Shown here one piece after another: positions 1 to 64,000 of a stretch of DNA of 64,000 nucleotides. Each line of letters begins with the position of its first letter. The stretch's first letter is position 1. Under the pieces are notes generated by a model, which ran no database searches, had not been told where the DNA came from, and worked only from the letters and a program-made list of their open reading frames with translations. The stretch comes from Frankia alni ACN14a (GTDB lineage: Bacteria > Actinomycetota > Actinomycetes > Frankiales > Frankiaceae). The stretch lies in assembly GCF_000058485.1 (NCBI RefSeq), contig NC_008278.1, positions 1,420,962-1,484,961 on the forward strand, written 5' to 3'. Made by a program: the position numbers and the translations under genes.

Positions 1-1901
1 CGCTGCGCCGGCAGGTGCGCCAGACCCGCGATGCCCAGCCGGATCCGACGGTCGACGGCGCCGAGCCGGCGCCCGCCGCCGACGCCGTCGAGGCCGACGC
101 CGTCGAGGCCGATGGGACCGACGCCGGGCGGACCGAGGCCTGGGGGATCGAGGCTCGGGAGACCGACGCCCGGGAGACCGACCCGCGGTCGGCCGATCGT
201 GCTGGGACGGCGCTCGCGCTCCTGCCGAGCCCCGGGGAGCCTTACCCCAGGGAGCTCGGCGGCGAGATCGCGGTCGGGGGCGACTCCGGGCGCGTCCCGG
301 AGTCTGCCGGGTCCAGCGAGCGTGCGGGAGCGCCGGCGACCGTCGGCGACCGGCTCGGGCAGGACGCGGACTCCCGTGCCTTCGTGCCCGACACGGTGGG
401 AGCGGAACTCGCCACCACCGGGCCGATCCCGTTGCCGATCAACGCCGTGCGCGTCGGGGAACCCGTCGCCGAGCTCGTCGCCCTGCTGCGCCGCCAGCGG
501 GACGACGCCGCCCTGGAGAAGGCCGACCTCACGGCCCGGCTCGCCGTGGCCGAACAGCGGGCGGCAGAATCGGAGCAGCGGATCGGGGCCGCGGAGCGGC
601 ATGCCATGACGGCGAGCGCCCGGGTCGAGGAGATCGAATCCACGCTGCGCGCCAGGGTCGAGGCCGCGACGAGTGCCGCCGGCGGCGGCACGCGGGCGGT
701 GGACGCCCCGTCCCCGACCGGCCCCGACACCACCGCGGCCGACACCGGGCTCACCGTCGCGGAGCTGGCGCGCGAGGCGGAGCTGCTGCGCCAGCAGCTT
801 GTCGAGGCGGAGGGCCGGGCCGCGAAGTTCTCCTCCCGGCTGGCGATGGCGCGGACCGAGGCGGAGGACGCCCAGCGTCTCGTCGCGACCATGACCACCC
901 GGCTTGACCGCCACCAGGCCGAATGGGCGGCCGAGCGCCTCAGCCTGCTGGGCCGGATCGAACGGACCGAGGCCTCCCTGGAACGCGGCACCGAGGCCGC
1001 CTCCGCCGCCAACCCGGTGGCGGAGCCTGCCTCCGCCGCCGTCGAGTACGCCGAGCTTGTCGGTACGGCGAAGGCGCTGGCCTCGGCGCGCGCCGTCCGC
1101 TCGACCCGGGCCGCCGTTCCTCTCTTCGCCGCAGAGCCGGCGGAAGTCGCAGAGCCGGCGGAAGTCGCCGAGCCGGTAGACGCCGACGAGCCGGTCGACG
1201 TTGCCGAGCCGGGCGGCACGCCAGAGCCGGTCGATCGCGCTGAGCCGGTCGATCGCGCTGAGCCGGTCGATGGTGCCGAGTCGGTAGACGCGGTCGTGTC
1301 GCCGGGGGTCGCGGGGCCGGGACGCGAGGACGAGCCGGCCGTGGGCGAGGAGTCCGCGCGGCTCGACGAGTCGGTGCGACCGCACTCGGACGGCGCCGCC
1401 CTCGCCGCGGCGGCTTCGGTCGAGTCCGGGACGGCTGCGCCCGCCGGGAGCGAACCGGTTCGCGCGGGCGCGCTGGGTGTGGCGGGCATGAGGGCCCGGA
1501 CCTCCGGTGTCACCAAGGAGCGACCGGCGGCGGTGGCCGGGGTTCCGGCTCCGACGGGCAGCGGGTCTGTCACCGCGCCGGGGGTGCGGTCGGGCGCCAC
1601 GGGCGAGCAGGCCGCGGGCGGTCGGGTCGTCCAGGAGGCCGCGCCGCGCTGGAACGGACTGCTCGATCCGGGCGGCGCCGTCGGCGACAACCTCAAGGAG
1701 ATCGTCGGCATCGGCCCGGTGATCGAATCGCGGTTGCGGACGCTGGGCATAACGACCTTCAGCCAGCTCGCCGAGATGGGCGACACCGACGTCGACCGGC
1801 TGGCCCACAAGCTCGACGGTTTCGGCGATCGGATCATCTCCGACGACTGGGTGGGCCAGGCCCAGGATCTCCAGGTGCGCCACTACGGCGGCGTCTTCTA
1901 G
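1..1901 (+). CDS. Coiled-coil protein with C-terminal helix-hairpin-helix domain (5' end cut by window)
   Basis: The frame is open to the left edge (codons from base 3, no stop), so the gene very likely begins before the window; a GTG at 15 is only the first in-window start. About 630 residues are visible. Residues ~150-230 and ~255-330 are Ala/Glu/Arg heptad-like segments typical of a coiled coil. Residues ~370-430 carry degenerate tandem Glu-Pro-(Ala/Val) units (EPAEVAEPAEVAEPVD), followed by an Ala/Pro/Gly-rich disordered stretch. The last ~65 residues (LKEIVGIGPVIESRL, then DDWVGQAQDL) match the helix-hairpin-helix domain also found at the C-terminus of some NuoE-type and DUF4332-like proteins, which suggests nucleic-acid or protein binding. 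The actual function is not recognisable. Confidence 0.75.
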   Translation, partial: LRRQVRQTRDAQPDPTVDGAEPAPAADAVEADAVEADGTDAGRTEAWGIEARETDARETDPRSADRAGTALALLPSPGEPYPRELGGEIAVGGDSGRVPESAGSSERAGAPATVGDRLGQDADSRAFVPDTVGAELATTGPIPLPINAVRVGEPVAELVALLRRQRDDAALEKADLTARLAVAEQRAAESEQRIGAAERHAMTASARVEEIESTLRARVEAATSAAGGGTRAVDAPSPTGPDTTAADTGLTVAELAREAELLRQQLVEAEGRAAKFSSRLAMARTEAEDAQRLVATMTTRLDRHQAEWAAERLSLLGRIERTEASLERGTEAASAANPVAEPASAAVEYAELVGTAKALASARAVRSTRAAVPLFAAEPAEVAEPAEVAEPVDADEPVDVAEPGGTPEPVDRAEPVDRAEPVDGAESVDAVVSPGVAGPGREDEPAVGEESARLDESVRPHSDGAALAAAASVESGTAAPAGSEPVRAGALGVAGMRARTSGVTKERPAAVAGVPAPTGSGSVTAPGVRSGATGEQAAGGRVVQEAAPRWNGLLDPGGAVGDNLKEIVGIGPVIESRLRTLGITTFSQLAEMGDTDVDRLAHKLDGFGDRIISDDWVGQAQDLQVRHYGGVF

Positions 1902-2112
1902 AGACGACCACGTCCGCCCCAGGGCGGCCCGGTTCCGGCCCGGTTCCGGCCAGAACAGGGCCAGATCGTGCCGAGGCCTGGGTGCGTCGACCGGTGGCAC
2001 CCCGAGCATCGCGGCATCGAGGTAACCCCGCCGCGTCGCCCGATTGGACGGCCGGCGTCACGCCCGTGGCCGGCCGGGCGTCGCCAGGGCACGGCAACGC
2101 CCGGTCCGCGGC

Positions 2113-3750
2113 TCACAGCCCGGAGATGAGTCCCTCGATCTCGGCCTCGAGGATCCGGCGGTCGGTGACGTCGCTGTAGAGCCACAGGTGGCCGCGGTAG
2201 CCGTCCGCCGCGGCCAGCGCGATGTGGCTGCGTTCGAAGACCCGGCCGTCGGCGAACATGACCGGCTCGCGTCGCAGTGTCCGGCGCCGGCGCAGCAAGG
2301 TGTCCAGGCGGGCGGCGAAGCCGGAGGGGTCGTCGACGAGCCCGGCCCGCGGCCGCAGATGCCGGCGGCAGTCCGTGCCGACCACGTCGACGGGCGAGTC
2401 CGCCAGGTCGAACAGGTCGCAGTACATCTGGTTGACGGCGACGACGCTGCCGTCGCGATCGGCGATGAGGACCGCGGTCGTGAGCTCGGCGAGCAGGGTC
2501 GTCAACCAGCGCTCCCGGTCGCGGCAGGCCTCCTCGATCCGGCGCATCTCGGCGAACAGGCAGCCGCACCCCTCGGCCGGGTGGCCGCCGTCGGCGTGCG
2601 CGGGGCGCGGATGCAGGTCGCCATCCTCGTCGCGATGCAGGACGACCGCGGCGCGCCACTCGGCGCCGGGGGGGAGCGCGCCGCGCGGGTAGCTCGCGGA
2701 TCGCTCCTCCGGGGTCTCCCGGGGGGCCGACCGGCCGGGCGTGGGCTCCCCGGGGACCGGCCGGCGGGGCAGCGGGACCGTCCAGCGCCTCGTCACGGCG
2801 TCGTCCGCTTCGGGCCACCGCGGCGGGGGCCCGGCCAGGGGGTACCCGGTTCCCGCGGGATGTCCGAGCACCGGGCCGTCGGGGGCCGACGTGGGATCGG
2901 CCGAGCGGTCCGCGGACCGGTCTGCTCCGGCGACGTGATCCGGACTTTCCGGATCGCCGGGGCCTGCCGGCGCGTCGGTCCAGCGCAACGGGTCGTCGGC
3001 GGACTCGCGGAAGGCACGGGCGGCGTCGTCGAACGGGTCGTAGCCGCCCAGCCCGTCGAACAGCCCGTATCGGTCGGGCCCGCCCGGCAGGATGCCCTCC
3101 GGTCCGATCTCCTCCGCTCCGACATCCTCCCGGCCGAACAGCTCGTGACCCAGCAGCTGCTCGTCGAGGAAGTCCGCGTCGAAGGCGGTGAAATCAAGTG
3201 CCGCCTCCTCGGACGCGAGGGGCGCGCCGGCGTGTTCGGCGTCGTCGGCGCCCGGGCGCCCGGCCTGGCCTTGCGGATGCGTGTGGCTGTCGGGGTGTGC
3301 CGGGAGGTCCAGGTCGGGGATGTCGCGGCTGGCGGCGTCCCCGGCGGTGGGTGCGCCGATCGGGGCAGGCGTGAGCGTACCGACGAAGCGGCGCCGCCCG
3401 TCGCCGGCGGACGTCGCCACCGTCTGGATGATCGCCCGCCGGGCCGCGCCGCCAGGTAGCACCAGCCGGACCTGTACGGCGAATCCGTCGCCATGCGTGA
3501 CCAGGCGCCGCCAGTGGTTGCCCACGGTGGCGACGTCGTCGGGATGGACGACCCGGTCCCATCCCCAGCCGACCGCCTCGTCACGGGGAAGCCCGGTCAG
3601 TTCGGACCACGGCCGGTTCACAAAGAGATGGCGGCCGACCGCGTCGGTGGCGAATACGGCCACCGGGCAGTTCTCGACAATTCGCCAGAACATTTTCCAA
3701 GCGGTCTTGTCGAACATGTCCGAAGGCTGGAAATCTCGGTTTCCACTCAT
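2113..3750 (-). CDS. Two-PAS-domain sensory protein without an output domain
   Basis: 545 residues. An N-terminal PAS domain at ~25-130 (FRIVENCPVAVFATDAVG-like start, then WSELTGLP and VHPDDV) is followed by a ~230-residue Pro/Asp/Gly-rich disordered linker and a second PAS domain at ~410-540 (LTTAVLIADRDGSVVAVNQ, ending in YSDVTDRRILEAEIE). No histidine kinase, GGDEF, EAL, PP2C or HTH domain follows; the protein ends ten residues after the PAS C-terminal helix. The ATG at 3750 has a GAAAGGGG ribosome site 8 nt upstream. PAS domains bind small ligands, haem or flavin and mediate dimerisation, so this is probably a sensor or scaffold acting through a partner protein. It runs convergently to the upstream coiled-coil gene and divergently from the Tad locus. 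Confidence 0.75.
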   Translation of the reverse strand: MSGNRDFQPSDMFDKTAWKMFWRIVENCPVAVFATDAVGRHLFVNRPWSELTGLPRDEAVGWGWDRVVHPDDVATVGNHWRRLVTHGDGFAVQVRLVLPGGAARRAIIQTVATSAGDGRRRFVGTLTPAPIGAPTAGDAASRDIPDLDLPAHPDSHTHPQGQAGRPGADDAEHAGAPLASEEAALDFTAFDADFLDEQLLGHELFGREDVGAEEIGPEGILPGGPDRYGLFDGLGGYDPFDDAARAFRESADDPLRWTDAPAGPGDPESPDHVAGADRSADRSADPTSAPDGPVLGHPAGTGYPLAGPPPRWPEADDAVTRRWTVPLPRRPVPGEPTPGRSAPRETPEERSASYPRGALPPGAEWRAAVVLHRDEDGDLHPRPAHADGGHPAEGCGCLFAEMRRIEEACRDRERWLTTLLAELTTAVLIADRDGSVVAVNQMYCDLFDLADSPVDVVGTDCRRHLRPRAGLVDDPSGFAARLDTLLRRRRTLRREPVMFADGRVFERSHIALAAADGYRGHLWLYSDVTDRRILEAEIEGLISGL

Positions 3751-4342
3751 CGGGTCGCCCCTTTCGAGCCGCGCGTAGCGGGCCGCAGGCAGGTCCTGGG
3801 CAGCGTCGCCGTGGTGGGCAGACGAGCTTCTCGCAAGCGGTTGCTGAGCCCGCGGATCGATGGCTGACCGGACACGGAAGGGACCCCCGAGGCAGGCGTT
3901 GGTGGCTTACCGGGGGAGATCGGCGGGGTGGGGGAGGCTCCACCGGTCGACCCAGCAAGCGATTGTGGCTTCACGGATGAGCGGGTTAGGGACCGCCGCG
4001 AGGCTACCGCCTCCGGGGCGATTCGGCGGCGAAATCCTGCGGGCGTTTCCAGGGCGGTCGGCGCACTGCCGACCCGCGGGATGTACGCGCGCAGCGATCG
4101 TCGTCCCCCGATCCGTGGCCGCGCTGCTGATGCGGAGAGTAACTAAATGGGTGGTCAAGGTGGGACCCTGTGCGGACCGTGACCTGCCTGTGTCCTACCC
4201 GGCCCACACCCCCGTAGGGGGTTGTGCGAACGTTGTTGCGTCCGCCCCGATGGTCGGGGCTTGATAAGCGGTGACCTTCTTCCTACGCTTCGTAGCAATT
4301 GTCGGGGCGGGAAGAGGCGGAGCTGGAGGAACGGCGGTTTTC
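3751..4342. other. Long divergent intergenic region upstream of cpaF
   Basis: 592 bp between the PAS gene (leftward) and the Tad ATPase (rightward). No convincing gene is seen. Its right end contains two compact inverted repeats (4208-4222 and 4244-4260), annotated separately. Both divergent promoters should lie here but I cannot assign -35/-10 boxes with confidence. Confidence 0.5.
4208..4260 (+). terminator. Two tandem GC-rich hairpins just upstream of cpaF
   Basis: ACCCCC-GTA-GGGGGT (4208-4222) and GCCCCGA-TGG-TCGGGGC (4244-4260) are perfect 6-bp and 7-bp stems with 3-nt loops; the second is followed by TTG. They look like factor-independent terminators or an attenuator in the 5' leader. 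A GTG at 4271 would begin only 10 nt after the second stem, which argues for translation starting at 4343 instead. Confidence 0.4.
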
Positions 4343-5650
4343 GTGGCGGTGGCACGTGGCGGTTGGTTGGACGCCACCTCGTTCGTGGAGGACGAGGTCC
4401 GGGAGCTCGTTCGGCGGCGTTCCCTGGATCCCGTGCGCGATCCGGCCCTGGTCCGCCAGCTCGTTCAGGAGGTGCTCGCCGACTATGAGGAACGCGTTCT
4501 CGTCAGCGACCTTCCGCCTGTCGTCGACCGGGATGTCACCGCCCGTCTGGTCTACGACGCGGTCGCCGGCTTCGGGCCGCTGCAGCGCCATCTCGACGAC
4601 CCCACCGTCGAAGAGGTCTGGATCAACGAGCCGGGTCGGGTATTCGTCGCGCGGGCCGGTCGCAGTGAGCTGACGACGACCATTCTCACCGCCGACCAGG
4701 TGCAGGATCTGGTCGAACGGATGCTCAAATCGTCCGGCCGGCGGGTGGACCTGTCGACCCCCTTCGTCGACGCCATGCTCCCCGACGGTTCCCGTCTGCA
4801 CGTGGTGATTCCCGACGTGACCCGGGTGCACTGGTCGATCAACATCCGCAAGTTCGTGCTGAGCGCGGGCAGCATGGACGAGCTGGTCGGGCTCGGCACG
4901 ATCACCTCCGCGGCGGCGGCGTTCCTGGAGGCCGCCGTCGTCTCCGGGCTCAACATCATCGTCGCCGGTGGCACCCAGGCCGGGAAGACGACGCTGCTCA
5001 ACTGCCTCGGTTCGGCGATTCCCGCCCGCGAGCGGGTGATCTCGTGCGAGGAGGTCTTCGAGCTGAAGCTGCGCGCCCCGGACTGGGTCGCGATGCAGAC
5101 CCGGCAGGCCAACCTGGAGGGCAGCGGGGAGATCCGGCTGCGCCGGCTGGTCAAGGAGGCGCTGCGGATGCGCCCGGACCGCCTGCTGGTTGGCGAGGTC
5201 CGCCAGGAGGAGGCGCTGGATCTGCTCATCGCGCTGAACTCCGGCCTGCCCGGCATGTGCAGTCTGCACGCCAACTCGGCCCGCGAGGCGGTGACCAAGC
5301 TGTGCACGCTGCCGCTGCTCGCCGGGGAGAACGTCAGCCACGCCTTCGTCGTGCCGACCGTGGCCGCCAGCGTCGATCTCGTCGTCCACCTGGAGAAGGA
5401 CGTCTCGGGTCGCCGGCGCGTCACCGAGATCGTCGCGCTGCCCGGCCGGGCCGAGGGCGACATCGTGGAGATCGCCCAGATCTACCGCTCCCGCGCCGAG
5501 GGCCTGGTCCGCGCCGACGGCTTCCCCCCGCACGTCGACCGTTTCACCCGAGCCGGCTACGACCTGCCCACCCTGCTTGCGCAGGGGGAACGTGACCATC
5601 CCCAGCGCCGGCCCGGTGGGGGCTGGCCCGAGATCGCCGTGGAGCGCTGA
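4343..5650 (+). CDS. cpaF: Tad pilus / type II-IV secretion ATPase (CpaF/TadA family)
   Basis: 435 residues from the chosen GTG, which follows GGAGGA at 4325-4330; an in-frame GTG at 4271 would add 24 atypical residues. It is the cytoplasmic hexameric ATPase that powers assembly of Flp-type pili or a related secretion system. Visible features: N-terminal domain with VYDAVAGFGPLQ and EEVWINEPGRVFV, Walker A GGTQAGKTTLLNC near residue 207, the acidic box CEEVFEL, MRPDRLLVGEVR (Walker B region) and the His box GMCSLHANSAREAV. All catalytic motifs are intact and the length is normal. The stop overlaps the start of tadB (TGATG), so translation is coupled and this is the first gene of the Tad operon. 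Confidence 0.93.
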   Translation: MAVARGGWLDATSFVEDEVRELVRRRSLDPVRDPALVRQLVQEVLADYEERVLVSDLPPVVDRDVTARLVYDAVAGFGPLQRHLDDPTVEEVWINEPGRVFVARAGRSELTTTILTADQVQDLVERMLKSSGRRVDLSTPFVDAMLPDGSRLHVVIPDVTRVHWSINIRKFVLSAGSMDELVGLGTITSAAAAFLEAAVVSGLNIIVAGGTQAGKTTLLNCLGSAIPARERVISCEEVFELKLRAPDWVAMQTRQANLEGSGEIRLRRLVKEALRMRPDRLLVGEVRQEEALDLLIALNSGLPGMCSLHANSAREAVTKLCTLPLLAGENVSHAFVVPTVAASVDLVVHLEKDVSGRRRVTEIVALPGRAEGDIVEIAQIYRSRAEGLVRADGFPPHVDRFTRAGYDLPTLLAQGERDHPQRRPGGGWPEIAVER

Positions 5651-6723
5651 TGGGTATCTTCCTCGGCCTGCTGTGCGGGCTCGGCCTGTTCCTCATCATC
5701 ACCAGCGGCCGGCCCCGCGCGTCCCGCGGCCCGACGACGATGCGCTGGGAGCACACCACCGCGGAGCTGCTCGCCCAGGCCGGCATCCGCGGCCTGAGCC
5801 CCCGTCAGTTCGTCGCGATCAGCGTCGCGCTCGGGCTGCTCGTCGGTCTCGTCGTGCTGGCGTTCACCGGGACCCTGTCGCTTGCCGGCGCGTTCGCGGT
5901 CTTCGCGAGCCTGCTGCCGCGGGCGCTGGTCGTCCGTCGTCGCCACGGCCGCATCCACGACCTGCGGGAGCTGTGGCCGGACGTCGTCGACAACCTTGCC
6001 AGCGCCGTGCGCGCCGGGATGTCGCTGCCCGAGGGCCTGGCCGCCGTCGGGGTGCGCGGGCCGGTGCAGCTGCGTCCGGCGTTCACCCGCTTCGGCGAGG
6101 ACTACAGCGCCACCGGATCGTTCTCGACCTGCCTGGACCGGCTCGCCGACGAACTCGCCGACCCGGTCGCCGACCGGATCATCGAGTCGCTGCGGATGGC
6201 GCGGGAGGTCGGCGGCACCGATCTCGGCCGGCTCCTGCGCACCCTGTCGACCTTCCTGCGCGAGGACGCGCGGACCCGGGCCGAGCTGGAGACCCGCCAG
6301 GGCTGGACGGTCAACGCCGCCCGCCTCGCGCTCGCCGCCCCCTGGATCGTGCTTCTCCTGCTGGCCACCCGCGGCCAGAACGTGCAGGCGTACGACAGCC
6401 CGACCGGCGTGCTGGTGCTGGTCGTCGGCGGCGGTGTGTCGGCCCTCGCGTACCTGCTGATGAAACGGATCGGCCGGCTGCCCGAGGAGGGCCGGGTGCT
6501 GCGTGGCGGCGCCGCCGCCGCTCAGGCCGCGGCCGCCGCCACTCCCGCCGGGCGCGGCTCGGGATCACGCCCGGACGGTCCCGCGGCCGCCCGCCCGACG
6601 ATCGCCGCTCCCGACCTCGACGGGCCCGGAGGATTCGACGGCCTCGGAGGTTTCGACGGGCCTGGGGGCTTCGACGGGCCTGGGGGCTTCGGGGTGGGGC
6701 CCGATCGGGGGATGCAACCATGA
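5650..6723 (+). CDS. tadB: Tad inner-membrane platform protein, TadB-like (T2SSF domain)
   Basis: 357 residues. Membrane segments occur at ~3-20, ~55-90, ~235-250 and ~255-275. The type II secretion F domain lies between, with a cytoplasmic helical bundle (LWPDVVDNLASAVRAGMSLPEGL and REVGGTDLGRLLRTL). With TadC it forms the inner-membrane platform on which CpaF works. After the last membrane segment there is a ~70-residue tail of Ala-rich sequence and tandem six-residue Gly-Phe-Asp-Gly-Pro-Gly units (GGFDGPGGFDGPGGF; an 18-bp repeat at about 6620-6695), which is unusual for the family. The ATG overlaps the cpaF stop and the 3' end overlaps the tadC start by 4 nt. Confidence 0.88.
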   Translation: MGIFLGLLCGLGLFLIITSGRPRASRGPTTMRWEHTTAELLAQAGIRGLSPRQFVAISVALGLLVGLVVLAFTGTLSLAGAFAVFASLLPRALVVRRRHGRIHDLRELWPDVVDNLASAVRAGMSLPEGLAAVGVRGPVQLRPAFTRFGEDYSATGSFSTCLDRLADELADPVADRIIESLRMAREVGGTDLGRLLRTLSTFLREDARTRAELETRQGWTVNAARLALAAPWIVLLLLATRGQNVQAYDSPTGVLVLVVGGGVSALAYLLMKRIGRLPEEGRVLRGGAAAAQAAAAATPAGRGSGSRPDGPAAARPTIAAPDLDGPGGFDGLGGFDGPGGFDGPGGFGVGPDRGMQP

Positions 6724-7670
6724 CGATGGTCGCCGCGGGGGCGCTGCTCGGCCTGCTCGCCGGGCTCGGTCTGGTCATCGTCGTCTACCGCTCGCCCCGG
6801 GCTCGGCGCATCCAGCTCGCCGACCGGATCGACCCCTACCTGCGCGACACGCCCAGCCCGTCCCGGCTGCTCGCCGACCGGCCGCGGGCGTCGTCCCGCC
6901 CGGGCCTCGCCGCCGTCGAGGCGCTCGTGCGGCCGTTGCTCTCCGACGTCGCCGGCCGCCTCGACCGCTTCCTCGGTGGTCGGGCGGCGTTGCAGCGCCG
7001 GCTGACCCAGGCGGGCGGGCGGACCAGCATCGAGGAGTTCCGGGTCCAGCAGGTGATCTGTGCGGTCAGCGGCGCGCTGGTCGGCGCGTTCCTGCTGGCG
7101 CTGCGGGCGCTGCTCGGCGTCGGCCCGCCGGCGCTGGTCAGCGTCGCCCTCGTCGTCGCCGGCGCGGCCGGTGGGGTGGTCGGCCGCGAGTACTGGCTGA
7201 CCCGGGCGATCGGCGAGCGCGAGGACCGGATGCTGCTGGAGTTCCCCACGGTCGCCGAACTGCTGGCGCTGGCGGTCACCGCGGGGGAGTCCGCCATCGG
7301 CGCGTTGGAGCGGGTCAGCCGCCTCACCCACGGCGAGCTGGGCCGCGAGCTGCGCCTGGCCCTCGCCGACGCCCGCGCCGGCGCCACCCTCGTGCAGGCC
7401 CTGGAGGGCATCGCCGCCCGCACGGCGCTCGCGCCGCTGACCCGGTTCGTCGACGGCATGGCCGTCGCGATCGAACGCGGCACGCCGCTGGCCGACATCC
7501 TGCGCGCCCAGGCGATGGACGTCCGCGAGGCCGGCAAGCGCCAGCTGCTGGAGGCCGGCGGCCGCAAGGAGATCGCAATGATGATCCCGGTCGTCTTCCT
7601 TGTCCTGCCGACGACCGTGATCTTCGCCTTCTACCCCGCCCTGGTGAGCTTCACCGTGATCGCCCAGTGA
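6720..7670 (+). CDS. tadC: Tad inner-membrane platform protein, TadC-like (T2SSF domain)
   Basis: 316 residues from the ATG at 6720, which overlaps the tadB stop (ATGA). An N-terminal membrane helix (~3-22) is followed by a cytoplasmic stretch, two membrane segments near 120-165, the T2SSF core (LLEFPTVAELLALAVTAGES, LADILRAQAMDVREAGKRQ) and a C-terminal hydrophobic helix (IPVVFLVLPTTVIFAFYPAL). This is the usual TadC arrangement directly after TadB. Together they anchor the CpaF motor. A longer open frame extends upstream inside tadB but has no coding character there. Confidence 0.88.
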   Translation: MTMVAAGALLGLLAGLGLVIVVYRSPRARRIQLADRIDPYLRDTPSPSRLLADRPRASSRPGLAAVEALVRPLLSDVAGRLDRFLGGRAALQRRLTQAGGRTSIEEFRVQQVICAVSGALVGAFLLALRALLGVGPPALVSVALVVAGAAGGVVGREYWLTRAIGEREDRMLLEFPTVAELLALAVTAGESAIGALERVSRLTHGELGRELRLALADARAGATLVQALEGIAARTALAPLTRFVDGMAVAIERGTPLADILRAQAMDVREAGKRQLLEAGGRKEIAMMIPVVFLVLPTTVIFAFYPALVSFTVIAQ

Positions 7671-7836
7671 TCGCGGCGGCCCCCGGGGAGGGACGCGGCC
7701 TTGGTCCGACTCGGACCCAACCGACATGGCACAACGCGGTGCTCGACGCGGATGCGCAGGGTGCGCGGCACGGACGACGTGGGCGCACGGCTCCTGGCCG
7801 GGCGCATGGCCCAGGCCAGACGGTGATGGAGGAGAC

Positions 7837-8097
7837 ATGGGACGACGTATCGGGCAGACCCTGAAGGCGAGGTGGCTGGCCTGGCGGTCGGCCACCGACA
7901 CGACCGGCGACGGCCGTGACGGCGATGACGGCCGTGACGGCCGCGACCGGGGGGACGTTCCCGGCTGGGTCATGATCACGGTGATGACGGCGGCACTCGT
8001 CGTGGCCATCGCCACGCTGGCGACGCCGGCGCTGCAGAACCTCTTCACCTCGGCGATCAACTCGGTGTCGGGCGTCGGCGGCGGTGGCGGCGGCTGA
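7837..8097 (+). CDS. Small single-pass pilin-like protein of the Tad locus
   Basis: 86 residues; the ATG has GGAGG at 7829-7833 just upstream. A basic N-terminus and an Asp/Gly/Arg repeat stretch (GRDGDDGRDGRD) precede one hydrophobic helix (WVMITVMTAALVVAIATLATPAL) and a short C-terminus ending in a Gly run. Position between tadC and tadE and the small size fit the major pilin slot (Flp) of Tad loci. However, the classic Flp processing site (Gly followed by Glu at +5) is not evident; the nearest context is GDVPGW. It may be a divergent actinobacterial pilin or a membrane adaptor. Its 3' end overlaps the first TadE-like frame. Confidence 0.6.
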   Translation: MGRRIGQTLKARWLAWRSATDTTGDGRDGDDGRDGRDRGDVPGWVMITVMTAALVVAIATLATPALQNLFTSAINSVSGVGGGGGG

Positions 8098-8599
8098 CCT
8101 CCCGGCCACGCCGGCCATGGCCGCGCGAGACGGTGCAGACCCGGTCGAGCCCGACGGCGAGGCCGCGCCGGGCGAGGCCAGCACGGCGGCCGGCAGCTCC
8201 GTGCCCGGCGAAGACGCCCCGCCGGGCGACGAAGGGTCCGCCGTCGTCGAGTTCATCCTGGTGGGGACGTTGCTGCTGTTCCTGTTCCTAGGGATCCTGC
8301 AGGTCGGCCTGATCCTGCACATCCGCAACACGCTCGCGGCGGACGCGGCGGAGGGCGCCCGGCACGCGGCCAACCTCGGCGTCCCGGCCGCGGACGGTGG
8401 CCCGTACGCGCAGGCGCTGATCGCCCGGACGATTCCCGGCCGCGCCGACACCGTCTGCACCGGCACCGACGTCGAGGGTCCCGGCGGCACCCCACTCGTC
8501 CAGGTCACCTGCAAGGTCGCCGTCCCGCTCGTCCTCGTCCCGCTCGGCGACGGCGTGACGATCACCGTCACCGGCCACGCGGTCAAGGAGCAGCCATGA
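8084..8599 (+). CDS. tadE: TadE-like pseudopilin / minor pilin
   Basis: 171 residues from GTG 8084; an ATG at 8117 would give 160. An acidic, Ala/Pro-rich N-terminus leads to the TadE signature GSAVVEFILVGTLLLFLFLGILQ, a type IV pilin-like helix with Glu at +5 relative to the hydrophobic start. Then come RNTLAADAAEGARHAA and a small extracellular domain with two Cys (TVCTG, VTCKV) likely to form a disulfide. TadE-like proteins are minor pseudopilins of the Tad apparatus. The gene overlaps both neighbours, so it is in the same operon. Confidence 0.8.
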   Translation: MAAADLPATPAMAARDGADPVEPDGEAAPGEASTAAGSSVPGEDAPPGDEGSAVVEFILVGTLLLFLFLGILQVGLILHIRNTLAADAAEGARHAANLGVPAADGGPYAQALIARTIPGRADTVCTGTDVEGPGGTPLVQVTCKVAVPLVLVPLGDGVTITVTGHAVKEQP

Positions 8600-9168
8600 C
8601 GCCTCGGCGGCTGCGTACCGTCCACGCGATCTGGGCGCGGGTGGTGTGGGGGAAGGGGCAGGCGCGCGGCGTCGGGGGCGCGGCGCACCGCGTCGGACGG
8701 GGGGCAACCGACGACGGCTCGGCGATGATCGAGTTCGTCGGGCTGTCCGTCGTGCTGCTCGTCCCGTTCGTGTACCTGTTCCTGTGCGTGTTCGCGGTGC
8801 AGAAGTCGGCGTTCGGCGTCACCCAGGCGGCCCGCGAGGCCGGCCGCGCGTTCGCCACCGCCGACAGCGAGACCCAGGGCGCCGACCGCGCCCGCCTCGC
8901 CGCCGCCCTCTCCCTACAGGATCAGGGCGTCTCCGGCCAACCACAGGTCCACTTCGCCCCGGCCGGTGCGAACTGCGGCGCCGGCAATCCCGGCGACGGC
9001 GCCCAGACCCTGGAACCGGGCGCGTCGTTCGTCATCTGCGTCCGGACGGTCGTCGCCCTGCCCGGCACGGGCGCCCTGTTCGCCGGCATCACCGACGTCA
9101 CCGTCAATGGCCAGTTCACCGTCGTCATCGACCAGTTCCGCGCCGACAGACGAGAAGCCCAGCCGTAG
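8596..9168 (+). CDS. Second TadE-like pseudopilin
   Basis: 190 residues; the ATG overlaps the previous stop by 4 nt (ATGA). A basic N-terminus (~40 residues) is followed by the TadE-like motif GSAMIEFVGLSVVLLVPFVYLF, again with the characteristic Glu, then TQAAREAGRAFATAD and an extracellular domain with two Cys (ANCGAG, VICVR). Last gene of the Tad operon: a terminator-like hairpin overlaps its stop codon. Confidence 0.78.
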   Translation: MTPRRLRTVHAIWARVVWGKGQARGVGGAAHRVGRGATDDGSAMIEFVGLSVVLLVPFVYLFLCVFAVQKSAFGVTQAAREAGRAFATADSETQGADRARLAAALSLQDQGVSGQPQVHFAPAGANCGAGNPGDGAQTLEPGASFVICVRTVVALPGTGALFAGITDVTVNGQFTVVIDQFRADRREAQP

Positions 9169-9178
9169 CTGGGGTTTC
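9153..9178 (+). terminator. Hairpin at the end of the Tad operon
   Basis: GAAGCCCAGC-CGTA-GCTGGGGTTTC is an inverted repeat (one bulge) spanning the stop codon of the second TadE gene and ending in TTTC. It is consistent with a weak factor-independent terminator. Confidence 0.45.
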
Positions 9179-9536
9179 ATGCGTTCACGGTGTTATGTGG
9201 GATCGCGCGGTTTTACCACATCATGCGGATCTTTTGCAGACTGTGATCTTGCCTCGGACGCACACCGGCGGGGCACTCGGTTCGACGCCTGGCGGCTCCG
9301 GCAACCGTGTCGAGCCCTGTCGAGTCCCGTCGAGCCCAGACACGACGACGGCCCTGGGCGCGAGGGTGCGTCCGGGGCTGTCGTTACGCTCTGCTGTAGG
9401 GCCGGGTGGCGCCTAATCTACGAAGATCGATAAAAGGCCCTTTCATGCACGCCTCGAAGGCGCCCAGGTGTTATTCGGGGGCAGGGTCAAACCCGCTTGG
9501 TCAGGGTCACTCGCGAGGGCAGCGGCAGCGCCATCA
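9179..9536. other. Intergenic region without recognisable gene
   Basis: About 360 bp between the convergent Tad operon and the RDD remnant. It contains three near-repeats of GTCGAGCCC/GTCGAGTCC at about 9308-9337 and otherwise nothing I can support. Confidence 0.5.
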
Positions 9537-9890
9537 TCAGATCAGCGCCGGCTTCAGCCCGCGCTTCGGTGCCCGGACAACGCTGGTGCCGGCGGCGCGG
9601 TCGTGGAGAGCACGGCGCTTGTCGTCGCAGGCTGCGACGATGGCGTTCACGGGGATGATCAGCAGGGTGTAGGTCGGCAGCAGCATAAGGATCATCCGGG
9701 TGAACGCCGACGCCCGCGGAAGCATGGCGGCGCGCTTGTCCTCCCGGATCACCCGAAGACCCATGAGACCCCTACCCAGAGTCTGGCCGTCTCGCCGGAC
9801 AAGAAGCAGGACCTCGATGCCAATGAAGGCGAAGAGAATGATCGCCGTGGTGTCGGCGGCTAACCCAGCCTCGTATCCGGTACCACCCAA
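9537..9890 (-). CDS. RDD-family membrane protein, apparently missing its N-terminal segment
   Basis: 117 residues from a TTG. Two hydrophobic segments are visible (ADTTAIILFAFIGIEVLLLV and RMILMLLPTYTLLIIPVNAIVA), followed by the RDD-type end DKRRALHDRAAGTSVV; DGQTLGRGLMGLRVI between them is the typical RDD loop. RDD proteins normally have another ~40-60 residues with an Arg-Asp-bearing first membrane helix, which is absent here. No ATG or strong ribosome site precedes the frame, so this may be a 5'-truncated remnant or start upstream by a frameshift. Function of the family is poorly known (some are Na+/H+ antiporter-like). Confidence 0.55.
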   Translation of the reverse strand: MGGTGYEAGLAADTTAIILFAFIGIEVLLLVRRDGQTLGRGLMGLRVIREDKRAAMLPRASAFTRMILMLLPTYTLLIIPVNAIVAACDDKRRALHDRAAGTSVVRAPKRGLKPALI

Positions 9891-10233
9891 TGCCCTTCCC
9901 GGGCCTGACCTCCCTCCTGCTCGCCTGGGTTACTCCGCGTCCCGCAGTCCCGCAGTCCGGCCATCGGCGGGATCAGCCAGGTCGTGTTGCGGCGAGCACG
10001 GCGACAAGACCCGCCGTAGGCGAGGAGGGTTGAACCGCGCGTAACGCGGAGTGCCCTCCTGGTTGTCACACCGTTGCGTGGCGACTCCGGATGTTGGGGA
10101 AAGATTTGGTCGGACACGTCAACCCGAATGCGCCAACGCCGCTCTTAGGAGGTGGAAAACATTCGAACGGCTGCTGAGCTGTCTCGGTGTGTGGAGTCAC
10201 CGTGGCCAGCGCCTACCAGCGCAGGAGGCGACA
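9891..10233. other. Divergent intergenic region with a compound hairpin
   Basis: 343 bp between the RDD remnant and the secreted-protein gene. It holds the nested inverted repeat at 10023-10060 (separate entry). No gene is supported; an AGGAGG ribosome site for the next gene lies at 10223-10228. Confidence 0.5.
10023..10060. other. Nested inverted repeat (hairpin)
   Basis: Outer arms AGGAGGG (10023-10029) and CCCTCCT (10054-10060) enclose inner arms CCGCG (10035-10039) and CGCGG (10045-10049). No T tract follows, so it could be a regulatory RNA structure, a protein-binding site or a terminator. Confidence 0.4.
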
Positions 10234-11295
10234 ATGGCGGATTGTTCTGACGGCCCTTCCGGCATCGGATGGGGGCGAACAGGCCCTCCGGACGGGGCGA
10301 GGCGACGGCTTCACCAGGGAGGATCCCATCCGGCCCGACGACGGCGGCGGCGGCACCTCCCAGGACGTCGGCTGACCCGCGCCCTCGGCAGCCTGACCGC
10401 CCTGGCCCTGACCGGCCTGGTGACCGTGGCAGCCGCCGGCCCGGCGACGGCCGCCGGCCCGGGCGGCGGGGGCCCGGGAGGTGGGGGCTGGAGGCCGGCT
10501 CCGAGCGTGGACGGGGTGCAGGTCGGCTGGCTACCCCGCGGCGTCAGCCTCACCGGCGCGGAGCCGACCACCCGGATCGGCCGCAACGTCGTCGTCGGCA
10601 CGTTCGAGGGCGGCGACACCCGCGTTCAGCTCACGGTCCAGCGGGGCACGCCCGAGGCGACGCTCGAGGACGTTGCCCGCGCCTATGCGCAGTACTACCC
10701 CGGCTCCCAGTCTGGCCGGCTCGCCCTGCGGGGCACCGAGGCCGTCACGCTGCGGACGGGCGGTGCCGGCATCCACGAGCTGACCTGGGTCGAAGGTCAC
10801 CCGTCCGTCGTACTGACGATCGGCGGCCAGGTCGGCGGGCACGCGACCACCCCGCCGAGCCCGCTGCCCGAGGCCGACCTGCTCCGTATCGCCGAGTCGC
10901 TCACCGTCGGCGCGGCGCCGGCACCGACGGTCTGGCAGAAGGTGTCGGAGCCGCTGATCGGCGCTGCGTTCGCGGTCGGTCTCAACAGCTCGCAGGCTCC
11001 TCCACAGGTGCCGCTGGCCGCCGTGGAGAACGGCCAGCGCCTGGTCGGCCTGCTGGCGAAGTTCCGCGCCACCTACCCGGGCCTGAGCGCGCGGATCACC
11101 GTGAACCAGGTCTACCTCTGGGCGCACGACAACGCCAGCGTCAGGTTCACCATCGCCTATACGTACAAGGGCCAGTCCGGTTCCCTGGGCAGTGGCGGGC
11201 GGGCCGTCTTCACGCACGGCGGGTGGAAGGTCTCGGAACAGACCTATCGCGACGTGCTGGGGTTGGCATCGCTGCTCGGTAGCGGTCGGGCGTAG
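10234..11295 (+). CDS. Exported protein with C-terminal NTF2-like domain
   Basis: 353 residues; the ATG is 5 nt after AGGAGG. A basic stretch (RRRRRRHLPGRRL, ~residue 40) precedes a hydrophobic signal sequence (LGSLTALALTGLVTVAAAG) and a likely cleavage after ATAA, then a Gly-rich linker. The first mature region (~100-230) is a beta-rich domain (GVQVGWLPRGVSLTG, VQLTVQRGTPEATLEDVA). The last ~120 residues (GQRLVGLLAKFRATYPGLSA, ITVNQVYLW, ending GGWKVSEQTYRDVLGLAS) share layout and short motifs with the C-terminus of the membrane protein at 12045-12845, the partner of the intervening sigma factor. Probably an extracytoplasmic component of that sigma regulon; molecular activity unknown. The long N-region before the signal could indicate a later start. 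Confidence 0.7.
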   Translation: MADCSDGPSGIGWGRTGPPDGARRRLHQGGSHPARRRRRRHLPGRRLTRALGSLTALALTGLVTVAAAGPATAAGPGGGGPGGGGWRPAPSVDGVQVGWLPRGVSLTGAEPTTRIGRNVVVGTFEGGDTRVQLTVQRGTPEATLEDVARAYAQYYPGSQSGRLALRGTEAVTLRTGGAGIHELTWVEGHPSVVLTIGGQVGGHATTPPSPLPEADLLRIAESLTVGAAPAPTVWQKVSEPLIGAAFAVGLNSSQAPPQVPLAAVENGQRLVGLLAKFRATYPGLSARITVNQVYLWAHDNASVRFTIAYTYKGQSGSLGSGGRAVFTHGGWKVSEQTYRDVLGLASLLGSGRA

Positions 11296-11529
11296 TCCGT
11301 CGGCCGGGTGGCTTCCCGGAATCCGCGCGGCCAGGGTGCCGCGACGCCTGAGCCAGGGCCTGCCAGCCCGGCCGCACGCGGCGGCGCGATGGTTGCGTCG
11401 CGCCGCCGATGACCGACAGTCGGCTCGACTCGCCCGGCGGGGCGGCGGTTCGCGTCACGACGAACCGCCGCCTCCTTCACGTCTACGCAGCCGTCCTTGG
11501 CGGCGCGGGCCAATCGAGGGGGGCACTCG

Positions 11530-12045
11530 ATGGACGAGGCGTCCTACGAGTCGTTCGAGGATTTCGTCACCGCTTCGGCCGACCGTTTGATGAGGACGGC
11601 CTTTCTGTTGACCGGTAACCGCCACGCAGCCGAGGACCTGCTGCAGGGTGCTCTGGAACGCACCTACCGACGATGGGGCAGGGAACGGATCATCACGCCG
11701 GAGGCCTACGTCCGCCGTGCGCTGGTGAACGCGGCCTCACGCCGGTGGCGGTCGCGCCAGTTCCGCGAGGAACCGCTGGACGCGGCGGCCGAACGGGCCA
11801 GCGCGGACGGCGAACCGGACCTGGCGCTGCGGGACCAGGTGCTCCGGGCACTGCAGGAACTACCGAACCGGCAACGTGCCGTGGTCGTCCTGCGTTACTA
11901 CGACGATCTGCCGGAAGCCGCGGTGGCCGAGATCCTCGGCTGCAGCGTCGGCTCGGTGAAGTCCCACGCGTCGCGGGCTTTGGCCCGGCTGCGTCTGAGT
12001 CAGCATCTGGGTGATGCCCGCATCCGAAGCGAGAGGGGGCTCTGA
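11530..12045 (+). CDS. SigE-family (ECF-type) RNA polymerase sigma factor
   Basis: 171 residues, ATG preceded by a purine-rich GAGGGGGG site. Sigma region 2 (FVTASADRLMRTAFLLTGNRHAAEDLLQGALERTY split over ~10-45, then ITPEAYVRRALVN) and region 4 (LQELPNRQRAVVVLRYY, AAVAEILGCSVGSVKSHASRALARL) are intact. This matches the actinobacterial SigE-family subgroup. It directs transcription of a specific regulon when released from inhibition. Its stop overlaps the start of the next gene (TGATG), a membrane protein likely to act as its regulator. Confidence 0.9.
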   Translation: MDEASYESFEDFVTASADRLMRTAFLLTGNRHAAEDLLQGALERTYRRWGRERIITPEAYVRRALVNAASRRWRSRQFREEPLDAAAERASADGEPDLALRDQVLRALQELPNRQRAVVVLRYYDDLPEAAVAEILGCSVGSVKSHASRALARLRLSQHLGDARIRSERGL

Positions 12046-12845
12046 TGCCTTCCAAACACGCTCACCCCGGCTCCGGCTCCGGCTCGCGCTCCGGGTCCGG
12101 CTCGCGCTCCGGGTCCGGCTCGCGTTCCGGCTCCGGACCCGCCTCCGCATCTGACCTGGCCTTCGAGCAGACGCTGCGCGAACTGCTCGATCGGGCCACC
12201 GGGTCCGTCACGGCACCGGCCGACCTGGTCGCCAGAACATGCACGTCGGCGCCGCCGCGTCAGCGAGGGCGGCGCAGGGCGCTCGTGCTCGCAGCGGCGG
12301 CGCTGGCCACGAGTTCTGTGATCATCGGCGGCCTGACCGTAGACCGGCATATTGCTTCCGACAACGGCGTGAACGTCATCGCGCCGGCGGTGGGAAGCTC
12401 GCTTCCCACCAGGCCGGCCACCGGCGCGACGGTGCATTCGGGTGTTTCACCGACCGGCCGGGCACTCTTCCCGGCACCCGCCGGGGCGAAGCCGGACCGG
12501 GCCACCGTCGACGAGATCACGACGGCGTTCACCGAGGCCTTCGACGCGGACAACAACATCGACGACGGGTTGGCCTACGTCCAGAACGGTCAGCGGTACC
12601 GTGACATCACACAGCGTTTCCTTCAGCATTATCCAGGTGTCGTCGGTAACCTCAGGGTAAGACTCGAGAACATCACGCTGATCGGCAGTGACCAGGCCAC
12701 GGCGACCATCATCATCACCCATAGCGACCCCGAGCTCGGCGCGCAGTGGGGGTACGAGATCAGGCAGGAGGCGAAAGCCGTCCGGATCAACGGCCGCTGG
12801 TTGGTGAGTGCCAGCACGTACTCGTTCCTCGTCGGCACCTCCTGA
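12045..12845 (+). CDS. Membrane-anchored putative anti-sigma/partner protein with NTF2-like extracytoplasmic domain
   Basis: 266 residues, translationally coupled to the sigma factor. The N-terminus holds a Gly-Ser-Arg repeat (GSRSGSGSRSGSGSRSGSG, an 18-bp DNA repeat at ~12064-12140), then FEQTLRELLDRATGSV. One membrane helix follows at ~85-105 (RRALVLAAAALATSSVIIGGL), then an outer region ending in a ~110-residue domain (PDRATVDEITTAFTEAFD, FLQHYPGVVGNLRVRLENI, ending INGRWLVSASTYSFLV) that resembles an NTF2-like fold. The arrangement fits an anti-sigma-like membrane protein, but no zinc HxxxCxxC motif is present, so the inhibitory role is inferred from position only. Confidence 0.65.
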   Translation: MPSKHAHPGSGSGSRSGSGSRSGSGSRSGSGPASASDLAFEQTLRELLDRATGSVTAPADLVARTCTSAPPRQRGRRRALVLAAAALATSSVIIGGLTVDRHIASDNGVNVIAPAVGSSLPTRPATGATVHSGVSPTGRALFPAPAGAKPDRATVDEITTAFTEAFDADNNIDDGLAYVQNGQRYRDITQRFLQHYPGVVGNLRVRLENITLIGSDQATATIIITHSDPELGAQWGYEIRQEAKAVRINGRWLVSASTYSFLVGTS

Positions 12846-13004
12846 TCGGAAGTTCTGGATCAGCGGCGCGCTGTATGAACCGACCGCGGCCGTGACCGCG
12901 ACAGGAAGGCGCCCGACTTTCGTCGGCCTGCCTGGGTACACCGTGGTCAGCCCGGCTGCCGGACGGCGGCTGGGGTCAGGGGTACAGCGTTGGAGGTAAC
13001 GGAC

Positions 13005-13229
13005 ATGCCGTTCGTCGACGTGAAAGTGATCGAGGGCGTATTCACCCCACAGCAGAAGCAGGAGATGATCACCAAGTTGACCGAGGTCATGGTCGGCATC
13101 GAGGGCGAGGCGATGCGATCGGTGACCCATGTCGTCGTCGAGGAGGTCCGCAGCGGGGACTGGGGCATCGGAGGACGGTGCATGACCGCCGAGGACGTGC
13201 AGAAACTCCAGGTCAGCGGGAGCACCTGA
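13005..13229 (+). CDS. 4-oxalocrotonate tautomerase family protein
   Basis: 74 residues from the ATG at 13005, preceded by GGAGG at 12992-12996; this start puts the catalytic Pro1 directly after Met (MPFVDVKVIEGVF). The small beta-alpha-beta subunit continues with QKQEMITKLTEVMVGIEGE and THVVVEEV, then DWGIGGRCMTAEDV, typical of the 4-OT superfamily, which form hexamers or dimers and use Pro1 as base. Substrate cannot be deduced; no catabolic genes are adjacent. An in-frame start 15 nt upstream would bury Pro1 and is less likely. Confidence 0.85.
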   Translation: MPFVDVKVIEGVFTPQQKQEMITKLTEVMVGIEGEAMRSVTHVVVEEVRSGDWGIGGRCMTAEDVQKLQVSGST

Positions 13230-13305
13230 GAAGCCGCCGACTACTCGCCGAGGAATTCCGAACATCTTGGTCGGAATCGACGCCCGATGGGCAGGTGCGA
13301 CTCGT

Positions 13306-13350
13306 CGTTGACCGTGACACCCCCCTATCGTTGACCGTGAAACCCCCTAT
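13306..13350. repeat. Tandem ~22-bp direct repeat, possible insertion-sequence end
   Basis: Two adjacent copies of CGTTGACCGTGA(c/a)A(c)CCCCCTAT lie at 13306-13328 and 13329-13350. The stop codon of the leftward fusion gene (13347-13349) is inside the second copy. Multiple short terminal repeats of this kind are seen at ends of some transposable elements (for example IS21-like), but no transposase is adjacent. Confidence 0.5.
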
Positions 13351-16300
13351 CTGCGCCGGTCGATCCATTGCTGGATATGGATGGTGGCGGTGGCGTGGTC
13401 GATGCCGGGGTGGTGGCCGAGGACGGCGTGGGCGGCGGCGAGTTTGCCGACGAGTTTGTCGATGAAGGTGTTGCGGCTGTCGGGGGTGAGGTTTCCGTCG
13501 GCGATGAGCTTGGTGTAGCGGACGGTGTCGACGATGGCGGATTTCACCCGCTCGTGGGCGAGGTAGGTGTCGAGGTCGGGTTGCCATCCCTCGGCGGCGG
13601 CGCCGCCCACGACCGTGCTCCACCCGGTGACGACGGCGATGGATTCGTCGGGCTGGTAGCTCATCTTGTGAAGGTGGACGGCGAGGTCGTAGACGGGGTC
13701 ACCCCAGAGGGCGAGTTCCCAGTCGAGGAAGTGGGCGCGCCCGTCGGAGACGATGATGTTCTTGCGGTGAATGTCGGTATGTAGCAGCCGGAAGGGCCGG
13801 GGGTGCAGGGTCGCCCATCGTTGTTCGATGGGGGCGAGGGCGTCGGCGGGTATTCCGAACCGGGTGTACAGGTCACCGAACTCGGGCAGGAAACGGGAGT
13901 GCACGCCGGCGGTGACGGCGGACAGTCGGCGGGCGAAGTCGGCGGTCCGGCGGTCTTCGGGCCAGTCGGTGGCAAGGCTCGGGAGGTGCTCCCGCGGGAC
14001 GAGGCCAAGCTGGCCGAACAGTTCGACGACGTCGTCGAGGAGGTGCCCGGGCACACGGGTGCCGCGGGGGGCGGCGTTGTCGAGGAGCTGGCCGCGGAGG
14101 AACTCGACGATCTGGTAGCGGGGCTGGGTGCGGGCGTAGAGCAGGCGGGGGGCGTGGGTGACGGTCCCGCGGATGGCCCGCAGCACGTCGGCCTCCGGCC
14201 AGATCATCAGATCCATGATGTCGCTGCCGGGGATCGGGATGCGGACGATCACGTCGCCGGTGGGGGTGCCCATCCGGATGTTGTGGTTGTAGAAGCCGGA
14301 CGCGGCGTCGGGGCGGCCGATCGCCTGCCGGTACAGCTCGTCGGGCTGCCAGGCGTACCCGTCGAGGAGGTCGGTGACGAAGTCGCGGATGCGGGCGTCG
14401 AGATCGGCGTGGGTGCCGAACGGCTGGATACCCGCCCGTGCCCGCCGGGCGGCGGCGGTCACCCGGTCGTCGTCGACGCCGAGGACTGCCAGGGCGTGCG
14501 CCGCGCTGACGATGATGGTCGGGTAGACGTCGGCCGCTTCCAGCTCGTGGACAGCCCAGCGCAGGGCGGTGACCGCCTCGTCGAGCCGGCCGCGGCGGGC
14601 ATGGACGGCCGCCCGGTAGAACTCGGCGCGGGCCCGTCCGGACCGGTAGCCGACTCCGTCCAGGGCGTCGCAGGCGGCTCGAAGAGAGTTCTCGGCCTCG
14701 TCGAGCTGACCGCAGCGCAGCTGCCCGACGGCGAGGGCGGTATACGCCTTGCCGAGTTCGTGGTGGGCGCCGATCTCCCGTTGGATCTCGATGGCCTGCC
14801 CGGCCTCGATGATCGCCTCGGCAGGTCGGGTGAAGGCGAGGAGCTCGGCCCGGTTGGTCTGGATGTTGGCCGCGCCCAGGACGCTGCCGGCTTCGGCGTA
14901 GCGGGCGGCGGCCTCGTCGAGGAAGCGGGCGGCGGCGTCGAAGTCGAAGGCGAACCGGTGGGCGAGGTGTCTCAGCCGGGCCACGTCACCGCAGAACTCG
15001 GCGTCCTCGGCCGGGCAGGACTCGTCGAGCTCGGCGGCGAGGGTCTCGCAGTCGCGGAACCTGCCCTGCGCCATGTGGAGGTCGGCCGCCCACAGGCCCG
15101 CGGTCCGCCGCGGCGATCCGGTGGCCCGGTCCCAGACATGGGTGAAGATGGTGAGCGCCGCGCTGGTCTCACCGGCGATGCGTCGACCGTTCCCGGCGGC
15201 GACGGCGAGCCGCGCTCCGACGACGGTGTCGACGGCGAGCGTGGTGATGGGCCCGGGGGTGAGGGCGATGACAGTGGCGGCGTCGCCGAGGCGGACCGCG
15301 GCCTCCGCGTCGAGGCATCGCAACGCCTCGGGAAGGTCCCTGCCGGCGGGCTGATGGGGCAGTTGGGTGCGCAGGTCGTCGGTGATGCCGCGGGCGGCAC
15401 CGTGCCCGCCGCCGCGCACGGCCCGGTCCGCATAGTCGAGGATCGCGGTGCCGCCGGCGTGGTGACCCTGCAGCGCGTGGTAGGCGGCCTCGCGCAGGGC
15501 TCGGGCGGACAGGCTGCCGCTGTCGCGGCCCGTCGCCAGATCGGCGCGGTTCTCCCACAACCCCCGCAGCAGCGCGTGAATGTCCGCGGTGGTGGTGGCG
15601 GACAGGCGCTCGCGCAGCGCGGACGCCATGAGCTGGTGGAAACGCAGCGCGGTGTTCGCCGGATAGACGAAGGAATACGCCGTCAGGGATTCCCAGGCGA
15701 TCCGGTGCGCGGGGAGGTTGAAGGTGCTGGCCAGGAGCTGGAAGATTCCGTAGTCGAAGATCCGCGCCGGGCTCAGAACCTCCAGGGACCGGATTTCCTC
15801 CGGTGCGACGTGTTGCAGGAAACGTGCCAGGATCTCCTGCTGGGAGACCAGGTCGCCGCTGACCCGCCCGCCGGTCTGCTGGTGCGTGTCGACGGCCAGA
15901 TTCAGGTAGAAGGGGAGCCCGGCGCTGGCGTCGGCGATCGTCCGGCGCTGGAACGGATCCGCGATCCCGCCGGCGTCGAGGAGTTCCAGCCGGGCTTCCA
16001 TCGGCAGCCCACCGATGTCGCTCACCCGGATCAGGCCATCCCAGTCGGGATCGGTGAGCTCCCAGCGCAGGGGCTCTCGGCTGGCGATGACGACCAGGCC
16101 GCGGTCGAGCTGCGCCACGAGGTCGCGCAGCCACGCGTCCGCGAGCTGGGTCCGCCCCGAGCGCACCGGGCTGGGTACCAGCGCCTCGTGGCTGTCGATG
16201 ACGATGACGTACGGCCTGTCCTGGCTGGCGGCCCGCAGGTCCTCGGCGAACAGGTAGGTGACGGCGTCGGCGAGTTCGCTGATCGGCAGGTCGTCGAGTG

Positions 16301-16829
16301 TCGCGAGTGTCGGGTCGCGGCGCAGACGCATCCGGCGGCGCACGTCGGACGTGCCGCGTTCCAGCAGCCTGACCAGTCCGCGGGCGGTGCCGAACACCGG
16401 CAGCCCGGCCACCGCGTCGACGATGTCGGTCAGGATCGAACTGTCGTCGACGAAGGCCAGGTCCGACCGGTTCAGCCGGAGATGCGGGTGGAGCCGCTGC
16501 CAGAGCACGGCATAGGCGATGTCGAACCGGTCGAAAGGAACGCCCTGGGATCCCAGCTCGTTACGGAGCACCGCCAGCGCCTCCTCCTGCTGGCGCATCG
16601 AGTGAATCTGAAGGTCGAGGGAGGCGGTGCGGCCCTGGCTCGCGGCCCGGTCGGTCAACTCACGCAGCAGGCGCGACTTGCCGATGCCGCCGACACCGAT
16701 CGCATTGAACACGCGCGGTCCCGCGCCGATGCGCGCCATTTCCTCGGTGAAAGCCGCCAGTACCGGTTCGCGGTCGACGAAAGGACGCTGCAGGGCCGCC
16801 ACCCGACGAAAACGTGGCGCTGGCGCCAT
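13347..16829 (-). CDS. Giant fusion: STAND-type P-loop ATPase, TPR region, aminoglycoside-phosphotransferase-like kinase
   Basis: 1160 residues. The N-terminus (FVDREPVLAAFTEEM) leads to a P-loop FNAIGVGGIGKSRLLREL near residue 45 and a Walker B-like segment YVIVIDSHEALVPS near 215, with GLVVIASREPLRW after it: a STAND/AAA switch ATPase. A helical middle (~390-870) contains TPR-like pairs (GKAYTALAVGQLRCGQLDEAE; ARRGRLDEAVTALRWAVHELE). The C-terminal ~290 residues form a complete APH-type kinase: nucleotide lobe VIVRIPIPG, hinge region QIVEFLRGQ, catalytic loop LLHTDIHRKNIIV near 1016 and metal-binding FLDWELALWGDP. All kinase motifs look intact, so the kinase is probably active and gated by the ATPase. 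Substrate unknown; it could be an antibiotic, a metabolite or a protein. A leaderless start ATG at 16829 follows GGAGG on the coding strand. Confidence 0.8.
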   Translation of the reverse strand: MAPAPRFRRVAALQRPFVDREPVLAAFTEEMARIGAGPRVFNAIGVGGIGKSRLLRELTDRAASQGRTASLDLQIHSMRQQEEALAVLRNELGSQGVPFDRFDIAYAVLWQRLHPHLRLNRSDLAFVDDSSILTDIVDAVAGLPVFGTARGLVRLLERGTSDVRRRMRLRRDPTLATLDDLPISELADAVTYLFAEDLRAASQDRPYVIVIDSHEALVPSPVRSGRTQLADAWLRDLVAQLDRGLVVIASREPLRWELTDPDWDGLIRVSDIGGLPMEARLELLDAGGIADPFQRRTIADASAGLPFYLNLAVDTHQQTGGRVSGDLVSQQEILARFLQHVAPEEIRSLEVLSPARIFDYGIFQLLASTFNLPAHRIAWESLTAYSFVYPANTALRFHQLMASALRERLSATTTADIHALLRGLWENRADLATGRDSGSLSARALREAAYHALQGHHAGGTAILDYADRAVRGGGHGAARGITDDLRTQLPHQPAGRDLPEALRCLDAEAAVRLGDAATVIALTPGPITTLAVDTVVGARLAVAAGNGRRIAGETSAALTIFTHVWDRATGSPRRTAGLWAADLHMAQGRFRDCETLAAELDESCPAEDAEFCGDVARLRHLAHRFAFDFDAAARFLDEAAARYAEAGSVLGAANIQTNRAELLAFTRPAEAIIEAGQAIEIQREIGAHHELGKAYTALAVGQLRCGQLDEAENSLRAACDALDGVGYRSGRARAEFYRAAVHARRGRLDEAVTALRWAVHELEAADVYPTIIVSAAHALAVLGVDDDRVTAAARRARAGIQPFGTHADLDARIRDFVTDLLDGYAWQPDELYRQAIGRPDAASGFYNHNIRMGTPTGDVIVRIPIPGSDIMDLMIWPEADVLRAIRGTVTHAPRLLYARTQPRYQIVEFLRGQLLDNAAPRGTRVPGHLLDDVVELFGQLGLVPREHLPSLATDWPEDRRTADFARRLSAVTAGVHSRFLPEFGDLYTRFGIPADALAPIEQRWATLHPRPFRLLHTDIHRKNIIVSDGRAHFLDWELALWGDPVYDLAVHLHKMSYQPDESIAVVTGWSTVVGGAAAEGWQPDLDTYLAHERVKSAIVDTVRYTKLIADGNLTPDSRNTFIDKLVGKLAAAHAVLGHHPGIDHATATIHIQQWIDRRR

Positions 16830-17205
16830 GTAAACCTCCGACCATCACAGACCGCAATGCCACCGAGGACGATGCAATCATAGTCGTGGCCGGCATGCCG
16901 GTTGATTCCCGCGCTCGACCGGTCCCGATCGCTGCGGGCTCCCCGTCGTCCGCGCAGCGATGGCCCGTCGGCCGGCGTCAGTGAAGGCGCGGATCGGCCT
17001 ACCCGGGCGATCCGCCGGGGGTGGGTCGGACCTTTGCCGGTCGGCCGCGCATTCACGCCAGCGCTCGGCGGCCGTATGTCCAGGAGTGTGAGCAACACGC
17101 AGCGCAACGAATATATCACGCAGGTAACGGCGTAGTGGCTCCGCGTGATTACTCTTCGTGTCCAGCGGGTGTCGATGACGGCACCTATGGTTCTGAGGAG
17201 CGGAC
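16830..17205. other. Divergent promoter region
   Basis: 376 bp between the fusion gene (leftward) and the RCC1 gene (rightward). No coding sequence is supported. An AT-rich patch (AACGAATATATCACG) at about 17107-17121 could mark a promoter. Confidence 0.45.
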
Positions 17206-18432
17206 ATGCTTCGTCGAGGACGGCTGGGGACGGGGGCGGTGGCGCTGGCCGCCGCCGGCATCGTGGCCCTGCCGGCAGCGGCCACAGCGGCCCCCGCACG
17301 GGGGACGCCCTCCAGGCAGCACCTAGCCGTCGCGGGGTCCGGCACCGAATGGTCCTGGGGTTACAACGGCCTCGGGCAGCTGGGCAACGGCACGATCACC
17401 AACAGCGCGGTGCCGGTCCGGGTCAGCGGCCTGACCGGCCTGACCGACGTGGTCGGCGTCGCCGCGGGCAGGTACGCCGCGTACGCGGTGCGCCGGGACG
17501 GCACCGCCTGGTCCTGGGGTTACAACGCCTACGGGCAGTTGGGCAATGGCAGGATCACGAACAGCACGGTGCCCGTCCGGGTCAGCGGCCTGACCCGGGT
17601 CGTCGCCCTCGCCGGCGGCGCCGTCAACGGGTATGCGCTGCGCCAGGACGGCACCGTCTGGGCCTGGGGCTACAACAACTACGGGCAGCTGGGCAACGGC
17701 ACGATCACCAACAGCCGGGTACCCGTCCGGGTCCTCGGCCTGTCCCGGGTCGTCGCCATCGCCGGCGGGGGCACGACCGCGTACGCGGTGCGCCAGGACG
17801 GCACCGTCTGGGCCTGGGGTGACAACGACGAGGGGCAGCTCGGCAACGGCACCACCGCCAACAGCCCGTTCCCCGTTCGGGTCACCGGCCTCAGCGCAGT
17901 GATCGCGATCGCCGGCGGCCAGGAGACCGGGTACGCGCTGCGCCGGGACGGCACCGTCTGGGCCTGGGGCGCGAACGACGAAGGGCAGCTGGGCAACGGT
18001 ACCACCGTGTCCAGCACGGTACCGGTCGCGATCCGCAACCTCACCGGGGTGACCGCCATCGCCGCCAGCAGCGAGGGTAACAGCGGGTACGCGCTGCGCG
18101 GGGACGGCACCGCCTGGGCCTGGGGCCTCAACAACACCGGGCAGCTTGGCAACGGCACCGACGACACCTCCCTGGTACCCGTCCAGGTCAGCGGCAGCAC
18201 CGGCCTCGTCGGGGTCACCGCGATCTCCGCGGGCAGCTTCAGCGGGTACGCGCTGCGCCGGGACGGCACCGTGTGGGCCTGGGGTAGCAACTTCTTCGGG
18301 CAGCTCGGCAACGGCACCACCACTCCCGCCTTCAGCCTGCGTCCCGTCCAGGTCAGCGGCATCGCCCGGGCCGACGCCATCGCCGGTGGTGGCTTCAGCG
18401 GGTACACGCTCGTCAACACCTCGATCAGATGA
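17206..18432 (+). CDS. Secreted seven-bladed RCC1-repeat protein
   Basis: 408 residues. A signal peptide (MLRRGRLGTGAVALAAAGIV, cleavage near ATAAPA at ~28) precedes seven RCC1-type repeats of ~50 residues with the core W(S/A)WGxNxxGQLGNG (for example DGTVWAWGYNNYGQLGNG). Seven blades make one closed beta-propeller. RCC1 propellers are best known for protein-protein interactions, and secreted bacterial versions are generally of unknown function. The repeats are also highly similar as DNA (period ~150 bp), consistent with amplification or gene conversion. A strong hairpin follows the gene. Confidence 0.88.
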   Translation: MLRRGRLGTGAVALAAAGIVALPAAATAAPARGTPSRQHLAVAGSGTEWSWGYNGLGQLGNGTITNSAVPVRVSGLTGLTDVVGVAAGRYAAYAVRRDGTAWSWGYNAYGQLGNGRITNSTVPVRVSGLTRVVALAGGAVNGYALRQDGTVWAWGYNNYGQLGNGTITNSRVPVRVLGLSRVVAIAGGGTTAYAVRQDGTVWAWGDNDEGQLGNGTTANSPFPVRVTGLSAVIAIAGGQETGYALRRDGTVWAWGANDEGQLGNGTTVSSTVPVAIRNLTGVTAIAASSEGNSGYALRGDGTAWAWGLNNTGQLGNGTDDTSLVPVQVSGSTGLVGVTAISAGSFSGYALRRDGTVWAWGSNFFGQLGNGTTTPAFSLRPVQVSGIARADAIAGGGFSGYTLVNTSIR

Positions 18433-18573
18433 CCGGGGCCGACCGCCAGATCACGGACCCGACCGCCCTGGCCCCCTTCGTGGGAACGGACCGCGGACTG
18501 CAGCCACCGCCACCCACGACGACGCCACAGAACCTGATCGACGACGGGCGGGGAACCTGACCCCGCCCGATCC

Positions 18574-18614
18574 CCGCGGCCCCGGCTCGGCATCCTCGCC
18601 GGCCGGGGCCGCGG
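18574..18614 (+). terminator. Perfect 12-bp stem downstream of the RCC1 gene
   Basis: CCGCGGCCCCGG (18574-18585) and CCGGGGCCGCGG (18603-18614) are exact reverse complements separated by 17 nt. The position after the RCC1 gene suggests a terminator, though there is no T run. Confidence 0.5.
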
Positions 18615-18629
18615 CACGTCCCCATCCGC

Positions 18630-18707
18630 GGCGTCACCAACGTCGCGGCGTCACCAACGTCGCGGCGTCACCAACGTCGCGGCGTCACCAGCGTCTGGCG
18701 TCACCGC
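18630..18707. repeat. 17-bp tandem repeat (~4.6 copies)
   Basis: Three identical copies of GGCGTCACCAACGTCGC at 18630-18680 are followed by a diverged copy (18681-18696) and a partial one. It is non-coding and has no obvious inverted symmetry. Confidence 0.8.
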
Positions 18708-18865
18708 GGCGAGCCGGGCCGGCACGGCGGGCACGCCTGCGGGAACGTGTCCTCACCCGTCGGGCGTTGCGGTGGGTGCGTGCCGCAGGGCCGCCCGAGC
18801 CGTGACCGCTCGCCGCTCCCCACCCCTGGCCCCGCCGAGACCAAGACCCACTGGGAGGACTCACG

Positions 18866-19177
18866 ATGATCCCCGCCCACGGCTACACCGCCTTGTTCAG
18901 GCCCAACTCCGAAGGCGGCGACAAGAACATCGTGGGCGGGCTGCCCGCCAGCACGCGTGACGGGGAGAAGCTCGTCTGCCAGGTGCCGGTCGTCGCCTGG
19001 GGCAACAACGGCGAGGCCCTGGTTGCGGACATGGCAGACGGCTGCCTACGCAGTGTTCGGGGTGCCGAGGGGTTCATCCGCCTCACCCGGGCTGCGAGCG
19101 AGACCCGGGCTGCGAGCGAGACCCGGGCCACGAGCGAGGCGGTCGGCCTCGGCGACGAACCCCGGTTGCTCGCCTGA
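18866..19177 (+). CDS. Small hypothetical protein with repeat tail
   Basis: 103 residues; ATG with GGGAGG 8 nt upstream. The N-terminal ~70 residues look like a folded domain (GYTALFRPNSEGGDKNIVGG, LVCQVPVVAWGNNGEALVAD, VRGAEGFIRL). The tail is a tandem repeat AASETRAASETRATSE from an 18-bp DNA repeat at ~19088-19138. I do not recognise the family. No membrane segment or signal peptide. Confidence 0.6.
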   Translation: MIPAHGYTALFRPNSEGGDKNIVGGLPASTRDGEKLVCQVPVVAWGNNGEALVADMADGCLRSVRGAEGFIRLTRAASETRAASETRATSEAVGLGDEPRLLA

Positions 19178-19458
19178 TCGCCGACTGCGGTGAGTGGTGA
19201 TTTGACGAGATCCACGCCGGAGCCAGAGTCGGAGTTGAGTCGCCTTTCACAGTCGCAGGTGCCTGGAAGTTCGGCCGAATGCCTCCTCCGCGCCACCTGG
19301 CGGCGCCATAATTCCGGATAGACGGTTCTGGCCCGCCTGCTTTCGACGGCGCATGGGCTGGTCTCCGGTGTACTTCGGCTCGCCCTACCGCAACGTCGTC
19401 TTCGCCATGTAGGCACGTCAGTCGGCGGACTCCGCCCCCTCCCTGCACCGAGGCCATC

Positions 19459-20475
19459 ATGTGTCAGCTCTGTCCCGCCGGCGTGCCCAGACCCGATTTT
19501 GGGATCCGCATTCCCGAGCGGCTGCATCCCGCGGCCGACCGCATCGGCGAAAACCTTCTGTCCTGGGCCGCCGAGTTCGGCCTGGCCACCGATGCCGCCG
19601 CGCGCGCCCGGTTGGACGCCGCCGGATTCCATCTCGCGGCCGCCCGGAGCCTGCCCGACGCCCGGCAGGACGACGTCGAGCTCTTCGCCCAGTGGGTGGT
19701 GTGGCTGTTCCACCTCGATGACGAGCAGGACGAAGGGCCCATGGGCCGCGACGCCGCGATCGTGCGTGAGACCTATGCGTCGATCACCTCGATCGTCGAG
19801 GGTCAACCCGCGCCCGCCACCGCGCCTCCCTCGGTGACCGCCCTGGCCGACCTGTGGCCCCGCACCGCCCGGGGAATGTCCGCACCGTGGCGCCGCCGCA
19901 TCCTCCAGCACATCCACGACCACCGCGACGCCTTCCTCACCCAGATCGCCCACCGGCAGGGCGGCACGGTGGCGACCCCGGAGGAATACCCGGCGTTGCG
20001 CCGGAACGACAACGCCATGTTCATGTACGACCTGGTGGAAGTCGTCTACCGGACGGAAATCCCCCCGGACCTCGCCGCCACGGAGAGCTGGACCGAGCTG
20101 TGCGCGGCGTCGAGTGACATCATTGCCTGGACCAACGACGTGGTGTCCCTGCCGCGGGAAGCCGCCCTCGGCGAGACCACCAATTACGTCATCGTGCTCC
20201 AGCGCGCCACGGGGTGCGACGAACTCACCGCGCTCGAACAGGTACAGGCGCAGATAACCCGACGGCTGCGCGCTCTCGACGACGCCGAACGCGCCTTCCA
20301 CACCGAGCGCGCCCTTGCCGCCTCACGTGCCCTTCCCGCCGACACGCGGAGCCCGGCGGCCACGGCACACCTCGACCAGCGTGACCCGGATCGGCTGGCC
20401 CCGGTCGTCCGCGCCGTCCGCGACATGCCGGGCGCCCACCTGGCCTGGATGTTCACCTCCGGCCGCCACCGGTAG
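19459..20475 (+). CDS. Class I terpene cyclase (bacterial terpene synthase family 2)
   Basis: 338 residues, all-alpha. The aspartate-rich metal-binding motif is DDEQDE at 87-92 (context WLFHLDDEQDE). The NSE triad is NDVVSLPRE with N226, S230 and E234. A conserved RY-type pair is not clearly present at the C-terminus. Such enzymes ionise a prenyl diphosphate (usually farnesyl or geranylgeranyl diphosphate) and cyclise the carbocation. Length and single domain exclude geosmin synthase, which has two domains; no methyltransferase for 2-methylisoborneol is nearby, and no prenyl synthase or P450 is adjacent, so the product is unknown. Confidence 0.88.
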   Translation: MCQLCPAGVPRPDFGIRIPERLHPAADRIGENLLSWAAEFGLATDAAARARLDAAGFHLAAARSLPDARQDDVELFAQWVVWLFHLDDEQDEGPMGRDAAIVRETYASITSIVEGQPAPATAPPSVTALADLWPRTARGMSAPWRRRILQHIHDHRDAFLTQIAHRQGGTVATPEEYPALRRNDNAMFMYDLVEVVYRTEIPPDLAATESWTELCAASSDIIAWTNDVVSLPREAALGETTNYVIVLQRATGCDELTALEQVQAQITRRLRALDDAERAFHTERALAASRALPADTRSPAATAHLDQRDPDRLAPVVRAVRDMPGAHLAWMFTSGRHR

Positions 20476-20490
20476 GGGCCCGCGCAACCG

Positions 20491-22659
20491 TCATCCAGGG
20501 ATGATCGTGATGCGGTGGCGACCCGGCTGCGCGATGTACACGGTCCCGTCCGGCCCGACGGCCACCTGGCGCGGATCGGCCACCACCACCGGTCCGGACC
20601 TGCTGGCGACCACGCGCAGGGTGCTGTCGCCCTGCAGGGCGAGTACCTGGTTGTTCGCAGAATCGGCAACGTAGACGATGCCGTCGGGGCCGACGGCCAG
20701 GCTGGTCGGCGCGCCGATATCCGTGGCGCGCGCCGGCCCGCCAGCCGTCGCCGGGCGACCCCCGTAGGCGGTGCCGGCGATGGTCTCGATCCGTCCGGCG
20801 GCGTCGACCCGCCGGACGCGGCGGTGCTCCTGGTCCGCGACGAGCAGTCGGCCCTGGGCGTCGACGGCGACCGCCTGCGGGCCCCTCAGCGAGGCGTGGA
20901 TCGCCAGACCTCCGTCCCCGGAGTGCCCAGGGGTGCCGGAGCCGGCGACGACCCGGGCCGTGCCGTCCGGGTCGAGCCGCCAGACCCGGTGGTTGCCGGT
21001 ATCGGCGAGATGGATGACACCGTCCCCGTCCACCGTCACCGACCTCGGGCGACGCAGACCGGACACGACGGTCACGGTCTCGATCCGGCCCTCGGGTGAG
21101 ACCCGGCAGAGCCGATCGTTGAGGCTGTCGGTGATGAGCAGGGACCCGTCCGGCCCCACGGCGATGCCGGCGGGACTGTCCAGTTCGGCGTCGGACGCGG
21201 GGCCGCCGTCGCCGGTGCGGCCAGCCTTCCCGGTGCCGGCGACGACGCTCAGGCCCCCGCCTCGGCCGTGGGGAGGCACGCCGGTAGGGGCCAGGTCGAG
21301 GAGGAACTCCGGGTCGACCCTGCTGATGCGGTGCAGGAGCGGCTGGGAGACGATCAGCGCCCTGTCCGGGGCCACGGCCACGCCGAACGGGCTGTCGATC
21401 CGGTAGTCGACCGGCCGCCCGGCCGATCGGGCGGCCGGCTTCCGCGTCGACCTGCGTCGGCTCGGCCACCATCCGCGCGTGCCGCCGGCCGGGGGGGTTC
21501 CGCGTCCGGGCGGCGAGTCCGCCACCGGGGCGGGGGGAGCCAAATCGGTGGGGGACGGTGCGCGGACAGTGGCTGGTGCCTGCGCCGCTGCGGGGACGTC
21601 GTCTGCCGGCGTACCCGACTCCGGGGGGCTGTCTGTCGCCGTGTACCCGACCGTCTCGACGGCGTCCGGGACGGCGGGCCGGCGCGGCGCGGTGGGCCGG
21701 CCCTGCGGTACCGACGGCGGGGCGGTGGCTGTCCGGCCACCACGACCTGCCGACGCGCGGATCTCGTCGGGAAGATGGAGAGGGATGGTGCAGCCCTGTA
21801 ACCAGCCTGGTCCGAACACGCGGGTCGTGGCGGTGACGAGGTCGTTCGCGAAGTCCGCGGCCGTGGGAGGCCGGCGGGCCGGATCGGCGTCGAGGGCTCG
21901 CATCACGACCGAGGCGATCGCGGGCGGGGTGGGGGCGCCCAACGGCGGCGGCGGTTCGTGCAGGTGCCGTTGGGTGAGGTAGGTGGCGATGCCCCGGCCG
22001 GAGTACGGGGTGCGGCCCGAGAGCAGCTCGTAGAGAACGATGCCGAGGGAGTACAGGTCGGTCGCCGGCCGCAGGGCCGTGCCGGTGAACTGTTCCGGAG
22101 CCATGTAGGCGGGGGTGCCGATCACGGTGTTCGTGGGGTTGCCGCTGAAGGCCACGATCTTGGCGATGCCGAAGTCGGAGACCTTCGGGGTTCCGTCGCC
22201 GGCGAACAGGACGTTCTCCGGCTTGATGTCGCGGTGGATCACCTGTTGGCGGTGCGCCAGGTCGAGCGCGGCGGCGACGGCGAGCCCGATGCCGACCGCG
22301 GTCACGACCGTCGGTCGGTGCCGTACCCACCGGCGCAGCGTCCCCCCGCCACAGTACTCCATGATGATCATGGAAAGATCGTCGCGTTCGACGAAGTCAT
22401 GCACCCGCACGATGTGGGGGTGGGCAAGGCGTTCCAGCAGGCGCGCCTCGGCGGCGAAGGTGTCGCGGGCCGCAGCCGCGCCGTCCGCTCCCGGGAGCAG
22501 GATCTTGATGGCCACCGGTCGGTCCAGGCGCAGGTGCTGGCCGGCGAAGACGAGCCCGAACCCGCCGCCGGCGATGAGCCGGGTGACCGTGTAGCCGGGG
22601 AGAGCCGCCTCCAGATTCGCGCGGTCGAGGTTCACGCGGCCGGCCCGACACGCCGGCAC
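20491..22659 (-). CDS. Ser/Thr protein kinase with C-terminal NHL-repeat propeller
   Basis: 722 residues. The kinase domain spans ~20-280: Gly loop IAGGGFGLVF, AIKILLPG lysine, catalytic HRDIKPENVLF, DFGIAK and activation/peptide-binding segment GTPAYMAPEQF. A Pro/Ala-rich linker (~290-430) without an evident membrane helix joins it to five or so NHL-type repeats (SPFGVAVAPD, SPAGIAVGPDGSLLITD, RPRSVTVDGDGVIHLADTGNHRVW, GPQAVAVDAQGRLLVAD, APTSLAVGPDGIVYVAD). The absence of a membrane segment suggests a cytoplasmic propeller that senses or binds partners. A GTG at codon 9 could be the true start. The gene lies 147 bp downstream of the STAND-WD40 gene in the same direction, so the two may be cotranscribed. 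Confidence 0.85.
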   Translation of the reverse strand: MPACRAGRVNLDRANLEAALPGYTVTRLIAGGGFGLVFAGQHLRLDRPVAIKILLPGADGAAAARDTFAAEARLLERLAHPHIVRVHDFVERDDLSMIIMEYCGGGTLRRWVRHRPTVVTAVGIGLAVAAALDLAHRQQVIHRDIKPENVLFAGDGTPKVSDFGIAKIVAFSGNPTNTVIGTPAYMAPEQFTGTALRPATDLYSLGIVLYELLSGRTPYSGRGIATYLTQRHLHEPPPPLGAPTPPAIASVVMRALDADPARRPPTAADFANDLVTATTRVFGPGWLQGCTIPLHLPDEIRASAGRGGRTATAPPSVPQGRPTAPRRPAVPDAVETVGYTATDSPPESGTPADDVPAAAQAPATVRAPSPTDLAPPAPVADSPPGRGTPPAGGTRGWWPSRRRSTRKPAARSAGRPVDYRIDSPFGVAVAPDRALIVSQPLLHRISRVDPEFLLDLAPTGVPPHGRGGGLSVVAGTGKAGRTGDGGPASDAELDSPAGIAVGPDGSLLITDSLNDRLCRVSPEGRIETVTVVSGLRRPRSVTVDGDGVIHLADTGNHRVWRLDPDGTARVVAGSGTPGHSGDGGLAIHASLRGPQAVAVDAQGRLLVADQEHRRVRRVDAAGRIETIAGTAYGGRPATAGGPARATDIGAPTSLAVGPDGIVYVADSANNQVLALQGDSTLRVVASRSGPVVVADPRQVAVGPDGTVYIAQPGRHRITIIPG

Positions 22660-22806
22660 CGCCGTCCGTGTGCCCGCCGCCCGCCCGCCCTCCGCCGGCC
22701 GGTGCCTAGACCGTGCGTCCCCCGTTCGCGCCGGTCCGAAGGGGACGGCGCGATCGGCGCGAACAGGGGAATTTTCGCGAAAGGCTGGATTGTCGCAAAG
22801 GCCAGG

Positions 22807-25800
22807 TCAGTCACACGGCGGATCGTAGGCCTGGTCTGGCAGGAAGCGTGCCCACTCCGCCCTGGTGATGCCGACTCCCGCCTGGGTGCAGACGCGTTGC
22901 GCGACCCGCTTCACGTCCAGGTCCCACAGCGTCGCGGGCTGGGAGAACACCGTGCCGATCAGGGTCGACCCGTCCCGGGAGAAGTCGATCGTTCCGATCC
23001 CGGTGTCGGTTCCGCCGGAGCGGCTCAACCGTTCGACCAGCTTCGGATGCGCCAGGCGCTGGACGTCCCAGACCCGCACCGAGTTGTCCAGGCTGCCGGT
23101 CACCAACGTGCGGCCGTCGGGGCTGAACGTGACGGTGTTCACCTGACTGACGTGGCCGGACAGCGAGGTGATCAGCGCCGGTCGGGACGGGTCGGCGACG
23201 TTCCACAGGGTGGCGTGGGGGCCGCCACCGCCGACCGCGAGAGTTCGGCCGTCCGGGGAGAACGCAGCGCGCAGCGCCTCGCCGGGGAAGTCCGGCAACG
23301 TCGCTTGGGGGACGATCCGGCGCGGGTCGCGGACGTCCCACAGTCGCACACTGCGATCGGCGACGGACACCATGATCCGGCCGTCCTGGCTGAACTTGAT
23401 GTCACGGACGTTGTCGCGGTGGGCGGTGACGGCGGCGAGCCTGGCCGGATGCCGCGGGTCGCGCACGTCCCAGGTCTGCAGCTCGGTGGAGAAGCTCGAC
23501 GCTGGTGGCGCGCCCAAGCCGCCGAGGACGAGGGTTCGGCCGTCCGGGCTGAAGCGGAGCGTGAACACCCCGCCGACCGGTCCGGCAAAGGTGCTGATCA
23601 TGGATGGTCGCCGCGGGTCGGTGATGTCGTAGAGGCAGACCCGCTTGGCCGTCCCGACGGCCAGCAACTGACCGTCGGGACGGAACGCCGCGCCGTTCGT
23701 GACGTCGCCGTCGTCGGCCAGATCGTCGGTGATGGCCGACAGTGACGCGGGATGGTACGGGTCGGCGATGTTCCAGAGTTCCGCCGCCCGGTAGGACACC
23801 GTGACGACGTCACCGGTGCGCGGGTTGACCTCGGACGACTGCTGCTCGCCGTGGCGGCCGATGAGCGCGGGCCCAGGGATCTCCCAGACGCGCAGGGCGC
23901 CGTCGGCGGATCCGCTGGCGAGATGGCGCCCGTCGGGGCTGAAGGCGACGGTCCAGGTCACCGCGCCCTCGTCGAGGAAGGTGAGGGGCCTCTCCCCGTC
24001 CGAGGTATCGGTGAATGCGGTGCTGGACGTGGTGGCGGCCGGGTCGTACAGCGGGACGCCGTCGAACAGGTTGCCGCCGGCGGCGACCAGACCGCCCCTC
24101 GGGGCAACGGCGAGCGTGGTCATCGGGTCGTTGCCGACGCCCAGGGTCGCGGTGTGGGTCAGGTGCAGCAGGTTCGGCCCGCTGAACACCCGGATGCGGC
24201 CCGCGGCACCGGCGGTGTAGACGCTGTGGCCGTCGGGACCGAACGCCACGGCCCGGATCGCGCCGACCCTGGGCGACGTGGGGTCGCCGGCGGGGGCGTT
24301 GAGCAGGCCGACCGGGCCGATGCGCAACCCGGGGCCCACCCACCACAGCACCGCGGAGGCGGCATCGTCGCCGGCGGCGAGAAAGGTGCCGTCCGGGCTG
24401 AAGGCGAGGGCGTCGATCGGCCCCCGGTGCAGGGGTTCCCGATTGTTGATCAGTAGCGCACCCTGCAGGGTCGGTCGGGCCGGGTCGGAGACGTCGTAGA
24501 TCCGCGCCGAGTTGCCGTAACCGCCGACGGCGAGCCGGTCCGCGGCGGGGCTGAACGCCAACCCGTACACATCCCCGGTGGCCTCCGGCAGGGTCGCCAG
24601 AAGGCGGGGACGGCTTGGTGTCGAGACGTCCCAGATCTTGGCGGTCCGGTCGCCGCTGCCGGTGGCGAGCAGGGTCGAGTCGCGGCTGAAAGCCACCGAC
24701 TTCACCGCCCGCGTGTGGCCGCCGTCGCGCGGGCCCGGCAGGACGGCGAGCGGCGTCGACCTGCGCGGATCGGCCGCGTCCCAGATGGCCGTGGCCCAGT
24801 CGTCACTGCCCGTCGCGATCAGTTTCCCGTTCGGGCTGTAGGTCACCGCCCCCACGGCGTTGCGGTGGAACAGGTAGCGGGTCGGCACTCCGGAACCGCC
24901 GTTGAACGACGACAGCACGCTGCCCCGTGCCTCCGGCGTGTCGGCCTTCCGGTAGGCGACCAGGCTGAGCTGCGCCGCGATCGCCGGATTCGGCCCTCGG
25001 ACAAGGTCGGCCTGGTTCGCGATCCGCTGGGACAACGCGCGGTCGCGGGCGGCCGCCGCCGTGCGGCCCTGCCGGTAGGCGAGCCCTGCCAGCGACGCCG
25101 CCACCAGCGCGAGGACGGTCGTGACGGCGACGAGTCGCCGCAGCCGACGGGTCCGCCGGACCGCCGCCTGCTGCGCGGCGAGATCGACGCGCAGGCTCTC
25201 GTCGTAGAAGGCCCGGGCGACCGGGGAGAGGGGCGCCTGGTCCGGTTGCGACTCCACCCATTCCCGGGCCGCCGCCAACCGGGTCCCACCGAACAGGTAC
25301 GACGGATCGCGCGCGCCGCGATCCCACGTCTCGGCAGCGTCGCCGAGCTGCTGCAACGCGATCGCGGCGGCCCGGTCGACGTCCATCCACTCCCGCAGCC
25401 GCGGCCACGATCGCAGCAGGGCCTCGTGCGCGATCTGCAGGCTGTCGCCGTCGCCTTCGGTGTCGGCTTCGACGAGCCTGGCCGCGACCAGCGCGTCGAG
25501 CACGGCCTCGGCTTCGCGCGCGGGCACCGCGGCGAGCAGGTCCGCCCGTCGCACCCGCCGCCTGCTGTCCTGCTCACCCTCGCCCAGGCGGACCATCCGC
25601 ATGAGCAGCGGACGGGCAGCCTGCTGCGCGCCGGCCGCCAACCCCGTGTAGGCGCCCTCGGCCGTCTGCGCGATCGCGCCGGTCAGGCCACCGATCCGCA
25701 GATAGGCCCCCACCGTCAGCGGCGACGAGTTCCCGCCGAGCGACGATTCCCGAGCGAACCAGGTCGAGCGCAGGGCGTGGGCGAGCAACGGCAGCGAGCC

Positions 25801-26859
25801 GGGATCGGCCACGACTCCCGCCCCGCTCACGGCGCCCTGGGCAGGGGCCGCCGTCGCCGCTCCCAGGTCGCGCAGCAGCAACTCGACCAGACCGGGTTCC
25901 ACGTCGACGCCCACCGTCCGCGCCGGTTTGACGACGATGTCGCGGATCTCCCCGGCCGTCATCGGGCCGACCACCACCTGGCCGGTCTGGAGCGCCTCGA
26001 CCAGCTCTGGGTAGGCCGCGCAGCGGGCATAGAAATCGGCCCGCAGACCGAGGACGACCGCGGCCGCCGGACCCCGGTCGTTGCGGGCTGCCGCCGCCGC
26101 GCACAGAGCCCGGACGAAGGTCTCCCGTTCGGAAGGATCGTCGCAGCTGGTGAAGATCTCCTCGAACTGGTCGACGGCGATCACCACCCCTCCGCCGGGG
26201 TGGGACGCGAGGATCTCGGTGAGCCGCTGGGGGAGCTCGGCGTCCGTACCCGACACCGCCGCCGCGATCCCGACCCCCGCGATCTGATCGAGCAGGCTTC
26301 GCACGGGATGCTCACCCGGTGTCATCAGCACCTGTGGCCACGTGTCCGACCCTGGGACCGCCCCGCGGGCCAGCACCGGCAGCAGACCCGCGCGCAACAG
26401 CGACGACTTTCCCGATCCGGATGCTCCCACCAGGACCAGCGGACCGCCCGCGGTCAGCCGCGTCCGCACCTGGACGACCAGGTCGATGACCATTCGCTCC
26501 CGGCCGAAAAACCACCGCTCGCTGGCGGCGTCGAACCCGGCGAGGCCCGGATAGGGGCAGCCGGTGCCCCCGGCCGGATCGTCGATGCCACCGGGGGCGG
26601 GAGGCTCGCGCGAGGAGTCCGGACCGGCTCGGCCCGGCGGCGGGACGGGCGATACAACCCGGGGGGGCGGCGGTGAGGCCGCGGGACCGTCGAGGACGCG
26701 GGTGGGTACCGGCTCCGGATCGACGGGCGCCGACCCGCGCGTCTCGCCGGGCTGCGCGGGAACCGCGGGGATCGCGGGAACCGCGGGGACGACGCCCCGC
26801 GCCTGCCCGGACTCCTCGCCGCTCGACCGGTCAGGGCCAGAGGGTGTGGCTGATGACAC
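22807..26859 (-). CDS. nSTAND1 NTPase with transmembrane segment and WD40 propellers
   Basis: 1350 residues. A Pro-rich N-terminus (~1-95) is followed by the nSTAND1 entry CPYPGLAGFDAASERWFFGRE, Walker A VGASGSGKSSLLRAG near 145, Walker B GVVIAVDQFEEIF near 220 and the helical region containing LRIGGLTGAIAQTAEGAY and IAHEALLRSWPRLREW. One membrane helix (LVAVTTVLALVAASLAGLAY, ~580) precedes about 14 WD40-type repeats (for example VNTVTFSPDGRTLVTGSLDNSVRVWD), enough for two propellers. Proteins of this design are common in actinomycetes and are thought to be signal-gated NTPases, some in biological conflict. No effector domain is visible at the N-terminus. Confidence 0.88.
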   Translation of the reverse strand: MSSATPSGPDRSSGEESGQARGVVPAVPAIPAVPAQPGETRGSAPVDPEPVPTRVLDGPAASPPPPRVVSPVPPPGRAGPDSSREPPAPGGIDDPAGGTGCPYPGLAGFDAASERWFFGRERMVIDLVVQVRTRLTAGGPLVLVGASGSGKSSLLRAGLLPVLARGAVPGSDTWPQVLMTPGEHPVRSLLDQIAGVGIAAAVSGTDAELPQRLTEILASHPGGGVVIAVDQFEEIFTSCDDPSERETFVRALCAAAAARNDRGPAAAVVLGLRADFYARCAAYPELVEALQTGQVVVGPMTAGEIRDIVVKPARTVGVDVEPGLVELLLRDLGAATAAPAQGAVSGAGVVADPGSLPLLAHALRSTWFARESSLGGNSSPLTVGAYLRIGGLTGAIAQTAEGAYTGLAAGAQQAARPLLMRMVRLGEGEQDSRRRVRRADLLAAVPAREAEAVLDALVAARLVEADTEGDGDSLQIAHEALLRSWPRLREWMDVDRAAAIALQQLGDAAETWDRGARDPSYLFGGTRLAAAREWVESQPDQAPLSPVARAFYDESLRVDLAAQQAAVRRTRRLRRLVAVTTVLALVAASLAGLAYRQGRTAAAARDRALSQRIANQADLVRGPNPAIAAQLSLVAYRKADTPEARGSVLSSFNGGSGVPTRYLFHRNAVGAVTYSPNGKLIATGSDDWATAIWDAADPRRSTPLAVLPGPRDGGHTRAVKSVAFSRDSTLLATGSGDRTAKIWDVSTPSRPRLLATLPEATGDVYGLAFSPAADRLAVGGYGNSARIYDVSDPARPTLQGALLINNREPLHRGPIDALAFSPDGTFLAAGDDAASAVLWWVGPGLRIGPVGLLNAPAGDPTSPRVGAIRAVAFGPDGHSVYTAGAAGRIRVFSGPNLLHLTHTATLGVGNDPMTTLAVAPRGGLVAAGGNLFDGVPLYDPAATTSSTAFTDTSDGERPLTFLDEGAVTWTVAFSPDGRHLASGSADGALRVWEIPGPALIGRHGEQQSSEVNPRTGDVVTVSYRAAELWNIADPYHPASLSAITDDLADDGDVTNGAAFRPDGQLLAVGTAKRVCLYDITDPRRPSMISTFAGPVGGVFTLRFSPDGRTLVLGGLGAPPASSFSTELQTWDVRDPRHPARLAAVTAHRDNVRDIKFSQDGRIMVSVADRSVRLWDVRDPRRIVPQATLPDFPGEALRAAFSPDGRTLAVGGGGPHATLWNVADPSRPALITSLSGHVSQVNTVTFSPDGRTLVTGSLDNSVRVWDVQRLAHPKLVERLSRSGGTDTGIGTIDFSRDGSTLIGTVFSQPATLWDLDVKRVAQRVCTQAGVGITRAEWARFLPDQAYDPPCD

Positions 26860-27260
26860 AAATCACCGACTTAGGTGCAGAACGGACGGAATGGGTGACC
26901 ACGCGCCATCATGGCGTGACGCTGTGAACCACACGGCGCCCGGTCGTCCAGGCGACACCACCGGCAGACCGCGGGCGCAACCGATCGCCCTCGGTGGCCG
27001 TGATCCAGAAGGGCGGTCGGGATGCCATCGCTCGATGCCGGGTGGCCGAAGCCGGGCGGGTCCGGCGCCGGCGGCGAGGAATCGTCGAACGACGTGTCGC
27101 CGGGGCCGCATCGCCGCCGAACGTGTCCAACCGGCCCGAACGTGCCGCCCAGAAGCCGTTTTCGGGCTACTACCCGGGGGCCTGCCTGCTGGTGTCGTTG
27201 CTGATCCACGTATCGATGGAGGAGACCTCACCAGTCGGGGCTTGAAGATCGGGGCTGACA
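26860..27260. other. Divergent promoter region
   Basis: 401 bp between the STAND-WD40 gene (leftward) and the response regulator (rightward). Short open frames here lack ribosome sites and coding character. GGAGGAG at ~27219-27225 is 35 nt from the regulator start, too far to serve it. Confidence 0.5.
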
Positions 27261-27923
27261 ATGCGTGTGTTGCTGGTCGAGGACGACCACGGCGTCGGCG
27301 GCGCGATCAAGGACGTCCTGGACGCGCGCGGCCACCCGGTCGAGTGGGTGACCCGGGGAGCGGACGCCCTGCTCCGTCATCGCAACGCTGACCTGCTGCT
27401 CCTTGACCTCGGGCTGCCGGACATCAGCGGGCTGGAGGTGCTGCGTCGCCTGCGCCGGCTGGCCGCGACCCCGGTCCTCGTCCTGACCGCGATGGGCACC
27501 CACGAGCGCGACATCGTGCGCGGCCTGCGTCTCGGCGCCGACGATTACCTGATCAAGCCGGTGCGGATGGACGAGCTGCTCGCCCGCATGGAGGCCATCC
27601 TGCGCCGCACCGAGCGCGGCGGTGCCACCCCGGTCGGGCGAGTGCAGGTCAACGACATCGCCATCGACCTCGACACCCATCTGGTGACGGTCGCCGGCGA
27701 GGAGGTCGTGCTGACGCGGATCGAGTTCGAGATCCTCGCCGTGCTCGCCCGCAAGGCGGGCGCGGCCGTCAGCCGCGAGCAGTTGCTCGACGAGGTGTGG
27801 GGCGACGCCTACGTGGCAGTGTCGCGGACGTTCGACGTGCACCTGTCGAAGCTGCGCAAGAAGCTTGGCCGGCCCAGCCCGCTGCACAACATCCGCGGCT
27901 TCGGCTACCGGCTGGGCGACTGA
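27261..27923 (+). CDS. OmpR/PhoB-type two-component response regulator
   Basis: 220 residues. Receiver domain with acidic pair ED at 7-9, phosphoacceptor Asp49 (LLLLDLGLPDISG), Thr in VLVLTAMG and Lys in YLIKPVRMDE. The C-terminal winged helix (VVLTRIEFEILAVLARKAG, SREQLLDEVWGD, RTFDVHLSKLRKKLG, IRGFGYRLGD) is complete. It is a DNA-binding transcription factor activated by the kinase encoded immediately downstream (1-nt spacing). Confidence 0.93.
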   Translation: MRVLLVEDDHGVGGAIKDVLDARGHPVEWVTRGADALLRHRNADLLLLDLGLPDISGLEVLRRLRRLAATPVLVLTAMGTHERDIVRGLRLGADDYLIKPVRMDELLARMEAILRRTERGGATPVGRVQVNDIAIDLDTHLVTVAGEEVVLTRIEFEILAVLARKAGAAVSREQLLDEVWGDAYVAVSRTFDVHLSKLRKKLGRPSPLHNIRGFGYRLGD

Positions 27924-27924
27924 G

Positions 27925-29499
27925 ATGCGCCGGCGGCTGCTGATCGTCCTCATCGTGGCCGGTCTCGGTGCGCTCGCCGCGTTCGCCGTTCCGCTGCTCT
28001 ACACCACCTCCGCGGAACGCTCCGACCGGTTCGTCAGCCGGCGCACCGCCGACATCAACCGGTTCGCCGAGCTCGCGCTCACCGGCTCCGACCAGCTCGA
28101 ACCGGAAATTGACGCGCACGCCGACCTCTACGGCGACGCCGTGGCCGTCGTCGACGCGGCGGGCCATCCCATCGTCTCCCGCGGCGACCTCGGCGACCTC
28201 GCAAGCGGCGGGCAGGTCGCCCAGGCGATCGACGCGGCGCTGCGCAACCAGCGCCAGGCCAGCCTGCCCGACATCCGGCCCTGGTCGTCCGGGCGGGTCC
28301 TGTTCGCCCGGCCGGTGGGCAACGGCGTCGAGGTGAGCGGTGCGGTGGTGCTGGTGTCGAGCCGGGACCGCGCCGCGGCGGACGTCGGGCGGGTGTGGGG
28401 GCACGTCCTGCTCGGCGTGCTCGCCGTCGCCGCGGTGTTCGCGACGGTGATCCTGCTGATCGTGCGTTGGGTGCTGCGACCCATCACCCAGCTCGAGCAC
28501 GGCCTGCGGGCGGTCGGCAAGGGGGTGGTGGCGGCGCACGTGCCGCCGCAGCAGGGGCCGTCGGAGGTACGCACGCTGCTCACGTCGTTCAACCGGATGT
28601 CGGACGCGGTCGCCGACTCCGCGCGCCGTCAGCGGGCGCTCATCGACGACACCTCTCACCAGCTGCGCAACCCGCTGATGGCGATGCGGCTGCGGATGGA
28701 CATGCTGGCCGGCTCGTTGCCGGACGAGGCGCGCGACACCTATGCCTCCATGGTCGCCCAGGCCGGGCGGCTGCAGGTCCTGCTCGACGGCATGCGCGCG
28801 CTCGCGGTCGCCGACGCGGCCGCGACCGAGCTCGCCGCCCATCCCGCGACTCCGGCCGCCTGCGACGCGAGCGCGACGGTGCTCGAGCGGATCGACTTCT
28901 GGCTGCCCGCCGCCGCCGCCCGGGACGTGACGCTGGTCGATCGCGTCCCGGCGGAACCCATCCCGCTGCTGTGCGCCGACACCGACCTGGAGCAGATCGT
29001 CGACGTGCTGATAGACAACGCCATCAAGTACGCCCCCGGCAGCACGGTGACCGTGACGGTGACCGCCCGCTGGCCGTCTGGGCGGGGCCGGGTGACCGTG
29101 GCCGACGACGGCGTCGGCGTGCCGCCCGGCGAGCTGCCGCACCTGACCGAACGGTTCCGCCGCGGCAACCACGACCTGTCCGGCTCCGGGCTCGGCCTGG
29201 CGATCGCCGAGCGGCTGGTGACCAACAACGGCGGGCGACTCATCCTGGAGACGGTGACGCCGCACGGGCTGTCCGTGGCCGCCGAGCTGCCCGTCGGGGA
29301 GCGGCCCACGTCCCCGCCGGCCGACTCCGCGCCCGCGGGCACGCCGGCGAACGGCGGGCGCGGCTCGGGGTTGCCCGGCTTCTCGCGGTCAGGCGGGGCC
29401 GACACGATGCCGACGATCTGGCTGCCCAGGTCCCAGCGCCGCCGGGCCCGACGGCGCGACGACCCGGCGAGGGCGACGACGCCCGGAGCCGCCTCGTGA
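27925..29499 (+). CDS. Membrane sensor histidine kinase
   Basis: 524 residues from the ATG at 27925, one base after the regulator stop. The membrane helix at ~4-24 and a second at ~158-182 flank an extracytoplasmic sensor of ~130 residues (ADLYGDAVAVVDAAGHPIVS, PAS/Cache-like). A HAMP linker is followed by HisKA with DDTSHQLRNPLMAM (phosphoacceptor His near 243) and HATPase (DNAIKYAPG, VADDGVGVPPGEL, GSGLGLAIAERL). A ~70-residue low-complexity tail (Pro/Gly/Arg-rich) follows the catalytic domain. The 3' end overlaps the next gene by 4 nt (GTGA), so the binding protein is cotranslated. Confidence 0.92.
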   Translation: MRRRLLIVLIVAGLGALAAFAVPLLYTTSAERSDRFVSRRTADINRFAELALTGSDQLEPEIDAHADLYGDAVAVVDAAGHPIVSRGDLGDLASGGQVAQAIDAALRNQRQASLPDIRPWSSGRVLFARPVGNGVEVSGAVVLVSSRDRAAADVGRVWGHVLLGVLAVAAVFATVILLIVRWVLRPITQLEHGLRAVGKGVVAAHVPPQQGPSEVRTLLTSFNRMSDAVADSARRQRALIDDTSHQLRNPLMAMRLRMDMLAGSLPDEARDTYASMVAQAGRLQVLLDGMRALAVADAAATELAAHPATPAACDASATVLERIDFWLPAAAARDVTLVDRVPAEPIPLLCADTDLEQIVDVLIDNAIKYAPGSTVTVTVTARWPSGRGRVTVADDGVGVPPGELPHLTERFRRGNHDLSGSGLGLAIAERLVTNNGGRLILETVTPHGLSVAAELPVGERPTSPPADSAPAGTPANGGRGSGLPGFSRSGGADTMPTIWLPRSQRRRARRRDDPARATTPGAAS

Positions 29500-30431
29500 C
29501 CGCCTCTCGCCGCGCGGTGCTGCTCGGCACCCTGGCAGTCGGGGCCACCGCCGTCACCGTCGCCAGTGCCGGCGGCTGCTCGTCGGACGACCCCACGGTC
29601 TCGATCGCGGCCGGGGAACCCGACGGCTTCTACATCGAGTTCGCGAACCTGCTCCGCCCGTTGCTGCACGCCCAGGTGGTTCCGACGCTCGGCAGCGTGC
29701 AGAACATCCGCAGCGTCTCGGCCGGCACGGCGGACCTCGGGCTCGCCCTCGCCGACGCCCTCGATGCCGCGCAGAAGGGTCTGCCCGCCTTCGGCCGCCC
29801 GGTGCGGCTCTCCGCGCTCGGCCGGGTCTACGAGAACTACATGCAGCTCGTCGTGCGCGCCGACAGTCCGGTGCGGGCCGTGCCCGACCTGGCCGGCCGG
29901 GCCGTGTCGCTGGGTGCCAACGGCTCCGGCGCCGCACTGTTCGGCGAGCGCCTGTTCGCCACGGCGGGGGTGATGCTCGGCCAGGCGCGCCACCTGTCCC
30001 TCAAGGACGCCGTGGGCGCGCTGCGCGAGGACATGATCGACGCCATGCTGTGGTCGGGCGGCGTTCCGACGGAGGTCCTGGCCCAGGCGGACCGGGAGTG
30101 GGGCATCCGGCTGCTGGAGCTCGGCGCCTACGTCCCCGAACTGCGCCGCCGCTACGGCCGGTACTACAACGAGGTCGCCCTGCCCGCCGGCACCTACCGG
30201 GCGGCGGGCGCCGTGCATACGGTCGGCGTTCCGAACCTGCTGGTCACCGGGCCGCACTGCCCGGATCGGGTGGTCCGCAACACCGTGCGGGTGCTGGTCG
30301 AGCACGCCGGGCAGCTCGTGCCGAAGCAGGCCCGGGGCACCCAGTACCTCGACGTCGGCAACCTCATCAACACCGAGCCGCTGCCGCTGCACCCGGCCGC
30401 CGCCGAGACCTATCGGGCGCTGCGGGGATAG
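29496..30431 (+). CDS. TAXI-family solute-binding lipoprotein
   Basis: 311 residues from GTG 29496 overlapping the kinase stop. The N-terminus has a twin-arginine-less signal (RRAVLLGTLAVGATAVTVAS) ending in a lipobox-like AGGC, predicting a membrane-anchored lipoprotein. The TAXI (TRAP-associated extracytoplasmic immunogenic) core is seen in VSIAAGEPDGFYIEFANLL, VQNIRSVSAGTADLGLALAD, FGRPVRLSALGRVYENYMQL, VSLGANGSGAALFGERL and MLWSGGVPTEVL. No TRAP permease (DctQ/DctM-like) lies nearby. Coupling to the two-component genes suggests it presents a ligand (family ligands include glutamate-like and other carboxylates) to the sensor kinase. Confidence 0.88.
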   Translation: MTASRRAVLLGTLAVGATAVTVASAGGCSSDDPTVSIAAGEPDGFYIEFANLLRPLLHAQVVPTLGSVQNIRSVSAGTADLGLALADALDAAQKGLPAFGRPVRLSALGRVYENYMQLVVRADSPVRAVPDLAGRAVSLGANGSGAALFGERLFATAGVMLGQARHLSLKDAVGALREDMIDAMLWSGGVPTEVLAQADREWGIRLLELGAYVPELRRRYGRYYNEVALPAGTYRAAGAVHTVGVPNLLVTGPHCPDRVVRNTVRVLVEHAGQLVPKQARGTQYLDVGNLINTEPLPLHPAAAETYRALRG

Positions 30432-30742
30432 CCCGGCCTGGGCGCCGCGCGGCGAGCGGCTGTCCGCGGCCCGGGCGGTGTGAGTAGACGGGCACCGGGC
30501 GCGCCCGCCCACGTCCATGCCGTTCGGATGCCTCACACCACGTCGGCACCGAGGGTGAGCCGTGCTGAGTTCCACGACAGAACGTCACGTAATACCCGAG
30601 ACGTAGTAACCTCCCCCATGGGAGACTCGGGGCGCTCCAGCGCCTCGGAGGGTCCTCAGTCAGGCAGCGGGAGGAAGTCTTTATGCAGCGTTGAGCCGGT
30701 TGTTCACCCTTCGATGCCTACTCGGAAAGGTTGGACGTTCAC
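30432..30742 (+). other. Leader region with two adjacent perfect hairpins
   Basis: 311 bp upstream of the small secreted protein. CTCCC-CCAT-GGGAG (30611-30624) and GGCGCT-CC-AGCGCC (30631-30644) are consecutive perfect stems. No coding sequence is supported. It may be a structured 5' leader; I could not match it to a known riboswitch. Confidence 0.35.
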
Positions 30743-31096
30743 GTGCGCAAATCACGTCTGGCGGGCCTGGGGCTCGCGTTCACGCTCTCGGCGGCGGCGG
30801 TGGCGGGAGTGGCGACGCCGGCCAGCGCCGGGACGGAGTCCGGCAACGCAGGCAATGCAAGCGACGCGGACAACGCGTCCCTGGCCGCGCTGGTCGACTG
30901 GCTGTCCACCCACGAACTGCAGGACTGGCTGAACTTTCTCGCGCTGACCAACCCGCCGCCGCCGAACGCTGGCAACGCGGCCAACGCGGGCGGGAAGGGT
31001 GTGACGCATCCGTCCGCCCCCTTCTCTGGCAACGCGGCCAACGCGGGTGGAAATGGTGCAGCCCATCCGTCCGCCGGCAACGCGGCGGACAGGTGA
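30743..31096 (+). CDS. Small secreted Asn/Ala/Gly-repeat protein
   Basis: 117 residues from GTG 30743 (a TTG at 30731 is also in frame). A clear signal peptide (VRKSRLAGLGLAFTLSAAAVAG, cleavage near ASAG) precedes a short amphipathic segment (LAALVDWLSTHELQDWLNFLAL) and low-complexity repeats (AGNAANAGG occurring three times, with HPSA spacers). The lack of Cys and of a chaplin domain argues against a chaplin. It could be a cell-surface or matrix protein; function unknown. Confidence 0.65.
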   Translation: MRKSRLAGLGLAFTLSAAAVAGVATPASAGTESGNAGNASDADNASLAALVDWLSTHELQDWLNFLALTNPPPPNAGNAANAGGKGVTHPSAPFSGNAANAGGNGAAHPSAGNAADR

Positions 31097-31236
31097 ACCG
31101 CGCCGCCCAGGCGCCGGCGCCCGCGCCGCTCGACCGGGCGACCTGACCAACGCGGGCGATCCGCGACCAGGCTAAGGGCCACCCCCGGGCCCCGTGACGG
31201 GCCCGGCGGCGGCCTGGGCGGTCGCCGAGCTGCCCG

Positions 31237-32046
31237 TCAGCGGATCCGGCGGTTGAACAACACGCTCGAAGCCACGACTGACACCGCGATGATGCCCAGG
31301 CTCCACGCCACCGCGTGCCAGGCGATGGAGCCGACCGGCTCGCCGGTGAGCGCCGCGCGGGTCGTCTCGACCACGGTGTTCACCGGCTGGTCGCGAGCGA
31401 AGCCCCGCAGCCAGGACGGCATCGTGTCGACCGGGACGAACGCGCTGCTCGGGTAGGCCAGGAAGCTGACGAAGAAGGTGAACCCGTTCGCCGCCTCCGG
31501 TGAACCGGCGACGATCCCGATCGTCGCCGACAGCCAGGACAGCGCCAGCACGAACAGCGCCAGCACGCCCCCGGCCACCAGCCAGCCGCCGACCCCGGCG
31601 GACGGGCGGAAGCCGATCGCGAGGGCCACGGCGACCACCAGCGCGGTGGAGACGAGGTTGCGCACCACGCTCGCCACCACGTGCCCCGAGATCAGCGCGG
31701 CGCCGGAGACGTCCATCGATCGGAACCGGTCGATCACGCCGGTGGTCAGATCGCTGGTTACGGTGACAGCGGTGGTCGCCGCCCCGAAGCCGGCGCAGAC
31801 CAGCAGCACGCCGGGCACGACGTAGTCCACGTAGTCGATGCCGGTCCGCAGCGCCCCGCCGAACAGGTAGACGAACATCAGCATCAGCATGATCGGGAGT
31901 GCGAGTGCGGTGATCATGCCGTCGACGCTGCGCGCGGACAGCCGCAGGCTGCGGCCGATCATCGTCGCCGCGTGGCCGGCGGCGTCGACGAACGCCGGCC
32001 GGGGCGTGGGGCGGACGGTCGCTTGGGCCAAGGTCAGCTCAGACAC
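31237..32046 (-). CDS. ABC-2 type exporter permease (DrrB-like)
   Basis: 269 residues from GTG 32046, overlapping the 3' end of the ATPase gene by 8 nt. Six membrane segments are visible (SVDGMITALALPIMLMLMFVY; VDYVVPGVLLVCAGFGAATT; VVASVVRNLVSTALVVAVAL; WLVAGGVLALFVLALSWL; NGFTFFVSFLAYPSSAFVP; HAVAWSLGIIAVSVVASSVL), with the ABC-2 signature region TSDLTTGVIDRFRSMDVSG. It forms the membrane half of a drug/lipid exporter with the adjacent ATPase. Regulated probably by the divergent TetR gene. Confidence 0.9.
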   Translation of the reverse strand: MSELTLAQATVRPTPRPAFVDAAGHAATMIGRSLRLSARSVDGMITALALPIMLMLMFVYLFGGALRTGIDYVDYVVPGVLLVCAGFGAATTAVTVTSDLTTGVIDRFRSMDVSGAALISGHVVASVVRNLVSTALVVAVALAIGFRPSAGVGGWLVAGGVLALFVLALSWLSATIGIVAGSPEAANGFTFFVSFLAYPSSAFVPVDTMPSWLRGFARDQPVNTVVETTRAALTGEPVGSIAWHAVAWSLGIIAVSVVASSVLFNRRIR

Positions 32047-33052
32047 GAGTGCTTCCCTTCTCGATGGCGGTCGGGCGGATCTCGGTGGGCGTCGGGCGGG
32101 TCTCAGTGGGCGCCGGGCGGGCGGTGAGGGCGAGGAAGACGTCGTCCAGGGTGGTGCCGTGCACGTCGAAGCGGGCGACGCGGTCACGGCCGGCGTCGAT
32201 CTCGTCGAGTAGGGCGCGCACGTGGGCCGCCGTGCCGTCGGTGGCGATGCCGAGGGTGCGCCGGGCCGGATCGGCGGTGACGGCGCGCGAGCCGAGCTGG
32301 TGCACGACCGTCGCGAACGCCTCGGGCCCGGCGGCGGCCGTCAGTTCCACGTCGAGGCGGCGCCCGCCGACCTGCTCCTTGAGCTGCGCCGCGGACCCCT
32401 CGGCGACCACCCGCCCGCCGTCGACGACCGCGATGCGGTCGGCGAGCCGGTCGGCCTCGTCCAGGTACTGCGTGGTGAGGAAGACGGTGACGCCGGCGGT
32501 CGCAAGCTCGCTGACGATCTCCCACATCGCGGCCCGGCTGCGCGGGTCCAGCCCGGTCGTCGGCTCGTCCAGGAAGATGATCTCTGGCTCGCCGACGAGG
32601 CTTGCCGCCAAGTCCAGCCGGCGGCGCATCCCGCCGGAGTAGGTCTCGACCCGGCGCCGGCCGGCGGCGGTCAGGTCGAACCGTTCCAGCAGCTCCGCGG
32701 CGCGCCGGCGGGCCAGGTGGGGCGGCAGGTGCAGCAGCCGGCCCATCATCCGCAGGTTCTGCTCGCCGGTCTGCGCCTCGTCGAGGGCCGCGTACTGGCC
32801 GGTCAGACTGATCCGCCGCCGGACCTCGCGACGCTGGGTGCCGACGTCGTGGCCGGCGACCCGGACGCGGCCGGCGTCGGCGCGCGTGAGCGTGCCCAGG
32901 ATCCGCACGGTGGTGGTCTTGCCCGCGCCGTTCGGGCCGAGCAGCGCGAACACGCCGCCGCGGGACACCCGCAGGTCGACATGGTCGAGCACGGAGGTCG
33001 AGCCGTAGGACTTGGCCAGCCCGACGGCCTCGATCGCCAGGTCAGTGGACAT
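32039..33052 (-). CDS. ABC exporter ATP-binding protein (DrrA-like)
   Basis: 337 residues. Walker A GPNGAGKTT near 38, Q-loop in SLTGQYAALDE, signature YSGGMRRRLDLAASL, Walker B EIIFLDEPTTGLDPRSR, His switch in TVFLTTQYLDEADRL, and the C-terminal DrrA-type domain. The extreme C-terminus has short degenerate repeats (PAPTETRPTPTEIRPTAIE). It drives export through the permease encoded downstream. In the DrrA family the substrates include anthracyclines and lipids; none can be inferred here. Confidence 0.92.
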   Translation of the reverse strand: MSTDLAIEAVGLAKSYGSTSVLDHVDLRVSRGGVFALLGPNGAGKTTTVRILGTLTRADAGRVRVAGHDVGTQRREVRRRISLTGQYAALDEAQTGEQNLRMMGRLLHLPPHLARRRAAELLERFDLTAAGRRRVETYSGGMRRRLDLAASLVGEPEIIFLDEPTTGLDPRSRAAMWEIVSELATAGVTVFLTTQYLDEADRLADRIAVVDGGRVVAEGSAAQLKEQVGGRRLDVELTAAAGPEAFATVVHQLGSRAVTADPARRTLGIATDGTAAHVRALLDEIDAGRDRVARFDVHGTTLDDVFLALTARPAPTETRPTPTEIRPTAIEKGSTRV

Positions 33053-33083
33053 CGTGAGGGTACTCCTCGCCGCGAGGTCGAAC

Positions 33084-33121
33084 TGCGTATGACGTACGTT
33101 GAATAGCGTAGATGGTACGCA
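33084..33121. promoter_or_regulatory. Candidate TetR operator in the divergent promoter region
   Basis: Between the DrrA-like gene and the TetR gene, TGCGTA (33084-33089) and TACGCA (33116-33121) are inverted, and an 8-bp palindrome ACGTACGT lies at 33092-33099. TetR regulators often bind palindromes in such divergent intergenic regions. Confidence 0.4.
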
Positions 33122-33192
33122 GATCTAGGATGGCGTCAACGGCGGTGCGGCGAAGGGCGGCTGTCGGATCCCTGACGTGCGCGGAGGTGACG

Positions 33193-34065
33193 ATGGCCGG
33201 CAGCCCCGGACCGGGAGGCGACCCGGCCAGCGCGCCCGCGGCATCCGGCGTCGCGCCCGCGGCATCCGCCGGCGTGCCCTCGGGCTCGGGCAGCGTGCCC
33301 GCGGCCTCCGCTGTGGGCGCCAGGCCGCAGGCGCCCGGCGTCTTCGCCCTTCCGCCGGCCGTCGAGATGCTCTGGGGGATCAGGGAGCGGCCGAGCCGCG
33401 GACCCCGCCGAGGGCTCAGCCTGGAGCGCATCGTCGCCGCGGCGGTCGACGTCGCCCAGGCCGACGGCATCGGCGCGCTGTCGATGAGCCGCGTCGCCGC
33501 GGAGCTCGGCGCCGCGACCATGTCGCTCTACCGGTACGTCGCCGCCAAGGACGAACTGCTGCTGCTGATGGTGGACGCTGCGATGGGCAGCCCGCCCGGC
33601 CCGCGCGAGCCCGACGACGGCTGGCGGGCGGGTCTGAGTCGCTGGGCGCAGGGCGCGCGGGCGGCGTACGACCGTCATCCCTGGGCCCTGCGCGTCCCGA
33701 TCAGCACCCCGCCGCTCGGCCCGAACATGGTCGCCTGGATGGACGACGGCCTGCGATGCCTGGCGCACACCCCCCTGACGGAGCAGCAGAAACTGTCCTC
33801 GGTGCTGCTGCTGAGCGGTTTCGTCCGCAACGAGGCCACGCTGTCTGCCGACCTGAAAGCGGCCTCCGGCGGGGAGAAGATGATGCCGGGCTACGGCGCG
33901 CTACTCTCGCGGCTCATCGATCCCGCGGTGTTCCCCTCGTTGCAACGCGCGATCGATTCCGGCTCGCTCGACGATGACGACGACATGGACGGCGAGTTCG
34001 ACTTCGGCCTCGCCCGCCTGCTTGACGGCATCGCCGTGCTCGTCGACCGCCTCGCCACGCCCTGA
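33193..34065 (+). CDS. TetR-family transcriptional regulator
   Basis: 290 residues from ATG 33193, which has GGAGGTGACG just upstream. A ~60-residue Ala/Pro/Ser-rich N-terminus precedes the TetR helix-turn-helix (LSLERIVAAAVDVAQADG, LSMSRVAAELGAATMSLYRYVAAKDELL). The C-terminal ligand domain is of the TetR_C type found near DrrA/B exporters (RWAQGARAAYDRHPWAL, LLLSGFVRNEATL). It likely represses the divergent ABC exporter and itself until an exported compound binds. Confidence 0.9.
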   Translation: MAGSPGPGGDPASAPAASGVAPAASAGVPSGSGSVPAASAVGARPQAPGVFALPPAVEMLWGIRERPSRGPRRGLSLERIVAAAVDVAQADGIGALSMSRVAAELGAATMSLYRYVAAKDELLLLMVDAAMGSPPGPREPDDGWRAGLSRWAQGARAAYDRHPWALRVPISTPPLGPNMVAWMDDGLRCLAHTPLTEQQKLSSVLLLSGFVRNEATLSADLKAASGGEKMMPGYGALLSRLIDPAVFPSLQRAIDSGSLDDDDDMDGEFDFGLARLLDGIAVLVDRLATP

Positions 34066-34300
34066 AGGTCCCGGCAGACGCCCCAGGCCGGCAGATGCGT
34101 CACGCGATCATGGATAGTTGCGCCATGAGCTGCGTCGATGTTGTTTTCGATGATCGAACTTCAAGGTCCGATGGGGCGGTGTCGCTGTTCCGCGACCGGG
34201 ACCGCGGTCGCAGCGAGGTCGTCGCCGTGCTGGAGCGGGCCTCCGACGGTGAGCGACTCGACCGGCGGAATCGTGACGCCGCTGCCTTGAGGGTTGATCG

Positions 34301-35848
34301 TCAGACGTGCGGCCAGGCGGTGGCGTCGAGAGCCGCGGAGACCGCCGCCGGGGTGGCGCCCCGGAAACGGGAGAGCCGGCAGACGGTGAGCACGCCGGTG
34401 CGGGCGTTGTAGCGCGGCAGCGGCCAGATCCGCTCGTACTGGGAAGTCTGTACGGGTATGTCCCCTTCCATCAGGGTGACGGCGAGCTTTCCGGCTGCCA
34501 CCCGAGCCGTGTCAATCCGGCTCCAGTGAATGGTGAAGTGGTACCACCCGCGTTCCGTCGAGATCCGATCCGCGTCGATCGCGAGATGTCCCGTGGGCTG
34601 CGCGGCCCGCCAGAACAACGCGAACGCGGCGACGACCGGCACCGCGACCGAGAGCAGATGCCAGGGATCCCAGAGGTTGAAACCACCGCCGAGACCGGCA
34701 GGCACGATTCCGGACGCGAACAGCAGGATCAGGCCCACCGCGAGCAGCGCGACCCGCGACAGGCGCCGCTCGGGAAAACTCGCCGCACCCTCGCCCAGCC
34801 CCTGCAGCGCCCGCCCTTTCGTGGCCTCCCTCCTATCGAGGTCGCCCGTCCCGGCAGGGTCTTCCGTGAAGCCGAGGTCTTCCGCGGCCCCCGTTCCGTC
34901 GAGGTCGTCCGTTCCGTCCGTTCCATCCGGGTCTTCCGCCTGGCCGAGGTCCTCTGTGCTGTCGAGGGTCTCCGTGCTGTCGAGGGTCTCTGTGGCGAAC
35001 GGGTCTGCGGTCACGTCGCCGGCGGCGCCGTCGAGGAACTCCCAGATCGCGGCGAGCGCCTGTTCCGCGGTGGGCCGCGCGGCCGGGTCGGGCATGAGCA
35101 TCCGGTCGAACAGCGGGCCGAGCGGGCCGGACCGGGCCGTCGTCGCCGCCGCCCGTCCGGGCTGGGCCGACGCGGCCTCGGCCCAGGTCACGGAGTCGAA
35201 AGGCGGCCGGCCCTCGGCGGCGGTGAACAGCGTGACCCCGAGCGCGAACACGTCGGCGACGGGCTGCGGGGAGCGCCCGGTCAGCACCTCCGGCGCGACG
35301 AAGCCGGGCACGCCGAGAGCGCCGACGGTGATCCGCTGATCGGTCGTGCGCAACGCCGCCCCGAAGTCGGTCAGCCGCGCCGAGCCGTCCGTACCCAGCA
35401 GGATGTTCGCCGGGGTGACGTCGCGGTGCACGACCCCCGCCGCGTGCGTGGCCACAAGGGCCGCCAGTACACACGTTCCGATGGCCGCGGTCTCGGCCAG
35501 CGCCAGCCGCCCCTCCCGGTCGAGCACCGCCCGTAACGACTGGGAAGGGTAATAGTCCATGACAATCCACGGATCGTCATCCACATCCCGGACGACATCG
35601 AGGGTCGTGACGACATGCGGGCATTTCCGCAGCGCGGCGGAGATCTGGCATTCTCTTTCCAGCCGGGTCTCGATCTCGTCCCGTTCGGCCTCGGACAGGT
35701 CGGCTGGGCGCCGAATTCCCTTCAGGGCGACGTCCGCCCGCAGCTTTTCGTCGAATGCCCGCCACACGGTCCCGAACCCGCCCCGGCCGAGCATCTCGAC
35801 CAGCCGGAAACGCTCCGCGACGAGCGCCCCCGGTGACCCTTCAGTCAT
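34301..35848 (-). CDS. Membrane Ser/Thr protein kinase with acidic-repeat linker and C-terminal PH-like domain
   Basis: 515 residues. Kinase domain ~10-270: GRGGFGTVWRAF, ALKGI, catalytic HRDVTPANILL, DFGAALR and a peptide-positioning LGVPGFVAPEVL. The linker (~285-345) is built of Asp/Glu/Thr/Gly repeats (TETLDSTETLDSTEDLG). Two membrane helices (~362-382, ~392-412) are followed by ~100 residues resembling a bacterial PH-like/DUF domain (ISTERGWYHFTIHWSRIDT, LMEGDIPVQTSQYERIWPL). This is not the PASTA-type kinase; the C-terminal domain faces the cytoplasm if both helices span the membrane. No phosphatase is adjacent. Confidence 0.85.
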   Translation of the reverse strand: MTEGSPGALVAERFRLVEMLGRGGFGTVWRAFDEKLRADVALKGIRRPADLSEAERDEIETRLERECQISAALRKCPHVVTTLDVVRDVDDDPWIVMDYYPSQSLRAVLDREGRLALAETAAIGTCVLAALVATHAAGVVHRDVTPANILLGTDGSARLTDFGAALRTTDQRITVGALGVPGFVAPEVLTGRSPQPVADVFALGVTLFTAAEGRPPFDSVTWAEAASAQPGRAAATTARSGPLGPLFDRMLMPDPAARPTAEQALAAIWEFLDGAAGDVTADPFATETLDSTETLDSTEDLGQAEDPDGTDGTDDLDGTGAAEDLGFTEDPAGTGDLDRREATKGRALQGLGEGAASFPERRLSRVALLAVGLILLFASGIVPAGLGGGFNLWDPWHLLSVAVPVVAAFALFWRAAQPTGHLAIDADRISTERGWYHFTIHWSRIDTARVAAGKLAVTLMEGDIPVQTSQYERIWPLPRYNARTGVLTVCRLSRFRGATPAAVSAALDATAWPHV

Positions 35849-35987
35849 GATCCTTCCCCCCCGGGGAGGTATGCGCGCCGCATGATCCGTACGTGGCGCA
35901 TTCTCCTATAATGCGGGGATGCCGGGCGGCGGATCGGCGAAGGACGCCGGTGCGGGGTGCCCGGCGATCCCGGACGGGGAGAAGCAC

Positions 35988-36503
35988 ATGCCTGGTGACC
36001 TGCGGCGGAACCCGGCGACCGGTGAGCGGGCCGGCATCGGTGAGCGGGCCGCGACCGGTGAGCGGGCCGCGACCGGCGGCGCCGACGGCGGGACGATCCT
36101 CATCCTCACGCTCGGCTACCTGATGGTCGCCGCGATGCTGGTTGTCGTCGTGACCGACGTGTCCGCCGTCTACCTGGCTCGCCGGTCGGTCGCCTCGGCC
36201 GCGGACGGCGCGGCGCTCGCGGCCGCGCAGCGCATCGACGAGAACGCGATCTACACGGCGAGGGACGCCTTCCAGGAACTCCCGCTCGCGGACATCAACG
36301 CGACCGTCGCGCAGTACCAGCAGCAGTCCGACCCGAGCGGCCGCACGACCCTCACCTCCAACCTCGTCGACGCGACGACGGTGGAGGTGGAGGGTTCGCG
36401 CCTGGTCGACCTGCCGGTCGTGGGCTACCTCGGGGTCGGGCCGGTCACCGTGCGGGCCGGGGCACAGGCACAGTCGGTGGTCCGCCAGCCCGCTGCACCA
36501 TGA
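35988..36503 (+). CDS. TadG-like/helicase-associated secreted pilin-like protein
   Basis: 171 residues from ATG 35988, preceded by GGGGAG; an ATG at 35919 would add 23 residues. Basic N-terminus with ATGER-type repeats (TGERAATGERAATGG), then one membrane helix (TILILTLGYLMVAAMLVVVVTDV) and the TadG-type segment YLARRSVASAADGAALAAAQ. The outer domain lacks Cys. It resembles the Flp pilus-assembly TadG N-terminal region (a short form) and probably belongs to the Tad apparatus at 4343-9168 although it is 27 kb away. Its 3' end overlaps the convergent TPR gene by 59 bp. Confidence 0.75.
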   Translation: MPGDLRRNPATGERAGIGERAATGERAATGGADGGTILILTLGYLMVAAMLVVVVTDVSAVYLARRSVASAADGAALAAAQRIDENAIYTARDAFQELPLADINATVAQYQQQSDPSGRTTLTSNLVDATTVEVEGSRLVDLPVVGYLGVGPVTVRAGAQAQSVVRQPAAP

Positions 36504-37563
36504 CGCCGCTCGGGCCGGGGGCGCCGAAACGCGCCGCCGGCCGCTGGGGATCCCGGTCGGCCTCCCAGCTCTCGCGCAGCCAGGGCGTGGTGGCGTCGAC
36601 GAGATCGTCCAGGCCCTGCCCGGTGCGCAGGTCGGCCAGCTCGGAGACGTCACGCACGAGCCGGGCCAGCCACTGCGCCGGCCGGTCCGCCGACAGGGTC
36701 ACCGCCTGGCCGGCGTAGGCGGCGGCCTCGTCCCGGTCGGGGATCTCCCGGGCGAGCGCGGCGCGGGCCTGCGCCATCCGGACCGAGACCACCATTCCGG
36801 TCTGGCCGGAGCCGGCGATGAGCGTCTCGGCCCGCTCCAGGTGCGGCGTGGCCTCGTCCGCGGCGCCCACGGTGGTCAGCGCCTCGGCACAGGCCAACGC
36901 GAGGTCCGCCGGGGAGTACGTCTCCAGGGCGAACCCGGGGGAGCCGAAGTCGTCGTCGCCGAGGCGTTCCATCGTCTGCCAGGCACGGGCCACCGCGTCG
37001 CGTACTCCGGGGGTGTCGCCGGTGGCCGCGCAGGCGCTCGTGACGACCTTGCCGGCGATGAGCGCGCGGGTGGGGCTGAACCCGGCGATCCGCGCGGCCA
37101 CCCCGGCGATCTGCAGGGCGACCGCCGGGCTGTGCGGGCGGACCATCCGTGCGCGCAGGGCCAGCGCCCGCGCGGCGAGTGGTCCGTCGCCGGCGGCGCG
37201 GGCGAGGGCGGCGGCGCGGTCCGCCCGGGTGGCGGCGTCGGCGTGCTGGCCGCGGTCGTAGGCCACGGCCGCCGCGGCGGTCGTCACGGCGGCGTGCAGG
37301 CGCATCCAGTCCAGGGCGGCCCGCCCGCGCAGCCGGTGCTCGCGCGGCACCGTCCTGGTCGTGCGTTCGAGGGGGACGAGGGCGGCGGCGGTCGCGCCGA
37401 GATCGGTGGTCTCATAGGCGTCCACCGCAGCGTCCAGCGCGGCGGCGCAGGCGTCATGCAGTCCGGCGGCGTCCGCGGCGGCGTCGGCTCCCAGGCTCAT
37501 GGAGCCCACCGCCGCGAGGCCGGTAGCGACCAGGACGGACCGCCGGTTCGAGGCTTCGGACAC
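36445..37563 (-). CDS. TPR-like helical repeat protein
   Basis: 372 residues, almost wholly helical and Ala-rich, from a GTG. The N-terminus has a short hydrophobic stretch (RRSVLVATGLAAVGSMSLGA). The rest shows degenerate TPR pairs (HLRGRAALDWMRLHAAVTTAAAAVAYDRGQ broken by loops; ALACAEALTTVGAADEATPHLERAE). It resembles the TPR half of actinomycete XRE/BldD-neighbour regulators but no helix-turn-helix is present. Role unknown. Confidence 0.6.
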   Translation of the reverse strand: MSEASNRRSVLVATGLAAVGSMSLGADAAADAAGLHDACAAALDAAVDAYETTDLGATAAALVPLERTTRTVPREHRLRGRAALDWMRLHAAVTTAAAAVAYDRGQHADAATRADRAAALARAAGDGPLAARALALRARMVRPHSPAVALQIAGVAARIAGFSPTRALIAGKVVTSACAATGDTPGVRDAVARAWQTMERLGDDDFGSPGFALETYSPADLALACAEALTTVGAADEATPHLERAETLIAGSGQTGMVVSVRMAQARAALAREIPDRDEAAAYAGQAVTLSADRPAQWLARLVRDVSELADLRTGQGLDDLVDATTPWLRESWEADRDPQRPAARFGAPGPSGVMVQRAGGPPTVPVPRPAR

Positions 37564-38343
37564 GGTGGCACCCTTCGTGCTCGGGTGGGGGTGATCGCGC
37601 CGCCGTCTGCCTGCCGGCGAAGCGCGACGGGACGGTGAACCGCCAGGTCTAACTGCGCGCCCCGGTCGGTCTGCTGACTGAGCTGGGTTCCCATGGCGGC
37701 CTCCCTCGCTTTCCCTGTCACGCGGCCCGGCACTGACTGTTCCGCCCCCTGGCGGCCCGCATTAACCGTGTGTCCGTGTTCGTTGGTCTCCTGACCATGA
37801 CCTGGTGGCAGCCCGGCAGCCGGCGGGACCACGTTGCCCCGCGGAGCCAGATGCCCGGCGAATTCGCCGGCGAAGCGCCGCGGTCAAAGATATCGTTCGG
37901 GGGCGACGAACGCGCGGGATCGTGTGCGCTCAGCGATGTGGGACAGGTCTCTTCGTGGATTGGCGTCGATCGACGTCCGGGCGGTGGCCTGCCCGGGTAG
38001 GTGGTGCGGTTACCGTTCGGATTGTCCGCGGTGCGGGTGTCGGTTGGCCGGATATTCGCGAGCCCGCATCCCGTGTTTCAGGCTGATGTCTCCATGCCTT
38101 TGCATGTTTCATCGACGTGGCTTTTCACGACCGCAGCCCGGTGTCGGCGCGACGGCGGCGGACGGTGTCGGACGTGGCCGCCGACCGTCCTCGGCGGCCG
38201 GTTGGTTCGTAGGCGGACGACCTCCCGCCGCCCCGGTCGGCCCCGCGCCGGGGGACGGCCAGCCCGGCCGCTGTGGTCCGTCGCGCGTCGGGTCAAGATC
38301 AGTCCTGCCCGTGGTCGCGGGAGGCGCCGGTAAGGTGAACACC
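37564..38343. other. Intergenic region upstream of prfB
   Basis: 780 bp with no supported gene on either strand. A small open frame on the minus strand (37497-37694) has a GGGAGG site but overlaps the TPR gene and has no recognisable character. prfB promoter elements must lie here but are not assigned. Confidence 0.5.
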
Positions 38344-39444
38344 ATGGCCGTCGACCTGTCCGAGGAGATCAAGCAGCTCGATGCCACGCTGAGCGGCATC
38401 GAGTCCGTTCTCGACGTGGAGGGGCTGCGCCGTCGCGCCGAGGAGCTGGAGCGGCAGGCCGCGGACCCCGACCTGTGGTCTGACCAGGACCGGGCGCAGG
38501 TCGTCACCCGGCGCCTGTCGTCGACCCGCGGCGACATCTCCCGCGTGGAGGGGCTGCGCCGCCGGCTCGACGACATCGCCGCCGCCGCGGATCTCGGCGA
38601 CGACGACCTGCTTGCCGAGGCTGCGGCCGATCTGCCGGCGCTCAACGGCGACATCTCCGCGCTGGAGGTGCGCACGCTGCTGTCCGGCGAGTTCGACGAG
38701 CGGGACGCGATCGTGCAGCTCTCCGCGGGTGCCGGCGGCGTCGACGCCGCCGACTGGACGGCGATGCTGCTGCGGATGTACCTGCGCTGGGCCGAGCGCC
38801 ACGGCTACCCCACCGAGGTCTTCGACACCTCCGAGGCCGAGGAGGCGGGCCTGAAATCCGCCACCTTCCAGGTCAAGGCCCCCTATGCCTACGGGACGCT
38901 GCGCAGCGAGCACGGAGTGCACCGGCTCGTGCGCATCTCGCCGTTCGACAACCAGAACCGGCGGCAGACCTCCTTCGCCGGTGTCGAGGTGACCCCGGTC
39001 GTCGAGCTGTCCGACCACGTCGACATCGACGACAAGGACCTGCGGATCGACATCTTCCGGTCCTCCGGCCCGGGCGGCCAGGGGGTCAACACGACCGACT
39101 CGGCGGTCCGTATCACCCACCTGCCCACCAACATCGTGGTCACCTGCCAGAACGAGCGCAGCCAGCTCCAGAACAAGGCCGCCGCGATGATCGTGTTGCA
39201 GGCGAAGCTCCTGGAGCGGCGTCGCGCCGAGGAGGCCGCGGCCAAGCAGCGCATCACCGGCGGCCCTCAGGACGTCTCCTTCGGATCGCAGATCCGCAAC
39301 TACGTCCTGCACCCCTACCAGCTCGTGAAGGACCTGCGTACCGACACCGAGACCTCGAACACCGGCGGTGTGCTCGACGGCGAGCTCGACAATTTCATCG
39401 ATGCCGAGATTCGGTGGCGGCGGGCCGTCGAGAACCAGGCGTGA
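38344..39444 (+). CDS. prfB: Peptide chain release factor 2
   Basis: 366 residues from ATG 38344. RF2 recognises UGA and UAA and triggers peptide release on the ribosome. Motifs: the SPF anticodon-mimic tripeptide in [12 protein letters not shown], the catalytic GGQ in [20 protein letters not shown], and the C-terminal helix with [21 protein letters not shown]. The N-terminal coiled region ([18 protein letters not shown]) is normal. Unlike many bacteria it is encoded in one frame: the programmed +1 frameshift site near codon 25 is absent, as expected in actinobacteria. Confidence 0.97.
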
Positions 39445-40013
39445 GGGCGCCAGCCCCGTCGCCCGGTGCTGTTCGGCGTCGGTTCTCCGCGCCTGCGCGG
39501 ATCGATCGATCGAAAGACCTGTTCTCCGCCGTGGCCGGCGGCCTTCACGTTTGTCGTTCATGCCTTCCGCGGGGCTACCCATCCGTGTTCCCCCGATTTA
39601 CCGGACGATTTTGAATTCGACCGTATCCGCGGTGAACGCCCGGTGAAATGGCAGTGATCCGGCCGGCGGCCTGATCCGGACCGTCCGGCGAGTGGGTCGG
39701 GACCGTGTAGACCACCCCTGGGTGACGTCTCCGGCGGATCTCCCGATGCCATTGGCACGCCCGGTATGCGCGTGTAGAGTCCCGGGTAGTTCGCGGACCG
39801 TTCGATGTTTTAGTTTCGGCCTCCTGAGCTGGTTCGCGCACTACTTCACTCGATGGGATGTTCGCCCGTGTCACCTGTTCGTCCACGATTGCGCACCGTC
39901 GTCGCGGAGGGAGTACGGCCTGTGTCCCTGCAGATGAATGCACACAGGTATATGCACGGAAATTTCCGGCTCGATCCGGGCATGACGGCGATCGTCGCGG
40001 GTACGGGAACGAG
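39445..40013. other. Intergenic region between prfB and the deacetylase gene
   Basis: 569 bp with no supported gene. Upstream of 40014 the sequence becomes relatively AT-richer (39780-39980), consistent with a promoter for the deacetylase gene, but no box is certain. Confidence 0.45.
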
Positions 40014-40850
40014 GTGACCACCCTGGCGACCGCGCTGCCCGGTGCCGCCTCCGGCGTGCTGGACGAAGCGCCTCCGATGCCCCTGCCCGTCCTGATGTAC
40101 CACAGCGTGGGTGACTCCGTGAGTGCCGACTTCCGGCGCTGGGAGGTCCCGCCGGGCCTGTTCGCCGAGCAGCTCGGCGCGCTCGCGGCCAGCGGTTACC
40201 ACCTCACCGGGCTCACCGACGCGCTCGCGCATCCGCACCGCCGGCAGGTGGCCATCACCTTCGACGACGGCTTCGAGGACTTCGTGACGACGGCCCTGCC
40301 GGCCCTGCAGACGGCCGACGCCGGGGCCACCCTCTACATCCCGACCGCCTACGCCGGCCGGCGCGCCACCTGGTTGGACGACTACACCGAACGAAATCTC
40401 CCCCTGCTGGGCTGGTCCGACCTGGCCGACCTCGCGGGGGAGGGCATCGAACTGGGCTCGCACGGTCATCGCCATCTCGAACTGGACGTGGTGCCCACGG
40501 CGCTGGCCCGCTATGACGTGACCGCCAGCCGGCGCATGATCGAGGAGAAGACCGGGCGCAGCCCGGACAGCTTTTCCTACCCCTTCGGATACCACTGCGC
40601 GTCGGTTCGGCACGTGGTCGCGGCGGCGGGATTCGATTCGGCCTGCGAGGTCGGTTACCGGCTGCATCAGCCGACCCAGTCCCGTTTCGGCATCAGCCGG
40701 CTGGTGGTGGACCGGGCGGCCGGGGCGGCCGACATCCTGCGCCTGGTTTCCCTCGGGCACCGCGATGCGCTCACGAGTGCCCGGCGCGGGTTGCGGTCCG
40801 GCTGGCGGGCATATCGCGCGGCGCGCTGGCGGCTCGGCCGGGACGGCTGA
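40014..40850 (+). CDS. Polysaccharide deacetylase (NodB/CE4-like)
   Basis: 278 residues from GTG 40014 (an ATG at 40077 is also possible). CE4/NodB homology domain: motif 1 TFDDGFEDF (catalytic base and metal Asp), motif 2 SHGHRHLEL (metal His pair), motif 3 SYPFGYHCASVRH. CE4 enzymes remove acetyl groups from cell-wall N-acetylglucosamine or polysaccharides using a divalent metal. No signal peptide is evident; the C-terminus is basic (RRGLRSGWRAYRAARWRLGRD). The substrate cannot be stated. It sits between prfB and the nitrite cluster. Confidence 0.85.
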   Translation: MTTLATALPGAASGVLDEAPPMPLPVLMYHSVGDSVSADFRRWEVPPGLFAEQLGALAASGYHLTGLTDALAHPHRRQVAITFDDGFEDFVTTALPALQTADAGATLYIPTAYAGRRATWLDDYTERNLPLLGWSDLADLAGEGIELGSHGHRHLELDVVPTALARYDVTASRRMIEEKTGRSPDSFSYPFGYHCASVRHVVAAAGFDSACEVGYRLHQPTQSRFGISRLVVDRAAGAADILRLVSLGHRDALTSARRGLRSGWRAYRAARWRLGRDG

Positions 40851-40920
40851 CCGCGGGTCCGCAACGGCGCGGCGAAAACGCGCCCGTGCGCAGGCGCGCG
40901 CCACCATTCCCGGATGACGT

Positions 40921-40941
40921 CGTCGGACGAGGTGTCCGACG
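40921..40941. terminator. Perfect 8-bp hairpin between convergent genes
   Basis: CGTCGGAC-GAGGT-GTCCGACG. Located between the deacetylase (plus) and the hemD fusion (minus), it may act as a bidirectional terminator; a second, looser inverted repeat around 40973-41010 follows. No T tract. Confidence 0.45.
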
Positions 40942-41053
40942 CTGTCGTGCGCTGTTGTCCCTTGTTGTCGGATGGCGTCGTCCGGCGGGGGCGTCCGATG
41001 ACGTCGGGGCGACGGTGGTCAGGCAGAGGAATCGGAGAAGGTCGCGCTCCGGC

Positions 41054-42241
41054 TCAGGCGATCGCCAGCCGGTAGCCCCGCTTGATGACGGTCTCCACTG
41101 CGCGGCCGGCCGGGCCGAGCGCTGTGCGCAGGCGGGCGACGGTCATCTCCACCGCGTGCTCGTCCGTCAGCCCCGCGGTGCCCGTGCGGCGCAGCAGCTC
41201 CGCGCGGGACAGCACCCGGCCGGGACGCTCGGCGAGTGCGTCGAGCACCGCCGCCGTCTTCGGCGCCAGCATCACCGGCTCCCCGTTGACGATCACCGCC
41301 GCGCCCTGCACCCGCAGTACGTGCCCGGCGGCCTCGACGGTGCGCACCCGCCGGCGCGGCAGCTCGTCGGACAGCGTGCGCACCAGCGCCCCCAGACGGT
41401 AACGCTCCGGCGTCACGACGGGGATCCCCGCGCGGACGAGGGGCGCGGCGCACACCGGTCCCACGCAGGCGGCCAGCACGTCGGCGCGCAGCGCGGCCAG
41501 CGTCTCGTCGAGACGGCCGGCCTCCCGCGCGGTCCCCAGCAGGCTCAGCACGGCCGGCGCGCTGGTGAAGGTCACCGCGGACACCCCGCCGGTGACGATC
41601 AGCTCCACCATCCGCCCGACCGGGCGCAGGTCCTCGGGCGGCTCCCACCGGTACACCGGGATCTCGACCACCTCCGCCCCGGCGGCGCGCAACCCCTCGA
41701 CCATGTCCGGCAGCGGTTCGCCGTGCAGCTGCACGGCGATGCGCAGGCCGGCGAGGTCGGTGCCGAGGAGATGGGCCATGAGCTCCGCGCCCGACTCCGA
41801 GTGGGGCGACCAGCACTCGGTCAGCCCCGCCGCCCGGACCGCGCCGGTCACCTTCGGCCCGCGGGTGAACAGCCGGGCCTGCGCCAGGCGGTCGCGCAGA
41901 CCGTCGCCGAGACCCCAGCCCTCGGCGGCTTCCAGCCAGCCACGGAAGCCGATCGCGGTCGTGGCGATCACGACGTCGAGGCGCTCGGTGAGGCAGGCCC
42001 GGGTGGCGGCGAGCAGCTTCCCGTCGTCGGCAAGCGGGACGATGCGCAGCGCCGGTGCCTGCACCACCCGGGCGCCTCGCCGTTCGAGCAGGCTGGCGAG
42101 CTCCTCGCGGCGCCGGGCCGCAGTGATCCCGACGGTGAACCCGAGCAGCGGAGGCAGCTCCGTCACCGGCATCCGTTCCGTCACCGACGCACCGTCGGCG
42201 ATCTCGCCGGATTCGGGCCGCGCGGAACTGGGGGTTGGCAA
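41054..42241 (-). CDS. hemD: Uroporphyrinogen-III synthase fused to an OmpR-type DNA-binding domain
   Basis: 395 residues from a TTG supported by AGGAGG 8 nt upstream. Residues ~30-285 are a HemD-type domain (GFTVGITAARRREELASLLERRGA; VIATTAIGFRGWLEAAE; TFTSAPAVLSLL). It closes hydroxymethylbilane to uroporphyrinogen III, the precursor of siroheme. Residues ~300-395 are a winged helix as in OmpR regulators (LAPKTAAVLDALAERPG, LSRAELLRRTG, EHAVEMTVARLRTALG, IKRGYRLAIA) without a receiver domain. It is divergent from nirB, which needs siroheme, so the fusion plausibly both supplies siroheme and regulates the nir operon; that second role is inference from the context known for actinobacterial homologues. 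Confidence 0.85.
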   Translation of the reverse strand: MPTPSSARPESGEIADGASVTERMPVTELPPLLGFTVGITAARRREELASLLERRGARVVQAPALRIVPLADDGKLLAATRACLTERLDVVIATTAIGFRGWLEAAEGWGLGDGLRDRLAQARLFTRGPKVTGAVRAAGLTECWSPHSESGAELMAHLLGTDLAGLRIAVQLHGEPLPDMVEGLRAAGAEVVEIPVYRWEPPEDLRPVGRMVELIVTGGVSAVTFTSAPAVLSLLGTAREAGRLDETLAALRADVLAACVGPVCAAPLVRAGIPVVTPERYRLGALVRTLSDELPRRRVRTVEAAGHVLRVQGAAVIVNGEPVMLAPKTAAVLDALAERPGRVLSRAELLRRTGTAGLTDEHAVEMTVARLRTALGPAGRAVETVIKRGYRLAIA

Positions 42242-42539
42242 GATGACGACCTCCTGGCCTGTGGACCCACGCCGATCTCAGGTCCCTGGAAGGATCAGGC
42301 ACCCCGATGTCCGGGCGCTTACCGGTTGGCAACGGCGCGGTTAACCGGCGTCGTTTCGGTCCTGTGAGGCCTGTCCGGTCCGGGCCGACGGAGTCTCACA
42401 TCGGGCCGCGGCCGAGGGTGCGTGCCTTGTTTCCGCGACGACGTCGACCTGAGTCGGCGGCGACATCCACCGCTCGTACGGTCAGCCACCGTAGCGGGTT
42501 CCCTCCGACGGTGGCGGATCCCTGGATCGGATATGGGAC
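42242..42539. promoter_or_regulatory. Divergent hemD-nirB promoter region
   Basis: 298 bp between divergent genes. An inverted repeat CCGGTT (42322-42327)/AACCGG (42343-42348) could bind a regulator, possibly the HemD-HTH product or a nitrogen regulator such as GlnR; I could not find a convincing GlnR box. Confidence 0.35.
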
Positions 42540-45215
42540 ATGGGTGGTGCGCGGATGTCTGCTCGGTCGCTGGTGGTCGTCGGTCACGGCATGGTCGGCC
42601 ACCGGCTGTGCGAGGCGCTGCGGGAACGGGACGCCGGGCAGGTCTGGGACGTCACCGTCCTGGCCGAGGAGCCACGGCCGGCCTACGACCGGGTCGGCCT
42701 GTCGGCGTACTTCACCGGGTCGACGGCGGACGACCTGAGCCTGGTCGCGGCCGGTTTCCTCGACCATCCCCGGCTGCGGGTCCGGCTCGGTGAACCCGTC
42801 GTCGCCGTCGACCGGGCCACCCGCACGGTGCGCACCGCCCCCGGGCACAGCTACCGGTACGACGCCCTGGTGCTCGCCACCGGCTCCTCGCCGTTCGTGC
42901 CGCCGGTCCCCGGGCGCGAGGCCGCCGGCTGCCACGTGTACCGCACCATCGAGGACCTGGACGCGATCAGCGCGTCGGCGCGGTCGAGCCGCACCGGCAC
43001 CGGCGTCGTCATCGGCGGCGGCCTGCTCGGCCTGGAGGCGGCGAACGCCCTGCGCAGCCTGGGCCTGACCACCCACGTCGTCGAGTTCGCCCCCCGGCTG
43101 ATGCCCGCGCAGGTCGACGATGCCGGCGGCCAGACGCTGCGCGCCCACATCACCGGGCTCGGGATCGGCGTGCACACCGACACCGCCACCGAGCGGATCG
43201 AGGCCGACGCCGACGGCCGGGTCGCCCGGCTCGTCTTCGGTCGCCACCCCGAGGGCCTGGCCGGCCTTGACGCCGACGTCGTCGTGTTCTCCGCGGGTAT
43301 CCGCCCCCGCGACGAGCTGGCCCGCGCGTGCGGCCTGCCCGTCGGCGAGCGGGGCGGCGTCGTCGTCGACGAGGGCTGCCGCACCGGCGACGAGCACGTC
43401 TACGCGATCGGCGAGTGTGCGGCGGCCGGCGGGCGGGTCTACGGGCTGGTCGCCCCCGGCTACGCGATGGCCGAGGTCGTCGCCGACCGGCTCCTCGGCG
43501 GCGCGGCGACCTTCACCGGCGCGGACCTGTCCACCAAGCTCAAGCTGCTCGGCGTGGACGTGGCGAGCTTCGGCGACGCCTTCGCCGCGACGCCCGGTGC
43601 GCTGCCGATCACCTTCGCGGACCCGGTCACCGGGGTCTACAAGAAGCTGGTGCTCTCCGACGATGCGGCCAGCGTGCTCGGCGGCATCCTCGTCGGCGAC
43701 GCCGGCGAGTACGGCACCCTGCGGGCGCTGGTCGGCGCCGCCGGTGCGGTCCCGGACGACCCGGCGCGGCTGATCCTGCCGGCCGGCGACGGCGACGGTG
43801 CCGGCGTGGCGCTGCCCGCCGAGGCGCAGATCTGCTCCTGCAACAACGTCACCCACGGCCAGATCTGCGCGGCGATCGGCGACCACGGGCTGACCGACGT
43901 CGCCGGCCTCAAGGGCTGCACGAACGCGGGCACGAGCTGCGGAAGCTGCGTGCCGATGCTGAAGACGATCCTCGGCCAGCAGCTCGCCGCCGCCGGCATC
44001 GCGGTCTCCACGGCCCTGTGCGAGCACTTCGACCACAGCCGGGCCGAGCTGTTCGAGCTCGTCCGCGTCCGCGGGATCACGACGTTCTCCCAGCTCATCG
44101 GCGAGCACGGGCGGGGCCGGGGCTGCGAGGTCTGCCGGCCGGTGGTCGCGTCGATCCTCGCCTCGATCCACAACGGCTACATCCTCGACGGCGAGCGGGC
44201 CGCGCTGCAGGACACCAACGACCACCTGCTGGCGAACATGCAGAAGGACGGGACGTATTCGGTCATCCCCCGGCTGCCGGGCGGCGAGGTCACCCCCGAG
44301 GCGCTCATCCTCATCGGCGAGGTGGCCCGCGACTTCCACCTCTACACCAAGATCACTGGTGGTCAGCGCATCGACCTGCTCGGCGCCCGTGCCGAGGACC
44401 TGCCGAAGATCTGGAAGCGGCTCACCGATGCCGGGCTGGAGTCCGGGCACGCCTACGGCAAGTCGCTGCGCACGGTGAAGTCCTGCGTGGGGGAGACCTG
44501 GTGCCGCTACGGCGTGCAGGACTCCACCACCCTCGCCATCGACCTGGAGCTGCGCTACCGCGGGCTGCGCTCCCCCCACAAGATCAAGATGGCGGTTTCC
44601 GGCTGTGCCCGCGAATGCGCCGAGGCGCGTTCCAAGGACGTCGGCGTGATCGCCACGGAGCTCGGCTGGAACCTCTACCTGGGCGGCAACGGCGGTCACC
44701 GGCCGCGGCACGCGGAGCTGTTCGCCGCCGACCTCGACACCGAGACCCTCGTGCGCTACATCGACCGGTTCCTCATGTTCTATGTGCGCACCGCCGACCG
44801 CCTGCAGCGCACCGCGCCGTGGGTGGAGGGCCTCGACGGCGGCCTGGCGCACGTCCGCGAGGTGATCGTCGAGGACTCGCTGGGCATCTGCGCCGAGCTG
44901 GACGCGGCCATGGAGCACCACGTCGACACCTACCAGGACGAATGGAAGGCGACGCTGGCCGATCCGGTGGCGCTGCGCCGGTTCACCTCGTTCGTCAACG
45001 CCCCCGACACGCCCGACCCGGACATCCTCCACGTGCTCGACCGTGGCCAGCCCCGGCCGGCCCGCGACGCCGAGCGGGTGGCGCTGATCGCCGGGACGAC
45101 CCTGCCGGTCGTGCGCCAGCCCGGCCCGCCCGAGTCCGCCGCCGCCCCCGCCCCCGCCGCGACGCCGGCACTCGCTCTGCCGGACCCCGCCGAGACCACC
45201 TGGAGGTCAGCGTGA
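42540..45215 (+). CDS. nirB: Assimilatory NADH-nitrite reductase large subunit
   Basis: 891 residues from ATG 42540 (an ATG at 42555 is equally possible). It reduces nitrite to ammonium with NAD(P)H in the cytoplasm. Domains: FAD/NAD binding (VVVGHGMVGHRLCEAL at N-terminus, GVVIGGGLLGLEAANAL), BFD-like [2Fe-2S] domain (ICSCNNVTHGQICAAI, GCTNAGTSCGSCVPML, ~430-480), second BFD-like region (GRGCEVCRPVVASIL), nitrite/sulfite reductase ferredoxin-like half (GGQRIDLLGARAEDL) and the siroheme/[4Fe-4S] motif CVGETWC ... CAREC at ~648 and ~688. All cluster ligands are present. The 3' end overlaps nirD by 4 nt. Confidence 0.96.
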   Translation: MGGARMSARSLVVVGHGMVGHRLCEALRERDAGQVWDVTVLAEEPRPAYDRVGLSAYFTGSTADDLSLVAAGFLDHPRLRVRLGEPVVAVDRATRTVRTAPGHSYRYDALVLATGSSPFVPPVPGREAAGCHVYRTIEDLDAISASARSSRTGTGVVIGGGLLGLEAANALRSLGLTTHVVEFAPRLMPAQVDDAGGQTLRAHITGLGIGVHTDTATERIEADADGRVARLVFGRHPEGLAGLDADVVVFSAGIRPRDELARACGLPVGERGGVVVDEGCRTGDEHVYAIGECAAAGGRVYGLVAPGYAMAEVVADRLLGGAATFTGADLSTKLKLLGVDVASFGDAFAATPGALPITFADPVTGVYKKLVLSDDAASVLGGILVGDAGEYGTLRALVGAAGAVPDDPARLILPAGDGDGAGVALPAEAQICSCNNVTHGQICAAIGDHGLTDVAGLKGCTNAGTSCGSCVPMLKTILGQQLAAAGIAVSTALCEHFDHSRAELFELVRVRGITTFSQLIGEHGRGRGCEVCRPVVASILASIHNGYILDGERAALQDTNDHLLANMQKDGTYSVIPRLPGGEVTPEALILIGEVARDFHLYTKITGGQRIDLLGARAEDLPKIWKRLTDAGLESGHAYGKSLRTVKSCVGETWCRYGVQDSTTLAIDLELRYRGLRSPHKIKMAVSGCARECAEARSKDVGVIATELGWNLYLGGNGGHRPRHAELFAADLDTETLVRYIDRFLMFYVRTADRLQRTAPWVEGLDGGLAHVREVIVEDSLGICAELDAAMEHHVDTYQDEWKATLADPVALRRFTSFVNAPDTPDPDILHVLDRGQPRPARDAERVALIAGTTLPVVRQPGPPESAAAPAPAATPALALPDPAETTWRSA

Positions 45216-45553
45216 ACTGGACCGATGTCTGTGCCCTGGAGGATCTCACCCCGGACCGGGGGGCCGGCGCGCTCGTCGACGGCGCGCAGGTCGCCGTGTT
45301 CCGGCTCAGCGACGGGCCGGTCGTCGCGGTCGGGAACACCGACCCGATCTCCCGGGCCAACGTGCTCTGCCGCGGTCTCGTCGGATCCCGTGGCGAGCGC
45401 GCCGTCGTCTTCTCCCCGCTGCACAAGCAGGCGTTCGACCTGGTCACCGGTGTCTGCCTGGACGCCGAGGGCGTGTGCATCCCGGTCCACCCGGTCGAGG
45501 TGCGGGCCGGTCGCGTCCTTGTCGGCCCGGCGGCGGACCGGCGCGATGGCTGA
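45212..45553 (+). CDS. nirD: Nitrite reductase small subunit
   Basis: 113 residues from GTG 45212, overlapping the nirB stop and preceded by TGGAGG. Rieske-like fold typical of NirD (VCALEDLTPDRGAGALVDG, VFRLSDGPVVAVGNTDPISRA, FSPLHKQAFDLVTGVCLD) but, as in NirD, without the Cys-His ligands for a Rieske cluster. It forms the NirBD complex with the large subunit. Confidence 0.93.
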   Translation: MNWTDVCALEDLTPDRGAGALVDGAQVAVFRLSDGPVVAVGNTDPISRANVLCRGLVGSRGERAVVFSPLHKQAFDLVTGVCLDAEGVCIPVHPVEVRAGRVLVGPAADRRDG

Positions 45554-45554
45554 G

Positions 45555-45660
45555 CCTGCCCGGTCTGGGCCTGCCCGGTCTGGGCCTGCCGACCTGGGCC
45601 TGCCGGTCTGAGCACGTCCGGTCTGGCCGCATCCGGTCTGGTCGCGTCCGTCCGGCCTGG
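45555..45660. repeat. Degenerate 15-bp repeats after nirD
   Basis: Units of CCTGCCCGGTCTGGG (two near-identical copies at 45557-45586, then diverged copies with the core CCGGTCTG to ~45655) occupy the spacer between nirD and cobA. Non-coding. Confidence 0.6.
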
Positions 45661-45796
45661 GCAGGTCCAGACGGACCGCGCGATCCGCCCCGAACGGGCT
45701 GGTCAGGCCGCACACTGGGAGAGTCGTCGCGCCCGGGGCTCGCGCGCCGGCAGCCGAGACGGGCCCGGCAGGGCGACAGCGACGGAGGTGATCGGC

Positions 45797-46621
45797 GTGG
45801 ACAGACCCTCCGAGGGTTGGGTGGCGCTCGTCGGCGGCGGGCCCGGCCGGGCGGATCTCATCACCGTGCGCGGCCTGCGTCTGCTGCGGATCGCGGACGT
45901 CGTGGTGGTCGACCGCCTCGCCCCCCGCGAGCTGCTGGCCGAGACCCGCCCCGACGCCGAGATCATCGACGCCGGCAAGGCCCCGCATGGCCACAACCTG
46001 ACCCAGGACGAGATCAACACGGTGATCGTCGACCGTGGCCGGCGCGGACTCGGAGTCGTGCGGCTCAAGGGCGGCGACCCGTTCGTCTTCGGCCGCGGCG
46101 GCGAGGAGGCCCTGGCCTGCGCCGCGGCCGGACTGCCGTGCGAGATCGTCCCCGGGGTGACGAGCGCGGTCGCCGTCCCGGCGCTCGCCGGCATCCCGGT
46201 CACCCACCGTGGCATCACGCAGGACGTGTCCTTCGTCAGCGGGCACGTCGATCCCTCCCATCCCGGCTCCACCGTCGACTGGGACGCGCTGGCCACCGGG
46301 CCGGGGACGGTCGTCGTGCTGATGGGGGTGGCGGCGCTGGCGGGGATCAGCCGGGAGCTGGTCAAGCGCGGCCGGCGCCCGGACACGCCGGCCGCGGTCA
46401 TCCACGCCGGGGGCACCGCCGACGAGGTCGTCCTGACCGGCGCGCTGTCGGACATCGCCGAGCAGGCCGCCGAGGCCGGCATCGGCTCGCCCGCCGTCAT
46501 CGTCGTGGGCGACGTGGTGGGCCTGCGCGAACAGATCGTCGGCGTCAGGTCGGCCCGGCGCGGTGCGGACCACCCGGCTGATCCACCCGGCCTGATCCAC
46601 CCGGCCGACGAGCGGAGCTGA
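45797..46621 (+). CDS. cobA: Uroporphyrinogen-III C-methyltransferase (siroheme pathway)
   Basis: 274 residues from GTG 45797, with GGAGG at 45784-45788 (an overlapping GTG at 45788 would lie inside that site). SUMT signature: VALVGGGPGRADLITVRGLRLL, DVVVVDRLAP, VRLKGGDPFVFGRGGEEAL, VPGVTSAVAVPALAGIPVTHRG. It transfers two methyl groups from S-adenosylmethionine to uroporphyrinogen III to give precorrin-2, feeding siroheme for NirB. Only the methyltransferase domain is present: the CysG dehydrogenase/chelatase half is absent and must be encoded elsewhere. Confidence 0.94.
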   Translation: MDRPSEGWVALVGGGPGRADLITVRGLRLLRIADVVVVDRLAPRELLAETRPDAEIIDAGKAPHGHNLTQDEINTVIVDRGRRGLGVVRLKGGDPFVFGRGGEEALACAAAGLPCEIVPGVTSAVAVPALAGIPVTHRGITQDVSFVSGHVDPSHPGSTVDWDALATGPGTVVVLMGVAALAGISRELVKRGRRPDTPAAVIHAGGTADEVVLTGALSDIAEQAAEAGIGSPAVIVVGDVVGLREQIVGVRSARRGADHPADPPGLIHPADERS

Positions 46622-46734
46622 CCGCCGCCTCGTCCAGCTTGCCGGTCCACCCCCGGGACGGGGCAGCCTCTGTCCGAGCCCGGCGTCCCGCCGGGTAAGG
46701 GTGATCATCGGGGATCCGGACAAGCCGGAAATTG

Positions 46735-46750
46735 ACCCTTACGTTAGGGT
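46735..46750. promoter_or_regulatory. Palindromic operator-like site upstream of the GH26-like gene
   Basis: ACCCTTACGTTAGGGT is a 16-bp palindrome with mismatches only at positions 6 and 11. A related half-site TTACCCTT follows at ~46751-46758 and GTAAGGGT precedes at 46695-46702, suggesting several binding half-sites for one regulator. Confidence 0.5.
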
Positions 46751-46851
46751 TTACCCTTCGAGGTGGTGTGCCGGGGCGCGGCCAGCAGGACGTGGGCCGC
46801 TTCCGATCGAGGGGGGTGTGCGGTCGTGGAGACCACACGGGGGGCCGTCAG

Positions 46852-47958
46852 ATGATCATCTGCGGGAGGTCCTCCTGCCCGACGGGGGGACCCTGCTCCC
46901 GGATCCTCTGCGCGCGGGGCGGCCGGGCAGTGGCGCCAGGCCCGCATCTGCGGGGCCGCGACCGGCGCTTCCGCCGGCCGCGCCCGCCGCTGCCGCTGAT
47001 CCTCGGGCTGCTGATCCTCGGGCTGCTGGCCGAGGGGCTCGGTGCCTGCTCCGGCTCGTCGGAACCGGCGCCGGAGCCGAAGCCGGCGGGAGTGCACTGG
47101 GTGTCTGGCACCAATGGCAACTACCCGGCCGACGTGAACGCCTGGTCCACGTTCACCGGCCGCGGGATCGGGCTGGCGGTCGTCTTCACCAGCCGCAAGG
47201 ACTGGTACAACCTTGTCTCGGCGGACTGGCCGACGGCGGCCTTCACCCGGGACAGGTTCCCCGGCGCACTGTCGATCGCGCAGCCGCCGTTCCCCGAGGA
47301 CGGCGACGAGGCCACCTGCGCCGGCGGCGCCTACGACGGCTACTGGCGCACCTTCGGCGAGACGCTGACGAAGTTCGGTCGGGCCGACGCCTACGTCCGC
47401 CTCGGCTGGGAGTTCAACGGCGCCTTCAACTACTGGCACGTGCGCGACGTCGAGACCTGGAAGACATGCTTCCGTCGAACGGTGACCGCGATCCGGTCGA
47501 CCGCGCCGGAAGTCAGAATCGACTGGAACATGAACGCCCACGCCGACAGGCTGCCTGGTAGCGGGCGGGACGTGTGGGATGCGTATCCGGGTGACCGGTA
47601 CGTCGACGTCGTCAGCATCGACGCGTACGACTTCTACCCCCCGTCGGTCGACCAGAAAAGCTGGGACCTGCAGTGCCACCAGCGGTCCGGGCTGTGCACG
47701 GTGATCCGGTTCGCCCGTGATCACGGGAAGAAGTTCGCCGTCCCGGAGTGGGGGGTGGCCTGGTCGAACGGCGGTGGGAAGGACAACCCCTTCTACATCG
47801 GCAAGATGCACGAGACGTTCGTGGCGCATGCGGCGGACCTGGCCTACGAGGCCTACTTCAACACCTCCGAGCCGGCGAACGTCCGGTCGTCGCTGTATCG
47901 ACCGGATCTGAATCCGAACTCCTCGAAGCGTTACCGAGAGCTGTTCGGCAGCCGCTGA
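46852..47958 (+). CDS. Lipoprotein glycoside hydrolase, GH26 (beta-mannanase-like)
   Basis: 368 residues from ATG 46852; earlier in-frame GTG/TTG starts exist. The N-terminus has a basic stretch, a hydrophobic segment (PPLPLILGLLILGLLAEGL) and a lipobox LGAC, so the product is probably a lipid-anchored exported enzyme. The GH26-type (beta/alpha)8 fold shows the acid/base in YVRLGWEFNGAFN and the nucleophile in FAVPEWGVAWS, with VDVVSIDAYDFY between. GH26 enzymes usually cleave beta-1,4-mannans or related glycans; this one is short and the substrate is unknown. Confidence 0.8.
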   Translation: MIICGRSSCPTGGPCSRILCARGGRAVAPGPHLRGRDRRFRRPRPPLPLILGLLILGLLAEGLGACSGSSEPAPEPKPAGVHWVSGTNGNYPADVNAWSTFTGRGIGLAVVFTSRKDWYNLVSADWPTAAFTRDRFPGALSIAQPPFPEDGDEATCAGGAYDGYWRTFGETLTKFGRADAYVRLGWEFNGAFNYWHVRDVETWKTCFRRTVTAIRSTAPEVRIDWNMNAHADRLPGSGRDVWDAYPGDRYVDVVSIDAYDFYPPSVDQKSWDLQCHQRSGLCTVIRFARDHGKKFAVPEWGVAWSNGGGKDNPFYIGKMHETFVAHAADLAYEAYFNTSEPANVRSSLYRPDLNPNSSKRYRELFGSR

Positions 47959-48003
47959 GTGGCCCCGCGTGCCGGGGTCGCCGGCTCGACGATGCCGCGG
48001 CGG

Positions 48004-49215
48004 CTAGCGCAGGGCGACGATGCGGTCGTCGCCCTGCTTCGGGGCGCCGCGGCCGTCGGTGTTGTTGGTGAGCAGCCACACCGAGCCGTCGGGAGCGGCC
48101 ACCGCCGCGCGCAGCCGGCCCAGCTCGCCGGTGAACAGCGCCCGCGGTCGGCCCTGCACACTCGCCCCGGCCAGGGTGAGCTCCCACAGCCGCTGCCCGC
48201 GCAGCGCCGCCACGTAGAGGGTGTTGCCGCGGATGGCGATCCCGCTCGGGGACGCCTGCGCGGTGGGCCAGGTGACCAGCGGGTTGCGCAACCGGCCGCC
48301 GTCGGTGTCGCCGACGCCCTCGACGCCGGGCCAGCCGTAGTTCCCGCCCGCAACGATCAGGTTGATCTCGTCGAGCCGGTCCTGGCCGAACTCGGACGCC
48401 CATAGTCGGCCGGCGGAGTCCCAGGCGAGGCCCTGGACGTTGCGATGGCCGAGGCTGTAGACGAGGGAGCCGGGGAACGGGTTGCCCGGCGGGACGCCGC
48501 CGTCGGGTCGCATCCGCAGGATCTTGCCGTTGAGACTCGACCGGTCCTGCGCGCGCGTGCGCACCGTGGCGTCCCCGACGCTGGCGTAGAGCAGGCCGTC
48601 GGGTCCGAACCGAATCCGGCCGCCGTTGTGGAACGTGGCGTCGGCGAGCCCGGTGAGGATCGGGGTGGGCGCCTCGGCGTGGTCGCCGGACAGCCGGAAG
48701 CGCACGATCCGGTTGTCGGTGGCCGAGGTGTAGTAGGCGTACACGAGCCGGTCGGTCGCGAAGGCCGGGGAGACCGCGAGCCCCAGCAGCCCCGACTCGC
48801 CGTGGTGGACCACGCCGGGCAGCCTCGTCACCTCGGTCGCCCGCCCGCCGCCCGCCGGCAGCCGCAGGATCCGCCCGCTGTCGCGTTCGCTGATCAGAGC
48901 CTCGCCGGACGGCAGGAAGGCGACGTCCCACGGCGCGGCGAGCCCCGTGACCACGGTGCGCAGCCCTGCCGCGGCCCCTGCACCGGTCGCCCCCGGACGG
49001 GTGCTCGCCGCATCACCGGCCGACGGACCTGCGGCCGGCGCCGCGAGGGCGGACGCACCGGCGGCGGAGGGCTGGGAGCCACCGCCGCACGCGACCACCC
49101 CGACCGCGGCCACGGCGAGTGCCGTGGTGAGCAGGATCAGCCGGCGCAACCACTCTCGGCCACCGCGGCGTGGGCCGACTCGCCCGGGGCGCCGGACGGG
49201 CACAGCTGGGACCAT
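48004..49215 (-). CDS. PQQ-type sugar (glucose/sorbosone) dehydrogenase lipoprotein
   Basis: 403 residues from ATG 49215, which has GGAG 5 nt upstream and places the signal peptide near the start; an ATG at 49338 would add 41 residues. Signal (LRRLILLTTALAVAAVG) ends at a lipobox VVAC. The six-bladed propeller of soluble quinoprotein sugar dehydrogenases is seen in VVTGLAAPWDVAFLPSGEALI, HHGESGLLGLAVSPAF, NGGRIRFGPDGLLYASVGD, NPFPGSLVYSLGHRNVQGLAWD and ISEFGQDRLDEINLI-like context. These enzymes oxidise sugars at the outer surface; many actinomycete members lack demonstrated activity. Confidence 0.85.
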   Translation of the reverse strand: MVPAVPVRRPGRVGPRRGGREWLRRLILLTTALAVAAVGVVACGGGSQPSAAGASALAAPAAGPSAGDAASTRPGATGAGAAAGLRTVVTGLAAPWDVAFLPSGEALISERDSGRILRLPAGGGRATEVTRLPGVVHHGESGLLGLAVSPAFATDRLVYAYYTSATDNRIVRFRLSGDHAEAPTPILTGLADATFHNGGRIRFGPDGLLYASVGDATVRTRAQDRSSLNGKILRMRPDGGVPPGNPFPGSLVYSLGHRNVQGLAWDSAGRLWASEFGQDRLDEINLIVAGGNYGWPGVEGVGDTDGGRLRNPLVTWPTAQASPSGIAIRGNTLYVAALRGQRLWELTLAGASVQGRPRALFTGELGRLRAAVAAPDGSVWLLTNNTDGRGAPKQGDDRIVALR

Positions 49216-49380
49216 CGACGCTCCAGGCGGCAGGTTGCGGGCATCGACGGAGACAGTACGCCCGGACTTCCTCAAGGCCAACGATCGCCGGGTCACCTGG
49301 GCGCCCGGCCCGGCCGCCTTCGGACGAGGGTGCGCCATGGCCGGAAGGTGGACGTGTCGTGGCCCGCCCGGGCCTCAGGT

Positions 49381-49566
49381 TCAGGTGGCGTGGCGGACGG
49401 CCAGGGCCGCGAGCATCATGACGATCGCAATGATCGCGAGAATGAGCTGCGGGGAGATCGTGACGGAGTTCCGGCGCAGGTACTCGCGCGACGCGCGGCA
49501 GGTGGGGCACCGACCCTCGATCACCAGACCCGAGCAGCGCGCGCAGACCAGATCCTCGCTGCCCAT
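49381..49566 (-). CDS. Tiny zinc-ribbon membrane protein
   Basis: 61 residues. Two CxxC pairs (VCARCSG and GRCPTCR) form a likely zinc ribbon, followed by a single membrane helix (LILAIIAIVMMLAALAV). ATG start with an AAGGAGG-type site on the minus strand. Function unknown; small anchored zinc ribbons of this layout occur in many actinomycetes. Confidence 0.75.
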   Translation of the reverse strand: MGSEDLVCARCSGLVIEGRCPTCRASREYLRRNSVTISPQLILAIIAIVMMLAALAVRHAT

Positions 49567-49873
49567 GCCGCCTCCTTCCCGCTTCCCGCCGCGGCACGTC
49601 GACCGCGGATCTGAGGGATCGTCCCCACAGTCCCTCCGGGGAGCCGGGCCCGGCGCCGTGCCGGTCGTCCCCCGCTCGCCCGCCGGAACGGGATCCGGAC
49701 GATCGACTCCCTCTTACGGTACGCCCGCGGGCGCCCCTTCGCCCTGCCGACGGACGGTGGGTAGCCGGGCTGGCGCGGCTCGCCCTCGCGTGCGGCGCCG
49801 TGCGGCTCCGGTCACGTCCTACCATCTCTGTCACGGAATGTAGATGACCTGGTGCTCGACGTGAGGATGTGCG
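49567..49873. other. Divergent region upstream of ftsE
   Basis: 307 bp without a supported gene. A GGAATGTAGAT element near 49838 may lie in the ftsE promoter, but no box is certain. Confidence 0.4.
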
Positions 49874-50743
49874 GTGATCGTCCTGAGCTCGGTGAGCAAG
49901 TGGTACCCCAACGGCGCCCGGCCCGCCCTGATCGACGTCAGCGCCGAAATCGGTGCCGGAGAGTTCGTGTTCCTGGTGGGGCCGTCCGGATCCGGCAAGT
50001 CGACGCTGCTGCGGCTGCTGCTGCGGGAGGACCGCGCGACCAGCGGGCAGGTCGTCGTCGCCGGCCGGGACGTCGCCCGGATTCCGGATCGGCGGGTTCC
50101 GCAGCTGCGCCGGATCGTCGGCTGCGTGTTCCAGGACTTCCGGCTGCTGCCGAACCGGACCGTGGCGGCCAATGTCGCGTTCGCCCTCGACGTGGTCGGC
50201 CGTCCCCGACATGTCGTGCGCAGCGTCGTCCCCGAAGTGCTGGAGCTGGTCGGCTTGGGGGAGAAGGCGGACCGCTATCCCGACGAGCTGTCCGGCGGCG
50301 AGCAGCAACGGGTCGCGATCGCCCGGGCGTTCGTCGGTCGGCCGCGGGTGCTGCTGGCCGACGAGCCGACCGGGAACCTCGACCCGGCCACCAGCATCGA
50401 GATCATGAGCCTGCTCGACGCCGTCCACCGCGCCGGCACGACCGTCGTCATGGCCACCCACAACGCGTCCCTGGTCGACGCGATGCGGCGCCGGGTGCTC
50501 GAGCTCGGCGACGGCGCACTGATCCGCGACGAGGCCGACGGCCGCTACGACCAGACCGCGCCGCAGCCCCTGCCGCCGTCCGAGCCAGCGCCGTCCGAGC
50601 CAGCGCCGTCCGAGCCAGCGCCGCTGGTGCCTGCGATGGTGGTGCCTGCGATGGTGGTGCCCGCCCAGCCGACCGGGGGGGCGCCCGACGGCGGCCCCCG
50701 CAGCCCGTGGGCGGCGCCGACGCGCAACGGCCCGGTCGGCTGA
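49874..50743 (+). CDS. ftsE: Cell division ABC protein FtsE
   Basis: 289 residues from GTG 49874. FtsE is the ATPase that with FtsX couples divisome assembly to cell-wall hydrolysis. Motifs: Walker [16 protein letters not shown] (36-45), signature [15 protein letters not shown] near 137, Walker [17 protein letters not shown] and switch His in MATHNASLV. The C-terminal ~65 residues are unusual: five-residue repeats [15 protein letters not shown] and [13 protein letters not shown] (15-bp DNA repeats at ~50576-50665), absent from typical FtsE. It overlaps ftsX by 1 nt. Confidence 0.95.
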
Positions 50744-51615
50744 TGCGCCCGGGCCCGCTGGCCTCGTTGCTGTGGACGGGGCTGCGCCGCAACCTCGCGA
50801 TGACCGGGGCGGTGATCGTCACGGTGACGATCTGCCTGGCGATGCTCGGCGCGGGCCTGCTGCTGCGGGCCCAGGTGCACACCATCGACGGCTTCCTGCT
50901 CGACCAGATCGAGGTCGTCGTCGACCTCTCCGACGGCATCACCCCCGCCGAGCGGTCCGCACTGGAGGCGGAGATGCGCCGTGACCCGCTGATCGTCGGT
51001 GTGCACTACGAGACGAAGAAGCAGGTGTACGAGCGGTTCCGCCGCGACTTCCGGGGCTCGCCCGACGTCGTCGCCGGGGTCGGCCCCGAGGATCTGCCCG
51101 CGGCCCTGCGGCTGACCCTGGCCGATCCTCGGGCGTCGCGCGACATCGTCGTCACCTACACCGGGCTCGACGGGGTGGAGGCGGTCCGGGACCAGCGTGC
51201 CCTGCTCGATCCGCTCTACCGCTTCCTCGACGCCTTCACCGTCGGCGCCTTCACCCTGGCCGCCGTGCAGGCGCTCGCCTCGTTCGCGCTGATCTACACG
51301 ATGATCCGGATCTCCGCGCACGGCCGCCGCCGGGAGACGGCGATCATGAAGCTGGTCGGGGCATCGAACGGGACGATCCGGGCGCCGTTCGTGCTGGAGA
51401 GCGCCGTCGCGGGGCTGGCCGGTGGGCTGCTCGCCGCCGGCGTGCTGGTCGCGGCGAAGGTGTTCCTGGTCGACGGCCAGTTCGCGCGGCAGACGATGTT
51501 CCCGCTGTTCGGCTGGTCCGCGGTCTGGGAGTCGGCGGTCGTGGTCCTCGCCGCCGGCGTGGTGGCCGCCGCGGTGATGGCGTCGATCGCACTGCGCCGC
51601 CACCTGCGCGTCTGA
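50743..51615 (+). CDS. ftsX: Cell division protein FtsX
   Basis: 290 residues; the ATG at 50743 overlaps the ftsE stop (TGATG). The topology is typical: one N-terminal membrane helix (AMTGAVIVTVTICLAMLGAGLLL), an extracellular domain (VVVDLSDGITPAER, VHYETKKQVYERF), then three helices (VGAFTLAAVQALASFALIYT; ESAVAGLAGGLLAAGVLV; ESAVVVLAAGVVAAAVM). MKLVGASNGTIRAPF is the conserved coupling-loop region. It transmits FtsE activity to a periplasmic/peptidoglycan hydrolase. Confidence 0.95.
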   Translation: MRPGPLASLLWTGLRRNLAMTGAVIVTVTICLAMLGAGLLLRAQVHTIDGFLLDQIEVVVDLSDGITPAERSALEAEMRRDPLIVGVHYETKKQVYERFRRDFRGSPDVVAGVGPEDLPAALRLTLADPRASRDIVVTYTGLDGVEAVRDQRALLDPLYRFLDAFTVGAFTLAAVQALASFALIYTMIRISAHGRRRETAIMKLVGASNGTIRAPFVLESAVAGLAGGLLAAGVLVAAKVFLVDGQFARQTMFPLFGWSAVWESAVVVLAAGVVAAAVMASIALRRHLRV

Positions 51616-51747
51616 GCCGCCCCCGCATGATCGATACAATGGTGGATGGCTGCCGGCCCAGCGCCGTGCGGGCGTGGGGCGCAGCCAGGACGTAGGTTCG
51701 GGGACGTTCGCGCGAACGTGTGGCAAGTGGGAAGAGGGTCGCAGACG

Positions 51748-52227
51748 GTGCCGAAGGAGACGGGGCGCAAGTCCATCGCGCAGAACAAGCGTGCCCGGCA
51801 TGACTACGACATCCTCGACACGTACGAGGCCGGGCTCGTGCTGCGCGGCACCGAGGTCAAGGCGCTGCGGGCCGGGCGGGCCTCCCTGGTCGACGGGTTC
51901 GCCCAGGTCAGCGACGGCGAGATCTGGCTGCACAACGTGCACATCCCCGAGTACACCGAGGGGACCTGGACGAACCACGCCCCGCGGCGCAAGCGCAAGA
52001 TGCTGCTGCACCGGGCCGAGATCGAGAAGCTGATCGGCCAGACCCAGGAGGGCGGCCTCACCCTCGTGCCGCTCGCCCTCTACTGGAAGGATGGCCGCGC
52101 AAAGATCGAGATCGCCCTGGCCCGCGGTCGCAAGTCCTACGACAAGCGGCACGCCCTCGCCGAGCGGGATGCCGCCCGCGAGATCAGCCGGGAGATGGGC
52201 CGCCGCGTCAAGGGCCGCTACCGCTGA
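51748..52227 (+). CDS. smpB: SsrA-binding protein SmpB
   Basis: 159 residues from GTG 51748, with an AAGAGGG site upstream. SmpB binds tmRNA and delivers it to stalled ribosomes. Conserved regions: [59 protein letters not shown] and the basic tail [13 protein letters not shown]...GRRVKGRYR. Its RNA partner is encoded at 55427-55796. Confidence 0.96.
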
Positions 52228-52289
52228 CCGGCACCGATACCGAGCGCCTGGCCCAGCTCGACGCCCTGCTGACCGCCGACGGCGGCGCG

Positions 52290-53663
52290 GTGCTCGCCGC
52301 CGCTGCCGCGGTGTACACCGGCGGTGACGGCCCCGGCGGGAGCGGCTCCGGGGCAGGCGGTCCCGGCCGGAGCACGTCTGGCACGGGCGGGTCCGGTAGG
52401 GGCGGGTCCGGCGGGAGCGCGGCGCGGGAGCTCGCCGTCGGCGCGCGGCTGCGGGCCGAGGGTGTGCCCGCCGAGCTGGTCGCCGCCGCCTTCACGCAGG
52501 CGGAGCTGCGGCATCGGGCGGCGGCCAAGTTCGCCCGTGCCGAGGAGATGTTCTTCACCCGTGCCGGGCTGGAGCAGGCGTCCTCCCAGGCCGCGGCCGA
52601 ACACCGGGCGGCGCGGTTCGCCGGCCGCAGCCGCCTGGCCGACCTGTGCACCGGGATCGGCGGGGACGCCCTCGCCCTGGCCCCGGGCCGGGAGATCCTG
52701 CTCGTCGACCGGGACCCGGTCCACCTGCGGATGGCGGCGCTGAACGTCGCAGTCCACGGGGCGCACCGGGTCGACACGCTGCTCGCCGACGTCCGCGCGG
52801 CCGACCTGACCGGCTACGACGGAGTTTTCGTCGACCCGGCCCGGCGCACCGGGGACCGCCGGCTGGCCTCGCGGGCCAGCGAGCCGCCGCTGCCCTGGTG
52901 CTTCGCCCTCGCCGACCGAGTCGCGGCGGTGGCGGTGAAGGCGGCCCCGGGCCTCGCGACAGACCAGGTCCCGCAGGGTTGGGAGATCGAGTTCGTCGCC
53001 GACGGCCGCGACCTCAAGGAGGCCGTGTTGTTCTCCCCGGCGCTGGCCACGACCGAGCGCCGCGCGACCGTGCTTCACCCCGCATCGTCGGCGCACCCCG
53101 CGTCGGGGGCGCATCTCGGGTCGCCGGCGCATCTCGCGGCGCTCGGGTCGGCTGAGGCCGGCATCGCCTTCCCCGACGGGCCGGTCAGCCTGGTGGGCGT
53201 TGCGGACCCGGCGGAGCCCGATGGCCCGGTCGCCGCCCCTGGGCGGTACCTCTACGACCCGAGCCCGGCCGTGACCCGGGCCGGCCTGGTAGGCGAGCTC
53301 GCGCGCCAGCTCGGTGCCTGGCAGCTCGACCCGATGATCGCCTTCCTCAGTTCGGACACGCCCGTCGCCACCCCGTTCGCCCGGCTGCTGCAGATCTCCG
53401 CGAGTCTGCCGTTCGATGTCCGCCGGCTCGCCGCCGAGCTACGCGGGCGCGGGATCGGAGCGTTGGAGATCCGTCGTCGTGGGCTCGCGGGCGACGTCGA
53501 CGAGCTGCGCCGCCGCCTGCTGCCACGCCGCCGCGATCTGGTCGCCGGCGGTCCGGCCATCACCCTGGTGATGACCAGGGTGCGGGACGAGCCCTGGGCC
53601 TTCCTCTGCACGAACTGGCCTGCGGACGACCACACCCCGCCGCGCCCGTCCGTCATCGAATGA
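52290..53663 (+). CDS. Class I SAM-dependent methyltransferase with THUMP-like domain
   Basis: 457 residues from GTG 52290. N-terminal helical part (ELAVGARLRAEGVPAELVAAAF, FARAEEMFFTRAGLEQAS), a Rossmann SAM-binding core (LADLCTGIGGDALALAPG, LLVDRDPVHLRMAALN, VFVDPARRTGDRR), then a C-terminal THUMP-like region (GRYLYDPSPAVTRAGLVGE, LEIRRRGLAGDVDELRRRLL, AITLVMTRV). Target RNA unknown. The coding pattern extends upstream of 52290 in frame ([20 protein letters not shown], giving the motif LLTADGGAVLAAA usual for homologues), back to a CTG at 52224 overlapping the smpB stop; the true start may be this non-standard codon. A GSG-type low-complexity insert (~10-45) disrupts the N-terminus. Confidence 0.85.
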   Translation: MLAAAAAVYTGGDGPGGSGSGAGGPGRSTSGTGGSGRGGSGGSAARELAVGARLRAEGVPAELVAAAFTQAELRHRAAAKFARAEEMFFTRAGLEQASSQAAAEHRAARFAGRSRLADLCTGIGGDALALAPGREILLVDRDPVHLRMAALNVAVHGAHRVDTLLADVRAADLTGYDGVFVDPARRTGDRRLASRASEPPLPWCFALADRVAAVAVKAAPGLATDQVPQGWEIEFVADGRDLKEAVLFSPALATTERRATVLHPASSAHPASGAHLGSPAHLAALGSAEAGIAFPDGPVSLVGVADPAEPDGPVAAPGRYLYDPSPAVTRAGLVGELARQLGAWQLDPMIAFLSSDTPVATPFARLLQISASLPFDVRRLAAELRGRGIGALEIRRRGLAGDVDELRRRLLPRRRDLVAGGPAITLVMTRVRDEPWAFLCTNWPADDHTPPRPSVIE

Positions 53664-53840
53664 ACCCGATTCCGGTCCCAACCTGTGCGTCACAGCCCTC
53701 GGCACGATCTGACCGCAATCTGGCCGCGGGACGACAGCCGGAGGTCCGGCTGGTGATGAGGCGGTCCTCGCGGAGGAAGCCCGAAGGCGGGTGCGGAGCC
53801 GGGTCGACCATCGACGATCGGTTGGGCGTGGAGCGGATCG

Positions 53841-54620
53841 TCAAGGCGCGATGAGCAGGCCCGCGGCGGCGGCGGTGAGACAGCCGGCGGCGATGGCGGC
53901 GGCCAGGGCGAGCGGCACGATCCGGTCGACGTGCAGCAGAAGCGCGCCGCCGACCAGCGCGCCGATGAACATGGCCAGGGGCGCGGCCAACCGGCGCGGG
54001 GCGTGGAAGCCGGGGCCGCCGGCCAGCCGTGAGTCGATGACCAGCCCCGTGAGGGTAGTGGTCAGCACATTGGTCGGGACCTCCGGGACAGCCACCCGCC
54101 GTGCCGTCGCGTGCTGCAGCCCCATGGCGCCGGCCAGCGGCACGATGATCGCATAAGGCCGGTCCGTGTCGCCGGTGACCGAGGCGGCGGCCAGCGCCGC
54201 GATGATCAGCCCGGTCTGGAGGGCCAGCGCGACCGTCAGCCAGCGGGGTCCGCGCCCCTGGCGCAGCCCCGGGGCCCTGCCGGTCCGCCCGGCGAGGACC
54301 GCGCCGGTCAGGAAGCCGGTCAACGCGAGTGCGGACAGGTCCGCGGACAACCCGGGCGCCCCCGCCAGCGCGAACGCGAGCAACACGACGTTGCCGGTCA
54401 TGTTCGCCACGAACACCCGGCCGAGCCCGAGGAAGCTGGTCGCGTCGACCAGCCCCGTCAGGCTCGCCATCGCGAGCAGCAACGCCACCTCCCGCCGATC
54501 CCACCCCGTCGACGGCGCGGGCGGCCGCGGGGGCGGGGGCGGGGGACCGGCCGACGGCAGGGGTGGCGTCGACGGCGTCATCGGCTCAGTGTCACCGATG
54601 CCGAGTCGCGGGCCTCGCAA
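53841..54620 (-). CDS. DUF1275 (YoaK-like) membrane protein
   Basis: 259 residues (or 246 from ATG 54581). A proline-rich N-terminus precedes about six or seven membrane helices (ALLLAMASLTGLVDATSFLGL; VANMTGNVVLLAFALAG; LSALALTGFLTGAVLAG; LTVALALQTGLIIAALAAA; IIVPLAGAMGLQHATARR; PLAMFIGALVGGALLLHV; LALAAAIAAGCLTAAAAGLL). The motifs TSFLGLGRVFVANMTGN and AMGLQHATARRVAVPEVPTNVLT are diagnostic of DUF1275. Transport role is presumed, substrate unknown. Confidence 0.9.
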   Translation of the reverse strand: MRGPRLGIGDTEPMTPSTPPLPSAGPPPPPPRPPAPSTGWDRREVALLLAMASLTGLVDATSFLGLGRVFVANMTGNVVLLAFALAGAPGLSADLSALALTGFLTGAVLAGRTGRAPGLRQGRGPRWLTVALALQTGLIIAALAAASVTGDTDRPYAIIVPLAGAMGLQHATARRVAVPEVPTNVLTTTLTGLVIDSRLAGGPGFHAPRRLAAPLAMFIGALVGGALLLHVDRIVPLALAAAIAAGCLTAAAAGLLIAP

Positions 54621-54735
54621 CCCTTGGCCACCGGACGACCACCCGAGCCGGTGGGTGCCGCAGCGAGGGGGCCGCGGGGGAGGCGGGGGCCGCGGGGAGG
54701 TGGGGTGCGGCTCGCGGTGCCGGCGACGGGTGCCG

Positions 54736-55209
54736 TTACAGGCGCAGGGGGCGGATCGGGGCGGCGATCAGGTGCGGCTGCGACTGCCAGTCGACGCCCG
54801 CCACGTCGATGTAGAGCTCGATCTCGTTGCCGTCCGGGTCGAGGATGTAGAGGCTGTGGGTGATCGTGTGATCCGACGCCCCGACGATGTCGACGCCAGC
54901 CTCCCGGATGCGGGCGAGGACCTCGCGCAACTCGTCGTCGGTGTCGCCGACCTTCAGCCCGAAGTGGTAGAGCCCGATCCGCCGGCCGGCCGGCACCGCC
55001 GCCGCGTCCTCGCCGACCTCGATGAGCAGCAGTTCGTGATGCGTGCGGCCGGCGGAGAAGCCGGCCGCGGGCACCCGCAGCGGACCGTCGGCGGAGGCCG
55101 CCGGGTCCGGGAACACCTGCCGCCAGCCGAGGACGTCCCGGTAGAACGCGACCGAACGTTCGATGTTGCGGACGTAGAGGACGAGATGTCCCAGTTCCTT
55201 GATCTCCAC
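54736..55209 (-). CDS. VOC-family (glyoxalase-like) protein
   Basis: 157 residues from GTG 55209, with GGGGAG 6 nt upstream; longer frames upstream lack coding character. Two betaalphabetabetabeta modules: VEIKELGHLVLYVRNIERSVAFYRDVLGW (first module, metal His9), HHELLLIEVGED, GLYHFGLKVGDTDDELREVL and YILDPDGNEIELYID (metal Glu). This matches metal-dependent VOC enzymes such as dioxygenases or glyoxalases; the substrate is not identifiable. It lies antisense to the ssrA promoter region. Confidence 0.88.
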   Translation of the reverse strand: MEIKELGHLVLYVRNIERSVAFYRDVLGWRQVFPDPAASADGPLRVPAAGFSAGRTHHELLLIEVGEDAAAVPAGRRIGLYHFGLKVGDTDDELREVLARIREAGVDIVGASDHTITHSLYILDPDGNEIELYIDVAGVDWQSQPHLIAAPIRPLRL

Positions 55210-55426
55210 AGTGGTCTCCCCGGGGCTGGCGGACGGGATGCCGTTGTACGTACAACTACCACGCGGGGCCCGGCATGCCCGCCTTCGCTCCTCGATTCCG
55301 CGTCTGTCGGGCCGGGCGCCGACGCCCTCCGCTGCCGACGCGGACCGGGTCCGCCGGCCGCGGCGCATCGCTCCGATCGCCCGCGTCCTGCGGTAGCATG
55401 AGACGGTAGGCAAGACAACCGTACCT

Positions 55427-55796
55427 GGGGGTGATCGGTTTCGACTTCGGACGTCGAGGCAGGGGAAGCGGGCCGAGGATGAACGGTTATCTCGTTAACG
55501 ATCCGTTCAAAAAAATAGCTGCCAACAAGACGCAGCCTGTTACCCCCCTGTACGCCCTCGCGGCGTAGGGACTAGGTAACCGTCAGCCTGGGAGTGCCTC
55601 CGGCCCAGGATCTGACGTCGCTAGGAGGATCACCGACTGACCCGGTCGCGGGGCCAGTTGGAAAATCAAACAGCGACTGAGCCTACGTCGGCTTGCCTGT
55701 GGGTCCGACGGGGCTGAGAAACAAGTAGCAGGCTCCGCCCGGAGAAGCCCTGTGTCGGTGCCGGAGGACGCGGGTTCGATTCCCGCCACCTCCACC
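55427..55796 (+). ncRNA. ssrA: tmRNA (transfer-messenger RNA)
   Basis: The 5' end GGGGGTG (55427-55433), followed by ATCGGTTTCGAC, pairs with CACCTCC (55787-55793) next to the T-arm GGTTCGATTCC; CC follows the discriminator A, and the final A of CCA is not encoded. The tag reading frame runs 55518-55568: AANKTQPVTPLYALAA, then TAG. The tag ends in the hydrophobic ALAA recognised by ClpXP-type proteases. With SmpB it rescues stalled ribosomes. An apparent antisense gene (55583-55795, MEVAGIEPASS) is a known tmRNA artefact. Confidence 0.95.
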
Positions 55797-56262
55797 CCGC
55801 AGCGTGACGAACCGCCTGACCTGCAGAAACAGGTTGGTTCGCACGTTGCGGACGTGCTCGTGCCCGCCGAAACTGCAGGTCGGCGGGCCGGGCAGGTGGT
55901 TCGAGCCTCCTTTGGCTCTGTAGCAGTCGACTCCTGTCGGTAGTCGCCGCGGCTGGGATGGGTCAGCGTGCGGGTCGTTCGCGGCCCTCGCTGCGAGAGT
56001 TGGCAGGTCCGTGGTCGGGCTCCTGCTTACCGGAGCTCGTCCGCACGGCCCCGACCTGCGCCGCTGGGCGGTGCAGTCGGCGAATATCGCCCGGATGCTG
56101 GACCAGCGGAGGTTCGTCGCGGACGAGCTGGAGGAGCCGCGACGACGCTGGGACACCTGACGGCCCGAGGCCAGGCTCGATGCCGCGCCGCCGACAGCCC
56201 CTCCCGCTAGTCGGGTGGAGGCGACGGCGGGGCGGCCTAGGGGACGGGCGCGGGGAACCGAG
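55797..56262. other. Spacer between tmRNA and the accessory island
   Basis: 466 bp. Except for the small frame at 56011-56160 no gene is supported. Short inverted elements around CTGCAG (55820-55880) occur. The 3' end of tmRNA is a frequent site for island integration; no second copy of the 3' segment was seen within the window. Confidence 0.5.
56011..56160 (+). CDS. Possible small hypothetical protein
   Basis: 49 residues from GTG 56011 (LLLTGARPHGPDLRRW, ANIARMLDQRRFVADELEEP). Codon third positions are G/C-rich and the sequence has coding character, but no good ribosome site and no recognised family. It may be the 3' remnant of a longer gene truncated at the island edge. Confidence 0.3.
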   Translation: MVGLLLTGARPHGPDLRRWAVQSANIARMLDQRRFVADELEEPRRRWDT

Positions 56263-56940
56263 ATGACCCATCCGCCGATCGACGTCCGGCGCGAGGGTCA
56301 CCTGTATCGCCCTCACGCGGAGACAGTACGAATCGGGCCCAGACGCCCACGGACTGTCGATACCGTGTGGGCGAAATTGGTTGCGCGGGCGAGCGATAGA
56401 CAGTCGGGGGCGTCGGTGGCGATGAAGGTACGGGTGGGCAAGTATGCCTACCTGTGGGAGGGCGCCGAGCCGCTCGTCCCGGGCGACCGCGTGCTCCTGC
56501 CCGAGAACTGGCTCAGTCGTACGATCCACGGCCCCGGGCCCTTCGAGGACACCGTGACCGCCGTCGGAAGCGACTACGACGGGCCGATGTCGCGGGTCAT
56601 TGCCAAGATCGGACGGGATCCGGACTGGAGACCGCCGGAGCCGGACACACTACCCGCGCCCCGCGTCTCCCTCGTCCACGAAGGCCGGTACCAGCAGGCG
56701 CTGGCCGAATACGACCGCCAGGTCGAGGAGTGGCGTCGGCGTGCCGGTGGCACGGCTTCCGATCCGGTGACCGTCGGGCGGGCCAGGCTCGTCACGTGCC
56801 CGAAGTGCGGTGCCCCTGAATCAAGCCCGTGTACGGATGCTGCGAGGCCCCGGAAGGCGAATCATCAGGAGCGGCTCCGGCGGTTCCGTGCGTGGATGCA
56901 GGAGACCCATCCCCGGTACCCTCGGCGCGAGACGCTCTGA
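56263..56940 (+). CDS. Hypothetical protein with C-terminal actinobacterial zinc-finger
   Basis: 225 residues from ATG 56263 (GAACCGAG upstream). An N-terminal region (VRVGKYAYLWEGAEPLVPGDRVLLPENW) resembles a small beta-barrel and is followed by a helical linker (HEGRYQQALAEYDRQVEEWRRR). The C-terminal zinc finger CPKCGAPESSPC ... NHQERLRRF matches the common actinobacterial CPxC...PC...H..R element. Probably nucleic-acid associated; function unknown. First well-supported gene after the tmRNA. Confidence 0.65.
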   Translation: MTHPPIDVRREGHLYRPHAETVRIGPRRPRTVDTVWAKLVARASDRQSGASVAMKVRVGKYAYLWEGAEPLVPGDRVLLPENWLSRTIHGPGPFEDTVTAVGSDYDGPMSRVIAKIGRDPDWRPPEPDTLPAPRVSLVHEGRYQQALAEYDRQVEEWRRRAGGTASDPVTVGRARLVTCPKCGAPESSPCTDAARPRKANHQERLRRFRAWMQETHPRYPRRETL

Positions 56941-57045
56941 TCATGTCGGTGTGACCGGTCCGGCCGGGGCGCGCCAGCGGGCGGGCACCGAGGGCGCGAT
57001 GTCGCTGAGGGCGATGCGGAACGTCAGCCGGAGCGGCGGCCGGGC

Positions 57046-57294
57046 CTACGGGTGTTCCTCCGCGTTGGTGGCGGCTGCGGTGGTGTGCTCCCAGTGCAGG
57101 ATCAGCTCGGCGAGCGCCTCGACTGCTCTTCGCCGTTCCTCGGCCGTCATGGGTATGGTCTCGACCCGCTCGATGACCATGTGGCGGGCGACGGGTTGTC
57201 GTCGTGTTTTCCGGGACGGTTCCGCGCCAGCTTGGTTGCCGGCTTCCGTGTTCTCCGTGCGGGGATCGTCCTGGGCGTGGTCGGGACCGGCCAT
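57046..57294 (-). CDS. Small hypothetical protein
   Basis: 82 residues from ATG 57294, about 11 nt after an AAGGGGG site. The N-terminal half is disordered; the C-terminal ~40 residues (VIERVETIPMTAEERRRAVEALAELILHWEHTT) form two amphipathic helices. No recognised family. It could be longer if an earlier start is used. Confidence 0.4.
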   Translation of the reverse strand: MAGPDHAQDDPRTENTEAGNQAGAEPSRKTRRQPVARHMVIERVETIPMTAEERRRAVEALAELILHWEHTTAAATNAEEHP

Positions 57295-57652
57295 CGGTAG
57301 GGTGCCCCCTTGCGGCTCTCTGGCCTGTATCGGCTGTCGGGGCACTCTATTGCTGCTGGGAGCGGTTCCTGGGCGACCACGGCGTCGCCCTTCGTCGCCT
57401 CCGATGGCTTGTTCTGGTGCCGGGTTGTCCCAGCGCTCGCGCGGTTCGTCCGCGTTTGCCTGTTCCCGGTCCGGGTAAGCGCGTTTCCGGTTCGGCCGGT
57501 TGGGGGTCGCGGTTGTCGAGACCCACCAGCTGTCTCCGCTGGCTGTTGGCGTATGAGGTCGATCGCCCGACAGGCTGGTTGATCGGGTGAGATCATGATG
57601 GGTCGTGTGGAGGAGCCGGAACTCACGCGGTTGTGAGTCAGAAGATCGCGGG
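57295..57652. other. Intergenic region of the island
   Basis: 358 bp without a supported gene. The leftward frame from 57690 has no coding character here. Confidence 0.4.
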
Positions 57653-58054
57653 ATGACGGTGCGCGAGTTCTTCGCGGCGCTTGCCTTCATCGCGCGGGAC
57701 GCGTGGAGCCCTACGCCCCGGTCAGATCTCTACTTGCACTGTGATGTCTGCGGTGGTCCGACCCCGCACTCCAGCTATCGGCGGATCATCTCCGCGACCG
57801 AGGTGAATCCGACGCTCGTTGCCGCGCCCCCGGAGCCGGTCTGCGCGGTGTGCCGTGACGCGCATCCGCGCACTCTCGGCGACGAACCGCCTTGCGACAC
57901 GGCCATGGTGTGTATCGGCCAGCGACGGCGCCGCTGGCGCGCGGGGAGGTCCCGGCGGCCGTGTGGCGCGCGATTTGAGGTTCCCGCGTCCGCGCCGACC
58001 GTGATCTGCGCGTGGTGCAGCACGCAGCAGGACGGACCGGTCAGGCAGCAATGA
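57653..58054 (+). CDS. Hypothetical Cys-rich protein (zinc-ribbon pairs)
   Basis: 133 residues from ATG 57653. An N-terminal helix (REFFAALAFIARDAW) is followed by three Cys pairs, LHCDVCGGPT, VCAVCRDAH and VICAWCSTQQ, plus a single CGARF. These probably bind two zinc ions. No family recognised. It is upstream of the EACC1-like gene and may be part of its locus. Confidence 0.55.
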   Translation: MTVREFFAALAFIARDAWSPTPRSDLYLHCDVCGGPTPHSSYRRIISATEVNPTLVAAPPEPVCAVCRDAHPRTLGDEPPCDTAMVCIGQRRRRWRAGRSRRPCGARFEVPASAPTVICAWCSTQQDGPVRQQ

Positions 58055-58199
58055 CCACGTCGCGGGACTGACATCAACACTCCCAGGAATCCGAAGATCT
58101 TGGTGCTGTCACAGCCGACCCAAGTGACGCCGCTTGGTCACTCTTCGCGTAGGGCGCGGTAAGATCTCAATCGGTGTGGGCTGGCCGTCGGGGGGCGTC

Positions 58200-58669
58200 G
58201 TGGATCTGATCGTGCAGATGTCCGGTGGCACGTCGGGGGATGATCTGGGTCGTTTGCGGGGCTGGTTGTTGGACGAGCCGCTGCTGCGAGGCAGGGTCCG
58301 GCTACAACCCGCGGCGGCGCCGCCGGGCGCGATGCCCGGTGGAGTGATCGAGGCGCTGGTGGTCCTGGCGGCCGGTGGTGGGCGGTGGCGACGGCGGCCC
58401 GGGTGCGTACCGCGGGCAGTGTGCTGATCACCTGGTTGAAGGGCCGGCGGGGTGATGTGCAGGCGACGGTGACCACCGCGCAGGGCGCGTCGGTGTCGCT
58501 GTCCGCGTCGCTGTCCGCGACAAACGTGCGCAGCCTGACGAGCGCGGAGGTCAGCGCCCTGCTCGACAAGCTGGGCGTCGTGGCCACGGGCGAGTCGGAG
58601 CAGACCGGTGAGGGCGAGGGCTCCGGTCCGCCGGCTGAGCCGGACGGATCGTCACAGGCGGCGGGCTGA
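58200..58669 (+). pseudogene. EACC1-like (effector-associated constant component) gene interrupted by a frameshift
   Basis: Two overlapping frames together encode one ~155-residue protein. The first, from GTG 58200, reads VDLIVQMSGGTSGDDLGRLRGWLLDEPLLRGRVRL and PPGAMPGGVIEALVVLAAGGG. The continuation, in the -1 frame from about 58382, reads AVATAARVRTAGSVLITWLKGRRGDVQATVTTAQGASV, then an acidic tail. This layout matches the EACC1 family, the small constant partner in caspase/trypsin-effector conflict systems. The shift falls in a G-rich run (GGTGGTGGGCGG, 58374-58385): either a real inactivating deletion, a sequencing error, or ribosomal slippage. The family assignment rests on motif resemblance only. 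Confidence 0.6.
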
Positions 58670-58680
58670 GGCGAGGGGCC

Positions 58681-59256
58681 GTGGTGTTCTCGGATCTCGC
58701 CGGGCCGGGAAGCCGGATTCTGCTGATCGGTTCCGGCCGGCATGTGACCGGTTCTCTCCTGCCGGACCTGCCGTCGGTAGCCAGCACTCTTACCGATCTC
58801 GCCGAGGTGCTGGCCGGCCGGTGTGGTATGCCCGCCGGGCAGGTCACGACGGTGATGGATCCGGCGAACCCGATCGAGCTTGCCAATGCGATCGAGCGGG
58901 CGGCGGAGCAGGCCGGCGACGTGTTCCTGCTCTACTACGCCGGCCACGGCGTTCTCGATGCCGAGGGGGCGTTGCACCTCGCGACCCAGGCAACCATCGA
59001 CCTGGGTCGTGGCCGGGTGGGGCATCAGGCGCTGGCTTTTGCGGACGTCAATGACCTGCTGCGGGAACACTGCCAGGCCGCCCGAGTTGTGGCCGTCCTT
59101 GATGCCTGTCACGCCGGGCGGGCTTCCACCCCCTCGGCGGGAAGTCTGCATGCCGCGTTCGAGCGTGCCGGGCAGGGGAGCTGCCTGCTGGCCGCGGCCT
59201 CGCGGGACGAGCATGCCCTGGCGCCGGTCGGAGCGGTGCCCACGAGGCTTCATTGA
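58681..59256 (+). CDS. Caspase-like (p20) cysteine protease, C-terminally truncated
   Basis: 191 residues from GTG 58681. The caspase fold is complete through the catalytic dyad: RILLIGSGRHV, SVASTLTDLAEVL, VFLLYYAGHGVLD (His89) and VVAVLDACHAGRAS (Cys143). The frame stops at residue 191 (PVGAVPTRLH), where relatives in EACC1-linked systems continue into GAxHTAFTG and a large sensor/NTPase region. It lies 11 bp downstream of the EACC1-like gene. Such proteases are proposed to kill the infected cell. Its truncation suggests loss of the C-terminal part, possibly by replacement with the next gene. Confidence 0.8.
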   Translation: MVFSDLAGPGSRILLIGSGRHVTGSLLPDLPSVASTLTDLAEVLAGRCGMPAGQVTTVMDPANPIELANAIERAAEQAGDVFLLYYAGHGVLDAEGALHLATQATIDLGRGRVGHQALAFADVNDLLREHCQAARVVAVLDACHAGRASTPSAGSLHAAFERAGQGSCLLAAASRDEHALAPVGAVPTRLH

Positions 59257-59291
59257 GTAGTTCAAGTCGAAACAAAGGTGACGTCGAGACC

Positions 59292-60995
59292 ATGGATTGC
59301 GAGCTCATTCTTCCTCCGCCTCCCCTTGATTCGGGAGAAGGAACGGATGTCGATCGCCTGAGGATGCTCCAATGCCAGCGGGGACGGTGGGCTGAAGAAT
59401 GGGCCCACTATCGCGTGCGCCTCGCCGCTGACCTCGCTCGGATCGAGCAGCGCTCTCGCGACCGCACGAGGTACTGGGATGCCTGGCGAGATCGCGCGAT
59501 CGAGTCCTGGAGGACGCGGCACGATTTTCGGCGTACAAGTGTCGCCGACTTCCCGATGCTGCGTGAGCAATGGCATCGAGATAATCCTCCGCCCTGGACG
59601 ATGCCCGCAGGATTTGCCAACAGGCAGGAATCTGGTCGTCCAAGATGGGTCTGCCCGCTCGATGATCACCATACTTGGGAGGTCTGGCCAAAAGATCGCA
59701 TTTCACGCGGCACACGATGCCCCGCGTGTCAGAAGAAGGGCGTGATTGCCGATGTTGCGCTTCTACTGGACCAGTGGGACGACGAGGCTTCTCCAGATGA
59801 GGTGACCTTGGGTTCGAATCGCGAGGTTTCCTGGAAACACGAGACGTGGACTGTCGTGCCCGAGACCGGAGAATGGAGGAAGGTGACGCACCATTGGCGC
59901 ACCGAACCCAAGGTCCGGACGGGCCAGCTCGACGCCTGCCTCGTGTGCGCTGGACATCAAGTGGACGAGACGACGAGTCTCAAGACCTGGTTCCCGACTC
60001 TGGCTAGAGAACTGGTCAGCTCGGTCGACGCGGCGACCTTGTCACCCGGTAGCCATGATGGCGGAACTGCGCGATATGAGTGGCGATGCCTCACGAATGA
60101 GAAACATCCGAACTGGCGGTCGACTATCCTCAACCGGGTTAACGACACGGGCTGTCCACGGTGTCGTCGCCGAGGTGTCTCCGACCGTCAAGCGCGTATC
60201 GCCGCCGAAATCGATAGCCTCGGCGCCCTGATTCCACCGGACGACCGGCTAGGTGGTCTCCCTGGTGGCGTACCCGACCTCTGTTCGTATCAGCTCGACA
60301 TCCCGTCCGACGTCCGAGAGCGCTATCAGTGGAGATACTCAAAGATCGAAATCGACATGCTCATCGATGCGGGTGGACGACGGATAGCAGTGGAATATGA
60401 CGGCGCCGCCTACCACGCGAGCCGGTTCCGTGATGATGATGAGATCGAACGGCGAAAAGACGGTATTCTGCGAGCGCTCGGTCTACCCGTAATTCGGGTG
60501 CGGGAGCAGGGGCTGACTACGCCGGTTCGTAAGGGCCTGTGGGTGATCGAGATCAATCGGGACGAACCCTGGAGTGTAGCGGTCAAGATCTTCGACACCG
60601 TGAGGAAGATCACTGGATGGATGCCTACGGGCTTGCGCTCTTACCGCCTAGGCCAGGCTAACCAGGGGGAAGTCAACGCGGGAAATTTTCTGGCCGCGTA
60701 CCGGGAACCGCGGGAGAGGGGGCCTCGTCCGCCACGGTCAGTCTCTGTTCCGCGACCGCGTCGGCCGCGCTCGACCATTCCTGCTGGCACCAAGATTGGA
60801 CATCTCACAGTACGGTCGGATGCCATTTTTGACAAGAATTCTCCCCCGCGTTCAACCCAACGATGGAATTATAAAGTTGACTGCGCCTGTGGCGCAACCA
60901 ATGTTTCCAAGACGCACGCGGATCTCACGCGAAACGATGGGAGGCGGGCCAAATTCTGCTCTCGTCAATGCCCCCTCATTACGGCGAGCGTCTGA
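59292..60995 (+). CDS. Zinc-ribbon / PD-(D/E)XK nuclease-like protein
   Basis: 567 residues from ATG 59292; an in-frame TTG at 59253 overlaps the caspase stop by 4 nt. N-terminal helices (~1-100), then zinc-ribbon units of the PF14311-like type: RWVCPLDDHHTWEVWP plus CPACQKKG, CLVCAGHQV plus WRCLTNEKHPNW, CPRCRRRG. A restriction-endonuclease-like core follows at ~325-410: KIEIDMLIDAGGRRIAVEYDGAAYHA, RRKDGILRALGLPVIRVREQG, with Asp and the Glu-x-Asp-Gly motif as likely metal ligands, as in DUF559/Vsr-like nucleases. The C-terminal ~60 residues (CACGATNVSK ... FCSRQCP) form another zinc-binding module. AT content is visibly higher than in the rest of the window. Confidence 0.75.
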   Translation: MDCELILPPPPLDSGEGTDVDRLRMLQCQRGRWAEEWAHYRVRLAADLARIEQRSRDRTRYWDAWRDRAIESWRTRHDFRRTSVADFPMLREQWHRDNPPPWTMPAGFANRQESGRPRWVCPLDDHHTWEVWPKDRISRGTRCPACQKKGVIADVALLLDQWDDEASPDEVTLGSNREVSWKHETWTVVPETGEWRKVTHHWRTEPKVRTGQLDACLVCAGHQVDETTSLKTWFPTLARELVSSVDAATLSPGSHDGGTARYEWRCLTNEKHPNWRSTILNRVNDTGCPRCRRRGVSDRQARIAAEIDSLGALIPPDDRLGGLPGGVPDLCSYQLDIPSDVRERYQWRYSKIEIDMLIDAGGRRIAVEYDGAAYHASRFRDDDEIERRKDGILRALGLPVIRVREQGLTTPVRKGLWVIEINRDEPWSVAVKIFDTVRKITGWMPTGLRSYRLGQANQGEVNAGNFLAAYREPRERGPRPPRSVSVPRPRRPRSTIPAGTKIGHLTVRSDAIFDKNSPPRSTQRWNYKVDCACGATNVSKTHADLTRNDGRRAKFCSRQCPLITASV

Positions 60996-61185
60996 AGGAT
61001 GAGCGATCCACCAAAGCGAAGTGGTCGAGGCACCTCTACCGTTTCCGACCGAGTTCATCCCGGCGTTCACCAGAGATCAAATATAGTCCCATCTGATTCT
61101 AGTCCATAACGCAGCAACTGGGGTCACGGAGCGACTGAAGCCAAAGATTCCGCGAGTTGTTGAGGCGTAGCCCATCCGTGATGAC

Positions 61186-61908
61186 GTGGCCTTCTTTGAC
61201 ACGGTGCGCCAGCAGATCGCGAAGCTGGAAGCCGCGGACCGGGAGGGCACGACACCGCCGCCCTGGACACGGCCGTCCGGCAGATCATCAGCCAGCACAT
61301 GACCGGCACCGGCGTCATCGACATCTTCGCCGAGGCCGGCCTGGGCAAGCCCGGCGTCTCCGTGATCGACGGCGAGTTCCGCAAGAGGTTCGAGACCTCC
61401 GACCGCCAGCACCTACAGCTGGAGGCAGTCCGGCGGCTCATCGCCAACGAGGTCAGGCTCATCAGCCGGCGCAACATCGCCGCGGGTCGCAAGTTCTCCG
61501 AGAGCTCAACGACGCGCTCAACCGGTACCAGAACCGGGCGATTATCTCGTCCCAGGTAATCGCCGCGCTCGTCGAACTCGCCAAAGCGATCCAGGAGCAG
61601 CGGAAGCGCGGCGAGGACACCGGGCTTTCCGAGAACGAGCTGGCCTTCTACGACGCGCTGGCGAACAACGAGTCCGCCCGTGACGTCATGCAGGACGAGA
61701 CGATGCGGAAGATTGCGCACGAGCCGACCGGCATCGTCCGCCGCGACGCGAAGACGGACTGGCAGGTCAAGGCGTCGGTGCGGGCCAAGCTCCGCACCAG
61801 CGTCAAGCACCTTCTACTCCTCACGGGTACCCACTCGACCAGGAACCCGGCGCGACCGAGCTGATCATTCGTCAGGCCGAACTCTTCGCCGAGGAGGAAG
61901 TGGCGTAG
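61186..61908 (+). pseudogene. Decayed 3' part of type I restriction subunit hsdR
   Basis: Consecutive fragments of the HsdR C-terminal region appear in different frames: DVAFFDTVRQQIAKLEAADREG (61189-), ALDTAVRQIISQHMTGTGVIDIFAEAG (61265-), then LNDALNRYQNRAIISSQVIAALVELAKAI with LSENELAFYDALANNESARDVM and LRTSVKHLLL (61504-), and finally ATELIIRQAELFAEEEVA to TAG at 61908. At least three frameshifts separate them and the N-terminal motor/nuclease domains are missing. No hsdM or hsdS is present. It is a remnant of a restriction system. Confidence 0.8.
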
Positions 61909-61935
61909 TCCGGATCGGATGAAGGCCGGCTCATG

Positions 61936-61970
61936 CCGTAGTCCTGATTGGTACAATCGGACGACTACGG
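61936..61970. terminator. Long inverted repeat after the hsdR remnant
   Basis: Arms CCGTAGTC (61936-61943) and GACTACGG (61963-61970) enclose inner arms GATTG (61946-61950) and CAATC (61953-61957). It lies between the plus-strand hsdR remnant and the minus-strand CBASS-like operon, so it could terminate either; it might also be an old recombination site. Confidence 0.5.
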
Positions 61971-62145
61971 GTGCTGCAAGTGGGCCATCTTGTGCGCTGT
62001 CCTTCCCGTGTCGTGCTGGGCATCGGTCGTCAAAACCTGACCACGCTCCCGTCTGGCGGGCGCGCGGCTCGATACCCTCACTGCCCGTAACGCGACAGGC
62101 TGTCTCGCAGTCGCCAAGTGCCGTCGCCGACCGAAAGATTCCGTC

Positions 62146-62790
62146 TCATCTGGCCCACCAAGGGGTTCGCGCATCCAGATGGGCACGCACCGCTTTCATG
62201 AATGACATTTCAAACGGCGTTAGAGATCTGAGATCTATTATGGCTGTCGGGATAATCATGTCCGCGTCTGATGTTGTTGCCGGCCCCCTCCAAGCATCTT
62301 TCATCGCGGTCCCCGCGATCTCGCGGGCCTGCTGAACGAGGTCGGCGTACGCGGCTCCGACGGTTTCGGATTCCGCCGCCGTCCAGGCAACGTGGTAGGC
62401 GAGCCTGGCTTGAATATCCCGAAGCGCCTCGGAAAGCCGAACCCTCTCGTCCGGCGCTGCATCGGTCCGCCTGCGGCGGATGGCGTAAGGGAACTCCTTG
62501 TAGGCCGCGTACGTCGCGAATGCTTCAGCGAACGCTGTGCGCAGGCGGTTGCACTGCTCTTCCCGGCTGCGTCGATGGGCAAGCCAGATGTTGATCGCCG
62601 CCGCGATTATGCCAGCGAGAAATGCGCCGGAGAGCACTGCGGTCGCCAGGAGATCCGGTCCGCCGGTTGTCCCTCCTTGTGCGCCCGGGGTGGGTGCGGG
62701 CGTCCGTGTCACCGTAGCGGTAGTCGTGGCGCTGGTTTGAATCGACGGCAATGGTGCAACGGCGGATCCAGACGTAGTGGCGGTTGGCAT
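62146..62790 (-). CDS. Single-pass membrane protein of the CBASS-like operon (candidate effector)
   Basis: 214 residues, ATG with AGAGAAAG upstream. A Thr/Pro-rich N-terminus (~1-45) is followed by one membrane helix (LLATAVLSGAFLAGIIAAAINIWL, ~46-70) and a basic border (AHRRSREEQ), then a ~140-residue helical cytoplasmic domain (LRTAFAEAFATYAAYKEFPYA, LSEALRDIQARLAYHVAWTAAES, YADLVQQAREIAGTAMKDAW, LTPFEMSFMKAVRAHL). It lies 47 nt downstream of the E2-like gene on the same strand. In CBASS loci membrane proteins commonly act as pore-forming effectors; that role is inferred here. Confidence 0.65.
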   Translation of the reverse strand: MPTATTSGSAVAPLPSIQTSATTTATVTRTPAPTPGAQGGTTGGPDLLATAVLSGAFLAGIIAAAINIWLAHRRSREEQCNRLRTAFAEAFATYAAYKEFPYAIRRRRTDAAPDERVRLSEALRDIQARLAYHVAWTAAESETVGAAYADLVQQAREIAGTAMKDAWRGPATTSDADMIIPTAIIDLRSLTPFEMSFMKAVRAHLDARTPWWAR

Positions 62791-62837
62791 TGGCGCTTTC
62801 TCTGTTCATTGTTGATATTGGCTGACAGTCGTCGATG

Positions 62838-63272
62838 TCAGGCATGGATGACCTCGCACCCCGGCCATTCTCCTGTAAGGCGCCACCATTCTTCGCGAAG
62901 CAAGTGAGCGACGATGTAGCCGAGAAGGGCAGGCGGGCCGTCGGAACGGCTCCAGCGTCGTTCTATAGGATCGGCGGGGTACCACATGCACAGCGCGCCG
63001 CCAGAATAGCGATGTGGCGAGTCGGATGGTCCGTCCGTGTAGACGTGCGGGGACTCGGGAGACGCCAGGCTGAAGACGATCGTGATTGTCTGGACAGGCA
63101 GGTCCGCGACGTCGAGCCTGATCTCGACGGCGAAGCCACCTCTGTATCGCCGGAAGGGAAACCGCACCTCCCGGATCTGAAGGCCACAGTCGGCGAGCCG
63201 GCGCAGGAACAGGATGCGGGGCGCCGGCCTGGCGAACCAGGCCGGCTCCCGCCATGGTGCTCGGCGGGTCAC
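62838..63272 (-). CDS. E2-like (ubiquitin-conjugating fold) protein of an E2-only CBASS-like system
   Basis: 144 residues from GTG 63272, overlapping the stop of the CD-NTase by 4 nt (GTGA). The central part is E2-like: VRFPFRRYRGGFAVEIRLDV, ITIVFSLASPESPHVYTDG, then the active-site region SPHRYSGGALCMWYPADPI with Cys95, and a C-terminal helical part (LLGYIVAHLLREEWWRLTG, EWPGCEV). The H-x6-C spacing (PHRYSGGALC) and following W-Y-P are as in prokaryotic E2 enzymes. In E2-only (type II short) CBASS the Cys forms a thioester with the CD-NTase and conjugates it to a target, activating it. Assignment is by motif and context. Confidence 0.65.
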   Translation of the reverse strand: MTRRAPWREPAWFARPAPRILFLRRLADCGLQIREVRFPFRRYRGGFAVEIRLDVADLPVQTITIVFSLASPESPHVYTDGPSDSPHRYSGGALCMWYPADPIERRWSRSDGPPALLGYIVAHLLREEWWRLTGEWPGCEVIHA

Positions 63273-64000
63273 GCGCTGTGGAGCGGGGTACCGTAGGCGC
63301 GGGTAGGCCGGACGAGTGCCGGCCTACCCGAGAGGCCCAATGCGGCGGTCGAGACTGGGTTTGGTCGCCTCAACATCGCTGCCTTGCCCGCCAGCCCGGA
63401 CGGTGTCGGGTCTTCCAGATACTTCCAGTAGACCCGCGAGAGCACCGAGAGCACCGCTTCGCGGTCGTCGTCGTGTTCGAGGGCCTCGCTGACGGCATCG
63501 GCCGCTGTGCGCAGTCGCCGGGCGGCGATCGAGCGGTCGATCAGGGGCTTCACATTGGGCGATACCCCTGCCGGATCCTTCGTCGCGTATCCCGCCTCCA
63601 GCCGGGTCGATGCCTTGTCCAGCACGGAGAAGAGGGCGGTCGGGAGCCCCATCCCTTCCGTGATGAATTCCCATGCCCAGACGGACAAGTTGTGGGATGA
63701 GAACCCGACGGTGGTGTACTGCCGGTTCCATGCCTTGAGCAGACGGATGGTGCGGCGACGGGTCTGGGCGCGCGACTTGCCGCCAGACGTGAACAGCGTA
63801 GCGTGCTGCTCGGGGTCCGAGGCTTCCCACTTGCTCTTCTTGAGGTCGGGGATCCAAAGCCCATTGCCGTCGCGGCGGGTGAGCGCCATGACGAGGTCGA
63901 TGGTCGGGTCCTGACCGTCCACCGGACGGACGAAGTAGATCTTCGGTCCTCGCCTCGACGTGCAGCAACGGGCCTTCGGGTAGACGTTTCGGATACTCGG
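63269..64000 (-). CDS. CD-NTase (SMODS/cGAS-like nucleotidyltransferase), N-terminus beyond window
   Basis: The frame is open to the right edge; ~243 residues are visible. Read inward from base ~64000 it shows LPEGPLLHVEARTEDLL, RPVDGQDPTIDLVMALTRRDG (third catalytic Asp region), LWIPDLKKSKWEASDPEQH, RRRTIRLLKAWNRQYTTVG, SSHNLSVWAWEFITEGMG and LIDRSIAARRLRTAADAV. These fit the C-terminal half of SMODS-type CD-NTases, which make cyclic oligonucleotide second messengers on phage infection. The GS motif and first two metal Asp are outside the window and cannot be checked. It overlaps the E2-like gene, so the order is CD-NTase, E2, membrane protein. Confidence 0.75.
   Translation of the reverse strand, partial: PSIRNVYPKARCCTSRRGPKIYFVRPVDGQDPTIDLVMALTRRDGNGLWIPDLKKSKWEASDPEQHATLFTSGGKSRAQTRRRTIRLLKAWNRQYTTVGFSSHNLSVWAWEFITEGMGLPTALFSVLDKASTRLEAGYATKDPAGVSPNVKPLIDRSIAARRLRTAADAVSEALEHDDDREAVLSVLSRVYWKYLEDPTPSGLAGKAAMLRRPNPVSTAALGLSGRPALVRPTRAYGTPLHSA

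Follow-up and report, generated by a model that had tools for sequence, protein, structure and literature searches.

A predicted zinc-array nuclease gene in a defence island of Frankia alni ACN14a with likeness to free-standing homing endonucleases

Described zinc-array nucleases and the protein from Frankia

Four phage group II intron proteins carrying three to five CapR/DUF4379/DUF723-related domains together with an EDxHD/Vsr-related nuclease are HEGs according to a recent study (PMC12350094; Nucleic Acids Res 2025), whose profiles find thousands of matches in UniProt, many of them unannotated. Related zinc fingers occur in 200 of 229 T5orf172 HEGs, as stated in PMC10448857, where the third zinc domain is called DUF4397 in the text and DUF4379 in a figure legend. 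HEGs are also found as free-standing genes, and I-Bth0305I is a phage-type EDxHD enzyme, according to PMC3943268; PMC3710099 reports MTES_1575-type Vsr REases in proteins of conflict systems.

The gene analysed here is contained in the window, i.e., the whole stretch of 64,000 nucleotides from F. alni ACN14a under study, and its host chromosome comprises 7,497,934 bases in one contig. Its product of 567 amino acids (aa) carries a zinc array ahead of a nuclease, as do the EDxHD/Vsr-like zinc-array homing endonucleases, and it shares with the phage HEGs of PMC12350094 several zinc domains of about 60 aa that are followed by an EDxHD/Vsr-like nuclease. Unlike the HEGs described there, the window gene has no detected intron and is located in a 7.5 Mb actinobacterial chromosome; furthermore, a C-terminal Cys module follows its nuclease, and Lsr2-like domains are present in relatives. 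Residence in a self-splicing intron, a feature of the described phage members, was accordingly not observed for this gene. The T5orf172 phage HEGs of PMC10448857 resemble it by a zinc-finger array joined to a nuclease and by genes positioned at boundaries of genetic exchange, but their nuclease is T5orf172 and not PD-(D/E)XK. In contrast to the MTES_1575 conflict proteins of PMC3710099, the 567-aa protein has no Pfam match to a HEPN, transglutaminase or DUF3320-like domain. The architecture is already known in print; new are its actinobacterial setting without a detectable intron and the movement of its relatives as single genes.

The gene is more reminiscent of the self-spreading homing nucleases known from phages than of an established immune gene, and we predict, with modest confidence, that it is free-standing and specifies a site-specific DNA endonuclease of the homing type. 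An unnamed protein would thereby be transferred from the vague label of a defence nuclease to a testable class, the homing-type nucleases with zinc-array DNA reading, and its existence suggests that homing-type zinc-array genes occur outside introns and phages in actinobacteria. The gene and the parts of its product are arranged as follows:

59292..60995, + strand: zinc-array nuclease gene; open reading frame of 567 aa, with ATG at 59292 and a stop ending at 60995
59346..59513, + strand: long N-terminal helix, aa 19-74 (AlphaFold; block pLDDT 71-90 from residue 21)
59643..59741, + strand: zinc unit 1, aa 118-150 (DUF4379 stretch; limits by eye)
59826..59960, + strand: zinc unit 2, aa 179-223, degenerate (sequence and alignment; limits by eye)
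60027..60173, + strand: zinc unit 3, aa 246-294 (best DUF4379 stretch, PF14311 profile 14-56)
60174..60614, + strand: PD-(D/E)XK Vsr/EDxHD-like nuclease core, aa 295-441 (D355, E368-x-D370, H375, K389, R404)
60783..60977, + strand: C-terminal Cys module, aa 498-562 (sequence and alignment)

TTG 59253 is an alternative start of the gene, and homologues of the protein in other actinobacteria are 25-39% identical to it. The modelled N-terminal helix is possibly a spacer or a dimerisation part. According to Pfam, the protein is a member of DUF4379 (PF14311; 59.2 bits against a gathering cut-off of 24.5, E 4.7e-16), with three passing stretches representing repeated units, of which Pfam placed only the best one (aa 246-294). 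This bears out the zinc-ribbon array proposed in the original prediction. The ligand-like residues, assigned by eye, are C121/H126-127/C143/C146 in unit 1, where a weak match to CapR is found as well (aa 119-146; 16.4 bits, cut-off 24.2; E 0.011), H200-201/C216/C219 in unit 2, whose first Cys is missing ('WKH' without Cys), and C266/H272/C288/C291 in unit 3. The further zinc module that had been proposed for the C-terminus is recognizable, from the sequence only, as a putative Cys-rich module with the ligand-like residues C531-x-C533/C556/C560; it has no Pfam match, and AlphaFold assigns a pLDDT <50 to the region 470-567. No NCBIfam family was found for the protein at E <= 0.01.

The 567-aa protein ends directly after its Cys module and has no Pfam match to Lsr2. 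Among its relatives, which we designate by the L numbers of their loci, a C-x-C ... C-G-C module at the position of the C-terminal module is followed by Lsr2-like domains; the Lsr2 DNA-binding domain scores above the Pfam cut-off in L005, L029 and L031 and below it in L028, and the relative from L007 has two helicase-associated stretches (Pfam). Lsr2 is a xenogeneic silencer, and a nuclease equipped with the DNA-reading domain of such a silencer would be unusual; no title or abstract opening among the papers listed in our searches announces an Lsr2-nuclease fusion.

Sequence and predicted fold of the nuclease core

The 'KIEIDMLID ... VEYDG' block of the protein comprises D355 and E368-x-D370. 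These residues and the AlphaFold topology agree with the PD-(D/E)XK core that had been proposed from the sequence. Likeness to DUF559/Vsr-type enzymes had been proposed as well, and here the Vsr part was supported and the DUF559 part was not. The best Pfam match for the nuclease is REase_MTES_1575 (PF18741), a Vsr-like REase (aa 344-406, E 3e-6), whose cut-off the protein misses with 27.7 versus 38.2 bits, and I-Bth0305I and Vsr are recovered in the comparisons given below. DUF559 (PF04480), by contrast, has no match to the 567-aa protein at E <= 1, and it scores 19.0 bits in the relative from L007 and 16.8 bits in one protein from L006, both below the cut-off of 20.6.

In the close-family alignment, the eight rows of which include four near-identical Streptomyces copies, D355, E368, D370, G371, H375, R380, D381, K389 and R404 are invariant (8/8). 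A wider alignment of six rows, to which three distant proteins (one from L007 and two from L006) were added, retains D, E-x-D-G, H and K in all of them (6/6), so that the metal-ligand residues are kept in homologues. With respect to the E-D-x-H-D motif, D355, E368-x-D370 and H375 are present, and the candidates for the helix Glu are, by alignment, E306, which is invariant in the close family, and the position of Q300, where both L006 proteins have a Glu in the wider alignment.

The AlphaFold model calculated from the eight-sequence close-family alignment (mean pLDDT 65.9, pTM 0.48) orders the core as helix 298-308, strands 333-336, 351-354/356-360 and 363-370, helix 383-395, and strand 400-405. 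This modelled order of elements is that expected for the PD-(D/E)XK topology, and a nuclease fold, the check that had been suggested for this protein, is thus predicted. A model derived from the single sequence (pLDDT 35.4) was set aside.

When searched against the PDB, the profile of the wider alignment matched five sequences; the sole nuclease among them is I-Bth0305I (3r3p; E 0.0028), and the other four are DUF4379/mS66 mitoribosomal proteins. The 567-aa protein alone retrieved only a nitrogenase chain from the PDB with phmmer (E 0.41). In structural comparisons with VIA-align, two Bax1 entries lead (Z 8.8 and 8.2), 3r3p is third (Z 8.0, 2.8 Å, 97 residues of a 98-residue chain) and Vsr (1vsr) attains Z 6.0, with a Z near 8 being, according to the tool, frequent among models that have no clear match; matches to TIR, SPARTA and receiver folds were regarded as background. 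Foldseek, run with the whole model, gave a single match below E 0.001, from a mitoribosomal assembly of a trypanosome, followed by Bax1 complexes, and neither 3r3p nor 1vsr is among the best 50 matches listed. As a structural score of this height may stem from background (Z about 8), and as 3r3p is absent from these 50 matches, it is the sequence match that carries weight. Sequence and fold jointly point to the EDxHD homing endonuclease I-Bth0305I as the nearest solved enzyme; its catalytic domain was compared on its own. The DNA-binding part of I-Bth0305I differs from a zinc array. Collectively, three partly dependent lines (conservation, model and comparison) back the predicted nuclease nature, and the combination of a zinc-array reader with a nuclease is a well-supported prediction.

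Relatives and their movement

Relatives of the zinc-array nuclease look rare. They were found in three of the 393 genomes of the class, own genome included, where no more than three candidates were scored in each genome, and a six-frame search for PF14311 at E <= 1e-8 found it in three of 35 genomes of the order, the window's own genome falling below that limit. Searches of genome contigs yielded seven loci from 65 pattern matches, and 19 of 72,556 plasmid records matched, one of which covers at least 80% of the query. None of 50,697 phage records matched the whole protein at E 1e-5, and the nuclease segment alone had one match in these records (E 0.4); on viral contigs, neither the 77 pattern stretches of one search nor the four of a second were confirmed. 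PHROG 681 'endonuclease' matches the 567-aa protein (E 3.2e-5) and its relatives from L007 and L028, not that from L005.

No neighbour within 5 kb is common to more than two of 19 loci, i.e., 18 loci plus the window, with L032 excluded as a near copy of L031, L028 taken as the G190 record of L002, and L034 taken as the G323 record of L003. Neighbouring frames are shared in pairs only, mainly by L031/L033, which have a common flank, and also by L106/L109, L107/L110, L028/L030 (RibD_C), L028/L108, L034/L112 and L030/L033. A DUF6083 gene is located directly upstream of the nuclease gene in both L033 (8985-9737) and L112 (3800-4489), the contexts of which are otherwise different. In Streptosporangium pseudovulgare (L034:9947-11179), a nuclease copy that lacks the N-terminal zinc units runs into a response-regulator/LuxR-like end, as judged by eye, and reads like a broken or fused copy.

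The evidence for movement stems from Streptomyces relatives that are 25-28% identical to the 567-aa window protein, not from the window gene itself. The copies in L005, L030, L031/L032 and L033 exhibit 93.7-95.2% DNA identity over 2.03-2.07 kb. Where the flanks of a pair are unrelated, this identity extends from 20-50 bp ahead of the ATG to 9-46 bp past the stop; the right flank and some 91 bp in front of the ATG are common to L031, L032 and L033, and the left flank of L031 is in addition found in full in L032. Because such similar copies are found in unrelated surroundings and their identity ends near the open reading frame, the gene seems to move almost alone. Values of dN/dS are 0.19-0.35 over 10 pairs of Streptomyces copies, and by part of the protein the mean is lowest in the nuclease (0.0175/0.130). 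The Streptomyces gene is thus maintained at the protein level while it relocates nearly on its own.

Searches in 13 genomes of the genus revealed no clean empty allele with both flanks joined. Of 296 genomes of the class, 40 contain matches to the flanks of L030, with no clean joined-flank allele among two candidates scored per genome. In the genus to which G153 belongs, taken as Streptomyces, a 4.1 kb query from L031 matches 126 of 392 genomes, again with no clean joined-flank allele among the matches listed, two candidates being scored per genome. In these listed matches, the helicase gene of the right flank accounts for nearly all, the left flank for two (G476, G543), and a part of the nuclease gene for one (G496). 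Some single-contig genomes (e.g., G440, G478, G575) have matches to this UvrD-like helicase gene (L031:11602-13092) close to both of their ends, and the Streptomyces nuclease copies may therefore be subtelomeric. With respect to introns, the tmRNA is the only element above the Rfam gathering score in the window region 55000-64000, and six related loci have no Rfam match at gathering.

A homing-type endonuclease is in our view the most likely product of the window gene because of its architecture, its nearest solved relative, the lack of a recurring partner, and the solo movement of its relatives. An extended DNA target would be bound by the treble-clef zinc units, arranged in tandem, together with the Cys module of the C-terminus, and it would then be cut by the Vsr/EDxHD-like PD-(D/E)XK domain, with D355 and E368/D370 holding the metal; when the break is repaired, the nuclease gene would be copied at the cut site, or neighbouring DNA would be joined in there. 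We infer both that the target is long and specific and that cutting drives the movement. In favour of homing, the gene separates two truncated genes, and a low-GC tract starts at 59250. However, ectopic movement would explain near-identical copies at unrelated sites more readily than allelic homing of the classical kind, and with no joined-flank empty allele among the genomes searched, homing is a prediction. The lack of a detected intron fits a free-standing gene but removes a usual hallmark of homing. The absence of the Cys from zinc unit 2 and of a phage record matching the whole protein also speaks against homing, as does the local context, which favours defence, and the two truncated flanking genes may reflect general decay of the island.

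A more far-reaching proposal, which we put forward as speculative and unlikely to hold, is that of an actinobacterial clade of intron-less, single-gene mobile nucleases that jump among unrelated chromosomal and plasmid sites and take hardly any flanking DNA along, whose targets are set by swappable DNA-binding tails (the Cys module, Lsr2-type domains, and helicase-associated domains) and whose breaks give rise to recombination junctions by which adjacent defence genes are shuffled and truncated. If such nucleases cut where they insert, they could help to explain mosaic junctions in defence islands.

The island in Frankia and alternative readings

The gene had been predicted to lie within a defence island, and its surroundings support this location:

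55427..55796, + strand: tmRNA gene (Rfam), possible island insertion site
58681..59256, + strand: 3'-truncated caspase gene; homology ends at about 59232-59244 (versus four long homologues)
61129..61893, + strand: 5'-truncated hsdR remnant in three frames; residues 801-1056 of a 1059-aa homologue (PF11867)
62146-62790, - strand: CBASS 1TM effector (PADLOC)
62838-63272, - strand: CBASS E2 (PADLOC)
from 63269, - strand: CBASS cyclase, 341 aa (PADLOC); its frame ends at 64294, beyond the window

On the 3' side of the tmRNA gene, an EACC1/caspase pair, the zinc-array nuclease gene, the hsdR remnant and the CBASS operon follow each other in this order; a CapP-like gene continues the operon beyond the window, to about 65485 (PADLOC), and two frames after it, to 67756, have no PADLOC match at E <= 1e-5. 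A second copy of the 24-base 3' end of the tmRNA was not found within 80 kb, allowing up to three mismatches. Of the 13 other matches in the family, 12 have the caspase homology in open frames of 1315-1978 codons (186 in G268), and the rest of the four caspase homologues was not found within 80 kb taken from 55427. As the caspase homology stops at 59232-59244 and the hsdR remnant starts at 61129, the nuclease gene fills the gap between two truncated genes. Its GC content is 60.2%, versus 72.6% for bases 1-55400 of the window. In a two-state segmentation of 57501-63000, the low-GC tract has its best right end at 62926; this end is not delimited by the segmentation, and 100-base bins climb from 0.55 to 0.71 at 61200. 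Nothing convincing was found as terminal repeats at the ends of the gene.

A second location in the same genome (5426651-5428307) carries the window pieces 55762-55986 and 56617-58047 next to each other, at 93-94% identity; a further copy is partly present at 6911853-6912329, and pieces also occur in other genomes of the genus. The pieces may represent a repeated mobile element whose window copy has additional DNA separating the two.

The setting between the caspase and hsdR remnants and next to CBASS lends itself to a different reading, the main rival of the homing one although in our view rather unlikely, namely that of a single-gene anti-phage or anti-plasmid nuclease whose zinc array recognizes invading DNA and whose Vsr-like domain destroys it. 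The use of MTES_1575-type Vsr REases in conflict-system proteins (PMC3710099) is in line with this reading, as is the joining of DUF4379 units to helicase and methyltransferase domains in one protein; moreover, the Lsr2 domain of L005, L029 and L031 could aim at AT-rich foreign DNA. A divergent neighbour of the L005 copy, a KAP NTPase, matches the PADLOC PifA model (E 7.4e-62), and it is one of two out of 10 chosen neighbours of relatives with PADLOC matches (raw count), the other being a UvrD helicase with GajB models. Near more distant relatives, annotated HEPN and PIN domain proteins (L006), a PIN protein (L007), and, at a distance of about 4 kb, a RAMP CRISPR-associated protein (L111) are present; an N-6 DNA methylase gene is found about 7.6 kb from the L005 copy. 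Defence genes hence occur near some copies of the nuclease, without consistency, and neither a recurring partner nor a recurring methyltransferase neighbour was found in the loci examined. According to Pfam, 20 chosen neighbours comprise, besides nSTAND NTPases (one below the cut-off), a UvrD helicase, HTH proteins, DUF6083 (two) and several proteins without a family, such non-defence proteins as a transposase domain protein, RibD_C (two), PadR, two sigma factors and a FAD oxidoreductase. The 567-aa protein itself lacks the Lsr2 domain of its relatives, and PADLOC-DB 2.0.0 has no family for it at E <= 1. The step from location to defence function, taken in the original prediction, is consequently not borne out, also because the architecture is published as a homing-endonuclease group; as a whole, that interpretation is partly supported.

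The lost Cys of zinc unit 2, the broken flanking genes, and the broken appearance of two of 10 close-family places (L004, which is split over two frames, and L034, which lacks the N-terminal part and the usual tail) would fit a decayed or inactive passenger that arrived with other mobile debris and no longer works. An intact frame of 567 codons with a complete D/ExD/H/K set renders this distinctly improbable, as does purifying selection, observed among the Streptomyces copies, i.e., in relatives and not in the window gene. A Vsr- or Bax1-like repair or structure-specific nuclease acting on mismatches or forks, to which the structural matches led by Bax1 and including Vsr might point, is very improbable given that the 567-aa protein has no match to the Pfam Vsr family at E <= 1 and that the distribution in the class is patchy.

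A plasmid of Rhodococcus sp. WAY2 (L113:4860-8897) encodes a 1346-aa protein with six DUF4379 stretches, a ResIII/SNF2-type helicase and a methyltransferase. This protein is possibly a single-chain restriction-like system that uses the same DUF4379 zinc reader.
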